A stretch of 64,000 nucleotides of DNA from Lacinutrix jangbogonensis (GTDB lineage: Bacteria; Bacteroidota; Bacteroidia; Flavobacteriales; Flavobacteriaceae). The number at the start of each line of letters is the position of its first letter. The first letter of the stretch is position 1. The DNA lies in contig NZ_JSWF01000044.1 of the NCBI RefSeq assembly GCF_000797445.1, positions 1-64,000 on the forward strand, given 5' to 3'. Positions 1 through 64,000 of this stretch are shown here, in pieces. Made by a program: the position numbers and the translations under genes. The notes beneath the pieces are model-generated. The model searched no databases, was not told the origin of the DNA, and saw only the letters and a program-made list of their open reading frames with translations.

Positions 1-814
1 GTAGACCATAAACATAAAATCCCTATTGATTACGATCTCACCAATAATAACGATAAGCACGCTATGACTTCCATGGTAGAAAATGCGATTGAAATAGTGG
101 GTAACAACACCTTTGATGCTGTATTTTGATAAAGGTTATTATACTGCGGAGCAAATTCATAAATCTCAAAAACTTGGAGTAACCACTCACGTTTGTGTTC
201 CTAACCCTGCTTCTAATGCTCCTGATAAAGCCTATAATGTTAGTGAATTTATTTACAATAAAGCACAAGACACTTATTGCTGTCCTGCCGGTGAAACATT
301 AAAAACTAATGGAAATTGGTACAACAAAAGAGTGTATCGAGTAAAACAATATAAAACCAAAAATTGTAAATTATGTCCAGTAAAAAACGATTGCACCAAA
401 GCCAAATATCAAAGAATCATTGAACGACACGAGTTTGCAGAGGCGCTCGATATAAACAAAAATAACATTAGCAAAAATCCAGAAATATACGCACAAAGAC
501 AAGCCATAGTAGAGCATCCTTTTGGCACTATGAAAAGGCAATGGGGATTTGACCACATTATGACCAAACGAACCAAAGAAAGAGCCTCTGCGGACGTTGG
601 CTTTATTTTCATTGCATACAATCTAAAAAGAATTATGAATAGTATTGGTATTGATCGATTGATCAAACATATCATCTTATTTTGGCTAGAAATAGGTGTA
701 AAAAAACGCCTAAATAAGCTTTTAAAGTCTTTTGAACACTTAAAAAAGTTAACTGTATATTTTATTGAAAATGCATCCCCTAAAAGTACAACCAAACAAA
801 TAGCTTATTTTTGA
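1..814 (+). pseudogene. IS1182-family transposase, 3' part, frameshifted
   Basis: This is the C-terminal part of a DDE transposase of the IS1182 type; its 5' end lies outside the window. The first frame reads through NTFDAVF and hits TGA at 127-129. The adjacent frame continues the same protein as DKGYYTAEQ, so one extra T in the run at 124-127 explains the break. The second frame carries the family's C-terminal signature VEHPFGTMKRQWGF, whose Glu is the expected last acidic catalytic residue, followed by the typical FIFIAYNLKRIMN helix. A zinc-ribbon-like CKLCPVKNDC stretch lies in the middle. The element appears inactive unless the run is a recoding site, which is not known for this family. 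Its right end probably lies between 815 and 874, but the left end needed to prove inverted repeats is missing. Confidence 0.85.
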
Positions 815-908
815 ATAAATTCATAAAATTATTGGCGGTTTTTAGACGAACTGACGTTGTGCAACATTATGACCCGTCCTGAAATAAGGCTACATAATTT
901 TAAACATT

Positions 909-1279
909 ATGTATAGAAATGACAAAGTAATTAGACGTTACAGTGAACCTTTTAAATTAAAAATTTTAGCCGAACTTACAATTGAAAAACACACAAAGAG
1001 CGAACTTTGTAAACTCTACTCTATCGCACCTACAACTGTGAATGTGTGAATTAAAAAGTACAATCGTAAAGACTTAATGAATACCAGAGTAAAAGTGGAA
1101 ACTAAAGACGAAATATCAAGAATTAAAGGGCTTCAAAAAGAAATAGAACAGCTTAAAAAGCTACTACTTAAAAAGGATTTAGATGCCATGGCACAGGATT
1201 GTTATCTTTAAGTAGCTGCTGAAGATCTTGGCTATAAATCAGTTAATGAACTAAAAAAAAGCTAAGTATAAAACCTTAA
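909..1279 (+). pseudogene. IS3-family orfA (HTH protein), degenerate
   Basis: Reading from ATG gives MYRNDKVIRRYSEPFKLKIL, the start of an IS3 OrfA with an HTH_Tnp_1-type domain and then a leucine-zipper-like QKEIEQLKKLLLKKD segment. The frame is broken by TGA at 1047-1049, where a Trp codon is expected, by TAA at 1209-1211, and by a lost A in the A-run at 1253-1260. Restoring that A gives the usual end LKKKLSIKP followed by stop. The same A-run is where IS3 elements make the -1 frameshift that fuses OrfA to OrfB, so the programmed slip site itself has decayed. Confidence 0.8.
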
Positions 1280-1578
1280 TTAAAGCTAAAGAGAAATCTA
1301 AGAGATTTGCTTCTTTAACAACTACAACCCATTGTTTCGGGCTTAAACGCAATGCTTATTACAAGCATAAAAACAGAGCTGATAAGCATGTACACCTAGA
1401 ACAACACATTATAAACATTGTTAGAAAAAGACGCAAATCTCTTCGTAGAGAAGGTGTGAGAAAACTTACCAAATCGTTAAAAATAGATTTTAATAAAGCC
1501 AATATTAAAGTTGGCAGGGACACGCTATTTATTATTCTTAAAAAAAACCTAACTTTATACACAACAAAAAACCGTTGA
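1261..1578 (+). pseudogene. IS3-family orfB, N-terminal fragment
   Basis: The frame -1 to the restored orfA reads AKYKTLIKAKEKSKRFASL, then HCFGLKRNAYYKHKN and RRKSLRREGVRKLTKSL. This matches the HTH_21 region that precedes the integrase domain of IS3 OrfB. It stops after about 105 codons, just where the sequence joins the terminal hairpin of the element, so the entire DDE catalytic domain is missing. It is a product of internal deletion rather than of point decay alone. Confidence 0.78.
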
Positions 1579-1596
1579 AGAGAACTTCAACGGTTT
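1569..1596 (+). terminator. Hairpin at the right end of the IS3 remnant
   Basis: AAACCGTTGAAG and CTTCAACGGTTT form a perfect 12-bp stem around an AGAA loop. The stem's own A and T ends make it usable as a terminator in either direction. It lies 28 bp inside the right terminal repeat and probably shields the element from read-through. Confidence 0.6.
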
Positions 1597-1628
1597 AATT
1601 TAATTTATTATAAACCTGTCAAGCTATT

Positions 1629-2202
1629 TCAGGACGACTCAATTCTAATAAACTCAAAGGAAGTATTATAAGTACCTCCTGCTGCAAACACAAAAAATGC
1701 AGCACCAAAATTATCATAAGCAGTATTAACTATAAGTTGTCCAGATTTGATAACACCTATTCTTCTTTTATTTTCCTGGCAACCTGAAAAACATATGGAA
1801 TACCATTACATTCTCTAAATTTATTATCTAAGCAAAACATACCTTTTTTAAGTTTACCCTTTATTCTCTGCTCTCTAATAAGCTTTGTGTTTTCGAATAA
1901 TTTCACAGATAAAAATTCATCTTCAATTACTTTTAATTTAACAAAATACTCGTTTTCAGAATAAACTATCCGACTCAGTTTGTCTTGTTGTTTCCATACC
2001 AAATTGGTGATTTCATTATACAAGTCTACATATGTAATTTGTGCAGAATGACTACCAAACTTTTGCTTGGTTGTAAGTTATAAGTACCATCTAATGTCTT
2101 TAGTTTAGAAACCTTATTGTGTACCTTTTTAAGGTCCCGTTTACTAAAAGATGAACAATTACTTAATGTCGCAACTAATAATAAGCATATGATTTTTTTC
2201 AT
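1629..2202 (-). pseudogene. Secreted lipoprotein pseudogene, frameshifted and cut by IS3
   Basis: An ATG opens a typical lipoprotein signal, MKKIICLLLVATLSNCSS, with Cys at residue 16. The frame stays open through LKTLDGTYNLQPSK, then slips in the T-run at 2061-2064 (A-run on the coding strand). The next frame continues as YVDLYNEITNLVWKQQDKL and runs about 90 codons to KIKEE and a stop. A second slip near 1762-1795 leads to ENKRRIGVIKSGQLIV and FGAAFFVFAAGGTYNTSFEF. That last frame runs straight into the terminal repeat of the IS3 remnant, which supplies the stop. The start is 11 bp after the stop of the outer-membrane protein gene, so the two were probably an operon. The function of the family is unknown to me. 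Confidence 0.7.
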
Positions 2203-2213
2203 GTCTATTGGTA

Positions 2214-2876
2214 TTAAAAACTATACATAATTCTGGGCGTTAAACTAATAGAACCAATATTCTCGCGAAGCGCACCTTCTACTTTATAAGGAGAATAGTT
2301 TAAACCAAAGCTAAACGTTAGTTGCTCGTTATTTTTAAAAGTTTTAATATAGTCTAACGAAGGCGAAGCTAATATCGCCGAGACAACTTCATACTTTTCG
2401 TTATCTTCATCACTTCCAGTATAAAACGGGTTTCTAGAATCGGTTTTTATTATAGAAAGACCTAATCCAAAACCAACATGCAATTGCGAAGTCCTTGAAG
2501 TGCTTATATTTTTCTTGAATCTAAGCATTGGGTTAAACATAAATGTAGCCTTAACTTGAACAGTATCTATCGTTCGCACATATTTAAACGACTCTTTTTG
2601 ATCTGGAACTACAAACTGCAATGCTAATTCTAATGACTTTTTTTGAGTTACCGGAAAATCAAGACTTAATTCTACTAAAGGTGAAACGCCAAAATAATCT
2701 TTTAAATTACCTTGAGGCAATAAAACGCCTGCGCCAATTTTAAAAGTGACTCTTTTAAAATAATCTTGAGAAGCATCATGATATTGATTACTATTGGTAA
2801 CGTAAACCGCATCGTTTTGAGAATTACCAAAATGACAAACACCTAAAAAGCCTAATACTAAAATTAATTTTTTCAT
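2214..2876 (-). CDS. Outer-membrane beta-barrel protein, function unknown
   Basis: This is a 220-residue protein with a cleavable signal (MKKLILVLGFLGVCHFGNSQ, cut likely after the SQ). Alternating hydrophobic strands run throughout, and the C-terminal residue is Phe (SLTPRIMYSF), as expected for a BamA substrate. The repeated amphipathic strands (LELALQFVVP, LHVGFGLGLSI, LTFSFGLNYS) suggest about eight strands with no plug or enzyme domain. It is divergent from an HTH-like regulator, and its downstream partner was the now-broken lipoprotein. A possible -7 box, TAGTTTTG, lies at 2954-2947 on its strand. I cannot assign a ligand. Confidence 0.75.
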   Translation of the reverse strand: MKKLILVLGFLGVCHFGNSQNDAVYVTNSNQYHDASQDYFKRVTFKIGAGVLLPQGNLKDYFGVSPLVELSLDFPVTQKKSLELALQFVVPDQKESFKYVRTIDTVQVKATFMFNPMLRFKKNISTSRTSQLHVGFGLGLSIIKTDSRNPFYTGSDEDNEKYEVVSAILASPSLDYIKTFKNNEQLTFSFGLNYSPYKVEGALRENIGSISLTPRIMYSF

Positions 2877-2941
2877 AATTATTGTTTTAAATTCAAGTCA
2901 AAATTATTGCTATAATCGCATTTTAAATCAACTTAATTACG

Positions 2942-2974
2942 AATCACAAAACTATTATTTGCGATAATCACAAA
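2942..2974. promoter_or_regulatory. Operator-like repeats between barrel gene and regulator
   Basis: AATCACAAA occurs twice in the same orientation, at 2942-2950 and 2966-2974. The second copy closes a near-perfect inverted repeat, TTTGCGATAATCACAAA (2958-2974), with one mismatch between the 7-bp arms. A weaker relative, ATAATCGCATTT, lies nearby. The site overlaps the presumed promoter of the barrel gene and sits just upstream of the regulator start, which fits autoregulation. The promoter assignment is inference. Confidence 0.45.
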
Positions 2975-2992
2975 TAATGAATACATTTGAGT

Positions 2993-3961
2993 ATGTATCA
3001 AACTACTTTTCTTGAATATTTAAAAAATGAATTACCAGAAAACACATCTACAATAGAAGCCGTTGCCACGGCTTTAGAGATTAGTTACGATGCTGCACAT
3101 AGACGCGTGAGTTTAAAAAGCAAATTCTCGTTAGATGAAACTATTGTTTTGTCCAAATACTACAATCTATCTTTAGATCGCCTATTTGAAACGACCTCTA
3201 CAGAGTTTGTAACTATAGAAAAAACAAAACACATAGAAACGGAAACGGAACTGCAACTCTATTTTGAAGATTCTTACCACTCGCTTGTTCCCCTATTAAA
3301 AGAAAAGGATTGCTCTATTTTATATTCGGCTAAGGATATTCCGTTGTTTTATAATTTAAATGGTGATGCTTTAAGTAGATTTAAATATTACGTTTGGTTA
3401 AAACTTTTAAACCCCAAATTGGCAACAAAAAGCTTTGAAAACTTTGCTCCTAGTTCTACTTTAATCGAAGCTGGTAAAAAACTTGGGAGCTTGTATAACA
3501 ATTTGAATACAGAAGAAATTTGGGATATTACGTCTATAAATAGTACGTTAAAACAAATTCATTTTTATTTTCATGCGGGACAGGTTTCTATAGAGACTGC
3601 TTTATATTTATGCGACTTGCTAAAAAAATTGATGGATACCATTGCTTCCAAACTGCTAAATAACACGGTAGAATTTAAGTTGTACTATAATGAATTGCAT
3701 TTAATGAATAATAATGTATTAGTTAACACTCCACATGCACAAATGCTATATGTACCATTTACTTTATTATCTTATTACAAAACAAGCGACAAGCATACGT
3801 GCAAGGAAGCTGAAGCCTTTTTAAAGAAACAACTACAGAATTCTAAACTCCTAAATACTGCAGGAGAAAAAGAACGTAATACTTTTTTTAATAAAATTTA
3901 TGCTAAAATTAATGCGCTAAAAAAATTAATAGAAGCCACTCAAGTTTTAGATTTTGAATAA
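2993..3961 (+). CDS. HTH-like transcriptional regulator, function unknown
   Basis: Residues about 15-60 (TIEAVATALEISYDAAHRRV followed by SLDETIVLSKYYNLSLDRLF) look like a small helical DNA-binding fold of the Xre/Cro type, and the remaining roughly 250 residues are an all-helical domain without recognisable catalytic motifs. I prefer the ATG that gives MYQTTFLEYL over an upstream TTG two codons earlier. It is transcribed away from an outer-membrane barrel gene with repeated sequences in between, which suggests control of that operon and of itself. Such HTH plus helical-domain proteins are common as orphans in Flavobacteria. DNA binding is inferred, not shown. Confidence 0.6.
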   Translation: MYQTTFLEYLKNELPENTSTIEAVATALEISYDAAHRRVSLKSKFSLDETIVLSKYYNLSLDRLFETTSTEFVTIEKTKHIETETELQLYFEDSYHSLVPLLKEKDCSILYSAKDIPLFYNLNGDALSRFKYYVWLKLLNPKLATKSFENFAPSSTLIEAGKKLGSLYNNLNTEEIWDITSINSTLKQIHFYFHAGQVSIETALYLCDLLKKLMDTIASKLLNNTVEFKLYYNELHLMNNNVLVNTPHAQMLYVPFTLLSYYKTSDKHTCKEAEAFLKKQLQNSKLLNTAGEKERNTFFNKIYAKINALKKLIEATQVLDFE

Positions 3962-4059
3962 GCGACCTCTAAATGTGTTTAATTTCTAAAATTAATATAG
4001 ATTTCACTTTTTTTTCTTTAGATTTAAAAAAACTTACAAATCAATAACAAAAATTAAAA

Positions 4060-5055
4060 ATGGCATCCTACTCTATAAGTGAAATCAACAACCTTTTAAA
4101 AGGTGAATTAATAGGTAATACCACTCAAAAAATTGAAGGTCCCGAGGAATTACAAAAAGCAAGCTGTAATCAAATCACATTTATTGGAAGTAATAAATAT
4201 GCCAAATATTGGCAAGATTCAAAAGCCTGTGCTGCCCTTGTTAGTAATAATTTAAAAATTGAACCTGGCGATAATCGTGCTTTTATTAAAGTAAACAATG
4301 TGGATTTAGCTATGGCAAAAATACTGGAGCTTTTTAATCTTCCAGCACCTGTTTTTGATACCGATATACATCCAACTGCCGTGATACACGATACTGCAAA
4401 AATTGGTGATGGTTGCAAAATTGGCCCAAATTGTTATGTAGGTAAAGATGTTGAATTAGGAAACGGAGTCGTTTTATATCCAAATGTTTGTGTCTTTGAT
4501 GAAACCACTATAGGAGATAATACTATTGTTTGGTCTGGAACTATTATACGTGAACGCTGTATTATTGGTAGTCATTGTATTTTTCACACCAATGTAAGTA
4601 TTGGCGCAGATGGATTTGGATATAGACCTAGTGAAGATGGTAGAGGACTGGTAAAAATACCACAGATAGGAAATGTAATTATTGGGCATTATGTTGAAAT
4701 TGGTGCCAATTCATGTGTTGATAGAGCGAAATTTAGCTCCACTATTATTGGTGATGGCTGTAAAATTGACAACTTAGTACAAGTAGCCCATAACAGTGTT
4801 ATGGGACGTTCTTGTATTATGGCAGGACATAGTGGTCTTGCGGGTTCTGTTACTTTGGGTGATGGTGTAATTATTGGCGGAAGTGCCTCTATAAAAGACC
4901 ATACTACAATACATTCTGGCGCTACAGTTGGTGCTGGATCGGGAGTGATGAATGATGTGGAAGCCGGTAAAACTGTTTTAGGATATCCTGCACAAGATGC
5001 GAGAGAGATGCTAAAACAATGGGTGGCTGTAAGACGCTTTATGAAAAATCAATAA
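4060..5055 (+). CDS. lpxD: UDP-3-O-acylglucosamine N-acyltransferase LpxD
   Basis: LpxD adds the N-linked hydroxyacyl chain to UDP-3-O-acylglucosamine from acyl-ACP, the third step of lipid A synthesis in the cytoplasm. Residues 1-100 form the uridine-binding N-terminal domain. From about residue 100 the protein is a left-handed beta-helix of hexapeptide repeats (IGDGCKIGPNCYVG, VIIGHYVEIGANSC). The conserved segment VQVAHNSVMG holds the expected catalytic His, and GADGFGYRP is also typical. The length of 331 residues is normal for Bacteroidota. Flavobacteria often carry two LpxD-like proteins, so this may be the paralogue rather than the copy beside lpxC. It stands alone, before the sigma factor gene. 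Confidence 0.88.
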   Translation: MASYSISEINNLLKGELIGNTTQKIEGPEELQKASCNQITFIGSNKYAKYWQDSKACAALVSNNLKIEPGDNRAFIKVNNVDLAMAKILELFNLPAPVFDTDIHPTAVIHDTAKIGDGCKIGPNCYVGKDVELGNGVVLYPNVCVFDETTIGDNTIVWSGTIIRERCIIGSHCIFHTNVSIGADGFGYRPSEDGRGLVKIPQIGNVIIGHYVEIGANSCVDRAKFSSTIIGDGCKIDNLVQVAHNSVMGRSCIMAGHSGLAGSVTLGDGVIIGGSASIKDHTTIHSGATVGAGSGVMNDVEAGKTVLGYPAQDAREMLKQWVAVRRFMKNQ

Positions 5056-5094
5056 CTAACCTTATTAGAGCATTAACACTTTTAAAAAAACGTA

Positions 5095-5121
5095 TTGAAA
5101 TTAGTGACACTTTTAGTTTTG
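5095..5121 (+). promoter_or_regulatory. Candidate promoter ahead of the structured element and rpoD
   Basis: TAGTTTTG at 5114-5121 matches the Bacteroidota -7 box TAnnTTTG. A TTG at 5095-5097 lies 16 bp upstream, shorter than the usual 19. Transcription would begin near 5128, a few bases before the folded element at 5142-5236, so that element would be either a separate small RNA or the 5' leader of rpoD. No better -7 match was seen closer to rpoD. Confidence 0.4.
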
Positions 5122-5141
5122 AGTAAACCACTTGAGTAATC

Positions 5142-5236
5142 GCGTTAAGGATAGCAGTGGCATCCTTTTTTATTAAAAAAGATATAACGTATAGCCTGAC
5201 GTTTTTAAACCATTTATTGGTTTAAAAAGGGAACGC
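5142..5236 (+). ncRNA. Structured RNA-like element, copy A
   Basis: The element opens with GCGTTAAGGATAGCAGTGG and closes with GAACGC. GCGTT at 5142-5146 can pair with AACGC at 5232-5236. Inside are a hairpin in the AT-rich stretch 5162-5183 and a perfect 10-bp hairpin, TTTTTAAACC with GGTTTAAAAA, directly after AGCCTGAC. A second copy in this window (62812-62885) keeps the closing stem, the GATAG and AGCCTGAC blocks and a hairpin after each, while the hairpin sequences differ. This points to a three-way-junction RNA under structural constraint. I cannot name the family; whether it is a small RNA, a leader or a mobile structured repeat is open. Confidence 0.55.
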
Positions 5237-5344
5237 TAAAAAAAAACAAACCTTTTTGTAACAAAATGTACCCTTTATGCGTATAACTAGTGATAGTAAT
5301 TTATTCACTCCTATTTACGTAGGAATTAATCACAACTTACATAC

Positions 5345-6208
5345 ATGAGACAACTTAAAATTACCAAGCAGGTTACAAATCGTGAGACCGCATCGTTAGA
5401 TAAATATCTACAAGAAATTGGAAAAGTTGACTTAATTACCGCAGACGAAGAAGTAGAATTAGCACAACGTATTAAGGCTGGCGACCAATTGGCTCTCGAG
5501 AAATTGACTAAGGCAAACTTACGTTTCGTAGTTTCGGTAGCTAAGCAATACCAAAATCAAGGTTTAACGTTACCAGATTTAATTAACGAAGGTAATTTAG
5601 GGTTAATAAAAGCTGCTCAACGTTTTGATGAAACGCGTGGTTTTAAATTTATCTCTTATGCTGTATGGTGGATTAGACAATCTATTTTACAAGCATTAGC
5701 AGAACAGTCTCGTATTGTACGTTTACCATTAAACAAGATTGGTTCTATTAACAAAATAAACAAAACTTTTGCCTTTTTAGAGCAAGCACATGAGCGTCCG
5801 CCAAGTGCTGAGGAGATTGCAAAAGAGTTAGATATGACTATTAACGACGTCAAGGAATCTATGAAGAATTCTGGACGTCACGTAAGTATGGATGCACCTT
5901 TAGTTGAAGGTGAAGATTCTAACTTATACGATGTACTAAACTCTGGCGAGTCGCCAAATCCAGATCGTAACTTATTACATGAGTCTTTACGTACTGAAAT
6001 TGAGCGTGCTCTTGAAACTTTAACACCTCGTGAGGCAGATGTTATTAGATTATACTTTGGTTTAGGAAACCAACACCCAATGACTTTAGAAGAAATTGGT
6101 GAAACTTTCGATTTAACACGTGAGCGTGTAAGACAAATTAAAGAAAAAGCGATTCGTAGATTAAAACATACGTCTAGAAGTAAAATATTAAAAACTTACT
6201 TAGGATAA
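5345..6208 (+). CDS. rpoD: Primary RNA polymerase sigma factor (RpoD/SigA)
   Basis: This is the housekeeping sigma-70 factor of the Bacteroidota type: 287 residues, lacking region 1.1 and the long non-conserved insert of proteobacterial RpoD. Region 1.2 is seen as [20 protein letters not shown] and region 2 as [18 protein letters not shown] followed by the -10-reading [15 protein letters not shown]. Region 3 follows, then region 4 ([20 protein letters not shown]), an HTH. In this phylum the factor reads TTTG and TAnnTTTG promoters, several of which are seen in this window. A leader of more than 200 nt with a structured element precedes it, and two hairpins follow it. Confidence 0.97.
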
Positions 6209-6230
6209 TATATCCCAAGTTATCCCAACA

Positions 6231-6257
6231 AACAGTTATTCATAACTGTTCGTTTTT
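6231..6257 (+). terminator. Rho-independent terminator of rpoD
   Basis: AACAGTTA and TAACTGTT pair around a short loop and are followed by CGTTTTTT, a classic stem plus T-tract, 22 bp after the rpoD stop codon. Confidence 0.8.
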
Positions 6258-6269
6258 TGATTGATGAAA

Positions 6270-6296
6270 GAACCCGAAGCTGATTACTTCGGGTTC
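6270..6296 (+). terminator. Second hairpin after rpoD
   Basis: GAACCCGAAG and CTTCGGGTTC form a perfect 10-bp stem with a 7-base loop, shortly after the first terminator. The T-run behind it is weak (ACTCATTTT), so it may be a back-up terminator or an RNA-stabilising 3' hairpin. Confidence 0.55.
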
Positions 6297-6343
6297 ACTC
6301 ATTTTACAGATTTACCTTTTCTAGCTTATTAGGAAAAAAGGCT

Positions 6344-6375
6344 TTTATCGATTAAATTTGCATTTAATCGATAAA
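6344..6375. promoter_or_regulatory. 13-bp inverted repeat over the BLUF gene promoter
   Basis: TTTATCGATTAAA and TTTAATCGATAAA form a perfect 13-bp inverted repeat with a 6-base spacer, TTTGCA. Each arm contains the self-complementary ATCGAT. The sequence TAAATTTG at 6353-6360, inside the repeat, matches the Bacteroidota -7 box. A dimeric repressor or activator bound here would therefore control transcription of the BLUF gene about 75 bp downstream. No T-tract follows, which argues against a terminator. The -33 box is not clear. Confidence 0.55.
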
Positions 6376-6449
6376 TATTATTCATATGTGTTTAAAAAAC
6401 CTTTTATAAACATTTTAACCTTTTTTAGTAATTCAAAATATTACTATAT

Positions 6450-6860
6450 ATGTTAAAATCTATTTGCTACAGAAGTTCTCTTAATAAAGAACTTTCTATT
6501 CTTGAGACAGAACACCTATTCGATGTCTGTAAAAAGAATAACGACAGCCTTAATTTAAAAGGATTACTGTATAAATGTGATTCTTGTTTTTTTCAAATTA
6601 TAGAAGGCCCAAAAGCACATATAGATGCATTATACACTAAAATAAAAAGCGACAAAAGGCATAAGGATATTAAAGTGCTATTAAACCAACCTATTAAAGA
6701 GTTTACCTTTAGTAATTTTACCACTGGATATTCTAATGTTGAAGAACTAGACACCATATTTGGCCTTCAAGAATATCATTTCTATATGGAAACCTTAGAT
6801 TTACCATTAAAAGAAGAATTTTTAGAGATTATGTCAAATCTTTTCAGTGTTGACTTATAA
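6450..6860 (+). CDS. BLUF-domain blue-light photoreceptor
   Basis: This is a 136-residue single-domain BLUF protein, a cytoplasmic flavin-binding blue-light sensor. The FAD-site residues of the family are present: Tyr7 in SICYRSS, Asn30/Asn31 after the first helix, and Gln49 in FFQIIEG. The usual SDKRHKDIKVLL segment follows. The region where many BLUF proteins have Trp and Met (F..WsMg) reads FSNFTTGY here, so these semi-conserved residues are Phe and Thr. There is no attached output domain (no EAL, GGDEF or cyclase), so it must act through protein partners. It is preceded by a large palindrome and sits between rpoD and rpe without evident pathway linkage. Confidence 0.85.
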   Translation: MLKSICYRSSLNKELSILETEHLFDVCKKNNDSLNLKGLLYKCDSCFFQIIEGPKAHIDALYTKIKSDKRHKDIKVLLNQPIKEFTFSNFTTGYSNVEELDTIFGLQEYHFYMETLDLPLKEEFLEIMSNLFSVDL

Positions 6861-6898
6861 AAGTATTAGTTTTGCTAAACACTTTAAAATTCTACAAA

Positions 6899-7561
6899 AT
6901 GTCTTCAAAACTAATAGCTCCTTCAATGCTTGCTGCCGATTTTGGCAATTTACAACGCGATACAGAAATGGTTAACAATAGTGATGCCGATTGGTTTCAC
7001 ATAGATGTTATGGATGGTCATTTTGTACCAAACATTTCTTACGGAATGCCAGTGATTGCTGCTATTAAAAAACATGCCACCAAGCCATTAGATGTGCATT
7101 TAATGATTGAAAAGCCTGAGCGCTATATTGAAGACTTTGCCAAAGTTGGAGCAGATATTATTACGGTCCATCACGAATCTACTGTGCATTTGCATAGAAC
7201 CTTGCGCCAAATTAAAGATGCGGGCTGCAAAGCTGGAATCGTTTTAAATTTAACAACACCAGTTTCCGTTTTAGAAGATATTTTACCCGAATGTTATATG
7301 ATATTATTAATGTCTATTAATCCTGGTTTTGGTGGTCAAAAATTTGAAGACATCACATACCAGCGCGTAAAGAAATTACGTAAAATGATTAATAATCAAG
7401 GTTTAGATACTAAAATAGAAATTGATGGTGGTGTAACCGATAAAAATATTGAAAAATTAGTTGCTGCTGGAGCAGATGTTTTTGTTGCTGGAAGTCATGT
7501 TTTTAAAAGTAGTGACCAAACCGAGACAATTAAAAAACTGAGGTTGTTAGCAAACTCATAA
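6899..7561 (+). CDS. rpe: Ribulose-phosphate 3-epimerase
   Basis: Rpe interconverts ribulose 5-phosphate and xylulose 5-phosphate in the pentose phosphate pathway. The protein is a TIM barrel with the family motifs near the start (IAPSMLAADFGNL), HIDVMDGHFVPN with the metal/catalytic His and Asp, DVHLMIEKPE, a central MSINPGFGGQKF phosphate loop and EIDGGV near the end. I chose the ATG giving MSSKLIAPSML (220 residues) over a TTG nine codons upstream, because 220 is the usual family length. The gene is followed by a strong bidirectional terminator. Confidence 0.95.
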   Translation: MSSKLIAPSMLAADFGNLQRDTEMVNNSDADWFHIDVMDGHFVPNISYGMPVIAAIKKHATKPLDVHLMIEKPERYIEDFAKVGADIITVHHESTVHLHRTLRQIKDAGCKAGIVLNLTTPVSVLEDILPECYMILLMSINPGFGGQKFEDITYQRVKKLRKMINNQGLDTKIEIDGGVTDKNIEKLVAAGADVFVAGSHVFKSSDQTETIKKLRLLANS

Positions 7562-7566
7562 CCCTA

Positions 7567-7598
7567 AAAAAGGCTTCAAAATTATTTGAAGCCTTTTT
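7567..7598. terminator. Bidirectional terminator between rpe and the CBS gene
   Basis: A perfect 14-bp stem (AAAAAGGCTTCAAA with TTTGAAGCCTTTTT) around ATTA lies between two convergent genes and carries A/T tracts on both sides, so it can stop transcription from either direction. Confidence 0.85.
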
Positions 7599-7619
7599 TA
7601 TTAATTATACTTACTATTA

Positions 7620-8039
7620 TTAAAACTGTTTAATTAAATAATTAATTAAATCTGTAGTTGTTACAATACCAGTTAGACTATTATTATCGACTACTGGTAA
7701 AGCATGAAATTCTTTTTTTGCTAAAATTTCTGCAACCTCTTTTATTGTGGTGTCGCTAGATACGGTTTCTAACTTTTTTGCCATTACTTGTTCTACAGTA
7801 AACATATTATATACTACAGTATCTACATTTCTAGCGTTATCGTCTATAGCATCTGCAAAACTAATCCTAAGCAAATCTGTATAACTTAACATTCCAATTA
7901 TTGCCTCTCCACTTACTACTGGAATGTGTCTAATTTTATGGAATTTAAACAACTCTTCTGCACGCTCTAAATCATCTGTAATATTTAATGTAATAACATT
8001 TCCTGTCATTATTTCTGAAACTGGTGTTCTTTTTTTCAT
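7620..8039 (-). CDS. Two-CBS-domain protein
   Basis: This 139-residue cytoplasmic protein consists of two CBS motifs forming one Bateman module. The first runs from VSEIMTGNVITLN to IGMLSYTDLL and the second from VEQVMAKKLETVS to LTGIVTTTDLI. Bateman modules bind adenine nucleotides or similar ligands. There is no attached enzyme or transporter domain, so it probably acts as a stand-alone sensor. It is convergent with rpe across a shared terminator. The specific ligand and partner cannot be read from the sequence. Confidence 0.85.
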   Translation of the reverse strand: MKKRTPVSEIMTGNVITLNITDDLERAEELFKFHKIRHIPVVSGEAIIGMLSYTDLLRISFADAIDDNARNVDTVVYNMFTVEQVMAKKLETVSSDTTIKEVAEILAKKEFHALPVVDNNSLTGIVTTTDLINYLIKQF

Positions 8040-8120
8040 CTTAATTAGCTTTTAAATTCACTATTAAAATTAGTACTAATTAAGCTCAAAAAGCATGACA
8101 AAAGTCATTAGAACAAGAAA

Positions 8121-9011
8121 TTAATAACCTGCAAAATTAAAGTTGAGCATCATTTTAACTTTGCCGTAAATATTAGGAAATTGAGATCTAAATTCTGAAG
8201 GAGTTTCAATAAAATTCTCAACTAAAACCGAAATAAATTCAAATTGGTTTTCGAAAGCATATGCTCTAAAATACCCTGAAGAGATTAGTTTTTGTTTCAA
8301 GGCATCATCCGCATCTAAATCTCTGGTAAGTTCCAGAAATGTATCTAAAAATATCGCAGCACTTGTATTATACCGTCTAGACTTTAAAAATGAAAAGTGT
8401 AACGCGTGAATACATTCATGAACTCCTAAATTCAAGTTATCATCTTCTATTGCATATCCTTTTATAAAATCTTCCCAAGAGAAAATTAATGCGTTATAGC
8501 CCATATTAAATTCTCCTTTGTGCCATTGTTGATTGATAGTGGAAAAGTAGGTTCGTGGGTATATAACAACTTTATCTATACACTGTATTTTATAATCTCT
8601 AAAACCAAAAGTAATTTTCGTTGCTGTTGCAGCAATCTTAACTTTCATAGCATTAGTTACTTCAATTTCTTTACCAATAAATTCCCAGTTATTTATAAAA
8701 TATTGAATACGATGCTCAAAATTCTTTCTTTCTATTGGATTTAATTTATTGTAAAAAGAAAACTCTTGTTTAAGAATTAATCTATAATTTTGAGAGAGCT
8801 TCTTTTTTCTAAAATAAAAATGTATAAAAAACTGTTTCTTTTTAAAAAACTCTACAAAAGCCATTTCAAAAAATAAGAAAACACCACGAGAAATGATGAA
8901 AACCACAAGAAAAGCAGTTATTACACCTAAAAGTATAACAACTATTTTAAAGACTAAAGGAGACTCTTGCTTTTGTAAAAGAGATACAATCTTTAACATA
9001 TTAGTATTCAT
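8121..9011 (-). CDS. Membrane-anchored zinc-dependent peptidase, MtfA-like
   Basis: A hydrophobic segment at about residues 20-50 anchors the protein. The rest is a soluble domain with HECIH, an HExxH zinc motif, in NLGVHECIHALHF, and a later Glu-rich segment (EFISVLVENFIETPSEF) that supplies the third zinc ligand in this family. The layout matches the MtfA/glucose-regulated metallopeptidase group (DUF980-type). E. coli MtfA is a soluble aminopeptidase that also binds the regulator Mlc; no Mlc homologue is visible here. The protein is conserved in Flavobacteria as an orphan. The substrate is unknown. Confidence 0.75.
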   Translation of the reverse strand: MNTNMLKIVSLLQKQESPLVFKIVVILLGVITAFLVVFIISRGVFLFFEMAFVEFFKKKQFFIHFYFRKKKLSQNYRLILKQEFSFYNKLNPIERKNFEHRIQYFINNWEFIGKEIEVTNAMKVKIAATATKITFGFRDYKIQCIDKVVIYPRTYFSTINQQWHKGEFNMGYNALIFSWEDFIKGYAIEDDNLNLGVHECIHALHFSFLKSRRYNTSAAIFLDTFLELTRDLDADDALKQKLISSGYFRAYAFENQFEFISVLVENFIETPSEFRSQFPNIYGKVKMMLNFNFAGY

Positions 9012-9287
9012 GGAATTTTATTAATAACCGTGGAAGGACAAATATCAAACTTTCTGAATGAGGATATAAATATAATTATATCAAAATGAAAACACATAGG
9101 AGATTGACAACTAAAGTGTTTTTTTTTAAATAAGTGAACGTAGTTTGTAAAACTATTTCTCAACACTTATTTTGATTAATATTTACGTCTTTATTGAATA
9201 AAAAAAAGCGCATTATTAAAAGACTACAATAAACATTTAGTAAATAAAAAGACTCAAAGATTTCTCTTTAAGCCTTAGAATAATTAG

Positions 9288-9361
9288 TGACTCTGGCAGG
9301 ATTCAAACCTGCAACCGCTGGAGCCGAAATCCAGTGCGCTATTCAGTTGCGCCACAGAGCC
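9288..9361 (-). tRNA. tRNA-Arg (anticodon UCG)
   Basis: The minus strand folds into a full cloverleaf. The acceptor stem is GGCTCTG with CAGAGTC, the anticodon stem CTGGA/TCCAG encloses TTTCGGC (anticodon TCG), and the T arm carries GGTTTGAATCC. The discriminator base is A and CCA is not encoded. It starts only 7 bp after the stop codon of the O-antigen ligase gene on the same strand, so it is probably processed from a transcript shared with that gene or driven from within it. Confidence 0.95.
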
Positions 9362-9368
9362 ATTAGTT

Positions 9369-11771
9369 TTACAAATTTAACATTATAGGATCAATTTTCA
9401 CCGCTAAAGGAAATCCTTTTTTATAACTTTTAGTAAAATTAGATTTAGCCTTTTCAATGTCATCTAGTTTAAAGTAACTGAAACCAATATTATACTCTGG
9501 TTTTCCATCATGAATTAAATTGGAGTTCACAACTTTTTCTAAATAAAATATCGCTTTGGTATAGTTTTTTAGCTTAACCTCTACAAGTCCCAATTTGTAT
9601 TTAGACGCTATATTAGTACTATCTATTTCTAACACTTTTAAATAAGCTTCTTTTGAAGCTTCAAATTTGGACTCATCGAATAACGTATTTCCTAGGTTAT
9701 AAAAATGTGATCTTTTCCTTAACTGCTCTGTATCAAAATCTAATTTAACTGGTTGCTTTTTAGCTTTATCCAACATCACCTCTTGAAGCTGTTTTTTATA
9801 AGTTAAAAGTATGTTGTTATTAGGGTTAAGCATTAATAAAGAATCTGTTTTTTTAAGCACTAAGTTATCATCTCGCTTATACTTCCTAATTGCTTCGGCA
9901 TAATTCATCCAACACAGATAATTATCATTTTTAACTTCTAAATGTTTTTTAAAAGCTTGAAATATAGCAGTAGTATCTTTCTTATATTCATAAATTTTCT
10001 TCAGAATAGTAAAGTTCATGTCATAAGCAGGGAAAACATCAAAAACTAATTTAGAATAAAGCAATGTGCTATCTACATTCTGCTTTGAATCGTAGACTGT
10101 TACCAGCAAATATTTAGGATAAAAACGGTTGGGTAATCTTTTTATTGAAGCATTTAAATGATTTATAGCTAGGTCGTACTTTTTTTCCTTTATAGCAAAA
10201 ATTGCTAAAACATCATCATTGCTCATTCCTACCTGATTGAACTCAGGGAATGATTTTATTTCATTTAGAGCTTCATTATATTTTATAGTAAAACCATCGT
10301 TAAAAGCATTTTTACTTTGAATTTGCTGAATCAATTTAAACTGAGTAACGGATGCAGAATAATCCATAAAACTAATAACTATTAAACCAACAGATAAAAC
10401 AATTGCAACATAAGATCCATTTTTAATTGTTTTAGTTTCAGCTCCTTTTAGACCTGATTCTGCATTACAATTATGATAATAAGCTAAAACTAATGCTATA
10501 AGAACTGCAAAAAGAAGCTGAACTGGTGGTCTATCATGAGGAAAATTAAAAAATGCATCTATTACATAAGCTATTAAAGCTATTATTAGCGTAGCATAAA
10601 TCATTTTATTTTCATTCGCAGAATTCTTAAATAGTTTTAGTGCAAAAAAAACAATTATAATTATGTAAGCCAAATAAAACAGAAAACCAAATAATCCTGT
10701 CTCTGCTAAATATTTTAAATAATCGTTATGTACGCGTTTATAAAAAGCAACACCATCTCCTTTACTAATCTTCAAAAGCTCTTCTTTAGATGTAAATTTC
10801 CAATTACCAATACCTACTCCAAGCCATGGGTTTCTTTTAAAATCTTTTAATGCTGAAATCCATAACCGATCTCTACCAGTAGTATTGGTTAACTTAATTT
10901 TTTCATTTTCATCCTTATACACAAAATCTTTACCCTTTGTAAAAAACATCTCCTTAGTTGTATTACCCTTTTTTTTGTATATATTATTAGGTAACGTGGA
11001 TAAATAAGTGCCCGCAATAGCGACAATGACCAGTATTACAATATTTAAAAAAGATTTTCTAACAGAAAACTTATTGTATATAAAATAAAATAAAGAGAAG
11101 AAAACTAATTGAATAGCTATAGTTAGAGCTGCAGTTCTTGCTCCAATTAAAAAAACACTAGCTATGGAAATTATTGGCAATATTAAAAATATGTATTTTT
11201 TAACACCTTCTAACTTGTAAAAAACATAAAGAACAAAAGGAAACTTTAATGCTATCGATACAGCTAATACATTTACATGACCGTAGTTATGAGGCATACC
11301 TATCAAAAATTCAGTAGACCTAAGTGTAGAATAATTGAAAAAGAAATAATAAAAAGTTTCAAAAACCTCTATTAAGAGAAAAAATAAAACTATTGTAGCT
11401 ACACACAAAAAATTAATTTTTGTTTTTATAAAAAGTATAAAAAGTATAAAAACACTTATTACAAAAACTACTATTCTAGCAATACTTAACACACTCTCAC
11501 TAAGCACTATACTTTTAAAGGTAGATAATACCGAAATTAAAATAAACCCTATTAAACATGCAAAAAAAGCCTTAATAGGTGGTTTCAATTTAAAATTAAA
11601 ATAGACCTTTTGATTAAAAATAAAATAGACTAACACTACTAAGTTTAAAACACTGACATATAGCCATTGTAGTGAAGAAAAATCAAGAGAATTATAAGAA
11701 CTAATTCTTGGCACCAACATGTATAATATAAATATTATATAATGTATAATGTTTTTATTAACCTTTTCCAT
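9369..11771 (-). CDS. O-antigen ligase/polymerase-like membrane protein with TPR tail
   Basis: The first roughly 460 residues are a polytopic membrane protein with 11 or more hydrophobic segments and the Wzy_C/RfaL signature in a periplasmic loop. That signature is GRDRLWISALKDFKRNPWLG near residue 300, then VHNDYLKYLAETGLFGFLFY with the conserved His. After the last segment (AVLIALVLAYYH) comes a soluble C-terminal part of about 320 residues with tetratricopeptide-like helical pairs (KEAYLKVLEIDSTNIASKYK, YTKAIFYLEKVVN). Family members join polysaccharide to a lipid or protein acceptor or polymerise repeat units. This fusion type is common in Bacteroidota and stands away from any glycan cluster here, so the substrate is unknown. 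Confidence 0.8.
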   Translation of the reverse strand: MEKVNKNIIHYIIFILYMLVPRISSYNSLDFSSLQWLYVSVLNLVVLVYFIFNQKVYFNFKLKPPIKAFFACLIGFILISVLSTFKSIVLSESVLSIARIVVFVISVFILFILFIKTKINFLCVATIVLFFLLIEVFETFYYFFFNYSTLRSTEFLIGMPHNYGHVNVLAVSIALKFPFVLYVFYKLEGVKKYIFLILPIISIASVFLIGARTAALTIAIQLVFFSLFYFIYNKFSVRKSFLNIVILVIVAIAGTYLSTLPNNIYKKKGNTTKEMFFTKGKDFVYKDENEKIKLTNTTGRDRLWISALKDFKRNPWLGVGIGNWKFTSKEELLKISKGDGVAFYKRVHNDYLKYLAETGLFGFLFYLAYIIIIVFFALKLFKNSANENKMIYATLIIALIAYVIDAFFNFPHDRPPVQLLFAVLIALVLAYYHNCNAESGLKGAETKTIKNGSYVAIVLSVGLIVISFMDYSASVTQFKLIQQIQSKNAFNDGFTIKYNEALNEIKSFPEFNQVGMSNDDVLAIFAIKEKKYDLAINHLNASIKRLPNRFYPKYLLVTVYDSKQNVDSTLLYSKLVFDVFPAYDMNFTILKKIYEYKKDTTAIFQAFKKHLEVKNDNYLCWMNYAEAIRKYKRDDNLVLKKTDSLLMLNPNNNILLTYKKQLQEVMLDKAKKQPVKLDFDTEQLRKRSHFYNLGNTLFDESKFEASKEAYLKVLEIDSTNIASKYKLGLVEVKLKNYTKAIFYLEKVVNSNLIHDGKPEYNIGFSYFKLDDIEKAKSNFTKSYKKGFPLAVKIDPIMLNL

Positions 11772-11797
11772 TTTTTAAACCTTAAAGAATATATTGG

Positions 11798-12250
11798 CTA
11801 TAAAGACAATTTGTTTTTTACAATATTAGATATCGTTTTGCCATCTGCCCGTCCTGCAACAACTTGATTAACAATCCCCATTACTTTACCCATGTCTTTC
11901 ATGCCCGTTGCTCCAGTTTTAGCAATCGCATCTTCAACTAGTTTTGTTATCTCTTCTTCACTTAAAGCTTCCGGTAAAAACTGAGCTATTACTTTTGCTT
12001 CAGCTAATTCTGGCCCTGCTAAATCTTCTCTACCTTGCTCTTGAAATATAGCCGCGCTGTCCTTACGTTGCTTAACTTGTTTTTGTAATATTTTAAGCTC
12101 TTGTTCTTCTGTTAGCTCTTGCTTTGCTCCAGTTTCCGTTTGTGCCAATAAAATTGCAGATTTTACCGCTCTTAAAGCTGTTAACGCTACTGTATCTTTA
12201 CTTTTCATTGCCGCTTTTAAGGCTGTCATTATATTTACTGTTAAACTCAT
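11798..12250 (-). CDS. GatB/YqeY-domain protein
   Basis: This is a 150-residue helical protein of the YqeY family, related to the tRNA-binding tail of the GatB amidotransferase subunit. Family hallmarks are the N-terminal AMKSKDTVALTALRAVKSAI, KQRKDSAAIFQEQGREDLA and the C-terminal GMKDMGKVMGIVNQ with GRADGKTISNIV. In Flavobacteria it habitually follows ftsZ. A terminator separates it from ftsZ here, so it may have its own promoter. Its molecular role is not established; tRNA association is inferred from the fold. Confidence 0.9.
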   Translation of the reverse strand: MSLTVNIMTALKAAMKSKDTVALTALRAVKSAILLAQTETGAKQELTEEQELKILQKQVKQRKDSAAIFQEQGREDLAGPELAEAKVIAQFLPEALSEEEITKLVEDAIAKTGATGMKDMGKVMGIVNQVVAGRADGKTISNIVKNKLSL

Positions 12251-12333
12251 TTTGAAATTGTTTTAGGATTACGAAGATATGAAAAAGTAAGCAGTCGTTA
12301 GTACTCCGTTTACAGTCTTCTATTAGACACAAA

Positions 12334-12365
12334 AAACCCAAAGCATTTATAAATGTTTTGGGTTT
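12334..12365 (-). terminator. Terminator after ftsZ (end of the dcw cluster)
   Basis: AAACCCAAA and TTTGGGTTT form a 9-bp stem extended inward by CATT/AATG. On the minus strand the stem runs into a T-tract (A-run at 12331-12336 on the plus strand). It ends the long division and cell-wall transcription unit before the YqeY gene. Confidence 0.75.
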
Positions 12366-12401
12366 GCAAAAAGATTAAATGTCTTGTTTATCAAAAACTA
12401 C

Positions 12402-14378
12402 TTAATCAACATTATCATGTAAAAATGAATTATTATTTCTTAACTGAATATCATCATTATCATCTATGCTTAAGGTTGTTTTAGACACATTTCCTTCAGA
12501 AGATGAATGCTGAGTTTCATCTAAATTTAAACCCTGACGCTTATAAGCAGGCGTGTTTTCTATATCATCAATTTTAGAAGCAATGAATTTATGGTTAAAC
12601 GATTTCATTTTTCGTCGTCTATCATCCGCTCTATCTTTTAAAATATCAGAAATAGAACTGTTCATTGGATCTAAATCCTCCTCTAGAGTTTCAACAACTT
12701 CTTCTTTAGTAATTACTTTCTTTTCAAAAACAATTTCTTCATCTACAAGGTCCTGAACTTTGGCCGTTTTCTGACTTTTACTTAGTGCTAAATTCTCTTC
12801 CTCATAATCATCTAAAGCATAACGTACTTCTTCATTTTCACGTACTTCTGTAACAGGTATTACTTCTACGTGGTTGTTAACTTCTATGCCGTTTAAATCG
12901 AGAATAACATTGCCTTCAGATTCTAGTTCTCCTAAAACATTCTCTTCTTTTATAGGCAAATCAAAACTTAACGTTATTTGTTGTTTTTCTTCTTCCTCCT
13001 CATTAATTTCAATAGTTTTAAAACTACCTGTATTATTTTCAGTTGAAGTTATAACAAACTCTTCATCAGTATTAAATGTAGCTAATACTTCATCATAAAC
13101 AATATCAATGTTTTTTATAACTTCAGTTGTAGGAATTAGTCCTAACTCTTCCAAAGTCACACTTCTTTGTTTGTTTACCAAGTTCATTTGCATCTTACTT
13201 AGAGGATCTTCAGTATCTTCATCTAAATCTAAAGTATGTTTTACAACTTTTGGTGGTTCTGGTTTTTCTAATACAACATTTACTGCAACAACCTCCGGAG
13301 AAGGTTTGCTAGGCGTTAATTTTTTTTCAATACTTTGGTCTTCTTCTAAAGGATGAATAACTTTTTTAGTTTCCGTATTAGAGATTTCGTCTTGTTGTTC
13401 TATATTAAAACCCGTAGCAATAATAGTTACTGCAATAGACTCTTCTAGAGCTTCATCTTCACCAACACCCATAATTATGTTTGCTCCATGTCCTGCTTCG
13501 GCCTGAATGTGATCGTTAATCTCTCCAATCTCGTCGATAGTAATTTCTTGAGAACCAGAAACGATTAGCAACAATACGTTTTTAGCTCCAGCAATTTTAT
13601 TATCGTTTAACAATGGCGAATCTAATGCTTTAGAAATAGCATCTTGAGCTCTATTTTGTCCTGAAGATGTAGAAGATCCCATTATTGCCGTTCCACTATT
13701 ACTTAATACAGTCTTCGCATCGCGTAAATCAATGTTTTGTGTGTAGTGATGTGTAATGACTTCTGCAATACCACGTGCAGCAGTAGATAACACTTCGTCT
13801 GCTTTAGAGAAACCGGCTTTAAAGCCAAGGTTTCCATAAACTTCACGTAGTTTATTATTATTTATTACAATAAGTGAATCGACTTCATTCCTTAATTTTT
13901 CGATACCTTCTTGCGACTGCTGAATACGCATTTTACCTTCAAATTGAAAGGGCATTGTTACAATTCCAACCGTTAAAATGTCTAATTCTTTAGCCATTTT
14001 TGCAATAATTGGCGCTGCACCTGTTCCTGTACCACCACCCATTCCAGCAGTTATAAACACCATCTTTGTGTTGGTCCCTAACATTTGCAGAATATCATCG
14101 TAGCTTTCCTCAGCAGATTCTTTACCTACATTTGGGTTTGCTCCTGCTCCCAATCCTTCTGTAAGATTAAGACCTAATTGGATTTTGTTAGGAACACCAC
14201 TGTTTTGTAGTGCTTGTGCATCTGTATTACAGATTACAAAATCTACTCCTTTAATGCCTTGTTGAAACATGTGGTTAATAGCATTGCTACCACCTCCACC
14301 AACACCAATAACCTTGATGACGTTAGATTGATTTTTAGGTAAATCAAAGGCGATACTTTCGAATTCTTTGTTGCTCAT
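12402..14378 (-). CDS. ftsZ: Cell-division GTPase FtsZ with long C-terminal tail
   Basis: FtsZ polymerises with GTP into the division ring. The tubulin-like core covers about residues 1-330, with IGVGGGGSNAINHM, the GTP-binding MGGGTGTGAAPIIAK loop, and the catalytic synergy-loop region around FSKADEVLSTAARGIAEV. The remaining roughly 330 residues are an acidic, low-complexity linker rich in Glu, Asp and Val, followed by the conserved tail IENTPAYKRQGLNLD, which resembles the peptide that binds FtsA, and then about 35 more residues. At 658 residues it is about twice the length of most FtsZ proteins, as is usual in Flavobacteria. It is the last gene of the dcw unit, after ftsA. Confidence 0.98.
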   Translation of the reverse strand: MSNKEFESIAFDLPKNQSNVIKVIGVGGGGSNAINHMFQQGIKGVDFVICNTDAQALQNSGVPNKIQLGLNLTEGLGAGANPNVGKESAEESYDDILQMLGTNTKMVFITAGMGGGTGTGAAPIIAKMAKELDILTVGIVTMPFQFEGKMRIQQSQEGIEKLRNEVDSLIVINNNKLREVYGNLGFKAGFSKADEVLSTAARGIAEVITHHYTQNIDLRDAKTVLSNSGTAIMGSSTSSGQNRAQDAISKALDSPLLNDNKIAGAKNVLLLIVSGSQEITIDEIGEINDHIQAEAGHGANIIMGVGEDEALEESIAVTIIATGFNIEQQDEISNTETKKVIHPLEEDQSIEKKLTPSKPSPEVVAVNVVLEKPEPPKVVKHTLDLDEDTEDPLSKMQMNLVNKQRSVTLEELGLIPTTEVIKNIDIVYDEVLATFNTDEEFVITSTENNTGSFKTIEINEEEEEKQQITLSFDLPIKEENVLGELESEGNVILDLNGIEVNNHVEVIPVTEVRENEEVRYALDDYEEENLALSKSQKTAKVQDLVDEEIVFEKKVITKEEVVETLEEDLDPMNSSISDILKDRADDRRRKMKSFNHKFIASKIDDIENTPAYKRQGLNLDETQHSSSEGNVSKTTLSIDDNDDIQLRNNNSFLHDNVD

Positions 14379-14458
14379 AAAATTCTATTTTTGTTGCTAG
14401 GCAACGGTTTATATTTATATTATTCTTATTAAAGCGTTGTGGTACAGCGCCTTTTTTA

Positions 14459-15778
14459 TTATTCTGCGTTATCTAAAAAATCTTTTACACGCTCTGTTAG
14501 CGCATCTAAAAAAGAACGTTTCTGTTTTTTTGGTGGCTCGACTACTTGTTCTTCTTCAATCTCAACTTCTGGTTCACCTACAGCTATTTCTTCTTCAACA
14601 GCTTCAGCTTTCACACGCTCTTGACGCTTTAACCCATCCATAACTAAACCCACTGCTGTGGCAAATAAAGGACTTGTAATAGCATCATCACTGTCACCTG
14701 CCAAATGCTCGTTTGGATAGCCCACTCGAGTATCCATTCCTGTGATATATTCAACCAATTGCTTTAAGTGTTTTAACTGACTTCCTCCACCTGTTAATAC
14801 AATTCCTGCAATTAGTTTTTTCTTTTGTTCTTCGTGACCGTAGTTTTTAATTTCTACATACACTTGCTCAACAATTTCTACTACTCTAGCATGAATAATT
14901 TTAGATAGATTTTTAAGTGTAATTTCCTTAGGTTCTCTTCCACGTAAACCGGGAATAGATACAATCTCATTATCTTTATTTTCTCCTGGCCATGCAGAAC
15001 CAAACTTTATTTTTAATAATTCGGCTTGCTTTTCAATAATTGAACAGCCTTCTTTTATGTCTTCTGTAATTACATTTCCTCCAAACGGTATTACCGCTGT
15101 ATGGCGTATAATACCATCTCTAAAAATGGCTAAATCTGTTGTTCCTCCACCTATATCAATTAATGCGACACCAGCTTCCTTTTCCTCTTGACTTAGCACA
15201 GCATTGGCTGATGCCAAAGGCCCTAATGTAATACCTTCTAATTCTAAACCTGCGCTTTTTACGCAGCGACCAACATTTCTAATAGATGAGACTTGACCAA
15301 CAACAACATGGAAATTGGCTTCCAATCGTCCGCCATACATTCCAATGGGTTCTTTTATTTCGGCTTGACCGTCAATTTTATATTCTTGAGGTAATACATG
15401 AATAATTTCTTCACCTGGTAACATTACCAATTTATGTACTTGATTTATTAAACGCTCAATATCCTCTTCGTCAATAACCGTATCAGAATCTGGTCTTGTA
15501 ATGTAATCGCTATGCTGCAAACTGCGAATATGCTGTCCAGCGATACCAACAGTTACGCTTTCAATTTTTGTGGCAGCTGCCGCTTCAGCTTCCTGAATTG
15601 CTAATTGAATAGACTGAATAGTCTGAGTTATATTATTTACAACACCACGATGCACTCCTAAGCTTTTAGACTTACCAATGCCTAAAATCTCAACTTTGCC
15701 ATATTCGTTTTTTTTACCAATCATCGCCACAATTTTTGTGGTTCCAATATCTAATCCAACTGCTAAATTCTGTTCCAT
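14459..15778 (-). CDS. ftsA: Cell-division actin-like protein FtsA
   Basis: FtsA tethers FtsZ to the inner membrane. The actin-fold phosphate motifs are present: GLDIGTTKIVAMIG at the N terminus, VALIDIGGGTTDLAIF in the middle and GIVLTGGGSQLKHL in the last third. The SHS2 domain lies between about residues 85 and 165. The C terminus ends in a basic amphipathic helix (RSFLDALTERVKDFLDNAE) suited to membrane binding, joined by an acidic Glu/Val linker. It lies between ftsQ (3-bp gap) and ftsZ and is surely co-transcribed with them. Confidence 0.97.
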   Translation of the reverse strand: MEQNLAVGLDIGTTKIVAMIGKKNEYGKVEILGIGKSKSLGVHRGVVNNITQTIQSIQLAIQEAEAAAATKIESVTVGIAGQHIRSLQHSDYITRPDSDTVIDEEDIERLINQVHKLVMLPGEEIIHVLPQEYKIDGQAEIKEPIGMYGGRLEANFHVVVGQVSSIRNVGRCVKSAGLELEGITLGPLASANAVLSQEEKEAGVALIDIGGGTTDLAIFRDGIIRHTAVIPFGGNVITEDIKEGCSIIEKQAELLKIKFGSAWPGENKDNEIVSIPGLRGREPKEITLKNLSKIIHARVVEIVEQVYVEIKNYGHEEQKKKLIAGIVLTGGGSQLKHLKQLVEYITGMDTRVGYPNEHLAGDSDDAITSPLFATAVGLVMDGLKRQERVKAEAVEEEIAVGEPEVEIEEEQVVEPPKKQKRSFLDALTERVKDFLDNAE

Positions 15779-15781
15779 AAT

Positions 15782-16501
15782 TTATACTTTAGTGCAAACA
15801 ACTTGGTTTTCAAATTGCAAATTCACTTTACTGTATTTTTTTAAACTTTTATCCTTCATTGCTTTTATATAAAAAGCTTTCAGATTGTTTATTTTTTTGT
15901 CTAAATACTCAAGTTTTCCAATCTGCACATTAAATTTGCATTGTCTCAACTTTAAATCAATAGACCTATCTTTATTTTGATGAATTTCTACAACATTCTT
16001 TTTCAAGAACTCATCATCCTCAATTCTGCGAGCAATTGTAAAAATAGTGCTCAAATCTTTTTTCGATACTTCGCCGGTTACAATAGGCACGCGCGCAGTA
16101 TAGTTAGAAGACAAAGGCATATAACCACCTTTACTATCTATATAATAAGAGTCTGAATTTAAGACTCTTGCTATAGGTTTTTTTTGTTTTATTTTAGCTA
16201 AAAAACCGCCATTTACATTTAAAGAAATCTCAGCTTTTTCAATCATTGCATTAGAATCCAAGGCAAATTCTAAAGCATTCAAATCTAAAGTTTCTTTAGG
16301 CACACTCGCAAGAGGTTGCTGATTTTGTATTAACAATTTACTAACAGTCTCGTGAGTAATAAATGGTTTTTGCTCTTCTACAAACTCTATAGTTGTTTTT
16401 TTAACTTTTCGGCTACCATTTTTAGCTGAAGAAAAAGCAAACAAAAACACGACAACACCAAGTAACACGGCACCTTTTATGTAGTTCCAATTAATTCTCA
16501 T
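15782..16501 (-). CDS. ftsQ: Cell-division protein FtsQ
   Basis: This 239-residue bitopic inner-membrane protein has one N-terminal segment (GAVLLGVVVFLFAFSSA) followed by a periplasmic part with the POTRA-like and beta regions of FtsQ/DivIB (IDSKGGYMPLSSNYTARVPI is the best conserved stretch). FtsQ links early and late division proteins with FtsL. Sequence conservation is low, as usual in this phylum, and the assignment leans on its place between murC, which it overlaps by 4 bp, and ftsA. Confidence 0.9.
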   Translation of the reverse strand: MRINWNYIKGAVLLGVVVFLFAFSSAKNGSRKVKKTTIEFVEEQKPFITHETVSKLLIQNQQPLASVPKETLDLNALEFALDSNAMIEKAEISLNVNGGFLAKIKQKKPIARVLNSDSYYIDSKGGYMPLSSNYTARVPIVTGEVSKKDLSTIFTIARRIEDDEFLKKNVVEIHQNKDRSIDLKLRQCKFNVQIGKLEYLDKKINNLKAFYIKAMKDKSLKKYSKVNLQFENQVVCTKV

Positions 16502-17841
16502 GACAAAGCCTCTTTTATTTTACAAACTTCTGCACCAATATCTCCTGCACCTATTGTGAGAATAATTTTAGCTTTACTTTCTTTTATTTTTTTAATAATT
16601 TGAGATTTACTAATTAATTCCTTATTTGTATTGTTAATTTTACTTAAAAGCCATTGCGATGTAACACCTTCAATCGGCAATTCTCTTGCTGGATAAATAT
16701 CTAACAAAAACACTTCATCAAATTGCGAAAGACTCTGTGCAAACTCGACTGCGAAATCTTTAGTTCTTGAAAACAAATGTGGCTGAAAAATGGCCAACAC
16801 TCTATCTTCTGGATACATTTCTCGAACCGCCTGATGCACAGCCTTAATCTCTTCTGGATGATGAGCATAATCATCTATAAAAACAAGTTTATCAGTTTTT
16901 ATGTGATAGGTAAAGCGACGCTTTACACCCTTATAAGACGTTAATGCTTTAGCAAGCTGAGGCGCTGGGACACCATATTCTATAGCCATCGCTAAAGCAA
17001 TTAATGCATTCGACAAATTATGTCTACCGGGTAGGTTAAATTGAACTTGTTCTAACACTGTATTTGGTGTTTTAACATCAAACACATAAGCGCCATTATT
17101 TATTTTTATATTTTGAGCAGAATAGTCCGAATCATCTTCAATTCCATATGTAATCCCTTGTAAAGGCAAGCCATTTTTAACAAATAACTTCCCGTTTGGT
17201 TTTAGTTTTTTTGAAAAATCCTTGAAAGTTTTTATCAATTCTGAAGCATCACCATAAATATCTAAATGATCTGCATCCATAGAAGTAATACACGCTAAAT
17301 CTGGTGATAATGTTAAAAACGAACGGTCAAACTCATCTGCCTCAACTACACTAACTTCATCTCCATTTAATATCAAATTAGAGTTGTAATTTTCGCTAAT
17401 ACCGCCTAAAAAAGCAGTTAACGGAACGTTACATTCTTTCATAATATGCCCAAGAATACTCGTTGTAGTCGTTTTTCCATGAGTTCCTGCAACAGCCAAA
17501 CAAAATGTGTTTTCTGTAATCAAACCCAAAATTTCAGAGCGTTTTAAAACTTTAAAACCATTAGCTTTAAAGTAATTTAGTTGCTTATGTTCTTTAGGAA
17601 TAGCAGGCGTGTAAACAACGAGTGTTTTATCTGAATCTAAGAATGAAGCATCTATAGCATCAAGACAATCTTCAAAACCCACCTGAACACCCAAGTTTTC
17701 AAGTGCATTTGTGATTTCTGTCTTCGTTTTATCATAACCAGCAACCTGTTTATTAGTTGCATTGAAATAGCGCGCAATAGCGCTCATTCCAATACCTCCA
17801 ATACCAACAAAATAGATGTTATGTATACTGCCTATATTCAT
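16498..17841 (-). CDS. murC: UDP-N-acetylmuramate--L-alanine ligase MurC
   Basis: MurC adds L-Ala to UDP-MurNAc with ATP, the first peptide step of peptidoglycan synthesis. The N-terminal Rossmann domain starts IYFVGIGGIGMSAIARYF. The ATP loop is AGTHGKTTTTSILGHI, the central VVEADEFDRSFL is a Mur-ligase signature, and the C-terminal domain holds IDDYAHHPEEIKAV with the substrate-binding His residues. The 447-residue length fits the family. It lies 1 bp from murG upstream and overlaps ftsQ downstream, so translational coupling is likely. Confidence 0.98.
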   Translation of the reverse strand: MNIGSIHNIYFVGIGGIGMSAIARYFNATNKQVAGYDKTKTEITNALENLGVQVGFEDCLDAIDASFLDSDKTLVVYTPAIPKEHKQLNYFKANGFKVLKRSEILGLITENTFCLAVAGTHGKTTTTSILGHIMKECNVPLTAFLGGISENYNSNLILNGDEVSVVEADEFDRSFLTLSPDLACITSMDADHLDIYGDASELIKTFKDFSKKLKPNGKLFVKNGLPLQGITYGIEDDSDYSAQNIKINNGAYVFDVKTPNTVLEQVQFNLPGRHNLSNALIALAMAIEYGVPAPQLAKALTSYKGVKRRFTYHIKTDKLVFIDDYAHHPEEIKAVHQAVREMYPEDRVLAIFQPHLFSRTKDFAVEFAQSLSQFDEVFLLDIYPARELPIEGVTSQWLLSKINNTNKELISKSQIIKKIKESKAKIILTIGAGDIGAEVCKIKEALS

Positions 17842-17842
17842 A

Positions 17843-18937
17843 TTATTTTTTTAGAAGTTTCTCAACTTCATCTGCTATTTCTTTAGTTGCATTTACCAAT
17901 GCTAATTTTTTAATATTATCACTTAATTGCTGTTGCTGTTCAGGTGAAGCAACCAACTGAGAGAATTTATTTTTAAAATCAACTTTCAAATCTTCTTGAG
18001 CAATCATTAAAGCCGCCTTTTCATCTACAATTGCTTTTGCATTCTTAGTTTGATGGTCTTCTGCGACATAAGGCGAAGGCACAAAAACTACTGGTTTACC
18101 CACAATACATAACTCTGAAACCGAACCTGCTCCTGCTCTTGATATTATAATATCTGCTGCCGCATAGGCATAATCGATATTATTTATAAATTGATGTACT
18201 TGCACATGTTTTATATCTCCATTAATTTTATAATCGTTGTAATACAATTTTCCTGTTTGCCAGATAATTTGAACTTGTTGCGTTTGCAAAAAATCCAACT
18301 CTCTTTTTAATAATTCGTTTATTGCCCTTGCTCCCAAACTCCCTCCTAATACCAACAATGTCTTTTTACCTTCAACTAAACCAAAAAACTTTATTGCTTC
18401 ATTCCTTTTAGAATTGATGTCTAACAAATCTTGACGCACAGGATTTCCAGTTTTTAAGATTTTACTCTTCGGAAAAAAACGTTCCAAACCATCATAAGCC
18501 ACACAAATTTTCTGAACCTTATTAGATAATAATTTATTTGTAATTCCTGGATAAGAATTCTGCTCTTGTATTAAACTCGGTATTCCTTTGGAAGCTGCCA
18601 TTTGTAATAATGGTCCACTTGCAAAGCCTCCTGTTCCTATAGCAACTTCTGGCTGAAATTGCTTAATTATCTTTCTAGCATTCCATAAACTATTTATAAG
18701 CTTAAACGGAAACATTAAGTTTTTAAGCGTTAACCTTCTTTCAATTCCAGTAATCCATAAGCCTTTTATTTTATAACCTGCTTGCGGTACTTTTTCCATT
18801 TCCATTCTGTCTTTTGCCCCTACAAAAAGGAACTCTGCCTCTGGGAAACGGGATTTCAATTCGTTCGCAATAGCAATCGCAGGATAAATATGCCCTCCTG
18901 TTCCACCACCTGATAATATAATTTTATAATTACTCAT
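17843..18937 (-). CDS. murG: Lipid II synthase MurG (GlcNAc transferase)
   Basis: MurG transfers GlcNAc from UDP-GlcNAc to lipid I on the inner face of the membrane. The protein is a GT-B fold with [18 protein letters not shown] at the start, the [14 protein letters not shown] loop, [14 protein letters not shown] at the start of the C-terminal half and the UDP-GlcNAc site around [18 protein letters not shown]. The length of 364 residues is typical. It abuts ftsW with no gap and murC with a single base. Confidence 0.98.
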
Positions 18938-20140
18938 TTATATTGCTTCAGAAAGAATCTCCAATGGACTCTGTTCGCTTCCTTCTTTGTTTTCTTTACC
19001 TTTTATCTCTTCTCTCTTAGCACTCACACTAAGTATTATCCCTATCGCTAAACAGGTCATCCAAATAGAGGTTCCTCCACTACTAATTAATGGTAAGGTT
19101 TGACCTGTAACCGGAAACAACTCAACTGCCACCGCCATATTAATCATGGCTTGAAATACAATTGGAATTCCTACACCAAGCACTAATAGCTTCCCAAAAA
19201 TAGTATCCGCTTTTTGTGCAACTATTACTATTCTAAACAACAACCACATATATAACACCATTAAAAGCAGACCTCCAATAAGCCCGTATTCTTCTATAAT
19301 TATAGCAAAAATAAAATCGGAAGACGATTGTGGTAAAAAGTTTTTTTGCGTACTCTTCCCAGGCCCAACGCCTGTTAATTCACCTGAAGCTATAGCTATT
19401 TTAGCTTTTTCAATTTGATAGCCTGCTTCTGTATCTCCATCATCTGAAAAACTCTCAATCCTACTCATCCAAGTATCTACACGATTAGGCATAGCATCTG
19501 GAAAAGCCTTTGCCACAGTAATAAATAACACCAAAGCTATAATTCCAACCCCTATAATCGCCAGTAAATATTGCCATGGATAACCTCCTAAAAACACAAG
19601 TACAACTACCATTAAAAAAATTAAGGCTGTGGTTGAAAAATTCGATGGCAGAATAAGTATTAAAACCAAGAATACAGGTATCCAAAGTGGTAATATCGAA
19701 TCTTTAAAAGCTACTTTTTGGACTTCAATTTTCGACATATATCTAGCCACATAAACCATTAAAACTACTGCCGCTAAGGTGGATGTTTGAAACGACATAT
19801 TTACAAAAGGAATACGAATCCAGCGGCTAGCATTAGCGCCTTCAATAGTTGCCCCTTGCAATATGGTTACAACCAATAACACTAATACTATTGGCAGCAT
19901 GACTATAGACAAACCACGGAAATAACGATAGGGCACTTTATGCACGCCATACATAATAGAAAACCCTAAAAATAAGTGCATAAAGTGCTTTATAAAATAT
20001 GAAAACGTATTTGTATTTCCACCAATGTTTACCAAATTACTCGCAGCACTGTACACAGGAAGGAATGAGAAAATAGCCAGTAACGCAGCTATTGCCCAGA
20101 TTAATCGATCTCCTTTTATGTTTTTAAATACTTGTTGCAT
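18938..20140 (-). CDS. ftsW: Septal peptidoglycan glycosyltransferase FtsW
   Basis: FtsW is the SEDS-family polymerase that works with FtsI at the septum. The 400-residue polytopic protein has about ten membrane segments and the SEDS signatures, including FIFAIIIEEYGLIGGLLLMV and the near-terminal LPLISSGGTSIWMTCLAIGI. The stretch between residues 215 and 265 is the large periplasmic loop (TGVGPGKSTQKNFLPQSSSD). It joins murG directly, and a REP-like palindrome separates it from murD upstream. Confidence 0.96.
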   Translation of the reverse strand: MQQVFKNIKGDRLIWAIAALLAIFSFLPVYSAASNLVNIGGNTNTFSYFIKHFMHLFLGFSIMYGVHKVPYRYFRGLSIVMLPIVLVLLVVTILQGATIEGANASRWIRIPFVNMSFQTSTLAAVVLMVYVARYMSKIEVQKVAFKDSILPLWIPVFLVLILILPSNFSTTALIFLMVVVLVFLGGYPWQYLLAIIGVGIIALVLFITVAKAFPDAMPNRVDTWMSRIESFSDDGDTEAGYQIEKAKIAIASGELTGVGPGKSTQKNFLPQSSSDFIFAIIIEEYGLIGGLLLMVLYMWLLFRIVIVAQKADTIFGKLLVLGVGIPIVFQAMINMAVAVELFPVTGQTLPLISSGGTSIWMTCLAIGIILSVSAKREEIKGKENKEGSEQSPLEILSEAI

Positions 20141-20150
20141 TATTTTCTTT

Positions 20151-20220
20151 TGTCATTCTGCGCTACTACGCAGAATCTATTTTCTTTTATTGTGGATTCC
20201 ACATCTAGTGCGGAATGACA
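20151..20220. repeat. REP-like palindromic repeat, gap murD/ftsW
   Basis: The outer ends are inverted (TGTCATTCTGCG against GCGGAATGACA). The left half folds into an 8-bp perfect hairpin, ATTCTGCG with CGCAGAAT, and the right half pairs ATTCC with GGAAT. It fills almost the whole gap between the murD stop and the ftsW start. Related modules recur in the next two gaps of the cluster. Confidence 0.65.
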
Positions 20221-20238
20221 GACTGATTTCAAATACGC

Positions 20239-21570
20239 CTATAAATTTCTAACGGCATTTTTGAATTGCCTGCCTCTATCCTCATAGTTTTCAAACAAAT
20301 CGAAACTTGCACAAGCAGGAGACAATAATACATTATCACCTGCTTCGGCTACTTTGTATGCGATTTTCACTGCTTCACTCATAAACTGAGTTTCAATAAT
20401 AATATCAACCATATTTCCAAAGTTTTCCATTAGCTTTTCATTGTCTATGCCTAAACAAATAATAGCTTTTACTTTTTCGTTTATAAATGGGAACAACTCT
20501 GTATAATCATTTCCTTTATCTACTCCACCAACAATCCAAACCGTTGGCGCATCCATGCTTTCTAATGCATAATAAGTAGCATTCACATTTGTTGCTTTAG
20601 AATCGTTTACATATTGCACTTTATTAATTTTAAGCACTTGTTCCAAACGGTGCTCCACACCATGAAAGTTCTCTAAACTTTCGCGAATGGTTTGCTTTCT
20701 AATTTTTAATAAATGTGCTACTGTAGAAGCAGCCATTGCGTTTTTAATGTTGTGCTTCCCTTCTAAAGCAAGATTTTTTGTTGGCATAATTATTTGGTTG
20801 TTATCTATTGTTATTTTAATATTTTCGTTGTCTAAATACGCGCCATTTTCAATTGTTTTTATTAAGGAAAACGGTAATAATGTGGATTGAATAGTATTCT
20901 CTTTTAACCAGTTTGTAATCACTTGATCATCTGCATCATAAATCAAATAATCGTCTTTGGTTTGATTTAATGCAATCCTGAATTTTGAATCGATATAATT
21001 TTCAAACTTATAATCATAGCGATCTAAATGATCTGGCGTAATATTGGTAAGCACTGCTATATTTGGCTTAAAGTCTACAATGCCATCTAATTGAAAACTG
21101 CTAATTTCAAGTACATAGTTTTTAAAATCATCTTCCAAAACTTGCTTAGCAAAACTGTCGCCAATATTACCCGCTAAACCAACATTCAATTCTTGTTTTA
21201 GAATATGATGCGTTAGTGATGCTGTAGTTGTTTTTCCATTGCTTCCTGTAATACCAACTAAAGTTGCATTTGTATATTTGGCTGCAAATTCAATTTCAGA
21301 AATCACTGGAATATTTTTACCTATGAGTTTTTCAATTAAATCAACTTTATCAGGTATTCCTGGACTCTTCATTACAACATCTGCATTTAGAATTCTAGAT
21401 GTCGTATGCTGTAACTCCTCCCATTCAATCTCATTATATATAAGAACTTCTTTATATTTTTCTTGTATTATTCCTTTATCTGAAACAAAAACATCATAGC
21501 CTTTTGCTTGCCCCAAAAGCGCAGTACCCACTCCACTTTCTCCTCCTCCAAGAATCACTAATTGTTTCAT
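20239..21570 (-). CDS. murD: UDP-N-acetylmuramoylalanine--D-glutamate ligase MurD
   Basis: MurD adds D-Glu to UDP-MurNAc-Ala. The N-terminal VILGGGESGVGTALLGQAKG, the ATP loop GITGSNGKTTTASLTHHIL, the ITPDHLDRYD motif and the C-terminal YVNDSKATNVNATYYALES are all typical of MurD. The length of 443 residues is normal. Unlike most genes of the cluster it has intergenic gaps on both sides (98 and 107 bp), both occupied by REP-like repeats. Confidence 0.98.
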   Translation of the reverse strand: MKQLVILGGGESGVGTALLGQAKGYDVFVSDKGIIQEKYKEVLIYNEIEWEELQHTTSRILNADVVMKSPGIPDKVDLIEKLIGKNIPVISEIEFAAKYTNATLVGITGSNGKTTTASLTHHILKQELNVGLAGNIGDSFAKQVLEDDFKNYVLEISSFQLDGIVDFKPNIAVLTNITPDHLDRYDYKFENYIDSKFRIALNQTKDDYLIYDADDQVITNWLKENTIQSTLLPFSLIKTIENGAYLDNENIKITIDNNQIIMPTKNLALEGKHNIKNAMAASTVAHLLKIRKQTIRESLENFHGVEHRLEQVLKINKVQYVNDSKATNVNATYYALESMDAPTVWIVGGVDKGNDYTELFPFINEKVKAIICLGIDNEKLMENFGNMVDIIIETQFMSEAVKIAYKVAEAGDNVLLSPACASFDLFENYEDRGRQFKNAVRNL

Positions 21571-21587
21571 TTTTATTCTTTTTTATC

Positions 21588-21658
21588 TTTCCTGACTTTG
21601 CAGGAACGACAAACTCTTTTTATAATCAATGAAACACTTCGACAAGCTTAGCGTGACA
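21588..21658. repeat. REP-like repeat pair, gap mraY/murD
   Basis: The first module is a hairpin, TTCCTG (21589-21594) with CAGGAA (21601-21606), followed by CGACA. The second module, CACTTCGACAAGCTTAGCG followed by TGACA, starts 23 bp later. The same two modules, diverged, occur in the mraY/murE gap, and the second is related in inverted form to 62926-62945. Confidence 0.6.
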
Positions 21659-21677
21659 TTTAACTATTCTATTATCT

Positions 21678-22910
21678 TTATCTTAACTTCAAAGTAACAA
21701 TTGATAAAATCGCCAGAAATATACCAACAATCCAAAAACGCGTTACTATTTTACTTTCGTGATAACCTCCTTTTTGAAAGTGATGATGAATTGGTGACAT
21801 CTTAAAAATGCGTCGTCCCTCACCATATTTTTTCTTTGTGTATTTAAACCAACTTACCTGTAGAATTACAGAAAGTGACTCAGCAAAAAAGATTCCACAT
21901 AACAATGGAATTAATAATTCTTTTCTAACAGCAATAGCTATTACTGCTATTACTCCTCCAATAGTTAGACTTCCTGTGTCGCCCATAAACACTTGTGCTG
22001 GATACGTATTGTACCATAGAAAACCAATTAATGCTCCCGCAAAAGCTGCTATAAACACCACTAGTTCTCCAAGTCTTGGAATAAACATGACGTTGAGATA
22101 ATCTGAAAAGAAAATATTCCCGGAAACAAAGGCAAAAATAGCCAGGGTGAAAACAATTATGGCGGAACTTCCTGCTGCTAAACCATCTATACCATCGGTT
22201 AAATTAGCTCCATTTGACACTGCTGTTACAATAAAAATTACAATTGGAATAAACACTAACCAGGCATATTTTGCGTAGTCATCTCCAAACCATGTAACTA
22301 TACTTGAGTAATCGAATTCGTTATCTTTTACAAAAGGAATAGTTGTTTTTAATGATTGCTCTGCAGGATTAAACTCTTTAGCAGAATTTTGAGTAACTAA
22401 CTCTGTTCCATTAACAGGGTTTATTTTTTCAGTTTTAATAGTTACGTCGGGATGAAAGTACATCACTGCGCCAACAAATATCCCTAATCCAACTTGACCA
22501 AGCACTTTAAACTTACCACTTAAACCTCCTTTATCCTTTTTAAATACTTTAATATAATCATCTGTAAAACCAACTAACCCCATCCAAATCGTGGTTACAA
22601 TAAGCATGATCACGTATATGTTTTCTAATTTCGCCAATAACAATACTGGAATTAACGTAGAGAAAATAATAATTAAACCACCCATTGTCGGCGTGCCTGC
22701 TTTTTCTGCCTGACCCTCTAAGCCTAAATCCCTAACCGATTCGCCTACTTGCATTTTTTGAAGCAATCGAATGATTCTCTTTCCGAAAATTGTAGAAAAC
22801 AACAACGACAAGATAATTGCCAATGCAGCACGAAACGTGATATACTGAAACACACTTGCGCCTGTTAACTGGAATTGGTTTTCTAAATATTCGAATAGGT
22901 AGTATAGCAT
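21678..22910 (-). CDS. mraY: Phospho-MurNAc-pentapeptide transferase MraY
   Basis: MraY makes lipid I from UDP-MurNAc-pentapeptide and undecaprenyl phosphate. It is a ten-segment membrane protein with all family motifs: [14 protein letters not shown] near the start, [17 protein letters not shown] with the catalytic Asp pair, [19 protein letters not shown], and [18 protein letters not shown] hydrophilic insert of about 60 residues between the KDKGG region and the segment starting YAKYAWLVF makes it longer (410 residues) than E. coli MraY, as is usual in Bacteroidota. Confidence 0.98.
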
Positions 22911-22936
22911 ATTCTATTTTTTATTCATTTATTGTT

Positions 22937-23017
22937 GTGGATCCCTACCTAAGCAGGAATGACAAAACTTTAGTTATTGTTTATTTTAAAAGCATTTCGA
23001 CAAACGCTGTATGTCAA
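22937..23017. repeat. REP-like repeat pair, gap murE/mraY
   Basis: The first module, GTGGATCCCTACC then TAAGCAGGAATGACA, resembles the right half of the repeat at 20151-20220. It is followed 28 bp later by CATTTCGACAAACGCTG and TATGTCA, a relative of the second module in the mraY/murD gap. It is diverged, with imperfect palindromes. Confidence 0.5.
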
Positions 23018-23063
23018 TTCGTTTTCTATTATACCCGTCAGTCTCTAAAACCTTTCAGGAAAT

Positions 23064-24527
23064 CTACTTTTGCAACCGTTTTAATAATTCATCTACAATT
23101 TTAAAATCATCAAAATCTGTGCGCTCCCCATTGACCTCTTGATACGTTTCATGCCCTTTTCCTGCGATTAAAATTATATCTCCTGCATTTGCCAATTGAC
23201 AAGCTGTTTTAATTGCTTGTTTTCTATCTACAATTGACAACGTTTTTTTAAAATTTTGAGGTTCTACACCTTTTTCTATAGCCTCCATTATAGTTTGTGG
23301 AACTTCGGTTCTTGGATTATCACTAGTAAAAATCACTTTAGTACTTAAAGCAGAAGCAATGTGCCCCATTTTAGGACGCTTAGTAACATCTCTATCCCCA
23401 CCACAACCAACTACCGTAATTAATTCTTCATTTTTACTACGAATATTATTTATGGTTTCCAGTACATTTTTTAAAGCATCTGGTGTATGTGCATAATCTA
23501 CAATTGCAGTTATTTTTTCTTCAGAAATTAAATACTGAAACCTTCCACTTACACTTTCTAATACACTTATTAATCTTAGGATTTCGGTTTTCTCAAGTCC
23601 TAATAAATCTGCAGTAGCATAAATTGCCAAAACATTAGAAGCGTTAAAACGTCCTATTAATTTTGTCCAAACTTCGCTATCGTTTACTTTAAGTAACATG
23701 CCGCTAAAAGAGTTCTCAAGAATTTGGGCCTTATAATCTGCGTAATTTTTTAATCCGTATTTATATTGCTTCGCTTTTGTATTTTGAAGCATGATTGCTC
23801 CATTTTTATCGTCTGCATTCGTTATTGCAAAAGCATGTTTTCCAAGATTATCGAAAAACGTTTTTTTGACGTCTCGATATTCAGCAAACGTATCATGATA
23901 ATCTAAATGATCGTGAGTAAGATTTGTAAAAACACCTCCTTCAAACACCAATCCTTCGGTTCTTTTTTGATGAATTCCATGAGAACTTACTTCCATAAAA
24001 CAGAATTCTACACCGTCATCATTCATCTCCTTTAGATACCGATTAATCGTTAAGGAATCTGGTGTTGTATGTGTTGCTTTATAATCTTTAGTATCTACTT
24101 TAACCACAACAGTAGACAATAATCCAACTTTAAAACCAGCCTTTTTAAAGAGCTGAAACAATAAGGTTGCTATGGTCGTTTTTCCATTAGTTCCAGTAAT
24201 ACCAACCAATTTTAAGTTTCCTGATGGATTTCCATAATAATTAGAAGCCATTACAGCTAAAGCTGAACTGGAATTTTCCACCTCTATATAACTTACGCCT
24301 TCTTTTAAAGTTTTTGGCAATTGCTCACAAACCACAGCTATCGCTCCTTGCTGCAAAGCTGTTTCAATATAGTCATGACCATCTACAACAGTACCTTTAA
24401 TAGCCACGAACAAATCGTTAATAGCAATACTGCGTGAATTAAAATGAATATTTTCAATATTCAAATTAGTTGTCCCAACAACAGCATTGATTGTTACTTT
24501 GTATAATATGTCGATTAATGAATTCAC
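23064..24527 (-). CDS. murE: UDP-MurNAc-tripeptide synthetase MurE (meso-DAP type)
   Basis: MurE adds the third amino acid of the stem peptide. The ATP loop is GITGTNGKTTIATLLFQL, followed by EVSSHGIHQKR, LTHDHLDYHDTF and VDYAHTPDALKNVL. The C-terminal FTSDNPRTEVPQ carries DNPR, the arginine motif that recognises meso-diaminopimelate, so this organism should have DAP-type peptidoglycan. The length is 487 residues. It overlaps the ftsI gene by 4 bp (ATGA), which indicates translational coupling. Confidence 0.98.
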   Translation of the reverse strand: MNSLIDILYKVTINAVVGTTNLNIENIHFNSRSIAINDLFVAIKGTVVDGHDYIETALQQGAIAVVCEQLPKTLKEGVSYIEVENSSSALAVMASNYYGNPSGNLKLVGITGTNGKTTIATLLFQLFKKAGFKVGLLSTVVVKVDTKDYKATHTTPDSLTINRYLKEMNDDGVEFCFMEVSSHGIHQKRTEGLVFEGGVFTNLTHDHLDYHDTFAEYRDVKKTFFDNLGKHAFAITNADDKNGAIMLQNTKAKQYKYGLKNYADYKAQILENSFSGMLLKVNDSEVWTKLIGRFNASNVLAIYATADLLGLEKTEILRLISVLESVSGRFQYLISEEKITAIVDYAHTPDALKNVLETINNIRSKNEELITVVGCGGDRDVTKRPKMGHIASALSTKVIFTSDNPRTEVPQTIMEAIEKGVEPQNFKKTLSIVDRKQAIKTACQLANAGDIILIAGKGHETYQEVNGERTDFDDFKIVDELLKRLQK

Positions 24528-26530
24528 GATAATTTTAAAACTATAGTTTGATTTTTCTTTACTTTTTGTCCCTTCGGAATGGATTGCGATGTCACAAGAC
24601 CACTACCAGTAATTTTTACCTCTAATCCTAAATTTTCACATAATGCCATCGCATCCATTATTGGTAAGCCTATAACATTTGGCATAATTGTTAAATAAGC
24701 ATTTGAAGTATCATAGTAGTTTTGAAACTCGTCTTCAACTGCAGCATTTTGAACCTCTAAAGATCCTATCTCATCTATAATCGGTGTATCTGTAAATATT
24801 TTTTGCGCAATACGTTTAAACACTGGACCAGTAACATCTGCTCCATAATAGCCAACCTTTAAACTTGGCTTATGTATAACAACAATGCATGAATATTTGG
24901 GATTTTCTACCGGGAAATAGCCAGCAAAAGATGAAATGTACTTTCTATCCTTTAACCACTCTTGATTATTTCCATAATCTGTTCTTGCTGTACCTGTTTT
25001 TCCCGCCATAGAGAAATATTTAGAATACATTTTCTTACCTGTTCCTCTTTCTACAACATTTTCTAAAAGTTTTTGAGCTATTTTTATCGTTTCGTCTGAA
25101 GCTATTTTTTTTACACGTACTACTTTTTCAAAACTTTCAATCTCTCTATCTAATTCTTTTACTTGACGCAAAAAACGAGGCTTTAACATTTCGCCATTAT
25201 TTGCTACGGCATTATAAAACGTTAAAGTTTGCAATGGTGTTAATTGCAAATTATAGCCGTATGCCATAGATGGCAATGCATTACGGCTCCATATTTCATC
25301 TCCTGGCTTAGGAATTACCGGATTACCCTCTCCAATAATTGGTAAATCTAAATTCTCATGAAGTCTCCATGTTTTCAACCTATCTATAAATTTATTAGGG
25401 CTTTTAGAATAATGATCATCAATAATAGTTGCCAAACCAATATTTGATGATTTTTCAAAAGCTTCTCCAACAGAAATTTTGCCATAACCATTACCCGTAT
25501 CATTTATAGCTCTACCGTAGAACATTTTTCTACCAGTTTTTGTATCAACAATAGTAGAAGTATCAATAACCTTATCTTCTAATGCAGCCATTATTGCCAT
25601 TAACTTGAAAGTAGAGCCTGGTTCGTGCGACTCCCAAACTGCATAATTTCTTTTCTCGTAATATTTACCAGATTTAGATTTCCCCAAGTTTGAAATCGCT
25701 CTAATCTCTCCCGTTTTCACCTCCATCACTACAACACAACCATGCTCAGCATCGTACTTTTCTAATTGCTCCAATAATGAATGGTGTGCGATATCTTGAA
25801 TATTTACATCTATTGTTGTATAAACATCGTAACCATCTTGAGGCTCAATTTGGTTATAATCTACAATAGGTTTCCATTGCCCTTTGCCTATTTTCTGTTT
25901 TAAACGGTGCCCATCTTTACCTTTTAAATACTTATCTCCAAAAGCGCCATCGATTCCAGCTCTTGTTACATTTCCATTTTCGTCTGTGCGCTCATAACCT
26001 ATCGTTCTCATTGAGATTCCTCCCATTGGATGTTCGCGCTTTGTGTTTTGCTCCATTATTAGCCCACCTTTAAAAGCACCTAATTTTAATAATGGAAAAT
26101 TGCGTACTCTTAAATAATCCGAATAGCCAATATCACGTGCAAGGAGAAAATATCTGTTTTTATTAGCTTTGGCCTTATCTAACCTGTTACGATAGTATGA
26201 AGCTGGTTTACCTCTGTATTTAGATAAAGAATCGCACAGTGGTCCAATTTGTTTTTGCCATACTTTTTCCCTAGGTGTTTTAGTGTCTATTCTAATATCG
26301 TATTTAGGAATTGAGGTTGCAAGTAAGTTTCCATTAACAGAATACACATTACCTCTGTTTGCAGGAATATCTCTATTCTCGATAGTTCGCTTTTCGGCTA
26401 AATCGCGATATTTATCACCATTTACATATTGAATGGTTAGCAATTTAATAACCACAGCAAGGCCGAAGATGAACATACATCCAGCTACAAAATACAATCG
26501 GTTTAATATGTTAGTTTCGTTTACTGACAC
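24524..26530 (-). CDS. ftsI: Division transpeptidase FtsI/PBP3 with PASTA domain
   Basis: This class B penicillin-binding protein cross-links septal peptidoglycan. It has one N-terminal membrane segment (FVAGCMFIFGLAVVIKLLTI), a dimerisation domain (residues about 50-220) and a transpeptidase domain. The latter has the active-site motif GSTFKLMA (SxxK) near residue 305, SSN about 60 residues on and AGKTGTARTDYG (KTG) near 510. The last roughly 60 residues (TIMPNVIGLPIMDAMALCEN to the end) form a single PASTA domain, common in this phylum but absent from E. coli FtsI. It lies 6 bp after the ftsL-like gene and overlaps murE. Confidence 0.96.
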   Translation of the reverse strand: MSVNETNILNRLYFVAGCMFIFGLAVVIKLLTIQYVNGDKYRDLAEKRTIENRDIPANRGNVYSVNGNLLATSIPKYDIRIDTKTPREKVWQKQIGPLCDSLSKYRGKPASYYRNRLDKAKANKNRYFLLARDIGYSDYLRVRNFPLLKLGAFKGGLIMEQNTKREHPMGGISMRTIGYERTDENGNVTRAGIDGAFGDKYLKGKDGHRLKQKIGKGQWKPIVDYNQIEPQDGYDVYTTIDVNIQDIAHHSLLEQLEKYDAEHGCVVVMEVKTGEIRAISNLGKSKSGKYYEKRNYAVWESHEPGSTFKLMAIMAALEDKVIDTSTIVDTKTGRKMFYGRAINDTGNGYGKISVGEAFEKSSNIGLATIIDDHYSKSPNKFIDRLKTWRLHENLDLPIIGEGNPVIPKPGDEIWSRNALPSMAYGYNLQLTPLQTLTFYNAVANNGEMLKPRFLRQVKELDREIESFEKVVRVKKIASDETIKIAQKLLENVVERGTGKKMYSKYFSMAGKTGTARTDYGNNQEWLKDRKYISSFAGYFPVENPKYSCIVVIHKPSLKVGYYGADVTGPVFKRIAQKIFTDTPIIDEIGSLEVQNAAVEDEFQNYYDTSNAYLTIMPNVIGLPIMDAMALCENLGLEVKITGSGLVTSQSIPKGQKVKKNQTIVLKLS

Positions 26531-26536
26531 AATTAC

Positions 26537-26860
26537 TTAATCTTGCTTTTCGCTTTTAACTTTTATTTTTTGAGGCGGAACTTCGGAAGTCCTTAATCCT
26601 ATTTCTTTCATTTTTGCCGAGACAACAGATTCTTTTTTCAACTCCATCAATCGACCTCTTCCATCTATAAATGCTGAACGCAATTCTTTAGCTTCATTAC
26701 CTAATCTTGCGATTTCGTGTACTTTTTTATCTGCACTATGCGAGCTTGCAATCATGACTATCGCTAATACCGAAATAAAGAGAATCATTCTCCAATTTTT
26801 AAAGGAATCATCGCTCACTAAAAACGTTCCTCTTAATATGTTATAGATGTTTTTTTTCAA
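26537..26860 (-). CDS. ftsL: FtsL-like small division protein
   Basis: This 107-residue bitopic protein has a short cytoplasmic N terminus, one membrane helix (MILFISVLAIVMIASSHSA) and a periplasmic coiled-coil stretch (HEIARLGNEAKELRSAFIDG). This is the architecture of FtsL, which bridges FtsQ to FtsW/FtsI. Sequence similarity is weak across phyla, so the call rests on topology and on its place between rsmH and ftsI. Confidence 0.87.
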   Translation of the reverse strand: MKKNIYNILRGTFLVSDDSFKNWRMILFISVLAIVMIASSHSADKKVHEIARLGNEAKELRSAFIDGRGRLMELKKESVVSAKMKEIGLRTSEVPPQKIKVKSEKQD

Positions 26861-26982
26861 ACTAAATTTTCAATTTTAATCATTGCGAATCTTCTTAAGC
26901 GCGGCTATTTTTATGAACACCTATAATTTTTATACTCAAGAGATTCCGACATCACAAAAAAGATTATTTGAGCGAAAAACGA

Positions 26983-27879
26983 CTACATTTTTTCGGCAAA
27001 ACGTAATTTCGCACTCCTTGATCTGCTGTTCAATTTTATTTCTGCTGCTGAAGGAATTATTAACTTCCCAACCTTTTTAAGTGGCACTTCAAAATTGCCA
27101 AAGACATCTCGTTCTGGTTCTCCTTCAAACAATCCGTTTCTTACAAAACGTTTTACCAATCTGTCTTCTAAAGAATGATAGCTTATCAAGCTCAATCTTC
27201 CTTCTGGCTTAAGTATTTCTGGTGTTTGCAATAAAAACTCTTTTAATGCTTCAATTTCTTGATTCACTTCAATTCTAATAGCTTGATATATTTGAGCTAA
27301 AATTTTATTCTCGTGTTTTGGAGATAAAAACTGCTTCAATACCTTTTTAAGCTGATCACCAGTTTTCAACACTTCCTCTTTACGAAAGTCAACAATTAAC
27401 TTTGCCATTGCTGGAGCTGCACGCAACTCTCCATATTGCAATAACACTTGCTTAAGTCGCTCTTCGTCATATTCATTAATTACATGATATGCAGATAATT
27501 GACTTTTCTGATTCATTCTCATGTCCAACTCAGCTTCAAATCGTGTTGAAAATCCGCGTGCTGCAACATCAAATTGATGTGACGATACGCCAAAATCTGC
27601 CAAAACACCATCGACTTCTTTAACCCCATAAAATCTCAGAAAGCGTTTTATGAATCTAAAATTCTCATGAATAAGTGTAAATCTAGGATCATCAATCTTA
27701 TTTTCAAGGGCGTCAGCATCTTGATCAAAAGCAAATAATTTTCCCTTTTCACCAAGACGACTTAGTATTTCTTTACTATGCCCACCGCCACCAAAAGTGA
27801 CATCCACATAGATTCCATCTGACTTGATATTTAAACCATCTACGGATTCTTTTAGTAATACAGGATTATGATATTCCAT
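26983..27879 (-). CDS. rsmH: 16S rRNA m4C1402 methyltransferase RsmH
   Basis: RsmH (MraW) N4-methylates C1402 of 16S rRNA with S-adenosylmethionine. The start MEYHNPVLLKESVDGL, the SAM site VDVTFGGGGHSKEIL, LADFGVSSHQFD, the helical insert containing LSPKHENKILAQIYQAIRIE, and ISYHSLEDRLVKRFVRNG are all diagnostic. The length is 298 residues. It overlaps mraZ by 14 bp, and a 122-bp gap separates it from the ftsL-like gene. Confidence 0.98.
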   Translation of the reverse strand: MEYHNPVLLKESVDGLNIKSDGIYVDVTFGGGGHSKEILSRLGEKGKLFAFDQDADALENKIDDPRFTLIHENFRFIKRFLRFYGVKEVDGVLADFGVSSHQFDVAARGFSTRFEAELDMRMNQKSQLSAYHVINEYDEERLKQVLLQYGELRAAPAMAKLIVDFRKEEVLKTGDQLKKVLKQFLSPKHENKILAQIYQAIRIEVNQEIEALKEFLLQTPEILKPEGRLSLISYHSLEDRLVKRFVRNGLFEGEPERDVFGNFEVPLKKVGKLIIPSAAEIKLNSRSRSAKLRFAEKM

Positions 27880-28336
27880 CAGCTTCTTCGTCTTGTCCCA
27901 TAACTTCTTCGGCTAAATCTGCAAAATCTACAGTCGCGTCATCAATGGTTTGTTCGTACTTATCCTTATCCCAAATCTCCACAATATTAATTGCTGAAGA
28001 CATCACTATATTTTTCGAAATATTTGCAAAAACAGTTAAATCTTTAGGAATTAATAATCTTCCACTAACATCTACTTCAACCATTTTCACACCCGCAGTA
28101 AACCTGCGAATAAAATCATTATTCTTTTTCTTGAAACGATTTAGTTTATTCACTTTCTGCATTAGAACTTCCCATTCCGCCATTGGATACAATTCTAAAC
28201 ACGTCTGAAAAACCGCTCGTTTCAACACAAAACCATTTTGCAACACCGGCGCTAGCTGCTTTTTAAGCGCAGCAGGAAGCATAAGCCTTCCTTTGGCATC
28301 TGCTTTACATTCGTATGTTCCTATTAATGAGTTCAA
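27866..28336 (-). CDS. mraZ: Transcriptional regulator MraZ
   Basis: MraZ is an AbrB-fold DNA-binding protein that controls the dcw cluster it heads. Two SpoVT/AbrB-like repeats are seen: IGTYECKADAKGRLMLPAAL at the N terminus and KMVEVDVSGRLLIPKDLTVF near residue 80. I start it at a TTG giving MNSLIGTYECK (156 residues), the usual family length. A longer frame from a GTG at 28402 would begin inside the MraZ binding repeats and upstream of the likely transcription start, so I reject it. The C terminus (DLAEEVMGQDEEADGIS) is acidic. Confidence 0.93.
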   Translation of the reverse strand: MNSLIGTYECKADAKGRLMLPAALKKQLAPVLQNGFVLKRAVFQTCLELYPMAEWEVLMQKVNKLNRFKKKNNDFIRRFTAGVKMVEVDVSGRLLIPKDLTVFANISKNIVMSSAINIVEIWDKDKYEQTIDDATVDFADLAEEVMGQDEEADGIS

Positions 28337-28368
28337 TGTGGTATTTTTATATATAAACGAATAAGAGT

Positions 28369-28413
28369 CAAATATATTGAAAATTTTACCACATTTTACC
28401 ACATTCTACCACA
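28369..28413 (-). promoter_or_regulatory. mraZ/dcw promoter with three MraZ boxes
   Basis: On the minus strand TGTGGTA occurs three times with an exact 10-bp period (plus-strand TACCACA at 28387-28393, 28397-28403 and 28407-28413), matching the direct-repeat design of MraZ operators (a GTGG-type core repeated every helical turn). TATATTTG, a consensus -7 box, follows at 28376-28369, placing the repeats over the -33 region and the start of transcription near 28362, about 26 nt before the TTG codon. A fourth TGTGGTA in inverted orientation lies at 28337-28343, next to the start codon. Confidence 0.75.
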
Positions 28414-28596
28414 TTGTTAATAAATACTTAAATGAAATCTTCTATTCCAACTTTCAAAAAGCCCCTTTAAGACCTAAACACATAGCTTTCAGGGTATTCA
28501 AAATGGTCAAAAATAGTAATGAACAACTGTTAATATCTAAACAGAATAGTTTTTTGAAGTATCTAAAGAATACTCTTTTTTTTTATTTGAAATAAC

Positions 28597-28604
28597 TATA
28601 TTTG
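28597..28604 (+). promoter_or_regulatory. -7 promoter box of the alpha/beta hydrolase gene
   Basis: TATATTTG matches TAnnTTTG exactly. It would start transcription near 28611, which leaves a 19-nt leader before the ATG at 28630 and makes the upstream TTG at 28615 an unlikely start. A clear -33 TTTG at the right distance is missing. Confidence 0.45.
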
Positions 28605-28629
28605 CTTTTAAGGATTGACTAAAAAATTA

Positions 28630-29394
28630 ATGTCGCACACACTAATTACAGAAGGAAATTACAGTTATATCGAAGCTGGACAGGGCACACCAATAGTTAT
28701 TTTACATGGACTTATGGGTGGCTTAAGCAATTTTGACGGTGTAATAGAACGCTTTAGTAAAGAGGGTTATAAAGTAATTATCCCACAATTACCTGTGTAT
28801 TCGATGTCGCTTATAAAAACTAATGTGAAATCCTTTTCGAAATACTTAGGCGAGTTTATAAAATTTAAAAATTTTGACGAGGTTATTTTATTAGGAAACT
28901 CTCTTGGTGGACATATTGGTCTTTATTACACGAAACACAATCCAGAAAAAGTCAAGGCGTTAATTATAACTGGAAGCTCTGGTTTATACGAAAGCGCAAT
29001 GGGAGGCGGTTACACAAAACGCAGCGATTACGAGGTGATGAAGAAAAAAGCACAAGATGTTTTTTACGATCCTGCTGTTGCTACAAAAGAAATTGTTGAT
29101 GAAGTTTACGAAATTGTAAACGACAGAAGTAAATTGATAAAAACGTTAGCTATTGCAAAAAGTGCCATTAGACACAATATGGCAAAAGACTTACCCAAAA
29201 TGAATACTCCAACTTGTATTATATGGGGAAAAAACGACGGTGTTACTCCTCCTGAAGTTGCAGTCGAATTTAACAAACTACTACCCGATTCTGATTTGTT
29301 TTGGATTGATAAATGTGGCCATGCTGCCATGATGGAACATCCTGAAGAATTTAATGGTATTCTTGGAGACTGGCTAAATAAACGAGAATTTTAG
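28630..29394 (+). CDS. Alpha/beta hydrolase
   Basis: This is a cytoplasmic alpha/beta-fold hydrolase of 254 residues. The oxyanion loop is VILHGLMGG, the nucleophile elbow LLGNSLGGHIGL (Ser in GNSLG), the acid is in WGKNDGVTPPE and the catalytic His in KCGHAAMMEHPEEF, so the triad is complete. It resembles MhpC/BioH-like esterases and is found beside engB in many Flavobacteria. The substrate cannot be told. Divergent from mraZ; start chosen from the -7 box position. Confidence 0.88.
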   Translation: MSHTLITEGNYSYIEAGQGTPIVILHGLMGGLSNFDGVIERFSKEGYKVIIPQLPVYSMSLIKTNVKSFSKYLGEFIKFKNFDEVILLGNSLGGHIGLYYTKHNPEKVKALIITGSSGLYESAMGGGYTKRSDYEVMKKKAQDVFYDPAVATKEIVDEVYEIVNDRSKLIKTLAIAKSAIRHNMAKDLPKMNTPTCIIWGKNDGVTPPEVAVEFNKLLPDSDLFWIDKCGHAAMMEHPEEFNGILGDWLNKREF

Positions 29395-29592
29395 GATTCA
29401 TTCATAATTATTTTTCAGCGCTTACCTGTTTTACTTACTCTTAATACGTTCTAAAATTAAAAAATCCTAATCTAACGCTTTATCCTTACCTGACTCTTTT
29501 CAGAAGAAAAAAACACTGTTATGGTTACACGACTTCTTAGCTAGTTGTTCTAGTTTTTAACGCTTACTCTTTTTTGCTTACTTAAATGTGCT

Positions 29593-29600
29593 TACTTTTG
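29593..29600 (+). promoter_or_regulatory. -7 promoter box of engB
   Basis: TACTTTTG fits TAnnTTTG. A TTTG at 29573-29576 lies 16 bp upstream, a little close. The 294-bp gap in front of engB otherwise shows only AT-rich sequence and a small hairpin (TTTCTGCCTTCGCAGAAA near 29663-29680). I see no gene in it. Confidence 0.35.
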
Positions 29601-29688
29601 TGGCTCACTCAGCAAGTTAAAACTTTAACTTACATGAGTATTTTGTTTAATTAATTATGAGATTTCTGCCTTCGCAGAAATAGGAGAA

Positions 29689-30297
29689 ATGAAAATAAAG
29701 TCTGCTGAATTTGTATTGAGTAATTCTGATGTGGCAAAATGCCCCAAAGATATGTTACCAGAATATGCCTTTATTGGTAGAAGTAACGTTGGTAAGTCTT
29801 CACTTATTAATATGATTACTAGTAGAAAAAGTCTTGCTAAGACTTCTGGAAGACCCGGAAAAACACAACTTATTAATCATTTTCTTATAAATAAAGATTG
29901 GTACTTGGTAGATTTACCTGGTTATGGTTATGCAAAAGTTTCAAAAAGCACAAAAAAGGTCTTCCAAAAATTTATTACAAAATATTTTCAGGAACGCGAG
30001 CAGTTAGTTTGCGCTTTTGCTTTGGTAGATATTAGACACAAACCGCAACCTATAGATTTAGAGTTTATGCAATACTTAGGTGAAGCTGGTATTCCATTTT
30101 GTATCATTTTCACTAAAGCCGATAAGTTAAAACCGAAAGCTATAGAAAACCACGTTGAAGATTACAAAAATATCATGTTAGAAACTTGGGAAGAGATGCC
30201 TAAATATTTTATAACTTCTAGTTCTAAGGATATTGGTAAAGAGGAAGTGCTTGGATATATTGGGGAATTGAATGATGGGATGATTGAGGATGCTTAA
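29689..30297 (+). CDS. engB: Ribosome-biogenesis GTPase EngB/YsxC
   Basis: This is an essential GTPase of large-subunit assembly. The G motifs are in order: GRSNVGKSSLIN (G1), a Thr-bearing switch with RPGKTQLINHF, DLPGYGYAKVSK (G3), FTKADKL (G4) and TSSSKDIG (G5). The length of 202 residues is typical. The start codon is preceded by GGAGAA at good distance. A hypothetical secreted protein gene follows 8 bp later. Confidence 0.97.
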   Translation: MKIKSAEFVLSNSDVAKCPKDMLPEYAFIGRSNVGKSSLINMITSRKSLAKTSGRPGKTQLINHFLINKDWYLVDLPGYGYAKVSKSTKKVFQKFITKYFQEREQLVCAFALVDIRHKPQPIDLEFMQYLGEAGIPFCIIFTKADKLKPKAIENHVEDYKNIMLETWEEMPKYFITSSSKDIGKEEVLGYIGELNDGMIEDA

Positions 30298-30305
30298 TTA
30301 AAAAA

Positions 30306-30977
30306 ATGAAAATAATTATAACCTTTTTCCTTTTGCTGTTTTTGACTCCTTTAGTTCATAGTCAAAAAAGAACTTATATTGATGAAAAAGGAGATACAAT
30401 CAATAAATATAAGTATTTTAAAAAATGGAGAAATAAAGACTTATTGCTAAGTGCTTGGCATTATAAAGACAAAAAAGGAAAGCGTTATCTAACATTAAAA
30501 AACGACTTATACTTACAAGAAACTTACGCTTTTAATAGTATAAAAAGTGAGATTGAAGAACTAATCAATATAAAAATACCAGACTCAACAGTGTTATTGA
30601 TAGAATACACTTATAAGGACGACTTGTGCTCTTCTTCTCGAGATAACAATTGGACTAGATCTGAGATTAGTGAAAGAAAAAAATTCACTGACCCTATGCG
30701 CACAAGTTTAATTAAAAAACATGTTCTTTTAATTTCTTTATTTGAACCTGGAATAACACTAAAAAATAAACCAAAAAGCAAGTATGAATATTTTTATACT
30801 GATAAAAATAATTTCTTCAGAAAAAACCTCTTTATTAATCCAACTTTGTGCGGCTCGTTTGCTTTAATGAAAACAAATGGACAATGCATTATTAGAAATG
30901 GTGAATATCGAGCAGATAATATGGCTCAGCACTTAAAACCAGAAAACTGGAATCTCTTTTTTGAGAGAAAAGAATAA
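30306..30977 (+). CDS. Hypothetical secreted protein
   Basis: The N terminus (MKIIITFFLLLFLTPLVHSQ) is a signal peptide with a likely cut after Ser-Gln, typical of exported flavobacterial proteins. The mature part of about 203 residues is basic and Lys/Tyr rich, with no catalytic motif I recognise. Two Cys residues in the middle and C-terminal part (DDLCSS, NPTLCGS, GQCIIR) could form disulfides. It is 8 bp after engB and probably co-transcribed, but this may be accidental. Function unknown. Confidence 0.65.
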   Translation: MKIIITFFLLLFLTPLVHSQKRTYIDEKGDTINKYKYFKKWRNKDLLLSAWHYKDKKGKRYLTLKNDLYLQETYAFNSIKSEIEELINIKIPDSTVLLIEYTYKDDLCSSSRDNNWTRSEISERKKFTDPMRTSLIKKHVLLISLFEPGITLKNKPKSKYEYFYTDKNNFFRKNLFINPTLCGSFALMKTNGQCIIRNGEYRADNMAQHLKPENWNLFFERKE

Positions 30978-31027
30978 TTCCTCATCCTTAATCTGATATA
31001 ATTTGAATCTATTACAGCATTAACCGA

Positions 31028-31891
31028 ATGCATCAAACCAAAACCCACATCGTCCCAAAACTCGCAAAGCCAATTAGGCTTCAAGAATATGGTGTTGGCG
31101 TCTTTAATTTAGTTTTTACTAAATCTGCTTTAAAAAAAGCCTTAAAAAAACAATACATTACTGTTAATGGTGTGGTTGCTACTTCTGCTACTTTTATAAC
31201 TGGTGGTGAAACTATTTGTTTATCTATTCTACATCACAGTAAACCTAGAACCAAACTCATTTTAAAACTAAACGTATTGTTTGAAGATGACTATTTAGCA
31301 ATTATTCACAAACCTGCAGGCATATTAGTAAGTGGTAATAGCTTTAAAACTATTGCAAATGCTTTAATTCAAAACCTAAAGCCAAGTCATCTTCCAGATC
31401 GAACAACACCTCAACCTGTTCACAGATTAGACTTCCCTACAACAGGTTTGTTATTAATAGGAAAAACAAGCGGTAGTATTCGTGCTTTAAGCAAACTGTT
31501 CGAAGACAAAAAAATCAAAAAAAGGTATTATGCTATTACTATTGGTTCAATGGAACCAAAAGGTGAAATCAGTTCTGAGATTGATGGTAAATCATCACAA
31601 TCTCATTATAAAGTAAAAGCAAGTATTACTTCAAAACGATTTAGCATTCTTAACTTAGTAAAGCTGAAACCAAAGACCGGCAGAAAACATCAATTACGGA
31701 AACACCTAACAAGTATAGGCCATCCCATTTTAGGTGATAAAGATTATAGTATTCCCCATTTAATATTAAATGGTAAAGGTTTGTATTTACATGCCTATTC
31801 ACTAAAATTTATTCATCCTTTTACAAATAAAAAAGTGTCTATAGAAGATGAATTACCCGATAAATTTAAAAAAATATTTGACTCCTTTTAG
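31028..31891 (+). CDS. RluA-family pseudouridine synthase
   Basis: The core carries the RluA signature HRLDFPTTGLLLIGKT with the catalytic Asp, preceded by VLFEDDYLAIIHKPAGILVS and followed by LKPKTGRKHQLRKHLTSIGH. The N-terminal 70 residues (TKSALKKALKKQYITVNGVV) resemble an S4 RNA-binding domain. It should isomerise uridines in rRNA or tRNA; the target cannot be told from sequence because RluA, RluC and RluD subfamilies are close. The length is 287 residues. Confidence 0.9.
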   Translation: MHQTKTHIVPKLAKPIRLQEYGVGVFNLVFTKSALKKALKKQYITVNGVVATSATFITGGETICLSILHHSKPRTKLILKLNVLFEDDYLAIIHKPAGILVSGNSFKTIANALIQNLKPSHLPDRTTPQPVHRLDFPTTGLLLIGKTSGSIRALSKLFEDKKIKKRYYAITIGSMEPKGEISSEIDGKSSQSHYKVKASITSKRFSILNLVKLKPKTGRKHQLRKHLTSIGHPILGDKDYSIPHLILNGKGLYLHAYSLKFIHPFTNKKVSIEDELPDKFKKIFDSF

Positions 31892-31945
31892 CACCTAATA
31901 TTTTCGCAAGAATAATTTTTTTTTACACAAATTTTACACTTTTTT

Positions 31946-31953
31946 TACATTTG
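31946..31953 (+). promoter_or_regulatory. -7 promoter box of the TonB-like lipoprotein gene
   Basis: TACATTTG fits TAnnTTTG, 65 bp before the start codon. No clear -33 TTTG at about 19 bp upstream is visible. Confidence 0.4.
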
Positions 31954-32018
31954 CTGTACAAGTTAAATCTTGTCCTCACTATATATTTGACAGATATTAA
32001 TCTTTAAATATAGTAATC

Positions 32019-32810
32019 ATGAAAAATCAAAGTACCCTCTTAAGTCTATCTATTTTTATTGCTTTCAGTTTTAATAACTGTAAAGATTCCAATGAAAGTG
32101 CATTAAACTCAAAAGACACTGCTCAACTTGAATTAGTAGACCAAAACATGAAACCAGGAAAAGCTGAATCTGACTATTACTACGGAATAGGCTCAAGGTT
32201 TGAAGCTATTAGCAAAACAGATTTAGACAATGCAACTACTATTTATCCTTTTAATCGTGATCATGAAAACGAACGCATTGAAAAAATTAATTCTACAGAA
32301 ATAATTATTATTGAAAACGACAGACGAACAGACAGACGCGAGTATGGTCGTTCTGAAAACTTAACAGATGGACAAAAAGCACTCTTTAAATCTCTCGACT
32401 ACTCTAAACACTTTTCAATGAAAACACTTTTTAAAGAAAAAACAACAGAAAACATAGTGTTAGATGAACAGAAATTCAATCCACATTATACCGTTGTACC
32501 TGAAATTGAAGCTTTTTACATAGAAGGTGAAGATGCAATAATTAACTACCTAATAGAAAACAGCAGAGTCGAAACATTAAATTTAGATAGCAAAAAAGTG
32601 CGCGCAGCTAAAATTTATTTTAAAATTTCAAAAAAAGGAACACTAAAAAATGTTTATATGGAAAGGACAACTGGATATCCAATATTAAACACAAAGCTAA
32701 TAGAATTAATAAGTACTATACCTGGACAATGGGAACCTGCTAAAAATAGTAATGGTGAAATTGTTGAACAAGAATTTGCTTTCACTTTTGGACCAAAAGA
32801 TGGTTGCTAA
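32019..32810 (+). CDS. Putative lipoprotein with TonB-like C-terminal domain
   Basis: The N terminus (LLSLSIFIAFSFNNCKDSN) looks like a lipoprotein signal with Cys at about residue 21. The last 80 residues (KVRAAKIYFKISKKGTLKNV to the end, with GYPILNTKLIELISTIPGQW and a final FAFTFGP) follow the pattern of the TonB C-terminal fold used by many Bacteroidota envelope proteins. No transmembrane TonB helix or Pro-rich spacer is present, so it is not an energy transducer. The middle part has no recognisable motif. Probably periplasm-facing and membrane attached. Confidence 0.6.
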   Translation: MKNQSTLLSLSIFIAFSFNNCKDSNESALNSKDTAQLELVDQNMKPGKAESDYYYGIGSRFEAISKTDLDNATTIYPFNRDHENERIEKINSTEIIIIENDRRTDRREYGRSENLTDGQKALFKSLDYSKHFSMKTLFKEKTTENIVLDEQKFNPHYTVVPEIEAFYIEGEDAIINYLIENSRVETLNLDSKKVRAAKIYFKISKKGTLKNVYMERTTGYPILNTKLIELISTIPGQWEPAKNSNGEIVEQEFAFTFGPKDGC

Positions 32811-32853
32811 TCAATAACTCTTTCATCAATCTGCTAAAATGAGATCATTACAA

Positions 32854-33945
32854 TTAATTCTTGACATCTAAGGCATCTCTTAAAGCATTTCCAATCAGCA
32901 TAAAAGCCATGACTAAAAACATGATGCATAGGCCAGGAATAACAGCTAAATAGGGCTTACCAAGAATAATATAATTGTAGTGGTCTTTTATCATTGCTCC
33001 CCAACTTGCCATTGGTGGTTGTGCACCAATACCTAAAAAGCTTAATCCACTTTCTATTAATATTGCCGCAGCAAAGTTTGCTGCACAAATTACTATTACG
33101 GGTGCCATTATATTTGGTAAAATATGTTTGGTAATAATACGATAGTTATTAAAACCTAATGCTCGAGCTGCAGTTACATATTGCATTTCTTTTGCGCTAA
33201 TAATTTGACCACGCACTACTCTAGCAACTTCTACCCACATAGTTAAACCCACAGCAATAAAAACTTGCCAAAAGCCTTTGCCTAAAGCTAATGTAATAGC
33301 AATAACCAATAATAAAGTTGGTATAGACCAGGTTACATTTATTATCCACATAATAAAAGCATCTACTTTACCTCCAAAATAACCTGCAACACTTCCCATA
33401 AATATTCCAATAACTAGAGAAATAAACACAGCTACAAATCCGATAAAAAATGAAATTCGAGCTCCAACTAAAACACGACTTAAAAGATCTCGACCATATT
33501 TATCGGTTCCTAAATAGAAAGTTTTTTTGGTGATTAATGTTTCAGGCTTTATGGACTTATCTTCTAAAACATAGGCCTTTTGGACACCTTTTAAACCATC
33601 GGAAGCATATTCGGTATAGTTTATTGTATTATTTGAAATTGTGTGTTGAGAAATTGGTATTTCGGTTACCGTATTAATGTTCCCGAAGAACACTTTATCA
33701 AAGAAACCTTGCTCGTTTTTAATTTGCGAGGGCAACACTAACATCCCTACAGTAAAACCTGGTACTTTCGAGTGTATGGAGACATGCATTTGGTTGGCGT
33801 GCCTTGAATTATCTGGAGCAAAAAGATAGGCGAATACCGAAATTACACCAACAAATGCAATAAAATAGAAACTAAAAACGCCCCAAAAATTCTTTTTGAA
33901 CTTTTGGAGCGCTAATTGACTTAATGAGTTTACTTTTGTACTCAA
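32854..33945 (-). CDS. OppC/DppC-type ABC transporter permease
   Basis: One N-terminal membrane segment precedes a periplasmic stretch of about 100 residues, then DKYGRDLLSRVLVGARISFF and five further segments. The EAA loop that docks the ATPase is YVTAARALGFNNYRIITKHI. The domain arrangement is that of the second permease of peptide/nickel importers (363 residues). No partner permease, ATPase or binding protein is nearby, so the rest of the system must be elsewhere. It follows the tail-specific protease gene by 6 bp and is probably co-transcribed with it. Confidence 0.88.
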   Translation of the reverse strand: MSTKVNSLSQLALQKFKKNFWGVFSFYFIAFVGVISVFAYLFAPDNSRHANQMHVSIHSKVPGFTVGMLVLPSQIKNEQGFFDKVFFGNINTVTEIPISQHTISNNTINYTEYASDGLKGVQKAYVLEDKSIKPETLITKKTFYLGTDKYGRDLLSRVLVGARISFFIGFVAVFISLVIGIFMGSVAGYFGGKVDAFIMWIINVTWSIPTLLLVIAITLALGKGFWQVFIAVGLTMWVEVARVVRGQIISAKEMQYVTAARALGFNNYRIITKHILPNIMAPVIVICAANFAAAILIESGLSFLGIGAQPPMASWGAMIKDHYNYIILGKPYLAVIPGLCIMFLVMAFMLIGNALRDALDVKN

Positions 33946-33951
33946 TGCTAT

Positions 33952-36093
33952 TTATTCTTTTATGGTCGCTACTTTTTTAATTTCGTAGGTCATTTTTAAA
34001 TCATCCAAAACATTCAATGCTTCTTCCACATATACATCTTTGCTTAAGCTCTTGTGCCATCTTACGCGCTTTTCCTTTAAAATAGTATCTGTTTCAAAAA
34101 GTGAAGTTTCATAAGGTAAAGACTTGAATGTTAAGTCTGTTTTATACTCCGAAATAGCATCAAACTCTTTAGCTTTTTCTTCGTCTGCATTTAATTCAGC
34201 TTTATACTTTTTATAATTTAGAGAATAGATATTCTCATCCATTTGCGTTTTTATCCACCTTGCATTTTCCTCAATAAGCTTTAGTTGCGCGTTGTTTTCC
34301 ATACGCGCTTTACTATTACTTATTGTGGTATCGTAATCGAAATAGCTATTCCAATAATCGTACTTTACAGCTTCAATTTTATCCCAAGGTAATGGATTAG
34401 CTTGATCGCGTTCTCCAATATCGATAAAACTATAACGATCCGGAACAACAACATCACTTTTAACACCTTCCAACTGTGTTGAACCACCATTAATTCTATA
34501 AAACTTCTGACGTGTAATTTTAATAGCGCCTAAATCTCCATGAGAACTGTTACGCACCATTCGGTTCAAGTCTAATATATTTTGAACCGTTCCTTTACCA
34601 AAAGTTTGAGTACTTCCTATAATAATGGCACGTTTGTAATCTTGCATTGCAGCCGCCAAAATCTCTGAAGCCGACGCTGATAACTCATTAACCATAATGA
34701 CTAAAGGTCCATCCCAAATAATAGAAGCATCCGTGTCTTCTAAAACTTCTTTTGGTTCACTCGTAGAACGCACTTGCACAATTGGCCCTTCTTTTATAAA
34801 TAAACCTGCAATATCTACCACAGTTTTAAGAGAACCTCCTCCATTATTTCTTAGATCTAAAACAAGACCTTCCATACCTTCGGCTTTTAACCTTTCTATT
34901 TCCTGCTTAATATCTGAAGCTGCATTACGCTTGTTATAATCTGTAAAATCAATATAAAATTTAGGTAAGTTAATTACGCCGTATTTTTTACCATTTTTCA
35001 TAACCGTCGATGATTTGGCATATGTTTCTTCTAACTCGACTATATCCCTAGTAATGGTTATATCTTCAATAGTACCATCAACTTTTTTTAAGGTTAAAAT
35101 AACTTTAGTTCCTTTTGGGCCTTTTATAAGTTTAATGGCATCGTCTATGCGCATTCCTACAATACTAACTGCTGCTTTTTCATCTTCTTGACGTACTTTT
35201 AAAATAATATCACCAACCTCTAGCTCTTGTCCTCTCCAAGCTGGACCACCAGAAATCACTTCCATAATTTTGGTATAATCCATTCTTTTTTGAAGCCTTG
35301 CTCCAATACCTTCTAATTTGCCCGACATTTGTTGATCGAAACGATCTTTATCTCTTGGTGCTAAATAAGAAGTATGTGGATCGAACTCCTCAACAATGAC
35401 ATTAATGTACATAGAAAACCAATCTTTACGTTGTAAATCTTCTACATAATCTGTGTAATATGCATCAAGGTTTTTCATGGTTTCACCACGTGCTTCAATT
35501 TCTAATTCTGCAAGCGATTTTTTTATTTTTAGTACTTCACCTTCAATAGCAACTGTATCTTTTTCTTGAGTTCTAATTAACTCCTCGTAATTAGAAATGG
35601 TACTAAATTTTAATAATTGTCTCCAACGGTTTTTCAACTTTCTCTTATTTTTTACATAAACATGATTTTCATAATCTGTATCAAAATCTTCGTCTATTTC
35701 GAAATCGAAAGGTTCGTTTAAAATCGACTTGTAAAAAGACTTAGCTTCATCCATACGCTGAACCAATCGTTTATTTGTAGCATTAAAAAACGTAATATCA
35801 TATGCTTTAAGCTCATCGTCAATTTGTGTTTTAAACTTTTCAAACTCTTCTATATCGCTCTCTAAGAAGAAACGTTTTAAAGGATCTATTCGGTTTAAGT
35901 ACGTTGTAAACACATCTTCAGAGAATTCATCATCAAAATCTTTTGGCTCAAAATGCAATTGCTCCAAAGCAACAGTTATAATCTGAATTAAAAGTTTATC
36001 TTTATCTGGATCGTTATCCACTTTGGCTGTAAAACTACAAGACCCAAAAGCTAACAAAAGCACTAGCATTAATATATTATATTTTCTTTTCAT
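33952..36093 (-). CDS. prc: Tail-specific protease (Prc/CtpA type), S41 family
   Basis: This is a lipid-anchored periplasmic protease: the signal ends LLLAFGSCSFT with a lipobox Cys. A long helical N-terminal domain (residues about 30-235) is followed by a PDZ domain (GIGARLQKRMDYTKIMEVIS onward) and the S41 domain. The catalytic Ser is in NELSASASEILAAAM and the Lys in QTFGKGTVQNIL. The C-terminal 180 residues match the extra domain of the long Prc subclass. Prc degrades proteins with non-polar C termini and processes envelope enzymes. The length of 713 residues is typical. Confidence 0.93.
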   Translation of the reverse strand: MKRKYNILMLVLLLAFGSCSFTAKVDNDPDKDKLLIQIITVALEQLHFEPKDFDDEFSEDVFTTYLNRIDPLKRFFLESDIEEFEKFKTQIDDELKAYDITFFNATNKRLVQRMDEAKSFYKSILNEPFDFEIDEDFDTDYENHVYVKNKRKLKNRWRQLLKFSTISNYEELIRTQEKDTVAIEGEVLKIKKSLAELEIEARGETMKNLDAYYTDYVEDLQRKDWFSMYINVIVEEFDPHTSYLAPRDKDRFDQQMSGKLEGIGARLQKRMDYTKIMEVISGGPAWRGQELEVGDIILKVRQEDEKAAVSIVGMRIDDAIKLIKGPKGTKVILTLKKVDGTIEDITITRDIVELEETYAKSSTVMKNGKKYGVINLPKFYIDFTDYNKRNAASDIKQEIERLKAEGMEGLVLDLRNNGGGSLKTVVDIAGLFIKEGPIVQVRSTSEPKEVLEDTDASIIWDGPLVIMVNELSASASEILAAAMQDYKRAIIIGSTQTFGKGTVQNILDLNRMVRNSSHGDLGAIKITRQKFYRINGGSTQLEGVKSDVVVPDRYSFIDIGERDQANPLPWDKIEAVKYDYWNSYFDYDTTISNSKARMENNAQLKLIEENARWIKTQMDENIYSLNYKKYKAELNADEEKAKEFDAISEYKTDLTFKSLPYETSLFETDTILKEKRVRWHKSLSKDVYVEEALNVLDDLKMTYEIKKVATIKE

Positions 36094-36347
36094 GTATTTA
36101 TATTTATTTTTTTATGACCACATTCAATTCACTATTATTCAATCCTTTAGGGAATAATAAATTGAACTTGTCCGATTTATGTGTTATTTTATCTATTATA
36201 CCTTACGTGATAAGAGAAAACTTTCCACTAAAATAAAAGAAAAAACCGTGCCAAGTATCTGTGAACGCGCTAATTTTTTGTTAAACCGTTAATTTTAGTA
36301 AAATACTATAGAAATTATGTATTTTAGCTCGTTATTAAAGGCTTTTA

Positions 36348-37124
36348 ATGAAAAATAGACCACTTATTTTAGTTACAAACGACGATGGCATAACTGCTCC
36401 AGGTATTCGCACTTTGGTAAGCATTATGAAAACCATAGGAGACGTTGTTGTTGTAGCTCCAGATCGTCCGCAAAGCGGAATGGGACATGCTATTACTCTA
36501 GATTCAACTTTGCATATTGAAAAAATTCACGTTAACGAAGGTGATTATGATGCCTATAGTTGCTCTGGAACACCTGCAGATTGTGTTAAAATTGCTGTAA
36601 ACGAAATTCTAGACCGACGACCAGATTTAGTCGTTTCTGGCATAAATCATGGTAGTAACTCTTCTATAAATGTAATCTATTCTGGAACTATGAGTGCTGC
36701 TATTGAAGCGGGAATTGAAGGTATTCCTGCTATTGGTTTTTCACTTTTAGATTACAGTTGGAATGCTAATTTTGAACACTCAAAATCGTATATAAAAACA
36801 ATTGCTGAAAATGTTCTAAATGAAGGTCTCACCGAAGGTACAGTGCTAAACGTTAACATACCAAATTTAGAAAAAAACAACATTCAGGGTATAAAAATTT
36901 GTAGACAAGCTAGAGCCAATTGGAAGGAAGAATTCGATAAACGTAAAACACCTCAAGGTAAAGATTATTATTGGTTAACTGGAAAATTTGTAAATTACGA
37001 TAAAGGCAAAGATACAGACGAATGGGCTCTCGAAAACGGATACGTTTCTGTTGTTCCTGTGCAATTCGATTTAACAGCGCACCATGCTATACAACACTTA
37101 AACACTTGGAACTTTAATGAATAA
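36348..37124 (+). CDS. surE: 5'/3'-nucleotidase SurE
   Basis: This metal-dependent nucleoside 5'- and 3'-phosphatase has the N-terminal LVTNDDGITAPGI with the metal-binding Asp pair and VVAPDRPQSGMGHAIT with the substrate loop. SGINHGSNSSINVIYSGTMS supplies the remaining Asn ligands. The length is 258 residues. Divergent from prc across a 254-bp AT-rich gap in which I see no gene. The following small membrane-protein gene overlaps it by 8 bp, so the two are one unit. Confidence 0.95.
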   Translation: MKNRPLILVTNDDGITAPGIRTLVSIMKTIGDVVVVAPDRPQSGMGHAITLDSTLHIEKIHVNEGDYDAYSCSGTPADCVKIAVNEILDRRPDLVVSGINHGSNSSINVIYSGTMSAAIEAGIEGIPAIGFSLLDYSWNANFEHSKSYIKTIAENVLNEGLTEGTVLNVNIPNLEKNNIQGIKICRQARANWKEEFDKRKTPQGKDYYWLTGKFVNYDKGKDTDEWALENGYVSVVPVQFDLTAHHAIQHLNTWNFNE

Positions 37125-37404
37125 AAAAGCTATTGTTATTGGATTTCTTATTGGCTTAGTAACAACCTTTATTGGGATTTCTATTTACACCTTAATTATT
37201 GGTGTAACATTAGATTTACCCTCTCAAGATATAATAAACAAAATACTATCTACAAGTATTTTAGGAAAACGCGCTAGTATTGGTGTTTTACTTAATTTAC
37301 CCGTTTTTTATTATTTCTTAAACAAGAAAAAAGAAGATTACGCAAAAGGTGTTTTAATTGCTATAGTTTTAGTAGCTTTAATTTTTATACTTAATAAGTT
37401 ATAA
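37117..37404 (+). CDS. Small membrane protein, function unknown
   Basis: This 95-residue protein has three predicted membrane helices: the N-terminal AIVIGFLIGLVTTFIGISIY, a middle SIGVLLNLPVFYYFL and a C-terminal VLIAIVLVALIFIL. It has no recognised domain. It overlaps surE by 8 bp and precedes lpxB by 62 bp, an arrangement seen in other Flavobacteria, so it is a real gene probably translated by coupling to surE. Function unknown. Confidence 0.7.
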   Translation: MNKKAIVIGFLIGLVTTFIGISIYTLIIGVTLDLPSQDIINKILSTSILGKRASIGVLLNLPVFYYFLNKKKEDYAKGVLIAIVLVALIFILNKL

Positions 37405-37466
37405 AAATGAAACACATATTTATTTGGATGTACCATGCAGTCAATAAAAAACAATACTATTAACGC

Positions 37467-38588
37467 ATGAAATACTATATTATTTCGGGAGAAGCCTCAG
37501 GAGATCTACATGCTTCGAACCTAATGAAGGCATTACTTCTCGAAGATCAAAATGCTGACTTTCGGTTTTGGGGCGGCGATCTTATGGAAGCTGTTGGTGG
37601 TACACTAGTAAAACATTATCGCGAGCTTGCTTTTATGGGTTTTGCTGAAGTAATAATGAACTTAAGAACCATTGCAAAGAACCTATCTTTTTGCAAACAA
37701 GATATTGAAGCCTTTAAACCAGATGTTATTATCTACATAGATTATCCTGGTTTTAATTTACGAATTGCCAAATGGGCAAAACCAAAAGGCTACAAAAACC
37801 ATTATTATATTTCTCCGCAAATATGGGCCTGGAAAGAAGGTAGAATTAAAAGCATAAAAAAAGATGTAGACGAAATGTATGTTATTCTACCTTTCGAAAA
37901 ACAATTTTACGAAGGCAAGCACAACTTTCCTGTACACTTTGTTGGCCATCCATTAATTGATGCTATTGCAGACAGGAATCAAGTAGATGAGCTTACCTTT
38001 AGAACACAAAACGGATTAAGCGACAAACCAATTATTGCCTTATTACCGGGAAGCCGAAAACAAGAGATTAAAAAAATCCTTTCGGTCATGCTTAGTGTGG
38101 TGGATGACTATAAAGATCACCAATTTGTAATTGCTGGTGCCCCAGGACAAGATTATAATTTTTATCAGCAGTTTATTAAAAAATCTAACATTCACTTTTT
38201 AAATAATAAAACCTACGATTTACTAAGTATCTCTACAGCTGCTTTAGTTACCTCTGGAACTGCGACTCTTGAAACTGCATTATTTAAAGTGCCTCAAGTT
38301 GTATGCTACAAAGGGAGTTGGGTTTCTTATCAAATAGGAAAACGTCTAATAAATTTAGATTATATTTCTTTAGTGAATTTAATACTTAACAAAGAAGCTG
38401 TAACTGAACTTATTCAAGCCGACTTTAATACTAAAAGATTAAAAAAAGAACTAGACACTTTACTAGACGGATACCAACGCACAACATTCTTTTTAGATTA
38501 TTACGATTTAGAAAGAGACCTAGGTGGTAAAGGTGCAAGTGAGAATACTGCTAAATTGATTTATAGCGCAATAAAAACAAATATCTAA
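37467..38588 (+). CDS. lpxB: Lipid-A-disaccharide synthase LpxB
   Basis: LpxB condenses UDP-2,3-diacylglucosamine with lipid X at the inner face of the inner membrane. It is a GT-B glycosyltransferase (family 19) with the signature YYIISGEASGDLHASNLMKA at the start, the IYIDYPGFNLRIAKW region, YYISPQIWAWKEGRI, FVGHPLIDAI and LLPGSRKQEIKK. The C-terminal half contains VTSGTATLETALFKVPQVVC. The length is 373 residues. The next gene starts a single base after its stop. Confidence 0.96.
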   Translation: MKYYIISGEASGDLHASNLMKALLLEDQNADFRFWGGDLMEAVGGTLVKHYRELAFMGFAEVIMNLRTIAKNLSFCKQDIEAFKPDVIIYIDYPGFNLRIAKWAKPKGYKNHYYISPQIWAWKEGRIKSIKKDVDEMYVILPFEKQFYEGKHNFPVHFVGHPLIDAIADRNQVDELTFRTQNGLSDKPIIALLPGSRKQEIKKILSVMLSVVDDYKDHQFVIAGAPGQDYNFYQQFIKKSNIHFLNNKTYDLLSISTAALVTSGTATLETALFKVPQVVCYKGSWVSYQIGKRLINLDYISLVNLILNKEAVTELIQADFNTKRLKKELDTLLDGYQRTTFFLDYYDLERDLGGKGASENTAKLIYSAIKTNI

Positions 38589-38589
38589 A

Positions 38590-39117
38590 ATGCGAAAAAC
38601 GGCCCTCATATTACTTACTCTTATTATATTATCTAGCTGTGGAAGTGCTAAGAACAAACGTGTAACTCCTAGAAAACAGCAAACTACAAAAACAATTAAA
38701 AAGGCCAGAAAGAAAACTAATGTTCCGGCTACAAGGATAGTAAAATCCATTATTAATAATGCAGAAAGATATGAAGGTACACGCTATAAATATGGTGGTA
38801 CAACAAAAAGTGGCATGGATTGCTCTGGCTTAATTTACACTGCTTTTAAAGAAGATAATATTGCTATTCCTCGTTCATCGCGTGCAATGTCTAAAACTGG
38901 AGATTGGATAGATTTAAAAAAAGTACGCGCAGGTGATTTGTTGTTTTTTGCTACAAAAAAGAACAACAGAAGTATTAACCACGTTGGTTTAGTCACAGCA
39001 ATTAAAGGAGATGATGTTGAGTTTATTCACTCCACTACAAGTAGAGGCGTTATTACTTCTAAAGTAAAAGAAAAATACTGGTATTTCGCTTTTGTGCAAG
39101 CTAGGAGAGTGCTTTAA
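38590..39117 (+). CDS. NlpC/P60 cell-wall peptidase lipoprotein
   Basis: The lipoprotein signal ends ILSSCGSAK with Cys at about residue 16. A basic linker (residues 20-50, Lys/Arg rich) leads to an NlpC/P60 (C40) domain with the catalytic Cys in GMDCSGLIYTAF, the His in INHVGLVTAI and the third polar residue around EFIHSTTSRG. These enzymes cleave gamma-D-Glu-DAP bonds, consistent with the DNPR-type MurE of this genome. It is directly after lpxB and very likely co-transcribed. Confidence 0.9.
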   Translation: MRKTALILLTLIILSSCGSAKNKRVTPRKQQTTKTIKKARKKTNVPATRIVKSIINNAERYEGTRYKYGGTTKSGMDCSGLIYTAFKEDNIAIPRSSRAMSKTGDWIDLKKVRAGDLLFFATKKNNRSINHVGLVTAIKGDDVEFIHSTTSRGVITSKVKEKYWYFAFVQARRVL

Positions 39118-39241
39118 ATTTATTTTAATAATAGATAAAAATACGAGTAAATAGTATAATAAAACTAAAAAAGGACAATACAATCTCTCTTTTATATTGA
39201 ATATCAGCATTTTGTGAGGTTTTATTTATTATCTTTTAGGA

Positions 39242-41260
39242 GTGAAACTTCTTAACTTCACTATAATTAAACTAACGGCTTGCTTAGTTTTTGGAATTTT
39301 ACTCGCTTATTTTATAGCTATTCCATTGACTATAATTTTATATGCGACAGCTTTTCTTCTCTTTCTATTAACCCTTATTTATTTAATTTCTAAACAGAAA
39401 AGACTTAAAACTGTTTGGTTTGGAGTTGTTAGCTTTTTAATTATGGTTTGTATTGGTGTTTTGGTTACCAATATTCATAATGAAAAACTTGATCTAGACA
39501 ATTATAGAGCTATTGATTCTGATGAAAAACTAATCACTTTTAGAATCAGAACCACTTTAAAATCAGGGAACTATAATGACAAGTACATTGTAGATATTTT
39601 AAAGATAGCTGATGCTTCAGTTACGGGAAAAGCATTACTTAATGTATCGAAAGACAGTTTAAGTGTAGTATTGAAAGTTGATAACATCTATATAACTTCA
39701 GAAGGATTCCAATCTATTGTTTCAACTATAAATCCGTATCAGTTTAACTATAGAAATTACCTTGAAAAACAATATGTTTTTAAGCAGCTATATGTAAAAC
39801 CTAGGCGGCTATTTCGTGTCAGCGAAAACAAGCACACCATTTTTGGTTATGCAGATTTGGCAAGAGAAACTATCAATACAAAATTGAAAACTTATAATTT
39901 TGAACCTGATGTTTTAGCTATTATTAATGCGCTCATTTTAGGACAGCGACAAGATCTTAGCAAAGACATTTACGATAGTTATACAGATGCTGGAGCCGTG
40001 CATATTCTAGCAGTTTCTGGGTTGCATGTTGCTTTAATATTGTTACTTCTAAATTTTGTTCTAAAGCCTTTAAAACGCTTTAAATACGGCAAAGAAATAA
40101 CTACGATTATTTTAGTGGTGTTGATGTGGTGTTTTGCCATAATTGCTGGCTTATCGGCCTCTGTAACTCGAGCAGTGACTATGTTTAGTATAATTGCAAT
40201 TGGTATGCACCTAAGAAGACCAACAAATATTTATAACACACTTGCTATTTCAATATTCGTGTTGTTACTATTTAGGCCCCTGTTTTTATTTGATGTCGGT
40301 TTTCAATTAAGCTATTTGGCAGTTATTGCTATTGTAGCGATACAACCAAGACTAGTGAAACTATGGAAACCTAAAAATTTAATCCTGTCTAAAGTTTGGG
40401 ATTATTTTACAGTTGGTATTGCAGCGCAGTTTGGTGTTGTGCCAATTAGCTTATACTATTTTCATCAATTTCCGGGTTTGTTTTTTGTAGCAAATGTCAT
40501 TATTATTCCGTTTTTAGGCTTCATATTAGGCACTGGAATATTGATTATTATTCTTGCCTTATGCAATGCTTTACCAAAATTCCTAGTCGATGGTTTCGGA
40601 TTTATTATTTCGTGCATGAATGATTTAATGAAATGGTTGTCGCTTCAAGAGAGTTTCTTATTTAAAGACATTTCTTTTAATGGCTGGCAAGTTATAAGTG
40701 CTTATGTTTTTGCTATTGCATGTGTACAATTAGCCATTCAAAAAAACTATACGTGGTTGAAAATAACTTTGGTTTCTGTTTTACTTTTTCAAGGTGTTAA
40801 TGTATTTACAAAATATAAAAACAGTACAAATACACTTACTCTTTTTCATAAAAGCAGACATACTGTTATTGGAGAAAAATCACAAAATAAACTAGATGTA
40901 TATTCAGATTTAGATAGCCTTTCTCAGTTTGGCAATTTAACAGATTATATTATTGGCAATAACGTTACAGAAATCGACGCACACAAAACACCTTCTTTTA
41001 TTAAGACAAAAAACAATACCATTCTTATTATAGACAGCTTAGGGATATACAACGTAAAGCAGATTAAACCTCATTATGTGTTACTAACGCAGTCGCCAAG
41101 AATAAATATAGTTAGACTAATAGACTCGTTAAAACCAAAACAAATTATCGCAGATGGTAGTAATTATAAATCTTACGTTGCGCGATGGAAAGCAACGTGT
41201 TTAAAAGAAAAAATCCCTTTTCACTATACTGGCGAAAAGGGAGCTTTTATTATAGATTGA
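39242..41260 (+). CDS. ComEC/Rec2-type DNA-uptake membrane protein
   Basis: This polytopic protein has the N-terminal DUF4131 region (hydrophobic start and an extracytoplasmic OB-like stretch to about residue 195), then the Competence domain with DAGAVHILAVSGLHVALILL and ASVTRAVTMFSIIAIG. ComEC proteins form the inner-membrane channel for DNA uptake. The C-terminal 150 residues (from LTLFHKSRHTVI) occupy the place of the metallo-beta-lactamase nuclease domain but lack the HxHxDH zinc motif, so the nuclease part is degenerate. I start it at GTG, because no ATG precedes MKLLNFTIIK after the last upstream stop. Confidence 0.87.
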   Translation: MKLLNFTIIKLTACLVFGILLAYFIAIPLTIILYATAFLLFLLTLIYLISKQKRLKTVWFGVVSFLIMVCIGVLVTNIHNEKLDLDNYRAIDSDEKLITFRIRTTLKSGNYNDKYIVDILKIADASVTGKALLNVSKDSLSVVLKVDNIYITSEGFQSIVSTINPYQFNYRNYLEKQYVFKQLYVKPRRLFRVSENKHTIFGYADLARETINTKLKTYNFEPDVLAIINALILGQRQDLSKDIYDSYTDAGAVHILAVSGLHVALILLLLNFVLKPLKRFKYGKEITTIILVVLMWCFAIIAGLSASVTRAVTMFSIIAIGMHLRRPTNIYNTLAISIFVLLLFRPLFLFDVGFQLSYLAVIAIVAIQPRLVKLWKPKNLILSKVWDYFTVGIAAQFGVVPISLYYFHQFPGLFFVANVIIIPFLGFILGTGILIIILALCNALPKFLVDGFGFIISCMNDLMKWLSLQESFLFKDISFNGWQVISAYVFAIACVQLAIQKNYTWLKITLVSVLLFQGVNVFTKYKNSTNTLTLFHKSRHTVIGEKSQNKLDVYSDLDSLSQFGNLTDYIIGNNVTEIDAHKTPSFIKTKNNTILIIDSLGIYNVKQIKPHYVLLTQSPRINIVRLIDSLKPKQIIADGSNYKSYVARWKATCLKEKIPFHYTGEKGAFIID

Positions 41261-41266
41261 GGTTAT

Positions 41267-41818
41267 TTATAATTGAGCAAATTCTGGTTTAAATTCCTTA
41301 AAGTACTCATTAAATTTTGATTGTGTGTCCAATGCCGTGTGCTCATCGCTTTTAAACATTTTTAGATACAACTCTAATTGCTGAGGCTTTTTATAGCCAA
41401 TAATTGGCGCAATAAAATCTGCCTTTTCATCTAAAAATACAATTGTTGGAAAAGATTTTATACTAAAATACCGTGCCAATTCGTGACCAGAATTTCTACG
41501 TTTTGCTTTTGCTGGATCGTAGTTTGGATTCTGAAATGTTTGCTCTTTAAACTCTAAAACGTCGTTGCCTTCCGCATTAAACTTTACAGCATAATAATGC
41601 TTATTTACATACGTTGCAACGTCCTTATTTTGAAACGTATTTCTATCAAGCATTTTACAAGGTCCACACCACGAGGTGTAAACGTCCATCATTATTTTTT
41701 TAGGTTTCTTTTTTTGAAGCTCTACTGCCTCTTCAAGCGTTACCCAATTAATTTCTTGTGCAGATAGTGTTACAGTTGCAAAAACTGTAAACAATGCTAA
41801 AACAATGTATTTTTTCAT
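41267..41818 (-). CDS. Secreted thioredoxin-family protein
   Basis: The signal peptide (FTVFATVTLSAQ) sends this 183-residue protein to the periplasm. The thioredoxin fold is marked by DVYTSWCGPCKMLDRNTFQN with the CGPC active site near residue 51, and by the cis-Pro region SFPTIVFLDEKADF. It most resembles the thioredoxin_7/DUF255-like group of Bacteroidota. The CGPC pair suggests disulfide reduction in the periplasm. Convergent with the ComEC gene, with a 6-bp gap. Confidence 0.88.
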   Translation of the reverse strand: MKKYIVLALFTVFATVTLSAQEINWVTLEEAVELQKKKPKKIMMDVYTSWCGPCKMLDRNTFQNKDVATYVNKHYYAVKFNAEGNDVLEFKEQTFQNPNYDPAKAKRRNSGHELARYFSIKSFPTIVFLDEKADFIAPIIGYKKPQQLELYLKMFKSDEHTALDTQSKFNEYFKEFKPEFAQL

Positions 41819-41926
41819 GTTACCAATTTATATTTTTTAATGTAGTCGCAAATAGTGTTCCAAAGTTACACTAAAACAACAAAACGCCAACTAAGGCCAA
41901 TTGTTGTTTCTATAGTATATATTATT

Positions 41927-43516
41927 CTATTTAATACCGTGCATCATTTTTAATAGTTTACGATTAAGAACTAACATTATCAATGCCGCAACTATAGGTA
42001 TTATGGTAAATATTAAAAAGAAAGTAGATAAACCATGCTCTTCCATAATTGGATCCATATAACTTCCTGTGAACCCTCCTAAAAGGTTAGCAAAGAAGTT
42101 AGCAGTAAACCAAATTCCAAACATTAAACTTACAAATTTAACAGGTGCTAATTTACTAACATATGATAGACCTACTGGTGACACACATAATTCTCCCATA
42201 GTATGAAGGAAGTATGCAATAACTAAAAATATTAAACTCACAGATGCCGTTTTAGCACCATCTGGAATACCTGCAGCTCCATACGCTAAGGCACCAAATC
42301 CTATTCCTACTAGAAATAAACCAATAGCAAACTTCACTGGACCTGAAGGGTTGTATTTACTTTCCCAAATTTTAGAAAATAAAGGAGCAAATAGAATTAT
42401 GAATAAAGAGTTCAGCACGGAAAACCATGAAGCAGGTACTTCCGTTGTGTCTGATTGGAAATCTCTATTTAACATCCAGATAACAATACCCCAAATAAGG
42501 ACGAAACTAAAACCTAGAATAATATTAGCAAGGGAATATTTACTATATGTTTGTTTAAATAACATTGCTAAAACCCAGGTAATAACTAACATTGGAATAA
42601 TTGTTATTATTGTATTTATTATTTTAAATGTTGTAGCTGCACTACCTTCTAAAGCTCTATCTGTATAATCTGCTGCAAAAATAGTCATAGACCCACCTGC
42701 TTGCTCAAATGCCCACCAGAAGAACACTACAAATAATGATAAAATACCAATAACAATCATTCTATCTCTAACCACTTTAGTTTTTTCGACACCTTCTACT
42801 ATTTCTTCAATGTCTTCTTCTATTTTTTCTATGCTGTCTTCTAAAACATGCTCAATATCTCCTGTTTTAACAGGAGTCAATCCAATTTTTCCAAATATTT
42901 TCTGAGAGAAATGAAATTGCAACATCCCAAAAAACATAAATACACCAGCAAGACCAAATCCATAATGCCAGCTAACATTTTCTCCTATGTATCCACATAA
43001 AAGAATACCCAAGAAAGCACCAGCATTAATTCCCATATAGAAAATAGTATATCCTGCATCTTTTTCTTTTCCTTGTGATTTATATAACTGACCAACCATT
43101 GAAGAAATATTTGGCTTAAAAAGTCCGTTTCCAATAATTAAGAACGTTAAACCCGCATAAAAGAACATAGAAGTCATCCCTTCTAAAGCCATAGATGCAT
43201 GCCCAAGCGTCATGATAAATGCACCTAAAATAATTGCCTTTCTATAACCCATAAATTTATCGGCAATAAAACCACCTATAATCGGTGTTAAATAAACCAA
43301 TCCAGTATACCATCCATAAAGCACTAGAGCATCTGCTCTATCCCATTCCCAGCCACCATCTATTACGGTTGAAACTAAAAACAGTACTAATAGCGCACGC
43401 ATTCCATAATAAGAAAAACGTTCCCACATTTCGGTAAAAAACAACACAAATAAACCAGATGGATGGCCTAATACTGTTTTTTGATTGGTTTCTGAACCTC
43501 CAAATTTAAATTCCAT
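41927..43516 (-). CDS. POT-family proton-coupled peptide transporter
   Basis: This 529-residue transporter of the major facilitator type (12-14 membrane helices) has the POT/PTR2 signatures: the first-helix FFTEMWERFSYYGMRALLVL carrying the ExxERFxYY motif, GGFIADKFMGYRKAI, and the FYMGINAGAFLGILLCGYIG region. A charged insert near residues 215-245 (Glu/Lys rich) lies between the two halves. It imports di- and tripeptides. It is downstream of a dipeptidyl peptidase gene on the same strand, so the pair would release and then import dipeptides. A four-base repeat tract sits immediately before its start codon. Confidence 0.93.
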   Translation of the reverse strand: MEFKFGGSETNQKTVLGHPSGLFVLFFTEMWERFSYYGMRALLVLFLVSTVIDGGWEWDRADALVLYGWYTGLVYLTPIIGGFIADKFMGYRKAIILGAFIMTLGHASMALEGMTSMFFYAGLTFLIIGNGLFKPNISSMVGQLYKSQGKEKDAGYTIFYMGINAGAFLGILLCGYIGENVSWHYGFGLAGVFMFFGMLQFHFSQKIFGKIGLTPVKTGDIEHVLEDSIEKIEEDIEEIVEGVEKTKVVRDRMIVIGILSLFVVFFWWAFEQAGGSMTIFAADYTDRALEGSAATTFKIINTIITIIPMLVITWVLAMLFKQTYSKYSLANIILGFSFVLIWGIVIWMLNRDFQSDTTEVPASWFSVLNSLFIILFAPLFSKIWESKYNPSGPVKFAIGLFLVGIGFGALAYGAAGIPDGAKTASVSLIFLVIAYFLHTMGELCVSPVGLSYVSKLAPVKFVSLMFGIWFTANFFANLLGGFTGSYMDPIMEEHGLSTFFLIFTIIPIVAALIMLVLNRKLLKMMHGIK

Positions 43517-43552
43517 AAATTAATTAATTAATTAGTTAGTTAGTTAGTTAGT
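43517..43552 (-). repeat. Tetranucleotide repeat before the POT transporter start
   Basis: On the coding strand five CTAA units are followed by TTAA units and then by the ATG of the transporter gene; on the plus strand this reads as TTAA copies and five TTAG copies. The tract fills nearly all of the 41-bp gap to the DPP IV stop codon. Slipped-strand changes there would alter the ribosome-binding spacing. Confidence 0.7.
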
Positions 43553-43557
43553 AAATA

Positions 43558-45792
43558 TTATCCTTTAATTTTAACCTCTTTTTCCATTTCTGTTTTTGGG
43601 GCTTTAATCTTATCACCCAAAGTACGATCTATAAAATTGGTCATTTTTGTATATAAATGCTTTCGTGTATTTCCGCCATAAATACCATGGTTATTGTCTG
43701 GATAAACCATCCACTCAAATTGCTTATCCGCTTGAATAAGTGCTTCAACCATACGCATTGTATTTTGCACATGTACATTATCATCTCCTGTTCCATGGAT
43801 TAGTAGAAAGTCGCCTTTTAATTTATCTACATGGTTAATTGGTGAATTATCATCGTAACCACTAGCATTTTCTTGAGGTGTGGTCATGTAACGTTCTGTG
43901 TAAATAGAATCGTAAAATCTCCAACTTGTTACAGGTGCAACTGCAATCGCCATTTTAAAGACATCGTTACCTTTAAATAATGCATTACTAGACATAAAAC
44001 CGCCATAACTCCAGCCCCAAATTCCAATTCTTGACGCATCGATATAAGCACGTTGCCCTAATAATTTAGCAGCTTCAATTTGGTCTTCCACTTCAAATTT
44101 ACCCAATTCTTTTTGTGTTACTTTTTTAAAATCGGCACCTTTAAGTCCAGTTCCTCTTCCATCAACACATGCTATAATGTAACCTTTTTGCGCAAGCATT
44201 TGATACCAATAATCATTTGCAGCATTCCAGCGGTTTGCTACTTGTTGCGAACCTGGACCAGAATATTGATACATAAAAAGTGGATATTCTTTAGTAGCAT
44301 CAAAATTAGCGGGCTTAATCGTCCACATATTTAAATCGTTACCGTTTACACGAATGGTAGTAAATTCTTTTTGCGAGTTTGTAAATTCTGAAACCGTTTT
44401 AGATAACACATCATTATCTTTAATACTTTTTACAACATTACCGTTTAAAGCATTGTTTAAAGTATATTCTGGAGGTGTTGTTGCGCTAGAAAATGTATTA
44501 ATAAAATAAGTGAAATCTGCACTAAAATCTGCATTATTAGTACCTGTAGTTTTTGTTAAACGCATTTTGTTTGAACCCTTAAGGTTAATAGAATACACGT
44601 CGCGATTTATGGACCCATTTTCTACAGACTGGTAATAGATGTTATTTGTTTTAGCGTCAAAACCATAATAGTTAGTGACTTCCCAATTGCCTTTGGTTAC
44701 TTGATTTATTAGTTTACCTTTTTTACTATAATGATAAATATGGTTATACCCGTCTTTTTCACTTGTCCAGATAAAGCTTTTATCCTTTAAAAACGTTAGA
44801 TTATCTGTAACATCAATATAGGCTTTGTCTTTTTCTTCTATAACCAAAAAAGCGTTATTATCTTGTGTATCTATCATCCAAAGATCTAATTCATTTTGGT
44901 GACGGTTCATATAATGCGCACTCAACATATCTGGATCGTTAGACCACTTAATTCTTGGAATATAAAAATCGTTATATGCTTTACCTACTTTTACTTCTTC
45001 GCTTTTATTATTCTTTAAATTATATACATATAAAGACACAATAGCATTTTTCTCACCTGCTTTTGGATATTTAAAAACGGTTTGTGTTTGGTACAAATCC
45101 TCACCGTAAACATCCATTGAAAATTCCGGAACATTAGTTTCATCAAAACGAATAAATGCTATTTTATCGCTATCGGCATTCCACTCGAAGGCACGAACAA
45201 AACCAAATTCCTCCTCGTAAACCCAGTCTGTAATACCGTTAATAATTTTATTTTTTACACCATCTGTAGTAAACTGTGTAGTTTCTCCAGAAAATAAGTC
45301 CTTAACATATAAATTATTATTTAAACCAAACGCAACCATTTTTCCATCTGGAGAGAACGTTGGTTCTTGAATTTTTTCTTCGGAAACAGAGGTTAAGCTA
45401 TTCGTCTTGGTATTAAACACGTAATAGTTAGCCAAAGTAGAGCGTCTAAAAATAGACTCTTGATTAGTCGCTAAAAGCACTTGAGATTCGTCGTTACTAA
45501 AAGTATAATCTGTAAAATATTTTATGGCTTCAAGATTTGAAGAACTCACTAATGTATTTACCTTCTTTAAGGTTTTATAATCATAAATATCAATGGTTGT
45601 TGAACCATTTGCTCTATCAAAGTTTAAAACAGAATATTCTTGACCATTCCTCATAGAATGCAAAGCGTCTAAACTTTCGGTTCTAAATGTACCATTAGAC
45701 CATATATCTTCTAGGCTAATAGATTTGGTTTGTGCAGAGGATAAAGTAGTTACTAATAAGCAGAAAAATGCTAAATATCTAGATAATATCAT
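43558..45792 (-). CDS. Dipeptidyl peptidase IV (S9B serine peptidase)
   Basis: This exported prolyl dipeptidase releases X-Pro or X-Ala dipeptides. Signal peptide LAFFCLLVTTLSSAQ, then a DPP IV N-terminal beta-propeller (about residues 80-480, with the EEEFGFVRAFEWNADSDKIA stretch containing the Glu pair that binds the substrate N terminus), then an alpha/beta hydrolase domain. The triad is complete: Ser595 in GWSYGGFMS, Asp670 in HGTGDDNVH, His702 in NNHGIYGG. The length is 744 residues. It is upstream of the peptide transporter, and the pair makes a coherent peptide-use module. Confidence 0.95.
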   Translation of the reverse strand: MILSRYLAFFCLLVTTLSSAQTKSISLEDIWSNGTFRTESLDALHSMRNGQEYSVLNFDRANGSTTIDIYDYKTLKKVNTLVSSSNLEAIKYFTDYTFSNDESQVLLATNQESIFRRSTLANYYVFNTKTNSLTSVSEEKIQEPTFSPDGKMVAFGLNNNLYVKDLFSGETTQFTTDGVKNKIINGITDWVYEEEFGFVRAFEWNADSDKIAFIRFDETNVPEFSMDVYGEDLYQTQTVFKYPKAGEKNAIVSLYVYNLKNNKSEEVKVGKAYNDFYIPRIKWSNDPDMLSAHYMNRHQNELDLWMIDTQDNNAFLVIEEKDKAYIDVTDNLTFLKDKSFIWTSEKDGYNHIYHYSKKGKLINQVTKGNWEVTNYYGFDAKTNNIYYQSVENGSINRDVYSINLKGSNKMRLTKTTGTNNADFSADFTYFINTFSSATTPPEYTLNNALNGNVVKSIKDNDVLSKTVSEFTNSQKEFTTIRVNGNDLNMWTIKPANFDATKEYPLFMYQYSGPGSQQVANRWNAANDYWYQMLAQKGYIIACVDGRGTGLKGADFKKVTQKELGKFEVEDQIEAAKLLGQRAYIDASRIGIWGWSYGGFMSSNALFKGNDVFKMAIAVAPVTSWRFYDSIYTERYMTTPQENASGYDDNSPINHVDKLKGDFLLIHGTGDDNVHVQNTMRMVEALIQADKQFEWMVYPDNNHGIYGGNTRKHLYTKMTNFIDRTLGDKIKAPKTEMEKEVKIKG

Positions 45793-45973
45793 TAAGTATA
45801 TTTTTTTGATAAAATAATGTCAAGTTTACTAAAAAATAAGCAAAAAACCTTCATTATTAACAGATAATTAAAGATTAAAAACCTCAAAATGATTCGCAGA
45901 AATAATTTCATCAAATTAACGCTACAAGAAAACAGTCAACGTTTAGTATCTTCGCAACTCTAAATAACACTTA

Positions 45974-47272
45974 ATGAGCGCAACAATTTCTGGTTTCTCA
46001 AAACTATCTAAATCCGAAAAAATAGATTGGATTGTTAGTCATTACCTTTCAAATTCTGAAACTGCTAAACATACCATTATTCAATATTTTAATTCAGATA
46101 GCGAGCTACAACAGCTTCATGACGAGTTTATAGAAAACACTATTTCCAACTATTATTTACCCTTTGGTGTTGCTCCAAATTTTGTAATAAACAATACTAT
46201 CTATGCCATTCCAATGGCGATTGAAGAAAGCTCTGTGGTTGCAGCAGCCAGTAATGCTGGAAAATTTTGGATGGCACGTGGTGGTTTTAAAGCTGAAGTG
46301 CTCTCAACTACTAAAATTGGTCAAGTCCATTTTATGTACCCAGGTGATTTTGAAGATTTAAAACAGTATTTCGACACTATTAAACCGAAACTAATAACAG
46401 ACACTAAAGCAATCACTGCCAACATGGAAAAACGTGGTGGCGGCATTTTAGATATTGAATTACGAACCAGAACTGAAGATTTAAACCATTACTACCAACT
46501 CCACGCCACCTTTGAAACATTGGATGCTATGGGAGCAAATTTTATAAATTCGTGTTTAGAGCAATTTGCAAAAACGTTTAAAGCTGAAGCTGAGGAACAC
46601 TTGAATGCTCCTATAGAAATTGTAATGAGTATTCTTTCTAACTACGTCCCAGATTGCCTTGTACGTGCCGAAGTCTCTTGTAAAGTTGAAGCATTAGAAG
46701 ACAAAGGTATTTCCGGTCAAGTTTTTGCCGAAAAATTTGTTCGCGCTGTTAATATTGCAGAAGTTGAGCCTCATAGAGCTGTAACGCACAATAAAGGTAT
46801 AATGAATGGTATTGACGCGGTCGTTCTAGCCACAGGAAACGATTTTAGAGCAGTAGAAGCTGGTGTACATGCCTATGCCGTTAAAAACGGTAAGTACACA
46901 AGCTTAACACATGCCAAGATTGAAGACGGCATATTTACTTTTTGGATGGAGATTCCATTAGCATTAGGTACTGTAGGCGGATTAACAGGATTACATCCTT
47001 TAGTAAAAGTAGCCTTAGAAATTTTAGGAAATCCTTCTGCTAAAGAACTCATGAAGATTGTAGCAGTTGCTGGATTGGCACAAAATTTTGCCGCTTTACG
47101 ATCGCTAACTACAACAGGCATTCAAGAAGGGCATATGAAAATGCATTTAATGAATATTTTAAATCAGTTTAATGCTACAAACGAAGAAAAGGAGTTCATA
47201 GTAAATCATTTTAAAAACAATACCGTTACGCATAGCGCCGTGGTTTCTGAAATCGAAAAAATAAGACAATAA
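45974..47272 (+). CDS. Hydroxymethylglutaryl-CoA reductase (class II)
   Basis: This enzyme makes mevalonate from HMG-CoA, the committing step of isoprenoid synthesis by the mevalonate route used in Flavobacteria. It matches the bacterial class II type of 432 residues: EESSVVAAASNAGKFWMA (substrate-binding Glu), ETLDAMGANFINSCLEQF, TGNDFRAVEAGVHAYA with the catalytic Asp, VGGLTGLHPLVKVALEILG, and near the C terminus EGHMKMHL with the catalytic His. The next gene starts within its stop codon (TAATG). Confidence 0.95.
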   Translation: MSATISGFSKLSKSEKIDWIVSHYLSNSETAKHTIIQYFNSDSELQQLHDEFIENTISNYYLPFGVAPNFVINNTIYAIPMAIEESSVVAAASNAGKFWMARGGFKAEVLSTTKIGQVHFMYPGDFEDLKQYFDTIKPKLITDTKAITANMEKRGGGILDIELRTRTEDLNHYYQLHATFETLDAMGANFINSCLEQFAKTFKAEAEEHLNAPIEIVMSILSNYVPDCLVRAEVSCKVEALEDKGISGQVFAEKFVRAVNIAEVEPHRAVTHNKGIMNGIDAVVLATGNDFRAVEAGVHAYAVKNGKYTSLTHAKIEDGIFTFWMEIPLALGTVGGLTGLHPLVKVALEILGNPSAKELMKIVAVAGLAQNFAALRSLTTTGIQEGHMKMHLMNILNQFNATNEEKEFIVNHFKNNTVTHSAVVSEIEKIRQ

Positions 47273-48192
47273 TGCAACATTTTTACAGTCACGGAAAATT
47301 ATTACTAACTGCAGAATATGTAGTTCTTGATGGTGCAAACGCCTTGGCTTTGCCAACAAAATTTGGACAAACCTTAACTGTTGAATCTATTGAAGAGCAA
47401 AAGCTAGTTTGGAAGAGTCTAAACCATGACAACGAAATTTGGTTTGAGGAGGAACTTAGTCTTCGTGATGGGCAGATTTCTTCGTCGATATCTGCTTGCA
47501 ATAATGTTAGTAAAAGACTTATAGACATACTAAATAAAGCTAAACGTATTAATCCTGAATTTTTAAAAAACAATTCTGGCTATAAAGTAACCTCAAAATT
47601 ACAATTCCCTAATGATTGGGGATTAGGCTCATCTTCTACGCTTTTAAATAATATTGCCCAATGGGCAAAAGTTGATGCTTTTACATTGTCTAACGCTACT
47701 TTTGGCGGCAGTGGTTATGATATTGCTTGTGCTCAAAATGATTCGGCTATTATTTATCAATTAGAAAACTCTAAACCAATAGTTGAGCGCACTCTATTTA
47801 AAAAATCATTTGAAGACGAATTGTTTTTTATTCATTTAAACCGAAAACAAAATAGTAGAGACTCTATAAAAACGTATAAAGACAATAAGAGTAATAGCCA
47901 AGCTATTATTTCAAGAATAAATACCATTACTACTGAATTAATTGCTTCAGAATCTATTGATACTTTTAATAATTTAATAGAAGCACACGAAACCCTAATT
48001 GGTGAAATAACAAATCAAACGCCTATTAAAAAACGTTTGTTTAACGATTTTAAAAACCAAATAAAAAGTCTTGGTGGTTGGAATGGAGATTTTGTTTTAG
48101 TAACAGGTAAAAAGCATTATATAAATACTTATTTTAAAAATAAAGGCTATAATACTATAGTGAGCTTTAAGGATATGATTTTGCAAAATTAA
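47272..48192 (+). CDS. GYDIA-type GHMP kinase (mevalonate pathway)
   Basis: This is a kinase of the GHMP superfamily, 306 residues. The N-terminal GKLLLTAEYVVLDGANALAL, the ATP loop WGLGSSSTLLNNIAQWAK and the signature GGSGYDIACAQ are visible. The last gives the family its name, GYDIA, seen in Flavobacteria next to HMG-CoA reductase. It probably phosphorylates mevalonate or phosphomevalonate; which one cannot be decided from sequence. Translational coupling to the reductase gene (TAATG) strongly supports a role in the same pathway. A terminator follows. Confidence 0.88.
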   Translation: MQHFYSHGKLLLTAEYVVLDGANALALPTKFGQTLTVESIEEQKLVWKSLNHDNEIWFEEELSLRDGQISSSISACNNVSKRLIDILNKAKRINPEFLKNNSGYKVTSKLQFPNDWGLGSSSTLLNNIAQWAKVDAFTLSNATFGGSGYDIACAQNDSAIIYQLENSKPIVERTLFKKSFEDELFFIHLNRKQNSRDSIKTYKDNKSNSQAIISRINTITTELIASESIDTFNNLIEAHETLIGEITNQTPIKKRLFNDFKNQIKSLGGWNGDFVLVTGKKHYINTYFKNKGYNTIVSFKDMILQN

Positions 48193-48265
48193 GGCGTCAC
48201 GAATTTACTGTTATTTATCAATTATTGAAATTGTAAATATTTGATTTCATTATTAATTAACAAAA

Positions 48266-48290
48266 AAAAGCTTCGCAATGCGAAGCTTTT
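48266..48290. terminator. Bidirectional terminator after the GHMP kinase gene
   Basis: AAAAGCTTCGC and GCGAAGCTTTT form an 11-bp stem around AAT, with A/T tracts on both sides, between convergent genes. Confidence 0.85.
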
Positions 48291-48316
48291 AAATTTTATA
48301 TATAATTCTAATTATA

Positions 48317-50446
48317 TTACTGAACTGTTTTTGCTCTAAAATCTTCAATTTCTGAAGCCTCTTTTAAAGCATTGTATAACCTTGTATTAATAGCATCAGA
48401 TTTTTCTTTTGCAACTTGGTTAGTGTAAGATTGGTAGTTGTCTAACTCAACAGCTGGAGTTTTCTTAACAAGCTCTACCATATATACACCTTTTACACCT
48501 GTAATTAATTTAGAAGTTTGTCCTTCTTCTAAACCAAAAGCAGTACCCACAACAAGAGGCTCTGCTCCTGCACCAGCGATAGTTGGGTTTTTCATGTTAA
48601 TTCCATTAGAAACTCTAACCGTCTGATTTTCGGCAGCTGCTAAATCTGCTAATGTAGTAGCACTTAATCTATCTTTTAATAATTTTGCTTTCTTTTCTTT
48701 TCTAATCTCTGGTAAAGCTGTTACAGAAGCATCTTCTGTATTCATTAAACCAGCCTCATTTTTACCAGTAATTTGAGCTACTATGTAACCATCTGTAGTT
48801 TCAAAACGTTTTGTATCTCCTACTTCAGCGCCATCCTCAAATGTCCAACGCACTAAATTTCTTAATGGTCCAACTCCTGGGATAGTTTCGTCTAGTTCTT
48901 TAATAGTACTGACAGGGTTAACTTGTAAACTATTAGCTTTAGCAGCGTCTTGAAAATCTTGGTTTTCAAGTAATACTTCAAAATTAGTTGCTGTTCTAAA
49001 CACTGCATTTTCTGTATCTATCGAAGGCTCTATTACTCTTTCTATAGTTGCAACTTTATAGGCTGTTTTTTTAGATTTTCTATCTAATAACTCCATTACA
49101 TGAAAACCAAATCGCGTTTTTACTACTCCTAAATCTCCTATGTTTTTTGTGATTTCAAATTCATTAAATTCTTCAACCATTGAACCACTTTGATGCCAAT
49201 CGTAAACACCTTCATTAGCGATACTTCCTGTATCTGAACTTAATGCTACCAATCCAGCAAATTTTGATTTATCTCTTTTTACAATTGATAAAATACTATC
49301 GGCTGTTTTCTTAGCTTGCACTTCTGTTTTAACAACATTAGGTGCTGTGTTTAAAGAATCCTTGAATGGAATTAAAATGTGTCTTACTTTTAAAGAATCA
49401 TAAGATTTTTCAGTTTCAAGTAATTTAGTAATATTAAACGTTTTTCCATTTCTATAAGGACCGTAAACGTCTCCAGCATTTAATTTCACAATACTATCTC
49501 TTATTCCTGTTGGAAAAGCTGAAGCATATTTAAATCTGTCTTGAAATTTAACAGCAGCATCAGATTCTGCATTTACTAACGTAACAACATCTTCTAAAGA
49601 CATTGCTGAAAAGCTTGCTGTTTTTTCTGTTTGCTTAGTTGTTTCGTTATAAGCATCACCTCCATTAATAAAAGAAATCAATTCATCTTTAATAGCATTT
49701 TCATCTTCTAAAGAAGGTGCATTTTCAAACTGTACATATTGTAGATTTCTAGAAGCCTCAACTTCATATTTTTTCTTGTTTTTATTGATGTAAGCGGTAA
49801 TTTCAGACTTAGATACTTGAACCGTACTATCTGGAATAGTAGTAAAAGGGATAGATACATACTTAATATCTACCTTTTCACTTTGTAATTTATGCTCCAA
49901 CTCACCTTCTGCTACAGTAGCATTAGATGCTGCTTTAATCATGTTAATGTAATTTTGTTGCAACGCATTGGCAGCTACACCATCTTCTTGCTGAATCCAT
50001 CTGTTATAAAAATCTGGATTAGGTGCATTTTTTAAATCCAAAATGTATTGATTTAAAATAGACTCATCAAAAACGCCATCTGCATTTAGAAATTGAGGAC
50101 TATTTGCATACGTTGTTTTTAATAAATCGCGCATTTGCTCTCTACCAACAGTTAAACCCAATTCGTTATATTGAAATTCCATAACGGCTTTTCTAACCTC
50201 GATATCATAAACTTGATTCATGATCTGCGATTGTGTAGAGTTTGCATTGTTTCTTGCATCTACTTGTGCCATAAATGCCTGTCGCGAAATATCTTTTCCA
50301 TTAATAGTTGCAACTACATCTGGAGATTTGTTAAATAATGCATCTTTATTATCGAAAAGGCTCGATAGTATAAACGCAAATAGCGCTAATGCGATTACCA
50401 AAATTAGTACTACTGTTTTCTGTCTTATCTTATTTAAAATTGCCAT
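48317..50446 (-). CDS. PpiD-like periplasmic peptidyl-prolyl isomerase
   Basis: One N-terminal membrane helix (VVLILVIALALFAFILSSLF) anchors a large periplasmic part. The region after it (VVATINGKDISRQAFMAQVD onward) is a SurA/PpiD N-terminal chaperone domain. A parvulin (PPIC) domain follows near residues 345-455 (KVRHILIPFKDS, then DLGVVKTRFGFHVMELLDRK), and a second, poorly conserved parvulin-like region fills the C-terminal third. The length is 709 residues. It should help outer-membrane and exported proteins fold at the translocon. It is the last gene of a minus-strand envelope cluster. Confidence 0.9.
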   Translation of the reverse strand: MAILNKIRQKTVVLILVIALALFAFILSSLFDNKDALFNKSPDVVATINGKDISRQAFMAQVDARNNANSTQSQIMNQVYDIEVRKAVMEFQYNELGLTVGREQMRDLLKTTYANSPQFLNADGVFDESILNQYILDLKNAPNPDFYNRWIQQEDGVAANALQQNYINMIKAASNATVAEGELEHKLQSEKVDIKYVSIPFTTIPDSTVQVSKSEITAYINKNKKKYEVEASRNLQYVQFENAPSLEDENAIKDELISFINGGDAYNETTKQTEKTASFSAMSLEDVVTLVNAESDAAVKFQDRFKYASAFPTGIRDSIVKLNAGDVYGPYRNGKTFNITKLLETEKSYDSLKVRHILIPFKDSLNTAPNVVKTEVQAKKTADSILSIVKRDKSKFAGLVALSSDTGSIANEGVYDWHQSGSMVEEFNEFEITKNIGDLGVVKTRFGFHVMELLDRKSKKTAYKVATIERVIEPSIDTENAVFRTATNFEVLLENQDFQDAAKANSLQVNPVSTIKELDETIPGVGPLRNLVRWTFEDGAEVGDTKRFETTDGYIVAQITGKNEAGLMNTEDASVTALPEIRKEKKAKLLKDRLSATTLADLAAAENQTVRVSNGINMKNPTIAGAGAEPLVVGTAFGLEEGQTSKLITGVKGVYMVELVKKTPAVELDNYQSYTNQVAKEKSDAINTRLYNALKEASEIEDFRAKTVQ

Positions 50447-50607
50447 CTGTTGAAATAGATTTTATGCTAATTGTTATTTTGAAATATAGTGGGCGAAAAT
50501 ACCATTTTCTATTTAATAATAAAAGGAGAAATTAGCAATAATTTAAGAATTTTAAAAAGGAGCCCTTTTTATTACAGAATAAAAGCCTAAAGTGAGGTGT
50601 TTTAAGG

Positions 50608-51900
50608 TTAATCGTCTGTTTTTACTTTTAAAGCTACCAAATCTATTTTGGTATTTGAGACTTCTAGTATTGTAAACTGAAAATTATCTGTAGTAACAAT
50701 ATCGTTTTGTTGCGGAATTTCTTCTGTATGATCGACAATTAATCCACCAAGTGTTTCGTAGTTTTCACCTTCAGGAAGATTTAACTTATGAACTTCGTTT
50801 AAATAATCGACTTCTAATCTTGCTGAAAAGATATAATTTAAGTCGTCTATTTTTTCGTCACGAAGCACCACATTATCATGTTCGTCTTCAATTTCACCAA
50901 AGAGCTCTTCTACAATATCTTCAACTGTCATTATTCCAGAGGTTCCACCGTATTCGTCTAAAACAACTGCAATACTTTTACGCTTTTTTATTAGCACATT
51001 TAAAATATCGTTTGCTAACATGGTTTCGGGAACAAACTCAACATTCAAAACCATTGCTTTAATTGTTTTTGGCTTTTTAAAAAGCTCAAAAGCATGTGCA
51101 TAACCAATAATATCGTCTATAGTGTCTTTATAAATTAATATTTTAGACATCCCAGTTTCTGTAAACAAGACACTCAAATTTGCAACAGAATCGTTAATCT
51201 CTAGCGCTACAATTTCTGTACGCGGAATCATAACTTCTCTAGCTTTAACCTCAGAAAATTCTAAAGCATTTTGAAAGATTTGAATTTCGGTATCTATATC
51301 ATCATGTGCTTCAACAGATTCCATTTGCTCACTAATATAATGCCCTAACTCTACTTTTGTGAATTCTAGTTGTACTTGGTCTCCTTCAGTTTTAAAGAAT
51401 TTTTTAAGTACAAAGTCTGAAATCCATAGTATGAAATCCGAAATAAAATTAAAAAGCAAATAAAATAGGTAAGCAGGAAAGGCTAACACCTTTATTAAAG
51501 TATTACTATAAATTTGGAAGAATACCTTAGGAAGGAATTCTGCAGTAAACAATATTACTAAAGTTGAAATTACAGTTTGCGACAACAGACTTAAATCATC
51601 GAGTACATATTTTAAAAATGGATAATCACCAACTAACGAAGTAAACCACTTCACTAATAAATCTCCCATAAAAAAGCCATAAACAACCAATGCTATATTG
51701 TTACCAATAAGCATAGTTGCAATAAATTTAGAAGGCTTTGCAGTTAACTTTGAAAGCATTTTAGCTAAAAAATCGTTTTGCTTTTTTTCTATTTCAATAT
51801 GTATTTTATTGGCAGAAACATAGGCAATCTCCATTCCAGAGAAAAATGCCGATAACAGTAACGACACTATAATAATAACGATAATTACTGTTGTGGTCAT
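50608..51900 (-). CDS. CNNM-type membrane protein with CBS and CorC domains
   Basis: The N-terminal DUF21/CNNM domain (about residues 1-165) has three to four membrane segments, starting VIIVIIIVSLLLSAFFSGME. It is followed by two CBS motifs (VMIPRTEIVALEI, ILIYKDTIDDIIGYAHAFEL; VLDEYGGTSGIMTVEDIVEE) and a C-terminal HlyC/CorC domain (SARLEVDYLNEV onward). These proteins are linked to magnesium/cobalt efflux; annotations as haemolysin are historical. It is a paralogue of the GldE type but the gld neighbours are absent. It starts on the base following the stop of the small membrane protein gene. Confidence 0.9.
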   Translation of the reverse strand: MTTTVIIVIIIVSLLLSAFFSGMEIAYVSANKIHIEIEKKQNDFLAKMLSKLTAKPSKFIATMLIGNNIALVVYGFFMGDLLVKWFTSLVGDYPFLKYVLDDLSLLSQTVISTLVILFTAEFLPKVFFQIYSNTLIKVLAFPAYLFYLLFNFISDFILWISDFVLKKFFKTEGDQVQLEFTKVELGHYISEQMESVEAHDDIDTEIQIFQNALEFSEVKAREVMIPRTEIVALEINDSVANLSVLFTETGMSKILIYKDTIDDIIGYAHAFELFKKPKTIKAMVLNVEFVPETMLANDILNVLIKKRKSIAVVLDEYGGTSGIMTVEDIVEELFGEIEDEHDNVVLRDEKIDDLNYIFSARLEVDYLNEVHKLNLPEGENYETLGGLIVDHTEEIPQQNDIVTTDNFQFTILEVSNTKIDLVALKVKTDD

Positions 51901-52095
51901 TTATTGTTTATTATTTCTGTCGTCATACTTTTTATGAAAATGCCTTCTAAAGAAAAACATAAACGTTGCTAAAGCAAATAAAAACAGTGATAAATAAGCG
52001 TGGCTTCTATCTGCATTCCAGGTTGCAATACAATCGTATAAAAAATACAAGCCTGCTATTATATATATGTATTGAGAAAATTTTAAGTATTTCAT
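51901..52095 (-). CDS. Small membrane protein (64 residues)
   Basis: Two membrane helices are predicted: YIYIIAGLYFLYDCIATW and AYLSLFLFALATFMFFF. A basic tail follows (RRHFHKKYDDRNNK). The stop is directly followed by the start of the CNNM gene, so the two are coupled. The start codon is the last triplet of the first unit of a 91-bp tandem repeat upstream. Function unknown; similar short proteins stand before such CNNM genes in Flavobacteria. Confidence 0.72.
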   Translation of the reverse strand: MKYLKFSQYIYIIAGLYFLYDCIATWNADRSHAYLSLFLFALATFMFFFRRHFHKKYDDRNNKQ

Positions 52096-52545
52096 GTGTA
52101 AATATCTATTGTTTTTTTTTGGTCACATGCTGTTCGCTATTAAACATTCTGTTGTGTGATAGACCTTTTTAATACGCTCGGTTCATGTGTAAATATCTAT
52201 TGTTTTTTTTTGGTCACATGCTGTTCGCTATTAAACATTCTGTTCTATGATAGACCTTTTTAATACGCTCGGTTCATGTGTAAATATCTATTGTTTTTTT
52301 TTGGTCACATGCTGTTCGCTATTAAACATTCTGTTCTATGATAGACCTTTTTAATACGCTCGGTTCATGTGTAAATATCTATTGTTTTTTTATTGGTCAC
52401 ATGCTGTTCGCTATTAAACATTCTGTTCTATGATAGACCTTTTTAATACGCTCGGTTCATGTGTAAATATCTATTGTTTTTTTTATGATCACATGCTGTT
52501 TGCTATTACTCATTCCGTTAGGTGATGAAACTTTCCACATGCTAG
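52093..52545 (-). repeat. 91-bp tandem direct repeat, four full units plus one decayed
   Basis: Units begin (plus strand, CATGTGTAAATATC) at 52093, 52184, 52275, 52366 and 52458. The first four are nearly identical, differing by T/TT length and GTG/CTA changes; the fourth is 92 bp and the fifth is strongly diverged. Read on the coding strand, each unit ends in ACACATG, the start codon context of the 64-residue protein. In inner units that ATG opens a five-codon frame, MNRAY, then stop. The array is the entire 5' region of the small gene and fills the stretch before lptC. It lacks spacers, so it is not a CRISPR array. Confidence 0.9.
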
Positions 52546-52621
52546 GTTGAAAACATAATTAATTAGTTAAAGTAAAGATATGTAAAAAATTGAAATGTGT
52601 TATGAATATAATAATCTGGTA

Positions 52622-53176
52622 TTATTCATTAACTGCAAAAAGACCGCTTACTTCTATTACTTCGGCTTTTGTGAAATCACGATCAGAATCGAAACCCTTA
52701 CCTTTAGTTAGGTAGTCTTTAGATTTATATCTCACAGGTAAATTAGTAAAGAGCCATTCTTTTTTTTGGTCGAAATAGAGTTGATCGGCATACAAACTAT
52801 CACCTTCGTGAGTAGAAACCACAACATTACCTTGCATGTCTATAACATCTGTTTCGCTATAAATTATGGCATAGTCTGCCACAATTGTTGTACGCTGATT
52901 TTGGTCATTAAAAATATGTAATGTTACACCTTCTGGGAATTCAGAATATCCAAATTTTCTGTTTTCGAAATCTAATAATTTTGGGCTAATTAAATTAGCA
53001 GCCACATGTCCAGAATCTGTACGTATTACATTAATATCTACACCAACACCTTGCGGTTCGTTTTCGCTAACACCAATTTTATTAACTTCTTGAAAGTTAT
53101 TTGTACACGAAAAAAACAAAGTCATAGCTAATGCTATGACTCCGTTTCTAATAGTATGTAACTTATTTATCTTCAT
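52622..53176 (-). CDS. lptC: LPS export protein LptC
   Basis: LptC is the bitopic bridge of the Lpt lipopolysaccharide export machine, between LptBFG and LptA. The N-terminal segment (IRNGVIALAMTLFFSCTNN) is either a membrane helix or a lipoprotein signal with Cys at residue 23. The remainder has the beta-jellyroll pattern of the LptA/LptC domain: DMQGNVVVSTHEGDSLYADQ and FTNLPVRYKSKDY are the family stretches. I use the internal ATG giving MKINKLHT (184 residues), which overlaps the previous stop as TAATG, rather than an upstream TTG-type start. Lipoprotein-like LptC is common in Bacteroidota. Confidence 0.85.
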   Translation of the reverse strand: MKINKLHTIRNGVIALAMTLFFSCTNNFQEVNKIGVSENEPQGVGVDINVIRTDSGHVAANLISPKLLDFENRKFGYSEFPEGVTLHIFNDQNQRTTIVADYAIIYSETDVIDMQGNVVVSTHEGDSLYADQLYFDQKKEWLFTNLPVRYKSKDYLTKGKGFDSDRDFTKAEVIEVSGLFAVNE

Positions 53177-54504
53177 TAAATAGTTGGCACTGTTATATTT
53201 CTTCCAATCCAACAACCAATTTTAATTGTCTTTCCAGACATACCAGCAGAAAAAATATCTGTTTTAGATGGCGCTAATGCCTTGTACTTTGCAGCAATAG
53301 AGCTACTTGATTTTGCAGATTCCCTTGCAGCTAACCAATACATTGCTCTTTTCTCGAAGTTAGTTTTACCACAAGTTTTTACACTAGCGGCGTACATAGC
53401 AGCGATTTGCAAGTAAGGCTTTGTATCAGCAGCATTTAATTGAGCGGCTTTATTAAAGTAATTTCTTGCCTGACCATAACTTCCTTTACTCTTATACTCC
53501 AATCCAATATTATAATTAAGCTTTGCTAATTTTAATGGATCTGTTTCTAATCTAAATATTTCATCTAAATACTTTTGCTCTCCAGTTATACCATAAAGGT
53601 AACGTGCAACATCAGCAGTTGGTTCTAAAGAATATTTTTGCTTTACAACTTTAACAAACATTGGATCTGTTTTACAACCTTTAGCATAGAGCTTATTCAT
53701 TGCTCTTTGTAACCAAACACCATCGTTTTTATTCTCTTCATAATCTCTTTGGTAAATTGGGATTAATACTTCGCAATTTGCTCTTGGTCCTAATTCACCA
53801 TCTAAACTCTTAGATATTTTATCGAAAGCTGTTAAGGTTTGCGTATAGAATTTTTTGTATTTCTCCTCTTTACTAGATAAGCTTTCACCTTTAGCGATAA
53901 GCTGGTTTAACTTCATTGAATTTTTTTCAACTTCAATTCCAATTTTATCATTTACATCATCAAACTTATTAAACAACTGTTGAGGCGTTTTTTGTCCTTG
54001 ATCATACTGGCTTACCATCATTTTAAAGTAAACATATAAACCTTTTGGGCTCTTGAAGTTTTTTAAATCAGACTTATAGATAGCATCATATTCATTATAA
54101 ATTTGCTGATCTGTTAAACCTAATAATACTCTATTATCATACCTAAGTTCTGTTTTCTTTGCTCCAAATTTCCCTTTTGGAGACTTACTTGGGTAATTTC
54201 CCATTCTAGAATCCCACAAAGTAATTAGCTCGTTTATGTATTCTACTTTTTTAGCATCTGTAGTTGCTGCTTTTAATAAGCATTTAAACATATCTTCTCC
54301 ATACTTATATAAACCTGAAAGGTTATATTTTGGACAATCTTTTAATGCCTTTCTATAATAAGGAAGTGCTTCTTCACACTTTTTACCTTTAACAGTCTCC
54401 GCGAACAAAGACATATTTGTCATACAATCTTCATTCCCTTGAGCAAAACTTGAATTGAGCCCTAAGAATAAAAATGCTATTAATAGTGTAATGTTAGTTT
54501 TCAT
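53176..54504 (-). CDS. Secreted TPR-repeat protein, function unknown
   Basis: The signal peptide (LLIAFLFLGLNSSFAQ) leads into a 425-residue, helix-rich mature protein. Tetratricopeptide-like pairs are clearest in the last third (NYNIGLEYKSKGSYGQARNY, FNKAAQLNAADTKPYLQIAA). Four scattered Cys residues in the N-terminal third (EDCMTN, KKCEEA, KDCPKY, FKCLLK) are unusual. The gene sits between the outer-membrane protein gene and lptC, in an order conserved in Flavobacteria, so a role in envelope assembly is plausible. No enzyme motif. Confidence 0.8.
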   Translation of the reverse strand: MKTNITLLIAFLFLGLNSSFAQGNEDCMTNMSLFAETVKGKKCEEALPYYRKALKDCPKYNLSGLYKYGEDMFKCLLKAATTDAKKVEYINELITLWDSRMGNYPSKSPKGKFGAKKTELRYDNRVLLGLTDQQIYNEYDAIYKSDLKNFKSPKGLYVYFKMMVSQYDQGQKTPQQLFNKFDDVNDKIGIEVEKNSMKLNQLIAKGESLSSKEEKYKKFYTQTLTAFDKISKSLDGELGPRANCEVLIPIYQRDYEENKNDGVWLQRAMNKLYAKGCKTDPMFVKVVKQKYSLEPTADVARYLYGITGEQKYLDEIFRLETDPLKLAKLNYNIGLEYKSKGSYGQARNYFNKAAQLNAADTKPYLQIAAMYAASVKTCGKTNFEKRAMYWLAARESAKSSSSIAAKYKALAPSKTDIFSAGMSGKTIKIGCWIGRNITVPTI

Positions 54505-54523
54505 AATCTTAGTGTTTGTGTTA

Positions 54524-55840
54524 TTAGTCGAATTTTCTTTTCTGGAACCATCTATCGTTTAAAGATAAACTTATTTTAAATTTTAGAAAGTTTTCTTGAA
54601 TTAAGTTAGCCTTTGTTGTGCCACGTTTACCTATTTCAAAACCAAAATTGGCATTCGAGAATGGATTTCTATTTGTTCCAACTGGTAAACCTACTCCAAA
54701 AGATATGCCAAACTCTCTAATAGATTCATTTTGCACAACTAAACCTGTGTTTTCAAAACGCAATCCGCCTCTATAAACAACACGCTTCCAATAACTTGAA
54801 AAAGAATTATACTTTGGAATAAAAAACCCACCTAAGGATAATACTGAAGAGTCCTCGAAGGTCGTTCCTGTGTTATCATATAGCGCATTCGAAAATTCAC
54901 TAGTATTTTCTTGTGTGTATTCTACACCCGCAAACCATTTTCTTGGCGCACCTATTCCTGCCCCAAACGCTAATTTAGATGGTAAAACTAATGTAGTTTG
55001 ATCTAAACCAGCAGCAGCTAAATCGGCTTCAATTGTACTAACGGCAAATTCTGCTCCTGAAACACTATTTATTGTAATGTTAGAGAAAGAGCGCACGTTC
55101 GCAGAATTAATATCGCTTGAAGGTTGAAAAGTTATAGCAGATTGTAATTCTAATTTATTTGTAATCATCTTTTGGTAATGCACACCAAAATTAAAATTAA
55201 TTCCACTTAAATCTGATCTATTTGTTTCACGTGATTGAGTCTGAAGTGGTTCACCTGCACTATTGTAACCAAACTCAACTGTATTATTTTGAATATTTCC
55301 GAAATCGTAATTAGCGTCAACACCAAAACTTATTTCATCTGTAAGTTGATAACCAAAAGAAAGAAAAGCTTTATTTAAACCTCCTTCTCCTCTAAACCGT
55401 GTATCTAAATCTCCTGCAGCATTATTTGTTTCTAATCTATAACCAACCGCAGTATACGGTAGTAAACCAAAACCAAAACCTAGCTTCCCCAAAGGAATAG
55501 ATAAAGCAAAGTAATCGAATGTCGAAGAAGACACGCGGTCCTCGCTAGAATTCGTTTTCAAATTAGTTGAAGTGTGTCCACCACCTATAGCAAATTTAAC
55601 TGGGTGACTTTCATTGTTAAATAATTCAATATTATTACCACCATATGTAGCAGGATTTCTTAAGTTTATATGAATACTGTCTTTATAGATACTCAATCCA
55701 CCCATACTCACGTTCTCTACTGTACCTTTAAACTTTAGACTCCCAATTCCGTAAAAAGAATATGGTGAAGCTGTTGTTTCTTGAGCGTAACTTTGAATTG
55801 CAAACAGTGCAATAAAAACTAATACAAGTTTTTTTATCAT
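54524..55840 (-). CDS. Outer-membrane beta-barrel protein, function unknown
   Basis: A signal peptide (VFIALFAIQSYAQ) precedes about 420 residues of beta-strand-rich sequence with many Gly-Phe-Gly turns (LGFGFGLLPYTAVGY, FGVDANYDFGN, FGISFGVGLP) and an aromatic-ended final strand (KISLSLNDRWFQKRKFD). The N-terminal SPYSFYGIGSLKFKGTVENV pattern is shared with FadL-like and PorV-like barrels of Bacteroidota. It abuts coaX (1-bp overlap) and precedes the TPR gene by 19 bp, so all are one unit. Function unknown; a transporter or secretion-associated barrel is possible. Confidence 0.78.
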   Translation of the reverse strand: MIKKLVLVFIALFAIQSYAQETTASPYSFYGIGSLKFKGTVENVSMGGLSIYKDSIHINLRNPATYGGNNIELFNNESHPVKFAIGGGHTSTNLKTNSSEDRVSSSTFDYFALSIPLGKLGFGFGLLPYTAVGYRLETNNAAGDLDTRFRGEGGLNKAFLSFGYQLTDEISFGVDANYDFGNIQNNTVEFGYNSAGEPLQTQSRETNRSDLSGINFNFGVHYQKMITNKLELQSAITFQPSSDINSANVRSFSNITINSVSGAEFAVSTIEADLAAAGLDQTTLVLPSKLAFGAGIGAPRKWFAGVEYTQENTSEFSNALYDNTGTTFEDSSVLSLGGFFIPKYNSFSSYWKRVVYRGGLRFENTGLVVQNESIREFGISFGVGLPVGTNRNPFSNANFGFEIGKRGTTKANLIQENFLKFKISLSLNDRWFQKRKFD

Positions 55841-56565
55841 TATTTATTATAATTTAAAATAAAATTCAAACCTTCTAAAAGGAAATTAGAATTCGCAAAT
55901 ATGCTACTTTTTAATTGTTTAGACAACATTTTTGCATCTCCTCCTGTTAAAATAACTGTTAAATCTTGATATTTTTCTTTATACTGACTTATACAACCAT
56001 CAATTTCGTTTAAAACACCATTTACAACTCCAGAATGCATAGAATTTGCCGTAGATTCTCCAATAATATCTGTAAGAAATTCTACTTCTAATAACGGTAA
56101 ATTAACTGTTTGATTATGCATCGCTTTGTAGCGCATTCTAAGACCTGGTGAAATGGCACCACCAAGATACTCGTTATTAGTATTAATAAAATCGAAAGTA
56201 ATGCAAGTTCCTGCATCTATTATTAGCACATTATTATCTGGAAATTGTTCTACAGAAGCACAAACTAATGCAATACGGTCTATACCTAGTGTTTTAGGCG
56301 TACTATATAAATTGTAAAAAGGCAGTTTTGATTTATGTGATAATATTTGAAGTTTAAATTCTTTCTTCAAAAATTTTAATGTTTTATCATCTAATTTTCC
56401 AACTGAAGATATTATTGCTGCAGTAATACCATTCTCCTTTTTTTGAATTTTTTTTATTTCAATACTACAGTTTTTAGTTTCAACACGCTGTTTATCAGAT
56501 AACTTATTGTTTTTAAAAACAGCAAGTTTGGTGTACGTATTTCCTACATCAATTATTAAATTCAT
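55840..56565 (-). CDS. coaX: Type III pantothenate kinase CoaX
   Basis: CoaX phosphorylates pantothenate, the first step of coenzyme A synthesis. It is an ASKHA-fold kinase: LIIDVGNTYTKLAVF carries the N-terminal phosphate motif, LGIDRIALVCAS the substrate-binding Asp-Arg, VLIIDAGTCITFDFI the second phosphate loop and GGAISPGLRMRYKAMH the family's third block. The length is 241 residues. It is the first gene of the envelope cluster and overlaps the barrel gene by 1 bp. Confidence 0.95.
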   Translation of the reverse strand: MNLIIDVGNTYTKLAVFKNNKLSDKQRVETKNCSIEIKKIQKKENGITAAIISSVGKLDDKTLKFLKKEFKLQILSHKSKLPFYNLYSTPKTLGIDRIALVCASVEQFPDNNVLIIDAGTCITFDFINTNNEYLGGAISPGLRMRYKAMHNQTVNLPLLEVEFLTDIIGESTANSMHSGVVNGVLNEIDGCISQYKEKYQDLTVILTGGDAKMLSKQLKSSIFANSNFLLEGLNFILNYNK

Positions 56566-56581
56566 AAACTAAATTGAAAAA

Positions 56582-56589
56582 CAAACTTA
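56582..56589 (-). promoter_or_regulatory. -7 promoter box of coaX
   Basis: The minus strand reads TAAGTTTG, an exact TAnnTTTG match, about 17 bp before the coaX start codon. The expected -33 TTTG is not evident. Confidence 0.4.
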
Positions 56590-56705
56590 CAAAATTGAAG
56601 TTATAAAATCTAGGCTATTTAACTGATATTATGACTAATGAAATACATTTTCATCTTTAAAAAAACACAAAACTTAAAAATGAATTGAATTTTTGTAAAT
56701 TTTCC

Positions 56706-56736
56706 TTTGTCAATAATAAAAAGGTATATATATTTG
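56706..56736 (+). promoter_or_regulatory. Consensus promoter of tRNA-Phe
   Basis: TTTG (56706-56709), then exactly 19 bp, then TATATTTG (56729-56736). Both boxes match the Bacteroidota primary-sigma consensus without mismatch. Transcription would start near 56743, about 14 nt before the mature tRNA. Confidence 0.85.
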
Positions 56737-56756
56737 CACCCGCAATTACAGCGACT

Positions 56757-56832
56757 GGTGCCTTAGCTCAGTTGGTAGAGCAATGGACTGAAAATCCATG
56801 TGTCCCTGGTTCGATTCCTGGAGGCACCACCA
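56757..56832 (+). tRNA. tRNA-Phe (anticodon GAA)
   Basis: Full cloverleaf: acceptor stem GGTGCCT with AGGCACC, D arm TAGCTCAGTTGGTAGAGC, anticodon stem ATGGA/TCCAT enclosing CTGAAAA (anticodon GAA), and T arm GGTTCGATTCC. CCA is encoded, unlike in the tRNA-Arg of this window. A perfect promoter precedes it and a terminator follows, so it is a monocistronic unit. Confidence 0.97.
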
Positions 56833-56837
56833 CTAAT

Positions 56838-56877
56838 AAGCCTTAAACATTTGATTTCAAATGATTTAAGGCTTTTT
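56838..56877 (+). terminator. Terminator of tRNA-Phe
   Basis: AAGCCTTAAA pairs with TTTAAGGCTT, extended inward by ATTTGA/TCAAAT with a single bulge, and is followed by a T-run. It stands 5 bp after the CCA end. Confidence 0.8.
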
Positions 56878-57382
56878 CGGTTTTTATAATCCCTATAATT
56901 TTTAGAAAATCTTTTTATTTTAGTTCAATTTCATATAAAATAGCTCAAGTAAAAATTAAAAAATTTAAGAGTAAAATTCGATTTTTTTATATAAAAATGA
57001 AAAAACTCTACTTTTAAATTTCAATTAGTATGCATTTCTAATTTTTGCAGAAAAGCAATTACATCTGAATTGTTTACTCTTTTGGAATTGAAAAATCTTA
57101 CTTAAAATCAGCAATTGGAATAAGCCCAAACAAAAAGAAACTTAGTAGAATTGGATTGTATACACAAACCAAAAAGTAATAACAAGAGATACCACCTTAT
57201 ATCACTTATTGTTCAAGTACTTGTATGTTGGAAAAACATCCGAGATAGTGAGTTGAAATATCCTACTAAAATCGAATTACTGATAAATATAAGATCTGTT
57301 AAAAGGAAAAAATATTTAGATTGAAGTTTGTATTAAAATTAGCAATGTAATACCTTCACCTTATAAATGAAAATAAAGAAAA
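56878..57382. other. Gene-poor AT-rich stretch with short reading-frame remnants
   Basis: No gene of normal length is found. Two short overlapping frames look faintly coding but have no good start. One reads GIEKSYLKSAIGISPNKKK and stops at 57179. The other reads HKPKSNNKRYHLISLIVQV then LLINIRSVKRKKYLD and stops at 57324 (about 56 codons from a TTG). They could be one decayed gene with a frameshift, or chance. Just before the next gene a TTTG at 57327-57330 and TACCTTCA 20 bp later form a weak promoter candidate. Confidence 0.3.
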
Positions 57383-57871
57383 ATGAGAAAAATAGTTGTA
57401 TTAGTATTAGCGATTGCGAGTTTTACACAAGCAAATGCTCAAGGAAGTGATTGGATTAAATTAGGAATCCATGCTGGCTTACCAATAGGAGATGTTACAG
57501 ATTCTCACGCTCTTGTATTAGGGCTTGATTTAAAATATCAATTTTTAAATACTAATAGTTATGCCGTAGGTATTTCTACTGGATACACAAATTATTTTGG
57601 TGAAGACGAAATAGAAGATATAGGAATTATTCCTATAGCAGGTTTGTTTAGATATTATCCTACAAAAAACTTTTTCTTAGGAGCAGATTTAGGATACGGT
57701 TTCGCCAGATCTGGAGATGAAGATGACAATGGGTTTTATTATAGGCCTGAAATAGGTTATCACGATAATAATTGGAATATTTATGGTTTTTACCAAGGCA
57801 TATCTTTAAATGAATTAAATCCATCTTCTATAGGAATTGGAATCAGTTTTAATATTGTTAGAGGTAGCTAA
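57383..57871 (+). CDS. Small outer-membrane beta-barrel protein, function unknown
   Basis: A signal peptide (MRKIVVLVLAIASFTQANAQ) is followed by about 142 residues in the alternating pattern of an eight-stranded OmpW/OmpX-like barrel: WIKLGIHAGLPIGDV, SYAVGISTGYTNYF, NFFLGADLGYGFA and SIGIGISFNIVRGS. Acidic loops (GEDEIED, GDEDDN) would face outward. It stands alone between the gene-poor stretch and the convergent 515-residue gene. No functional assignment is possible. Confidence 0.72.
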   Translation: MRKIVVLVLAIASFTQANAQGSDWIKLGIHAGLPIGDVTDSHALVLGLDLKYQFLNTNSYAVGISTGYTNYFGEDEIEDIGIIPIAGLFRYYPTKNFFLGADLGYGFARSGDEDDNGFYYRPEIGYHDNNWNIYGFYQGISLNELNPSSIGIGISFNIVRGS

Positions 57872-57951
57872 TAAATATTAAATACTTAACAGAATGAAAC
57901 AAAAACACAACTACAAAAAATGCATTTAAAATAAATCATATTTTTGTTCTA

Positions 57952-59499
57952 TCATGTTTTTTTTGCTAAATATTTAGCTCTAATTATAGTGCTTACTGGC
58001 TTGTTTTCAATCTTACTTTCTAGCCAAGAAATAATATCCAAATACAAAAAAGCACGACGCTCGTATGGGTGATTTTCATATGTTTTCAAAGTATCGCGTA
58101 AGGCTTTAAATGCATTTTTTAAGTCTTGAGGATAAATATCCTGCAAACCTTTAATAAATTTTATCATTTCCTTTTGTACTTCATGAAGGTCATTCATCTT
58201 TATTAAAAACTTGTAAGTACTTCTTAGCAATGTGTCTAAATGATAATCTAATCCTGCTTCGTAATGCGCAACCAAATTCAATACTCTAGAAAAACATAAC
58301 AAATCTTCACGCATGGAAAGCGATTTATTAGAAATAATTTTATCTAAATACTTTATACATTTTTTATTATTACCAACTCCAAAATGCAAACTTGCAAACT
58401 TGTAATAGAATATCATTTTATGATGCTCATCTACTCTACTTTCAAACTGGATTAAATCTTTTTCAATTTGTGGAATTAATGCTAGTCCATCTTCAAAACT
58501 GCCATCTATAAAATGCTGGTTAATGCCATGAAAATTAAGATATAGAAAAGATAACGACTGCACATTTTCGTCTTTTGGAAAATTTGAACCTTCAATTCTA
58601 GATTTCAATTTTGAATACGTTTCCAAAAATTTTGGTTTATTATTTACAAAAAAGATAGATTCAAGCAAATAGTTATTCCCTTTTAAAAAGAACACAGGAT
58701 TCAAGTTGACCATATCTGGATACTGATAAAACAAATCCACCCATTTTGATGCATATTTATAACAATTTAAAAAATCTTGCATTAAAAAGTTGTACCATAA
58801 ATGCGTTTTATAAAACCATAATTTCTCTCTAAAACCTACTTTAGACAGTTCAAATTCCGGTAATCTATCCTTAAAATATTTAGTTACTTCATTACTCTCT
58901 ATTTCATTTTTTACATAACCAGTTTTTAATATTATACCATATAATTGAAGTGAAAGATTAGACAGTTTACTGGTAATCACATTTAGTTCGCTTAACTCTT
59001 TTGCTTGAATGGTAAGCTCATCTGCTCTAGTACTTATACTTCTAGTTATGTATTGTGCCTCAATAATTTTCTCTAACTCTACAATTTCAAAAGCTAGATT
59101 TTTTTCTTCATTCGTAATTGCAACATCTTTAGCTCTATCTAAAATTTTCAAGCTTTGCTTATAGAGTCCTTTATGATATAATATTGAAGCAAAATCTAAT
59201 TGCTCTCTAATTTGCAATCTAATATTTTGATGAGAAGGGTTTAGTTTTAAACTAATAAGAATCTGCTTATACAAATGTGCTTTTACATTTGCTAACTGCT
59301 GCTTTTTAATTTGGGTTGACATTAATATAGAAACCTCATCGTAATTCTTGAGCTTATCCAAAACCGTAAATAGGTTTAAAAATTTAGAATCTGTGTTTAC
59401 ACCCAATCGACCAACGTACAATTTAAATTGGCGTTTTTCCGACTTGTTTAACGATTTAACTAAGGCGAATAAATTATCTTTTTGGTCTTTAGTCATCAA
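57952..59499 (-). CDS. Conserved helical protein, function unknown
   Basis: This 515-residue protein has no signal peptide and is almost entirely alpha-helical. The N terminus (FALVKSLNKSEKRQFKLYVG) is the most distinctive stretch and is shared by a family of large cytoplasmic proteins in Flavobacteria. Helical pairs resembling TPRs appear in the middle and C-terminal part (CIKYLDKIISNKSLSMREDL, HEVQKEMIKFIKGL). There is no catalytic or DNA-binding motif. It is divergent from leuA with a 146-bp gap. I do not know the function; a TPR-like scaffold is the most that can be said. Confidence 0.75.
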   Translation of the reverse strand: MMTKDQKDNLFALVKSLNKSEKRQFKLYVGRLGVNTDSKFLNLFTVLDKLKNYDEVSILMSTQIKKQQLANVKAHLYKQILISLKLNPSHQNIRLQIREQLDFASILYHKGLYKQSLKILDRAKDVAITNEEKNLAFEIVELEKIIEAQYITRSISTRADELTIQAKELSELNVITSKLSNLSLQLYGIILKTGYVKNEIESNEVTKYFKDRLPEFELSKVGFREKLWFYKTHLWYNFLMQDFLNCYKYASKWVDLFYQYPDMVNLNPVFFLKGNNYLLESIFFVNNKPKFLETYSKLKSRIEGSNFPKDENVQSLSFLYLNFHGINQHFIDGSFEDGLALIPQIEKDLIQFESRVDEHHKMIFYYKFASLHFGVGNNKKCIKYLDKIISNKSLSMREDLLCFSRVLNLVAHYEAGLDYHLDTLLRSTYKFLIKMNDLHEVQKEMIKFIKGLQDIYPQDLKNAFKALRDTLKTYENHPYERRAFLYLDIISWLESKIENKPVSTIIRAKYLAKKT

Positions 59500-59645
59500 C
59501 TAATGATTAGTTTAAATACTTGATTTTTAGATTTTTATGTCCAATTTCAAAGATTGAACATCGTAACACTTTAAATAGTGCTTACTAGTAACGAATAACC
59601 AAAGTATAAATTAGTCTTTCAATAGAAAAATAAAACACTCTTTAA

Positions 59646-60821
59646 ATGTCAAATAATAACATACAAATTTTCGATACAACGCTTCGTGATGGAGAACAAG
59701 TTCCTGGTTGCAAATTAAATACTGAACAAAAAGTAATCATCGCAGCACAATTAGATTTATTGGGAGTGGATGTTATTGAAGCAGGTTTTCCAGTCTCTAG
59801 TCCAGGCGATTTTAAATCTGTTGAAGCTATTTCAAAAATAGTGAAAAATGCAACAGTTTGCGGATTAACAAGAGCTGTTGAAAATGATATAAAAGTCGCT
59901 TCGGAAGCATTAAAATATGCAAAAAAACCTAGAATACATACTGGAATTGGCACTTCAGACTCACATATTATACACAAATTCAAATCTAATAGAGAAACAA
60001 TTATCGAACGTGCTTTTCAAGCCGTAAAATACGCTAAGTCCTTTGTTGAAGATGTAGAGTTTTATGCAGAAGATGCAGGACGTACAGACAACGAATATCT
60101 TGCTAGAGTTTGCGAAGCTGCTATAAAAGCTGGCGCCACAGTATTAAATATTCCAGATACAACCGGTTACTGTTTGCCTAGCGAATATGGTGCAAAAATT
60201 AAATACTTAAAAGAAAATGTAAAAGGCATTGAAAAAGCTATTTTATCTTGTCACTGCCATAACGATTTAGGTTTGGCAACTGCTAATTCTATTGAAGGCG
60301 TAATACATGGCGCAAGGCAAATAGAATGTACTATTAATGGTATTGGAGAACGCGCAGGAAACACCGCTCTAGAGGAAGTTGTAATGGTTTTAAAACAGCA
60401 TCCTTATCTTAATTTAGATACTAATATCAAAACAGAAATGCTGTATGGAATGAGCCAATTGGTTTCAGAAAGCATGGGTATTTACACGCAGCCCAACAAA
60501 GCAATAGTAGGCGCAAATGCTTTTGCTCACAGTTCTGGGATTCACCAAGATGGTGTAATTAAAAATCGTGAAACATACGAAATTATAAACCCTAAAGATG
60601 TTGGTGTAACAGATTCTGCTATTGTACTAACCGCAAGAAGTGGTCGCGCTGCATTAGCTTACAGGGCTAAAAATGTAGGTTACGAATTAACCAAGCTGCA
60701 ATTAGACGATGTCTATTCTAATTTTTTAAATTTTGCAGACAGAAAGAAAGAAGTAAACGATAAAGATATTCACCAAATTATCGAAACTAGTAATGTCTAT
60801 AGACAAATAATAAGCGCATAG
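59646..60821 (+). CDS. leuA: 2-isopropylmalate synthase LeuA, short form
   Basis: LeuA condenses acetyl-CoA with 2-oxoisovalerate, the first step of leucine synthesis. It is a TIM-barrel DRE-metallolyase: [17 protein letters not shown] has the catalytic Arg and metal Asp, and [17 protein letters not shown] the metal His pair. [18 protein letters not shown] and [13 protein letters not shown] complete the signature. At 391 residues it ends after the connecting subdomains and lacks the roughly 120-residue C-terminal leucine-binding domain of full-length enzymes, so feedback inhibition by that route is not expected. It begins the leuACDB unit; leuC starts 1 bp after it. Confidence 0.93.
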
Positions 60822-60822
60822 T

Positions 60823-62223
60823 ATGAGTAAAAAAACATTATTCGATAAAGTTTGGGATGCACATGTGGTCGATAAAATAGAAAATGGTCCACAGATACTT
60901 TATATAGACAAACACTTAATACATGAGGTAACAAGTCCGCAAGCTTTTAATGAATTAGAAGATCGCGGAATTCCTGTTTATAGACCTAATCAAATTGTGG
61001 CGACTGCAGATCACAACACACCAACAGAAAATCAGCATTTACCAATTGCGGACTTACAGTCCAGAAATCAATTAGAACAACTCTCTACAAACTGTAAGAA
61101 AAACAATATTACACTATACGAATTAGGCCACAAATACAATGGTATTGTCCACGTTATGGCTCCAGAACTAGGCTTTACACAACCAGGAATGACAATGGTT
61201 TGTGGAGATAGTCACACCTCAACTCATGGCGCATTTGGCACTATAGCTTTTGGTATTGGAACAAGTCAAGTCGCACAGGTTTTTGCAAGCCAATGCCTAT
61301 TACTTACAAAACCTAAAAGCTTAAGAGTTACGGTTAATGGCAACTTAAAAAATGGCGTACTACCAAAAGACGTTATTCTTTACATTATTTCAAAATTAGG
61401 CACCAATTCTGGAACTGGTTATTTTTGTGAATATGCAGGAGATGTGTTCGAAAACATGTCTATGGAAGGCAGAATGACCGTTTGTAATATGAGTATTGAA
61501 ATGGGAGCTCGTGGTGGCATGATTGCTCCAGATCAAACTACTTTTGATTATGTTGAAGGAAGAGAATACGCTCCAAAAGGAGAAGCATTTAGCAAAAAAG
61601 TAGCCTATTGGAAAACGTTACCAACAGACGAAGGCGCAGCTTTTGATAAAGAATATACTTTCGAGGCTGAAGACATAGAACCGATGATTACCTACGGCAC
61701 AAATCCGGGTATGGGAATTAAAGTTTCGGAGAATATTCCAAATAATAAAGATGCTTCATTTGTAAAGTCTTTAGAATATATGAATTTTGAAGCTGGCGAA
61801 AGCCTAATCAACAAACAAATAAACTATGTGTTTATTGGTAGTTGCACCAATTCTAGAATTGAAGATTTTAGAATTGCCGCCAAATATATAGAAGGCAGAC
61901 AAAAAGCAGATAATGTAATTGCTTGGCTGGTTCCTGGAAGCAAACAAGTAGAAACTCAAATTATAGAAGAAGGCTTAAAGGACGTTTTTGATGCTGCTGG
62001 TTTTGAGTTGCGCCAGCCTGGTTGCTCAGCTTGTTTAGCAATGAACGACGATAAGATTCCGGAAGGCGAATATTGTGTGTCAACTTCGAATAGGAATTTT
62101 GAAGGCAGACAAGGTCAAGGCTCAAGAACCATTTTGGCAAGTCCGTTAGTAGCCGCTGCAACAGCAGTTGCTGGAAAAATAGTAGATGTAACAAAAAATA
62201 TTGAAACATTAGAATTCTCATAA
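60823..62223 (+). CDS. leuC: Isopropylmalate dehydratase large subunit LeuC
   Basis: LeuC with LeuD isomerises 2-isopropylmalate to 3-isopropylmalate. It is an aconitase-family [4Fe-4S] protein: [19 protein letters not shown], the first cluster Cys in [13 protein letters not shown], and the other two in [14 protein letters not shown]. The length of 466 residues is usual for bacterial LeuC. One base separates it from leuD. Confidence 0.97.
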
Positions 62224-62224
62224 T

Positions 62225-62806
62225 ATGGAAAAATTTACAACATTAACATCAAGAGCAATTCCTTTAGATATTGCGAATGTAGATACAGACCAAATTATTC
62301 CTGCGCGTTTTTTAAAAGCAACTGATAAAAAAGGCTTTGGTAACAACGTGTTTAGAGATTGGCGTTATAACAAAGAAGGTTCTGAAAACACAGCCTTTGC
62401 TTTAAACAATAAAAATTATTATGGAAGCATATTAGTAGCTGGAGATAATTTTGGCTGTGGCTCTAGTCGTGAGCATGCTGCTTGGGCTTTAGTTGACTAT
62501 GGTTTTAGAGTAATCGTTTCTAGTTTTTTTGCAGATATTTTTAAAGGCAATGCATTAAATAATGGTTTATTGCCTGTTCAGGTAACCGCACCTTTTCTAA
62601 ATGAACTACTAAATACCATAAAAAATAATCCGGATACAAAAATTATCGTTAATTTAGAATTACAAACGATTTCTGCAGGTGATAAATCTGAATCTTTTGA
62701 CATTGATTCATACAAAAAAACATGTATGATTAATGGTTACGACGATATAGATTACTTGCTAAGTAAAAAAACAGAAATTGAAGCCTTTGAAAACGCACTT
62801 GGCTAG
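62225..62806 (+). CDS. leuD: Isopropylmalate dehydratase small subunit LeuD
   Basis: LeuD is the swivelling domain partner of Leu[21 protein letters not shown] at the start and [20 protein letters not shown] in the middle are the family signature. [22 protein letters not shown] closes the active-site face. The length is 193 residues. The following gap of 164 bp to leuB holds the second copy of the structured element and a REP-like repeat. Confidence 0.97.
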
Positions 62807-62811
62807 TTAGC

Positions 62812-62885
62812 GCGTTAATGATAGAACGGTATGTTTGAGCTTCTCGAAGAGAGCGAGTAGAGAAAGCCTGACCTTTAGGTAACGC
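62812..62885 (+). ncRNA. Structured RNA-like element, copy B
   Basis: It starts GCGTTAATGATAGAACGG and ends GGTAACGC, so GCGTTA can pair with TAACGC. After the GATAG block comes a hairpin region (GAGCTTCTCGAAGAGAGC) and then AGCCTGAC followed by a small ACCT/AGGT hairpin. The conserved blocks and closing stem match copy A (5142-5236), while the hairpins differ in sequence and length. It lies inside the leu unit, between leuD and leuB, so it does not simply end transcription and might affect leuB expression. Confidence 0.55.
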
Positions 62886-62925
62886 CCAAAAAATAAAATA
62901 AATATAAAGAGATTTCCATAATTTA

Positions 62926-62945
62926 CACTGAGCGCAGTCGAAGTG
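62926..62945 (-). repeat. REP-like palindrome before leuB
   Basis: CACTGAGCGCAGTCGAAGTG has complementary ends (CACT/AGTG). Its reverse complement begins CACTTCGAC, the same as the second module in the mraY/murD gap, and resembles a dispersed palindrome familiar in Bacteroidota genomes. It is 25 bp upstream of the leuB start. Confidence 0.55.
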
Positions 62946-62970
62946 CGGAAACAAAAAAAATAAGTATAAG

Positions 62971-64000
62971 ATGAAATTAAATATTGCAGTTTTACCAGGT
63001 GATGGTATTGGTCCAGAGGTAACCAAACAAGCTATTAAGGTTTTAAAAGCGATTGCTTTAGAATTTGACCATACGTTTTTATTCAAGGAAGCTTTGGTTG
63101 GTGCAATTGCTATAGACACACATAATAACCCGTTACCAGACCAGACTTTAAAGTTGTGCAAAACGAGTGATGCCATCTTATTTGGTGCCATTGGCCACCC
63201 AAAATACGATAACGATCCTAGTGCAAAAGTAAGACCAGAACAGGGCTTACTAAAACTTAGAAAAGAACTAGGCTTATACGCAAATGTTAGACCTGTAAAG
63301 GCTTACGATACATTATTAGATAAGTCTCCTTTAAAAAGAGAAATTATTGAAGGCACAGATATTAGCATTTACAGAGAGCTTACTGGCGGTATTTATTTTG
63401 GCGAAAAGAAGCTTAGTGACGACGGAAATGTGGCTTCAGATTTATGCGAGTATTCTCGTGGAGAAATCGAACGCATTGCACATTTAGCATTTAAAGCTGC
63501 GCAAAGCAGAAGCAAGAAAGTGACATTAGTGGACAAAGCAAATGTTTTAGAAACTTCTCGCTTATGGCGAAAAGTAGTCACAGAATTAGGAACACAATAT
63601 CCAGATGTTACGCTTGACTTTTTATTTGTAGATAATGCAGCCATGCAAATGATCTTAAATCCAAAACAGTTTGATGTTATTTTAACCGAAAACTTATTTG
63701 GCGATATTATTAGCGACGAAGCTAGTGTTATTGGTGGATCTATTGGCTTATTAGCTTCGGCTTCGGTTGGAGACAAGTATGCAATGTTCGAGCCCATTCA
63801 TGGTTCTTATCCACAAGCTACAGGAAAAGGGATTGCCAATCCTGTTGCATCTATTTTAAGTGCTGCTATGCTATTGGAGCATTTTGAATTATTTGACGAA
63901 GCTGACTTAATTAAAGAAGCTGTAGACAAATCTTTAAAGCTTAATGTTATAACACCAGATTTGAATACAATTTACGATAACGTTTCTACTTCTAAAGTCG
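62971..64000 (+). CDS. leuB: 3-isopropylmalate dehydrogenase LeuB, 3' end outside window
   Basis: LeuB oxidises and decarboxylates 3-isopropylmalate with NAD. The frame opens with MKLNIAVLPGDGIGPEV and stays open for 343 codons to the window edge, only about 10-20 codons short of the usual end. The substrate Arg residues are in LRKELGLYANVRPVK and IYRELTGGIYFG, and the metal site in ENLFGDIISDEASVIGGSIG. FEPIHGSYPQATGKGIANPV is the NAD-binding signature. It is the fourth gene of the leucine unit. Confidence 0.95.
   Translation, partial: MKLNIAVLPGDGIGPEVTKQAIKVLKAIALEFDHTFLFKEALVGAIAIDTHNNPLPDQTLKLCKTSDAILFGAIGHPKYDNDPSAKVRPEQGLLKLRKELGLYANVRPVKAYDTLLDKSPLKREIIEGTDISIYRELTGGIYFGEKKLSDDGNVASDLCEYSRGEIERIAHLAFKAAQSRSKKVTLVDKANVLETSRLWRKVVTELGTQYPDVTLDFLFVDNAAMQMILNPKQFDVILTENLFGDIISDEASVIGGSIGLLASASVGDKYAMFEPIHGSYPQATGKGIANPVASILSAAMLLEHFELFDEADLIKEAVDKSLKLNVITPDLNTIYDNVSTSKV

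Follow-up and report, generated by a model that had tools for sequence, protein, structure and literature searches.

The window analysed here is a stretch of 64,000 nucleotides from the marine flavobacterium Lacinutrix jangbogonensis, and carries a structured element at two intergenic sites of its + strand. The first, copy A (5142-5237), lies between lpxD (4060-5055, + strand; TIGR01853, 321 bits for a cut-off of 242.5) and a gene for an RpoD-type sigma-70 factor (5345-6208, + strand), for which the RpoD models are the best NCBIfam matches but remain below their whole-protein cut-offs, the sigma-70 superfamily model being above its own. The second, copy B (62812-62886), starts 5 nt past the stop codon of leuD (62225-62806, + strand; TIGR00171, 215.9 bits for a cut-off of 116) and ends 84 nt before leuB (62971-63999, + strand, read to the window end; TIGR00169, 446 bits for a cut-off of 353), in sense orientation with these genes. 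Profile matches also identified leuC in the window.

The initial annotation had noticed four short sequence blocks common to these two sites. All four were found where it placed them, in the same order and on the same strand, and the stem GCGTT/AACGC closes copy A and copy B alike. The observation of a paired structured element in two copies is therefore confirmed, while the interpretation given to it is, as a whole, partly supported. In copy A, the 5′ strand of the closing stem P1, GCGTT (5142-5146), pairs with AACGC (5232-5236). The base of the P2 arm, AGG (5148-5150), pairs with CCT (5195-5197) and covaries across the family, the distal part of P2 (GATAGCAGTGGCATCC..GATATAACGTATAG) spans 5151-5194, and P3 (5200-5230) is a hairpin specific to the locus, as judged from orthologues compared by eye. 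In copy B, the distal P2 arm (GATAGAACGGTATGTTTGAGC..GAGCGAGTAGAGAAAGC) occupies 62820-62867 and the P3 hairpin (CCTTTAGG) 62872-62879. The hairpins by which the two copies had been said to differ, AAACC/GGTTT in A and ACCT/AGGT in B, are real and correspond to one arm, P3; the main difference lies in the P2 arm, which had not been described.

Reading many copies side by side, the element is a three-way junction around a conserved unpaired core, with a length of about 75 to 200 nt. P1 is GCGTTA/TAACGC, with a sixth pair that is often unformed across copies and is missing in copy A. P2 begins with a base of three pairs (RSG/CSY). Beyond an A.G mispair and two further pairs comes an internal loop, in which tandem G.A pairs could form in either arm type, and then the distal part. 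A GA joint, the P3 hairpin and the closure of P1 follow in this order on the 3′ side. P1, the covarying P2 base, the GA joint and the P3 hairpin, by which we define a superfamily, are all found in copies A and B, copy B having one mispair in the P2 base (T62819 opposite C62868). The distal P2 part comes in two types: type A, AAGCGGCATCC...GATATAGCG with an apical hairpin, and type B, AACGGTNTGTTTGAGC...GCGAGTAGT, whose apical hairpin is variable. A type-1 frame (TTTAGCCYTGAT...GCRGGAAATAGCT) occurs with arm A, and arm B was found in this frame in none of the 60 family genomes. P3 is 8 nt long in 83 of 223 copies, and reaches 78 nt in others.

Three Rfam matches were obtained in the window at curated cut-offs, two tRNAs and Flavo-1 (RF01705), the latter being copy A (5134-5205, + strand, 51.7 bits for a cut-off of 42; type 2, arm type A). 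The likeness to Flavo-1 considered in the initial annotation was thus established for copy A but not for copy B, which had no match to this model in the window up to E 10. A covariance model, R1, was built from 16 of 20 sequences of copy B's family, with copy B included and copy A left out. At E up to 1, it had two matches in the window: copy B, with 91.1 bits, and copy A, which it spanned end to end with 16.8 bits and an E-value of 0.066, marginal if taken alone. Copy B corresponds to part 383-461 of an 851-base query, a part that finds more places, at about 72-94% identity, in at least 12 of 13 genus genomes, and R1 has at least 4 matches in each of the 13. Next to copy B lies a REP-like palindrome, CACTGAGCGCAGTCGAAGTG (62926-62945), and the stretch around it also recurs in other genomes (for example query part 480-531 in genome G005). 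We conclude that copy B belongs to a second abundant repeat family, which has P1, the P2 base, the GA joint and P3 in common with Flavo-1 and a different distal P2 arm. Copy A and its paralogues score above the Flavo-1 cut-off and have the P2 arm in common with that family, but the Flavo-1 model (76 positions) stops inside copy A, lacks P1 and P3 of the junction, and misses copy B. The superfamily, a set of dispersed and modular elements in Flavobacteriaceae, is firmly wider than Flavo-1: type-A P2 arms mark its Flavo-1 members, and type-B arms those of copy B's family. Flavo-1 RNA was listed in 2010 (Weinberg et al., PMC2864571), and the accessible parts of PMC2864571, PMC9723704 and PMC9029176 give no function for it. 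In a literature search outside bioRxiv, covering few subscription papers, we found no description of copy B's family or of the full junction.

The L. jangbogonensis genome contains 30 Flavo-1 matches at E up to 1, a threshold at which 5 of 14 control genomes also match (none above the cut-off); 18 of the 30 are above the cut-off, one pair among these lying on stretches that are duplicated between contigs C12 and C35. At E up to 0.001, Flavo-1 was found in 25 of 40 genomes (this one included; 23 with matches above the cut-off) and in none of the 14 controls, which bears out the earlier belief that similar elements recur in Bacteroidota. R1 matched 26 of the 40 genomes, with 30 places in the L. 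jangbogonensis genome; these counts are not those of family B alone, as the model reaches type-A copies through the common frame. The tens of further copies expected of an RNA family, with compensatory changes in their alignments, were found. Within the genus, the number of Flavo-1 matches ranges from 0 to 44 per genome (E up to 0.001). The copy-poor genomes G010, G003 and G008 have 0, 6 and 6 Flavo-1 matches and 4, 11 and 7 R1 matches, respectively, and the other ten have 13 to 44 and 16 to 46. A scan of named genomes for the 3′ half of arm B (at least 120 stretches) yielded, among the matches listed, Algibacter, Winogradskyella, Lacinutrix, Olleya, Psychroserpens, Tamlana, Hyunsoonleella, Bizionia, Gelidibacter, Aquimarina and others, the nearest to the window being Lacinutrix algicola (86% over 3.2 kb).

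Covariation was measured in both arm types. For type A, alignment A2 comprised 19 of 20 copies preselected for a loop of 17-25 nt and a P3 of 8 nt, one per cluster; a copy without P1 (L201) was left out. In these 19 sequences, 98.6% of 418 cells were paired, and five pairs changed on both sides: G7-C65 (also A-U), G8-C64 (C-G, U-A and wobbles), U12-A60 (A-U, G-C), G16-C56 (A-U, G-U) and U5-A77 (G-C). For family B (16 sequences), 96.4% of 304 cells were paired and four pairs changed on both sides. With slid structures, 27-55% of cells pair. In both types, the percentage of paired cells, the number of cells changed on both sides and the covariation score were each reached by 0 of 500 shuffles, in which the relatedness of the sequences is uncorrected. 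The number of changed pairs was reached by 27 of 500 shuffles for type A and 99 of 500 for family B, and that of pair types by 9 and 15 of 500, respectively. The proposal of a covarying three-way junction, under selection for its structure, is upheld by these figures. Family size and covariation together make a chance origin very unlikely.

Changes between orthologues gave a more graded picture. In copy-A orthologues read by eye, P3 is AAGCC/GGCTT, AAGCC/GGTTT (a wobble) or AAACC/GGTTT in different genomes. Over 121 comparisons, which take in decayed copies and some register errors, compensated, wobble and broken changes numbered 17, 1 and 5 in P2a, 18, 7 and 17 in P2b, 12, 5 and 18 in P2c, and 6, 7 and 9 in P3. 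For P1, they were 4, 5 and 57, which counts against kept pairing of this stem. The junction was absent from the minimum-energy folds of single copies on the + strand. Shuffles fold less well than copy A on both strands (z of -3.1 on the + strand and -3.7 on the - strand), and copy B does not stand out from them on either (-1.2 and -0.3). The - strand of copy A, whose z is at least as low as that of the + strand, counts against an RNA made from the + strand.

The surroundings of the copies were called with a simple open-frame finder, which left 8 of 149 flank clusters without context; the copies were located by fuzzy expressions, which under-count decayed ones. Among the 141 clusters with context, 77 were '--', with both flanking genes opposed to the element, and 35 '++', with both in its orientation (p 9e-5); 19 were convergent and 10 divergent, and the gene on the 3′ side of the element was opposed to it in 96 of 141 (p 2e-5). 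In 48 of 76 '--' sites, no more than 15 nt separate the 3′ end of the element from the opposed stop codon; at '++' sites, the 5′ end comes this close to a sense stop codon in 5 of 35 (Fisher p 1.4e-6). At convergent sites, a stop codon is that close in 6 of 19 at the 3′ end and 2 of 19 at the 5′ end. A second set of named records (at least 120 loci, 11 of 120 unparsed) gave 82 clusters among the matches listed: 40 '--', 18 '++' (p 0.005), 10 convergent, 8 divergent and 6 at an edge, with 25 of the 40 '--' clusters within 15 nt of a stop codon. This set is partly independent, since it includes Lacinutrix records, some seemingly identical to genomes of the main set. The neighbours named by Pfam at a few sites (2 of 10 proteins had no match) were triosephosphate isomerase, PrmA, a thiolase, an aldehyde dehydrogenase, B12-dependent methionine synthase, a PLP enzyme and a pseudouridine synthase; together with the window genes, they have no common function that we could see.

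The ends of 122 copies were then compared for signals. Base composition gave TT|GCGTTA at the left and GCC|CAAATAA at the right; no T-run follows the element, and the A-rich CAAATAA does. The promoter motif TANNTTTG is not enriched upstream, with 8 occurrences within 50 nt for 3 to 9 in the other five 50-nt bins, so that the idea of an RNA with its own promoter found no support. The motif is enriched just 3′ of the element on the same strand, with 13 and 10 occurrences in the first two 50-nt bins and 2 to 6 beyond; in some sense copies, the next promoter therefore lies behind the element. These counts bear on the view that the copies are independent small RNA genes, in keeping with the Rfam type of Flavo-1 ('Gene; sRNA') and with the strand bias described below, which holds in each of four contexts (few events in two). 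The lack of motif enrichment in the 50 nt upstream speaks against this view, and in Flavobacterium psychrophilum the Flavo-1 matches are sense or antisense to transcribed regions, many lying outside them, as far as the accessible part of PMC9723704 goes. We regard small RNA genes as quite improbable.

To which strand the fold belongs can be read from mismatches: a G.T pair on one strand is an A.C on the other, so their ratio shows which strand is kept folded. Distinct events were counted in 242 copies (161 type A, 81 type B; 149 flank clusters), P1 and P2-base pairs being taken only if at least 4 of 5 P1 pairs were standard, and the sixth P1 pair excluded. Over P1, the P2 base, P3 and the arm-A loops, 41 G.T and 4 A.C were found on the + strand (p 9e-9), that is 20:0 in frame pairs and 21:4 in locus-specific arms. 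By context, the ratio was 11:0 in '++', 19:4 in '--', 6:0 in convergent, 2:0 in divergent and 3:0 in edge copies. Four pairs of the B stem stand outside this count, with 30:0 (the consensus being G.T), 1:9, 2:1 and 1:1. The named records gave 8:4 among the matches listed, with several positions fixed by the search pattern. Because G.T outnumbers A.C 41:4, the + strand seems to be the folded one. Single-stranded DNA would likewise favour G.T over A.C. In locus-specific arms, the ratio was 8:4 for '--' copies and 13:0 for all others (Fisher p 0.039), which hints at some role of the other strand in the former.

Two explanations are affected by this bias. The first is that compensated arms are a mutational by-product, hairpin-templated repair perfecting quasi-palindromes without selection. 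P3 and the apical arms are indeed often near-perfect hairpins of locus-specific sequence, but such repair offers no evident reason for preferring G.T over A.C on one strand, least of all 20:0 in the frame pairs, and we consider it very improbable. The second is that of a REP-like hairpin on mRNA, which just after a stop codon would stall ribosomes or shield the 3′ end of the upstream gene's message. The 48 of 76 '--' clusters close to a stop codon and the good folding of the - strand of copy A speak for it, and there is a precedent in E. coli, where REPs within 15 nt of a stop codon reportedly lower translation (PMC12306157, accessible part). However, the mRNA of '--' sites carries the - strand, whereas the ratio of 19:4 favours the + strand, and only 5 of 35 sense copies lie that close to a stop codon. 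This makes the hairpin explanation improbable, if less so than small RNA genes.

Orthologous sites were compared between genomes. Among the loci compared, 47 of 60 anchor copies of genome G001 have two-sided orthologues, and some of these sites are common to other genera. Orientation is kept in 133 of 141 typed orthologues. In the other 8 it is opposite, as if the element had been inverted in place or inserted again; the cases are sites L245 and L252 in Algibacter, Flaviramulus, Hyunsoonleella and Jejuia records, and L190 at site L287. In 15 of the 149 orthologues of typed anchors, no element was recognisable by the search expressions. At 18 of the 47 sites, genomes differ in the type of their distal P2 arm, A in some and B in others; 14 of the 18 stand without the named loci, these having been picked for arm B. 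The difference is internal to the element. At one site, the P3 (CCCTTTTTAGGG) is identical and the flanks are alike in G001 and G005, although the former has arm A and the latter arm B (L270, L223). At a second, arms A and B are both found within a rare P1 variant, GCGTGA/GCACGC (L243, L006). At a third, a 29-nt P3 is recognisably common to the arm-A copy of G001 (L252) and to the element of Winogradskyella records found by the arm-B pattern (L501, L433).

A serious rival to any local function is that the copies are relics of a non-autonomous mobile element, in which the + strand fold was the substrate for spreading, as RNA or single-stranded DNA, and the present likeness between copies comes from conversion. 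It accounts for a high and uneven copy number, dispersal in both orientations, distal arms that differ between orthologues, and the preference of one end for stop codons. Against it, copy number does not track Y1 transposases (PF01797, E up to 1e-5), which were found in 11 of the 40 genomes: G009, G011 and G012 have 24, 21 and 38 Flavo-1 matches and zero Y1 match. Mobilisation by Y1/RAYT proteins is accordingly unsupported. Nor was there any sign of lagging-strand targeting, the two halves of the G001 chromosome having 19 + / 16 - and 13 / 10 copies, with 2 unassigned. Some orthologous sites are common to other genera, and the locus-specific P3, which could not be refreshed from other copies, often stays paired (6 compensated, 7 wobble and 9 broken changes). 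Viral contigs gave no match with one strict pattern. Of the mobile structured repeat proposed in the initial annotation, dispersal thus stands, but 47 of 60 sites with orthologues elsewhere and the lack of Y1 tracking do not fit; we hold mobile relics to be possible but rather unlikely. The single Y1 match (IS200/RAYT-type) of the L. jangbogonensis genome is L085 (C25:13873-14232).

The two copies of the window illustrate how variable a site can be. For copy A, sites were read by eye in the 13 genus genomes: 5 have a recognisable element, 2 another copy further upstream, and 6 no element in the stretch read. A role as rpoD leader, which had been suggested, is not supported by this. By eye, the plausible promoter seen in front of copy A falls on the 3′ end of an upstream reading frame in G001, G002 and G005. 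In all 13 genus genomes, whether the element is present or not, a block resembling TTGTAACAAAATGTA with up to 3 changes is found 79-90 nt ahead of rpoD; copy A is therefore probably upstream of the rpoD promoter, hence not in the rpoD leader. In the leuD-leuB spacer, again by eye, an element directly follows leuD in 10 of the 13 genomes, 9 with an arm-B-like and one, G002, with an arm-A-like element; 2 of the remaining genomes have remnants and 1 has no element. In three relatives (L156, L161, L162), this spacer has some 50 additional nt (GATTAC...TTCGCAGTTGA or similar) to the left of the P2 arm, and pieces resembling it seem present in L021, L027 and L127 (by eye).

The family facts, that is the frame, its covariation, the strand bias, the common positions and the arm difference, are firm; the mechanism is inferred from them. 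A cis-acting boundary RNA made from the + strand fits best, because of the strand bias, the opposed gene on the 3′ side, and the absence of a promoter motif in front, a T-run behind and Y1 tracking. Taken whole, this preferred explanation, a dispersed modular superfamily acting in cis, through a folded transcript of the + strand, at the boundaries of transcripts, with arms that are exchanged, is tentative, and we give it somewhat less than an even chance. The frame would be the functional core, a putative protein-binding or RNA-processing site, and the arms interchangeable stabilisers. In most copies, the + strand heads for the 3′ end of an opposed gene but does not reach it: the element may end, process or block + strand transcription before it enters the gene in antisense. 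As the mRNA of '--' copies carries the other strand, the + strand transcript is predicted to be antisense there. In operons such as leuD-leuB, the element could mark a point of intercistronic processing or attenuation. Arms would change by recombination between dispersed copies, our guess being conversion across 12-15 nt of common sequence. The placement of Flavo-1 in F. psychrophilum, in the accessible part of PMC9723704, is compatible with a boundary RNA but no proof of it. The range of 0 to 44 Flavo-1 matches across the genus, which makes the element look dispensable, counts against it. So do the missing T-run and upstream promoter motif, the lower strand bias of the locus-specific arms in '--' copies, the 8:4 of the named records, the B-stem pair with 1:9, the similar G.T preference to be expected of single-stranded DNA, and the shuffles that reach the number of changed pairs.

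A bolder version would make the element a new class of strand-specific genome-boundary RNA: a modular junction at fixed sites, insulating opposed gene 3′ ends from antisense transcription, with a distal arm repeatedly swapped in situ between two unrelated, separately conserved modules by a short-homology or RNA-templated process, while the locus-specific third arm is kept. We find this doubtful. Seeing Flavo-1 as one arm variant of a larger junction element leads to precise predictions as to strand, position and boundary, and flavobacterial RNA-seq could address these; in-place arm exchange, if true, would be an unexpected way for a structured repeat to evolve.

Known systems offer partial likenesses. 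REP and REPIN sequences with their RAYT are also short, extragenic, multi-copy and structured, with many near stop codons. The present elements are longer than these and have a three-way junction with an unpaired core. A REP/RAYT pair has a GTAG or CGTC tag at one end (title of PMC3733652), whereas base composition in the 122 copies gave no such tag; unlike REPs, the elements show strand-biased folding and a copy number that does not track Y1, several copy-rich genomes having no Y1 (RAYT) transposase. Intrinsic terminators resemble them as stable hairpins between genes, but the elements lack a T-run and convergent sites are a minority (19 of 141 clusters).

Two observations were made along the way. 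In the L. jangbogonensis genome, contigs C12/C35 and C24/C25 have duplicate or near-duplicate stretches (L013/L014, L023/L026, L019/L020), which point to assembly duplication or a strain mixture (contamination value 4.54). Of 161 apical loops of arm A, 117 are about 15-34 nt long and 29 form a second length class of 80-99 nt; the long ones are common to some orthologues and different in others. Several looked coding, and capture of gene fragments was considered, but rejected in view of the 80-99 nt length class and the frequent REP-like ends. By eye, the long loops are mostly AT-rich, and many terminate in a small REP-like hairpin (for example L011, L012, L016, L022, L023 and L046).
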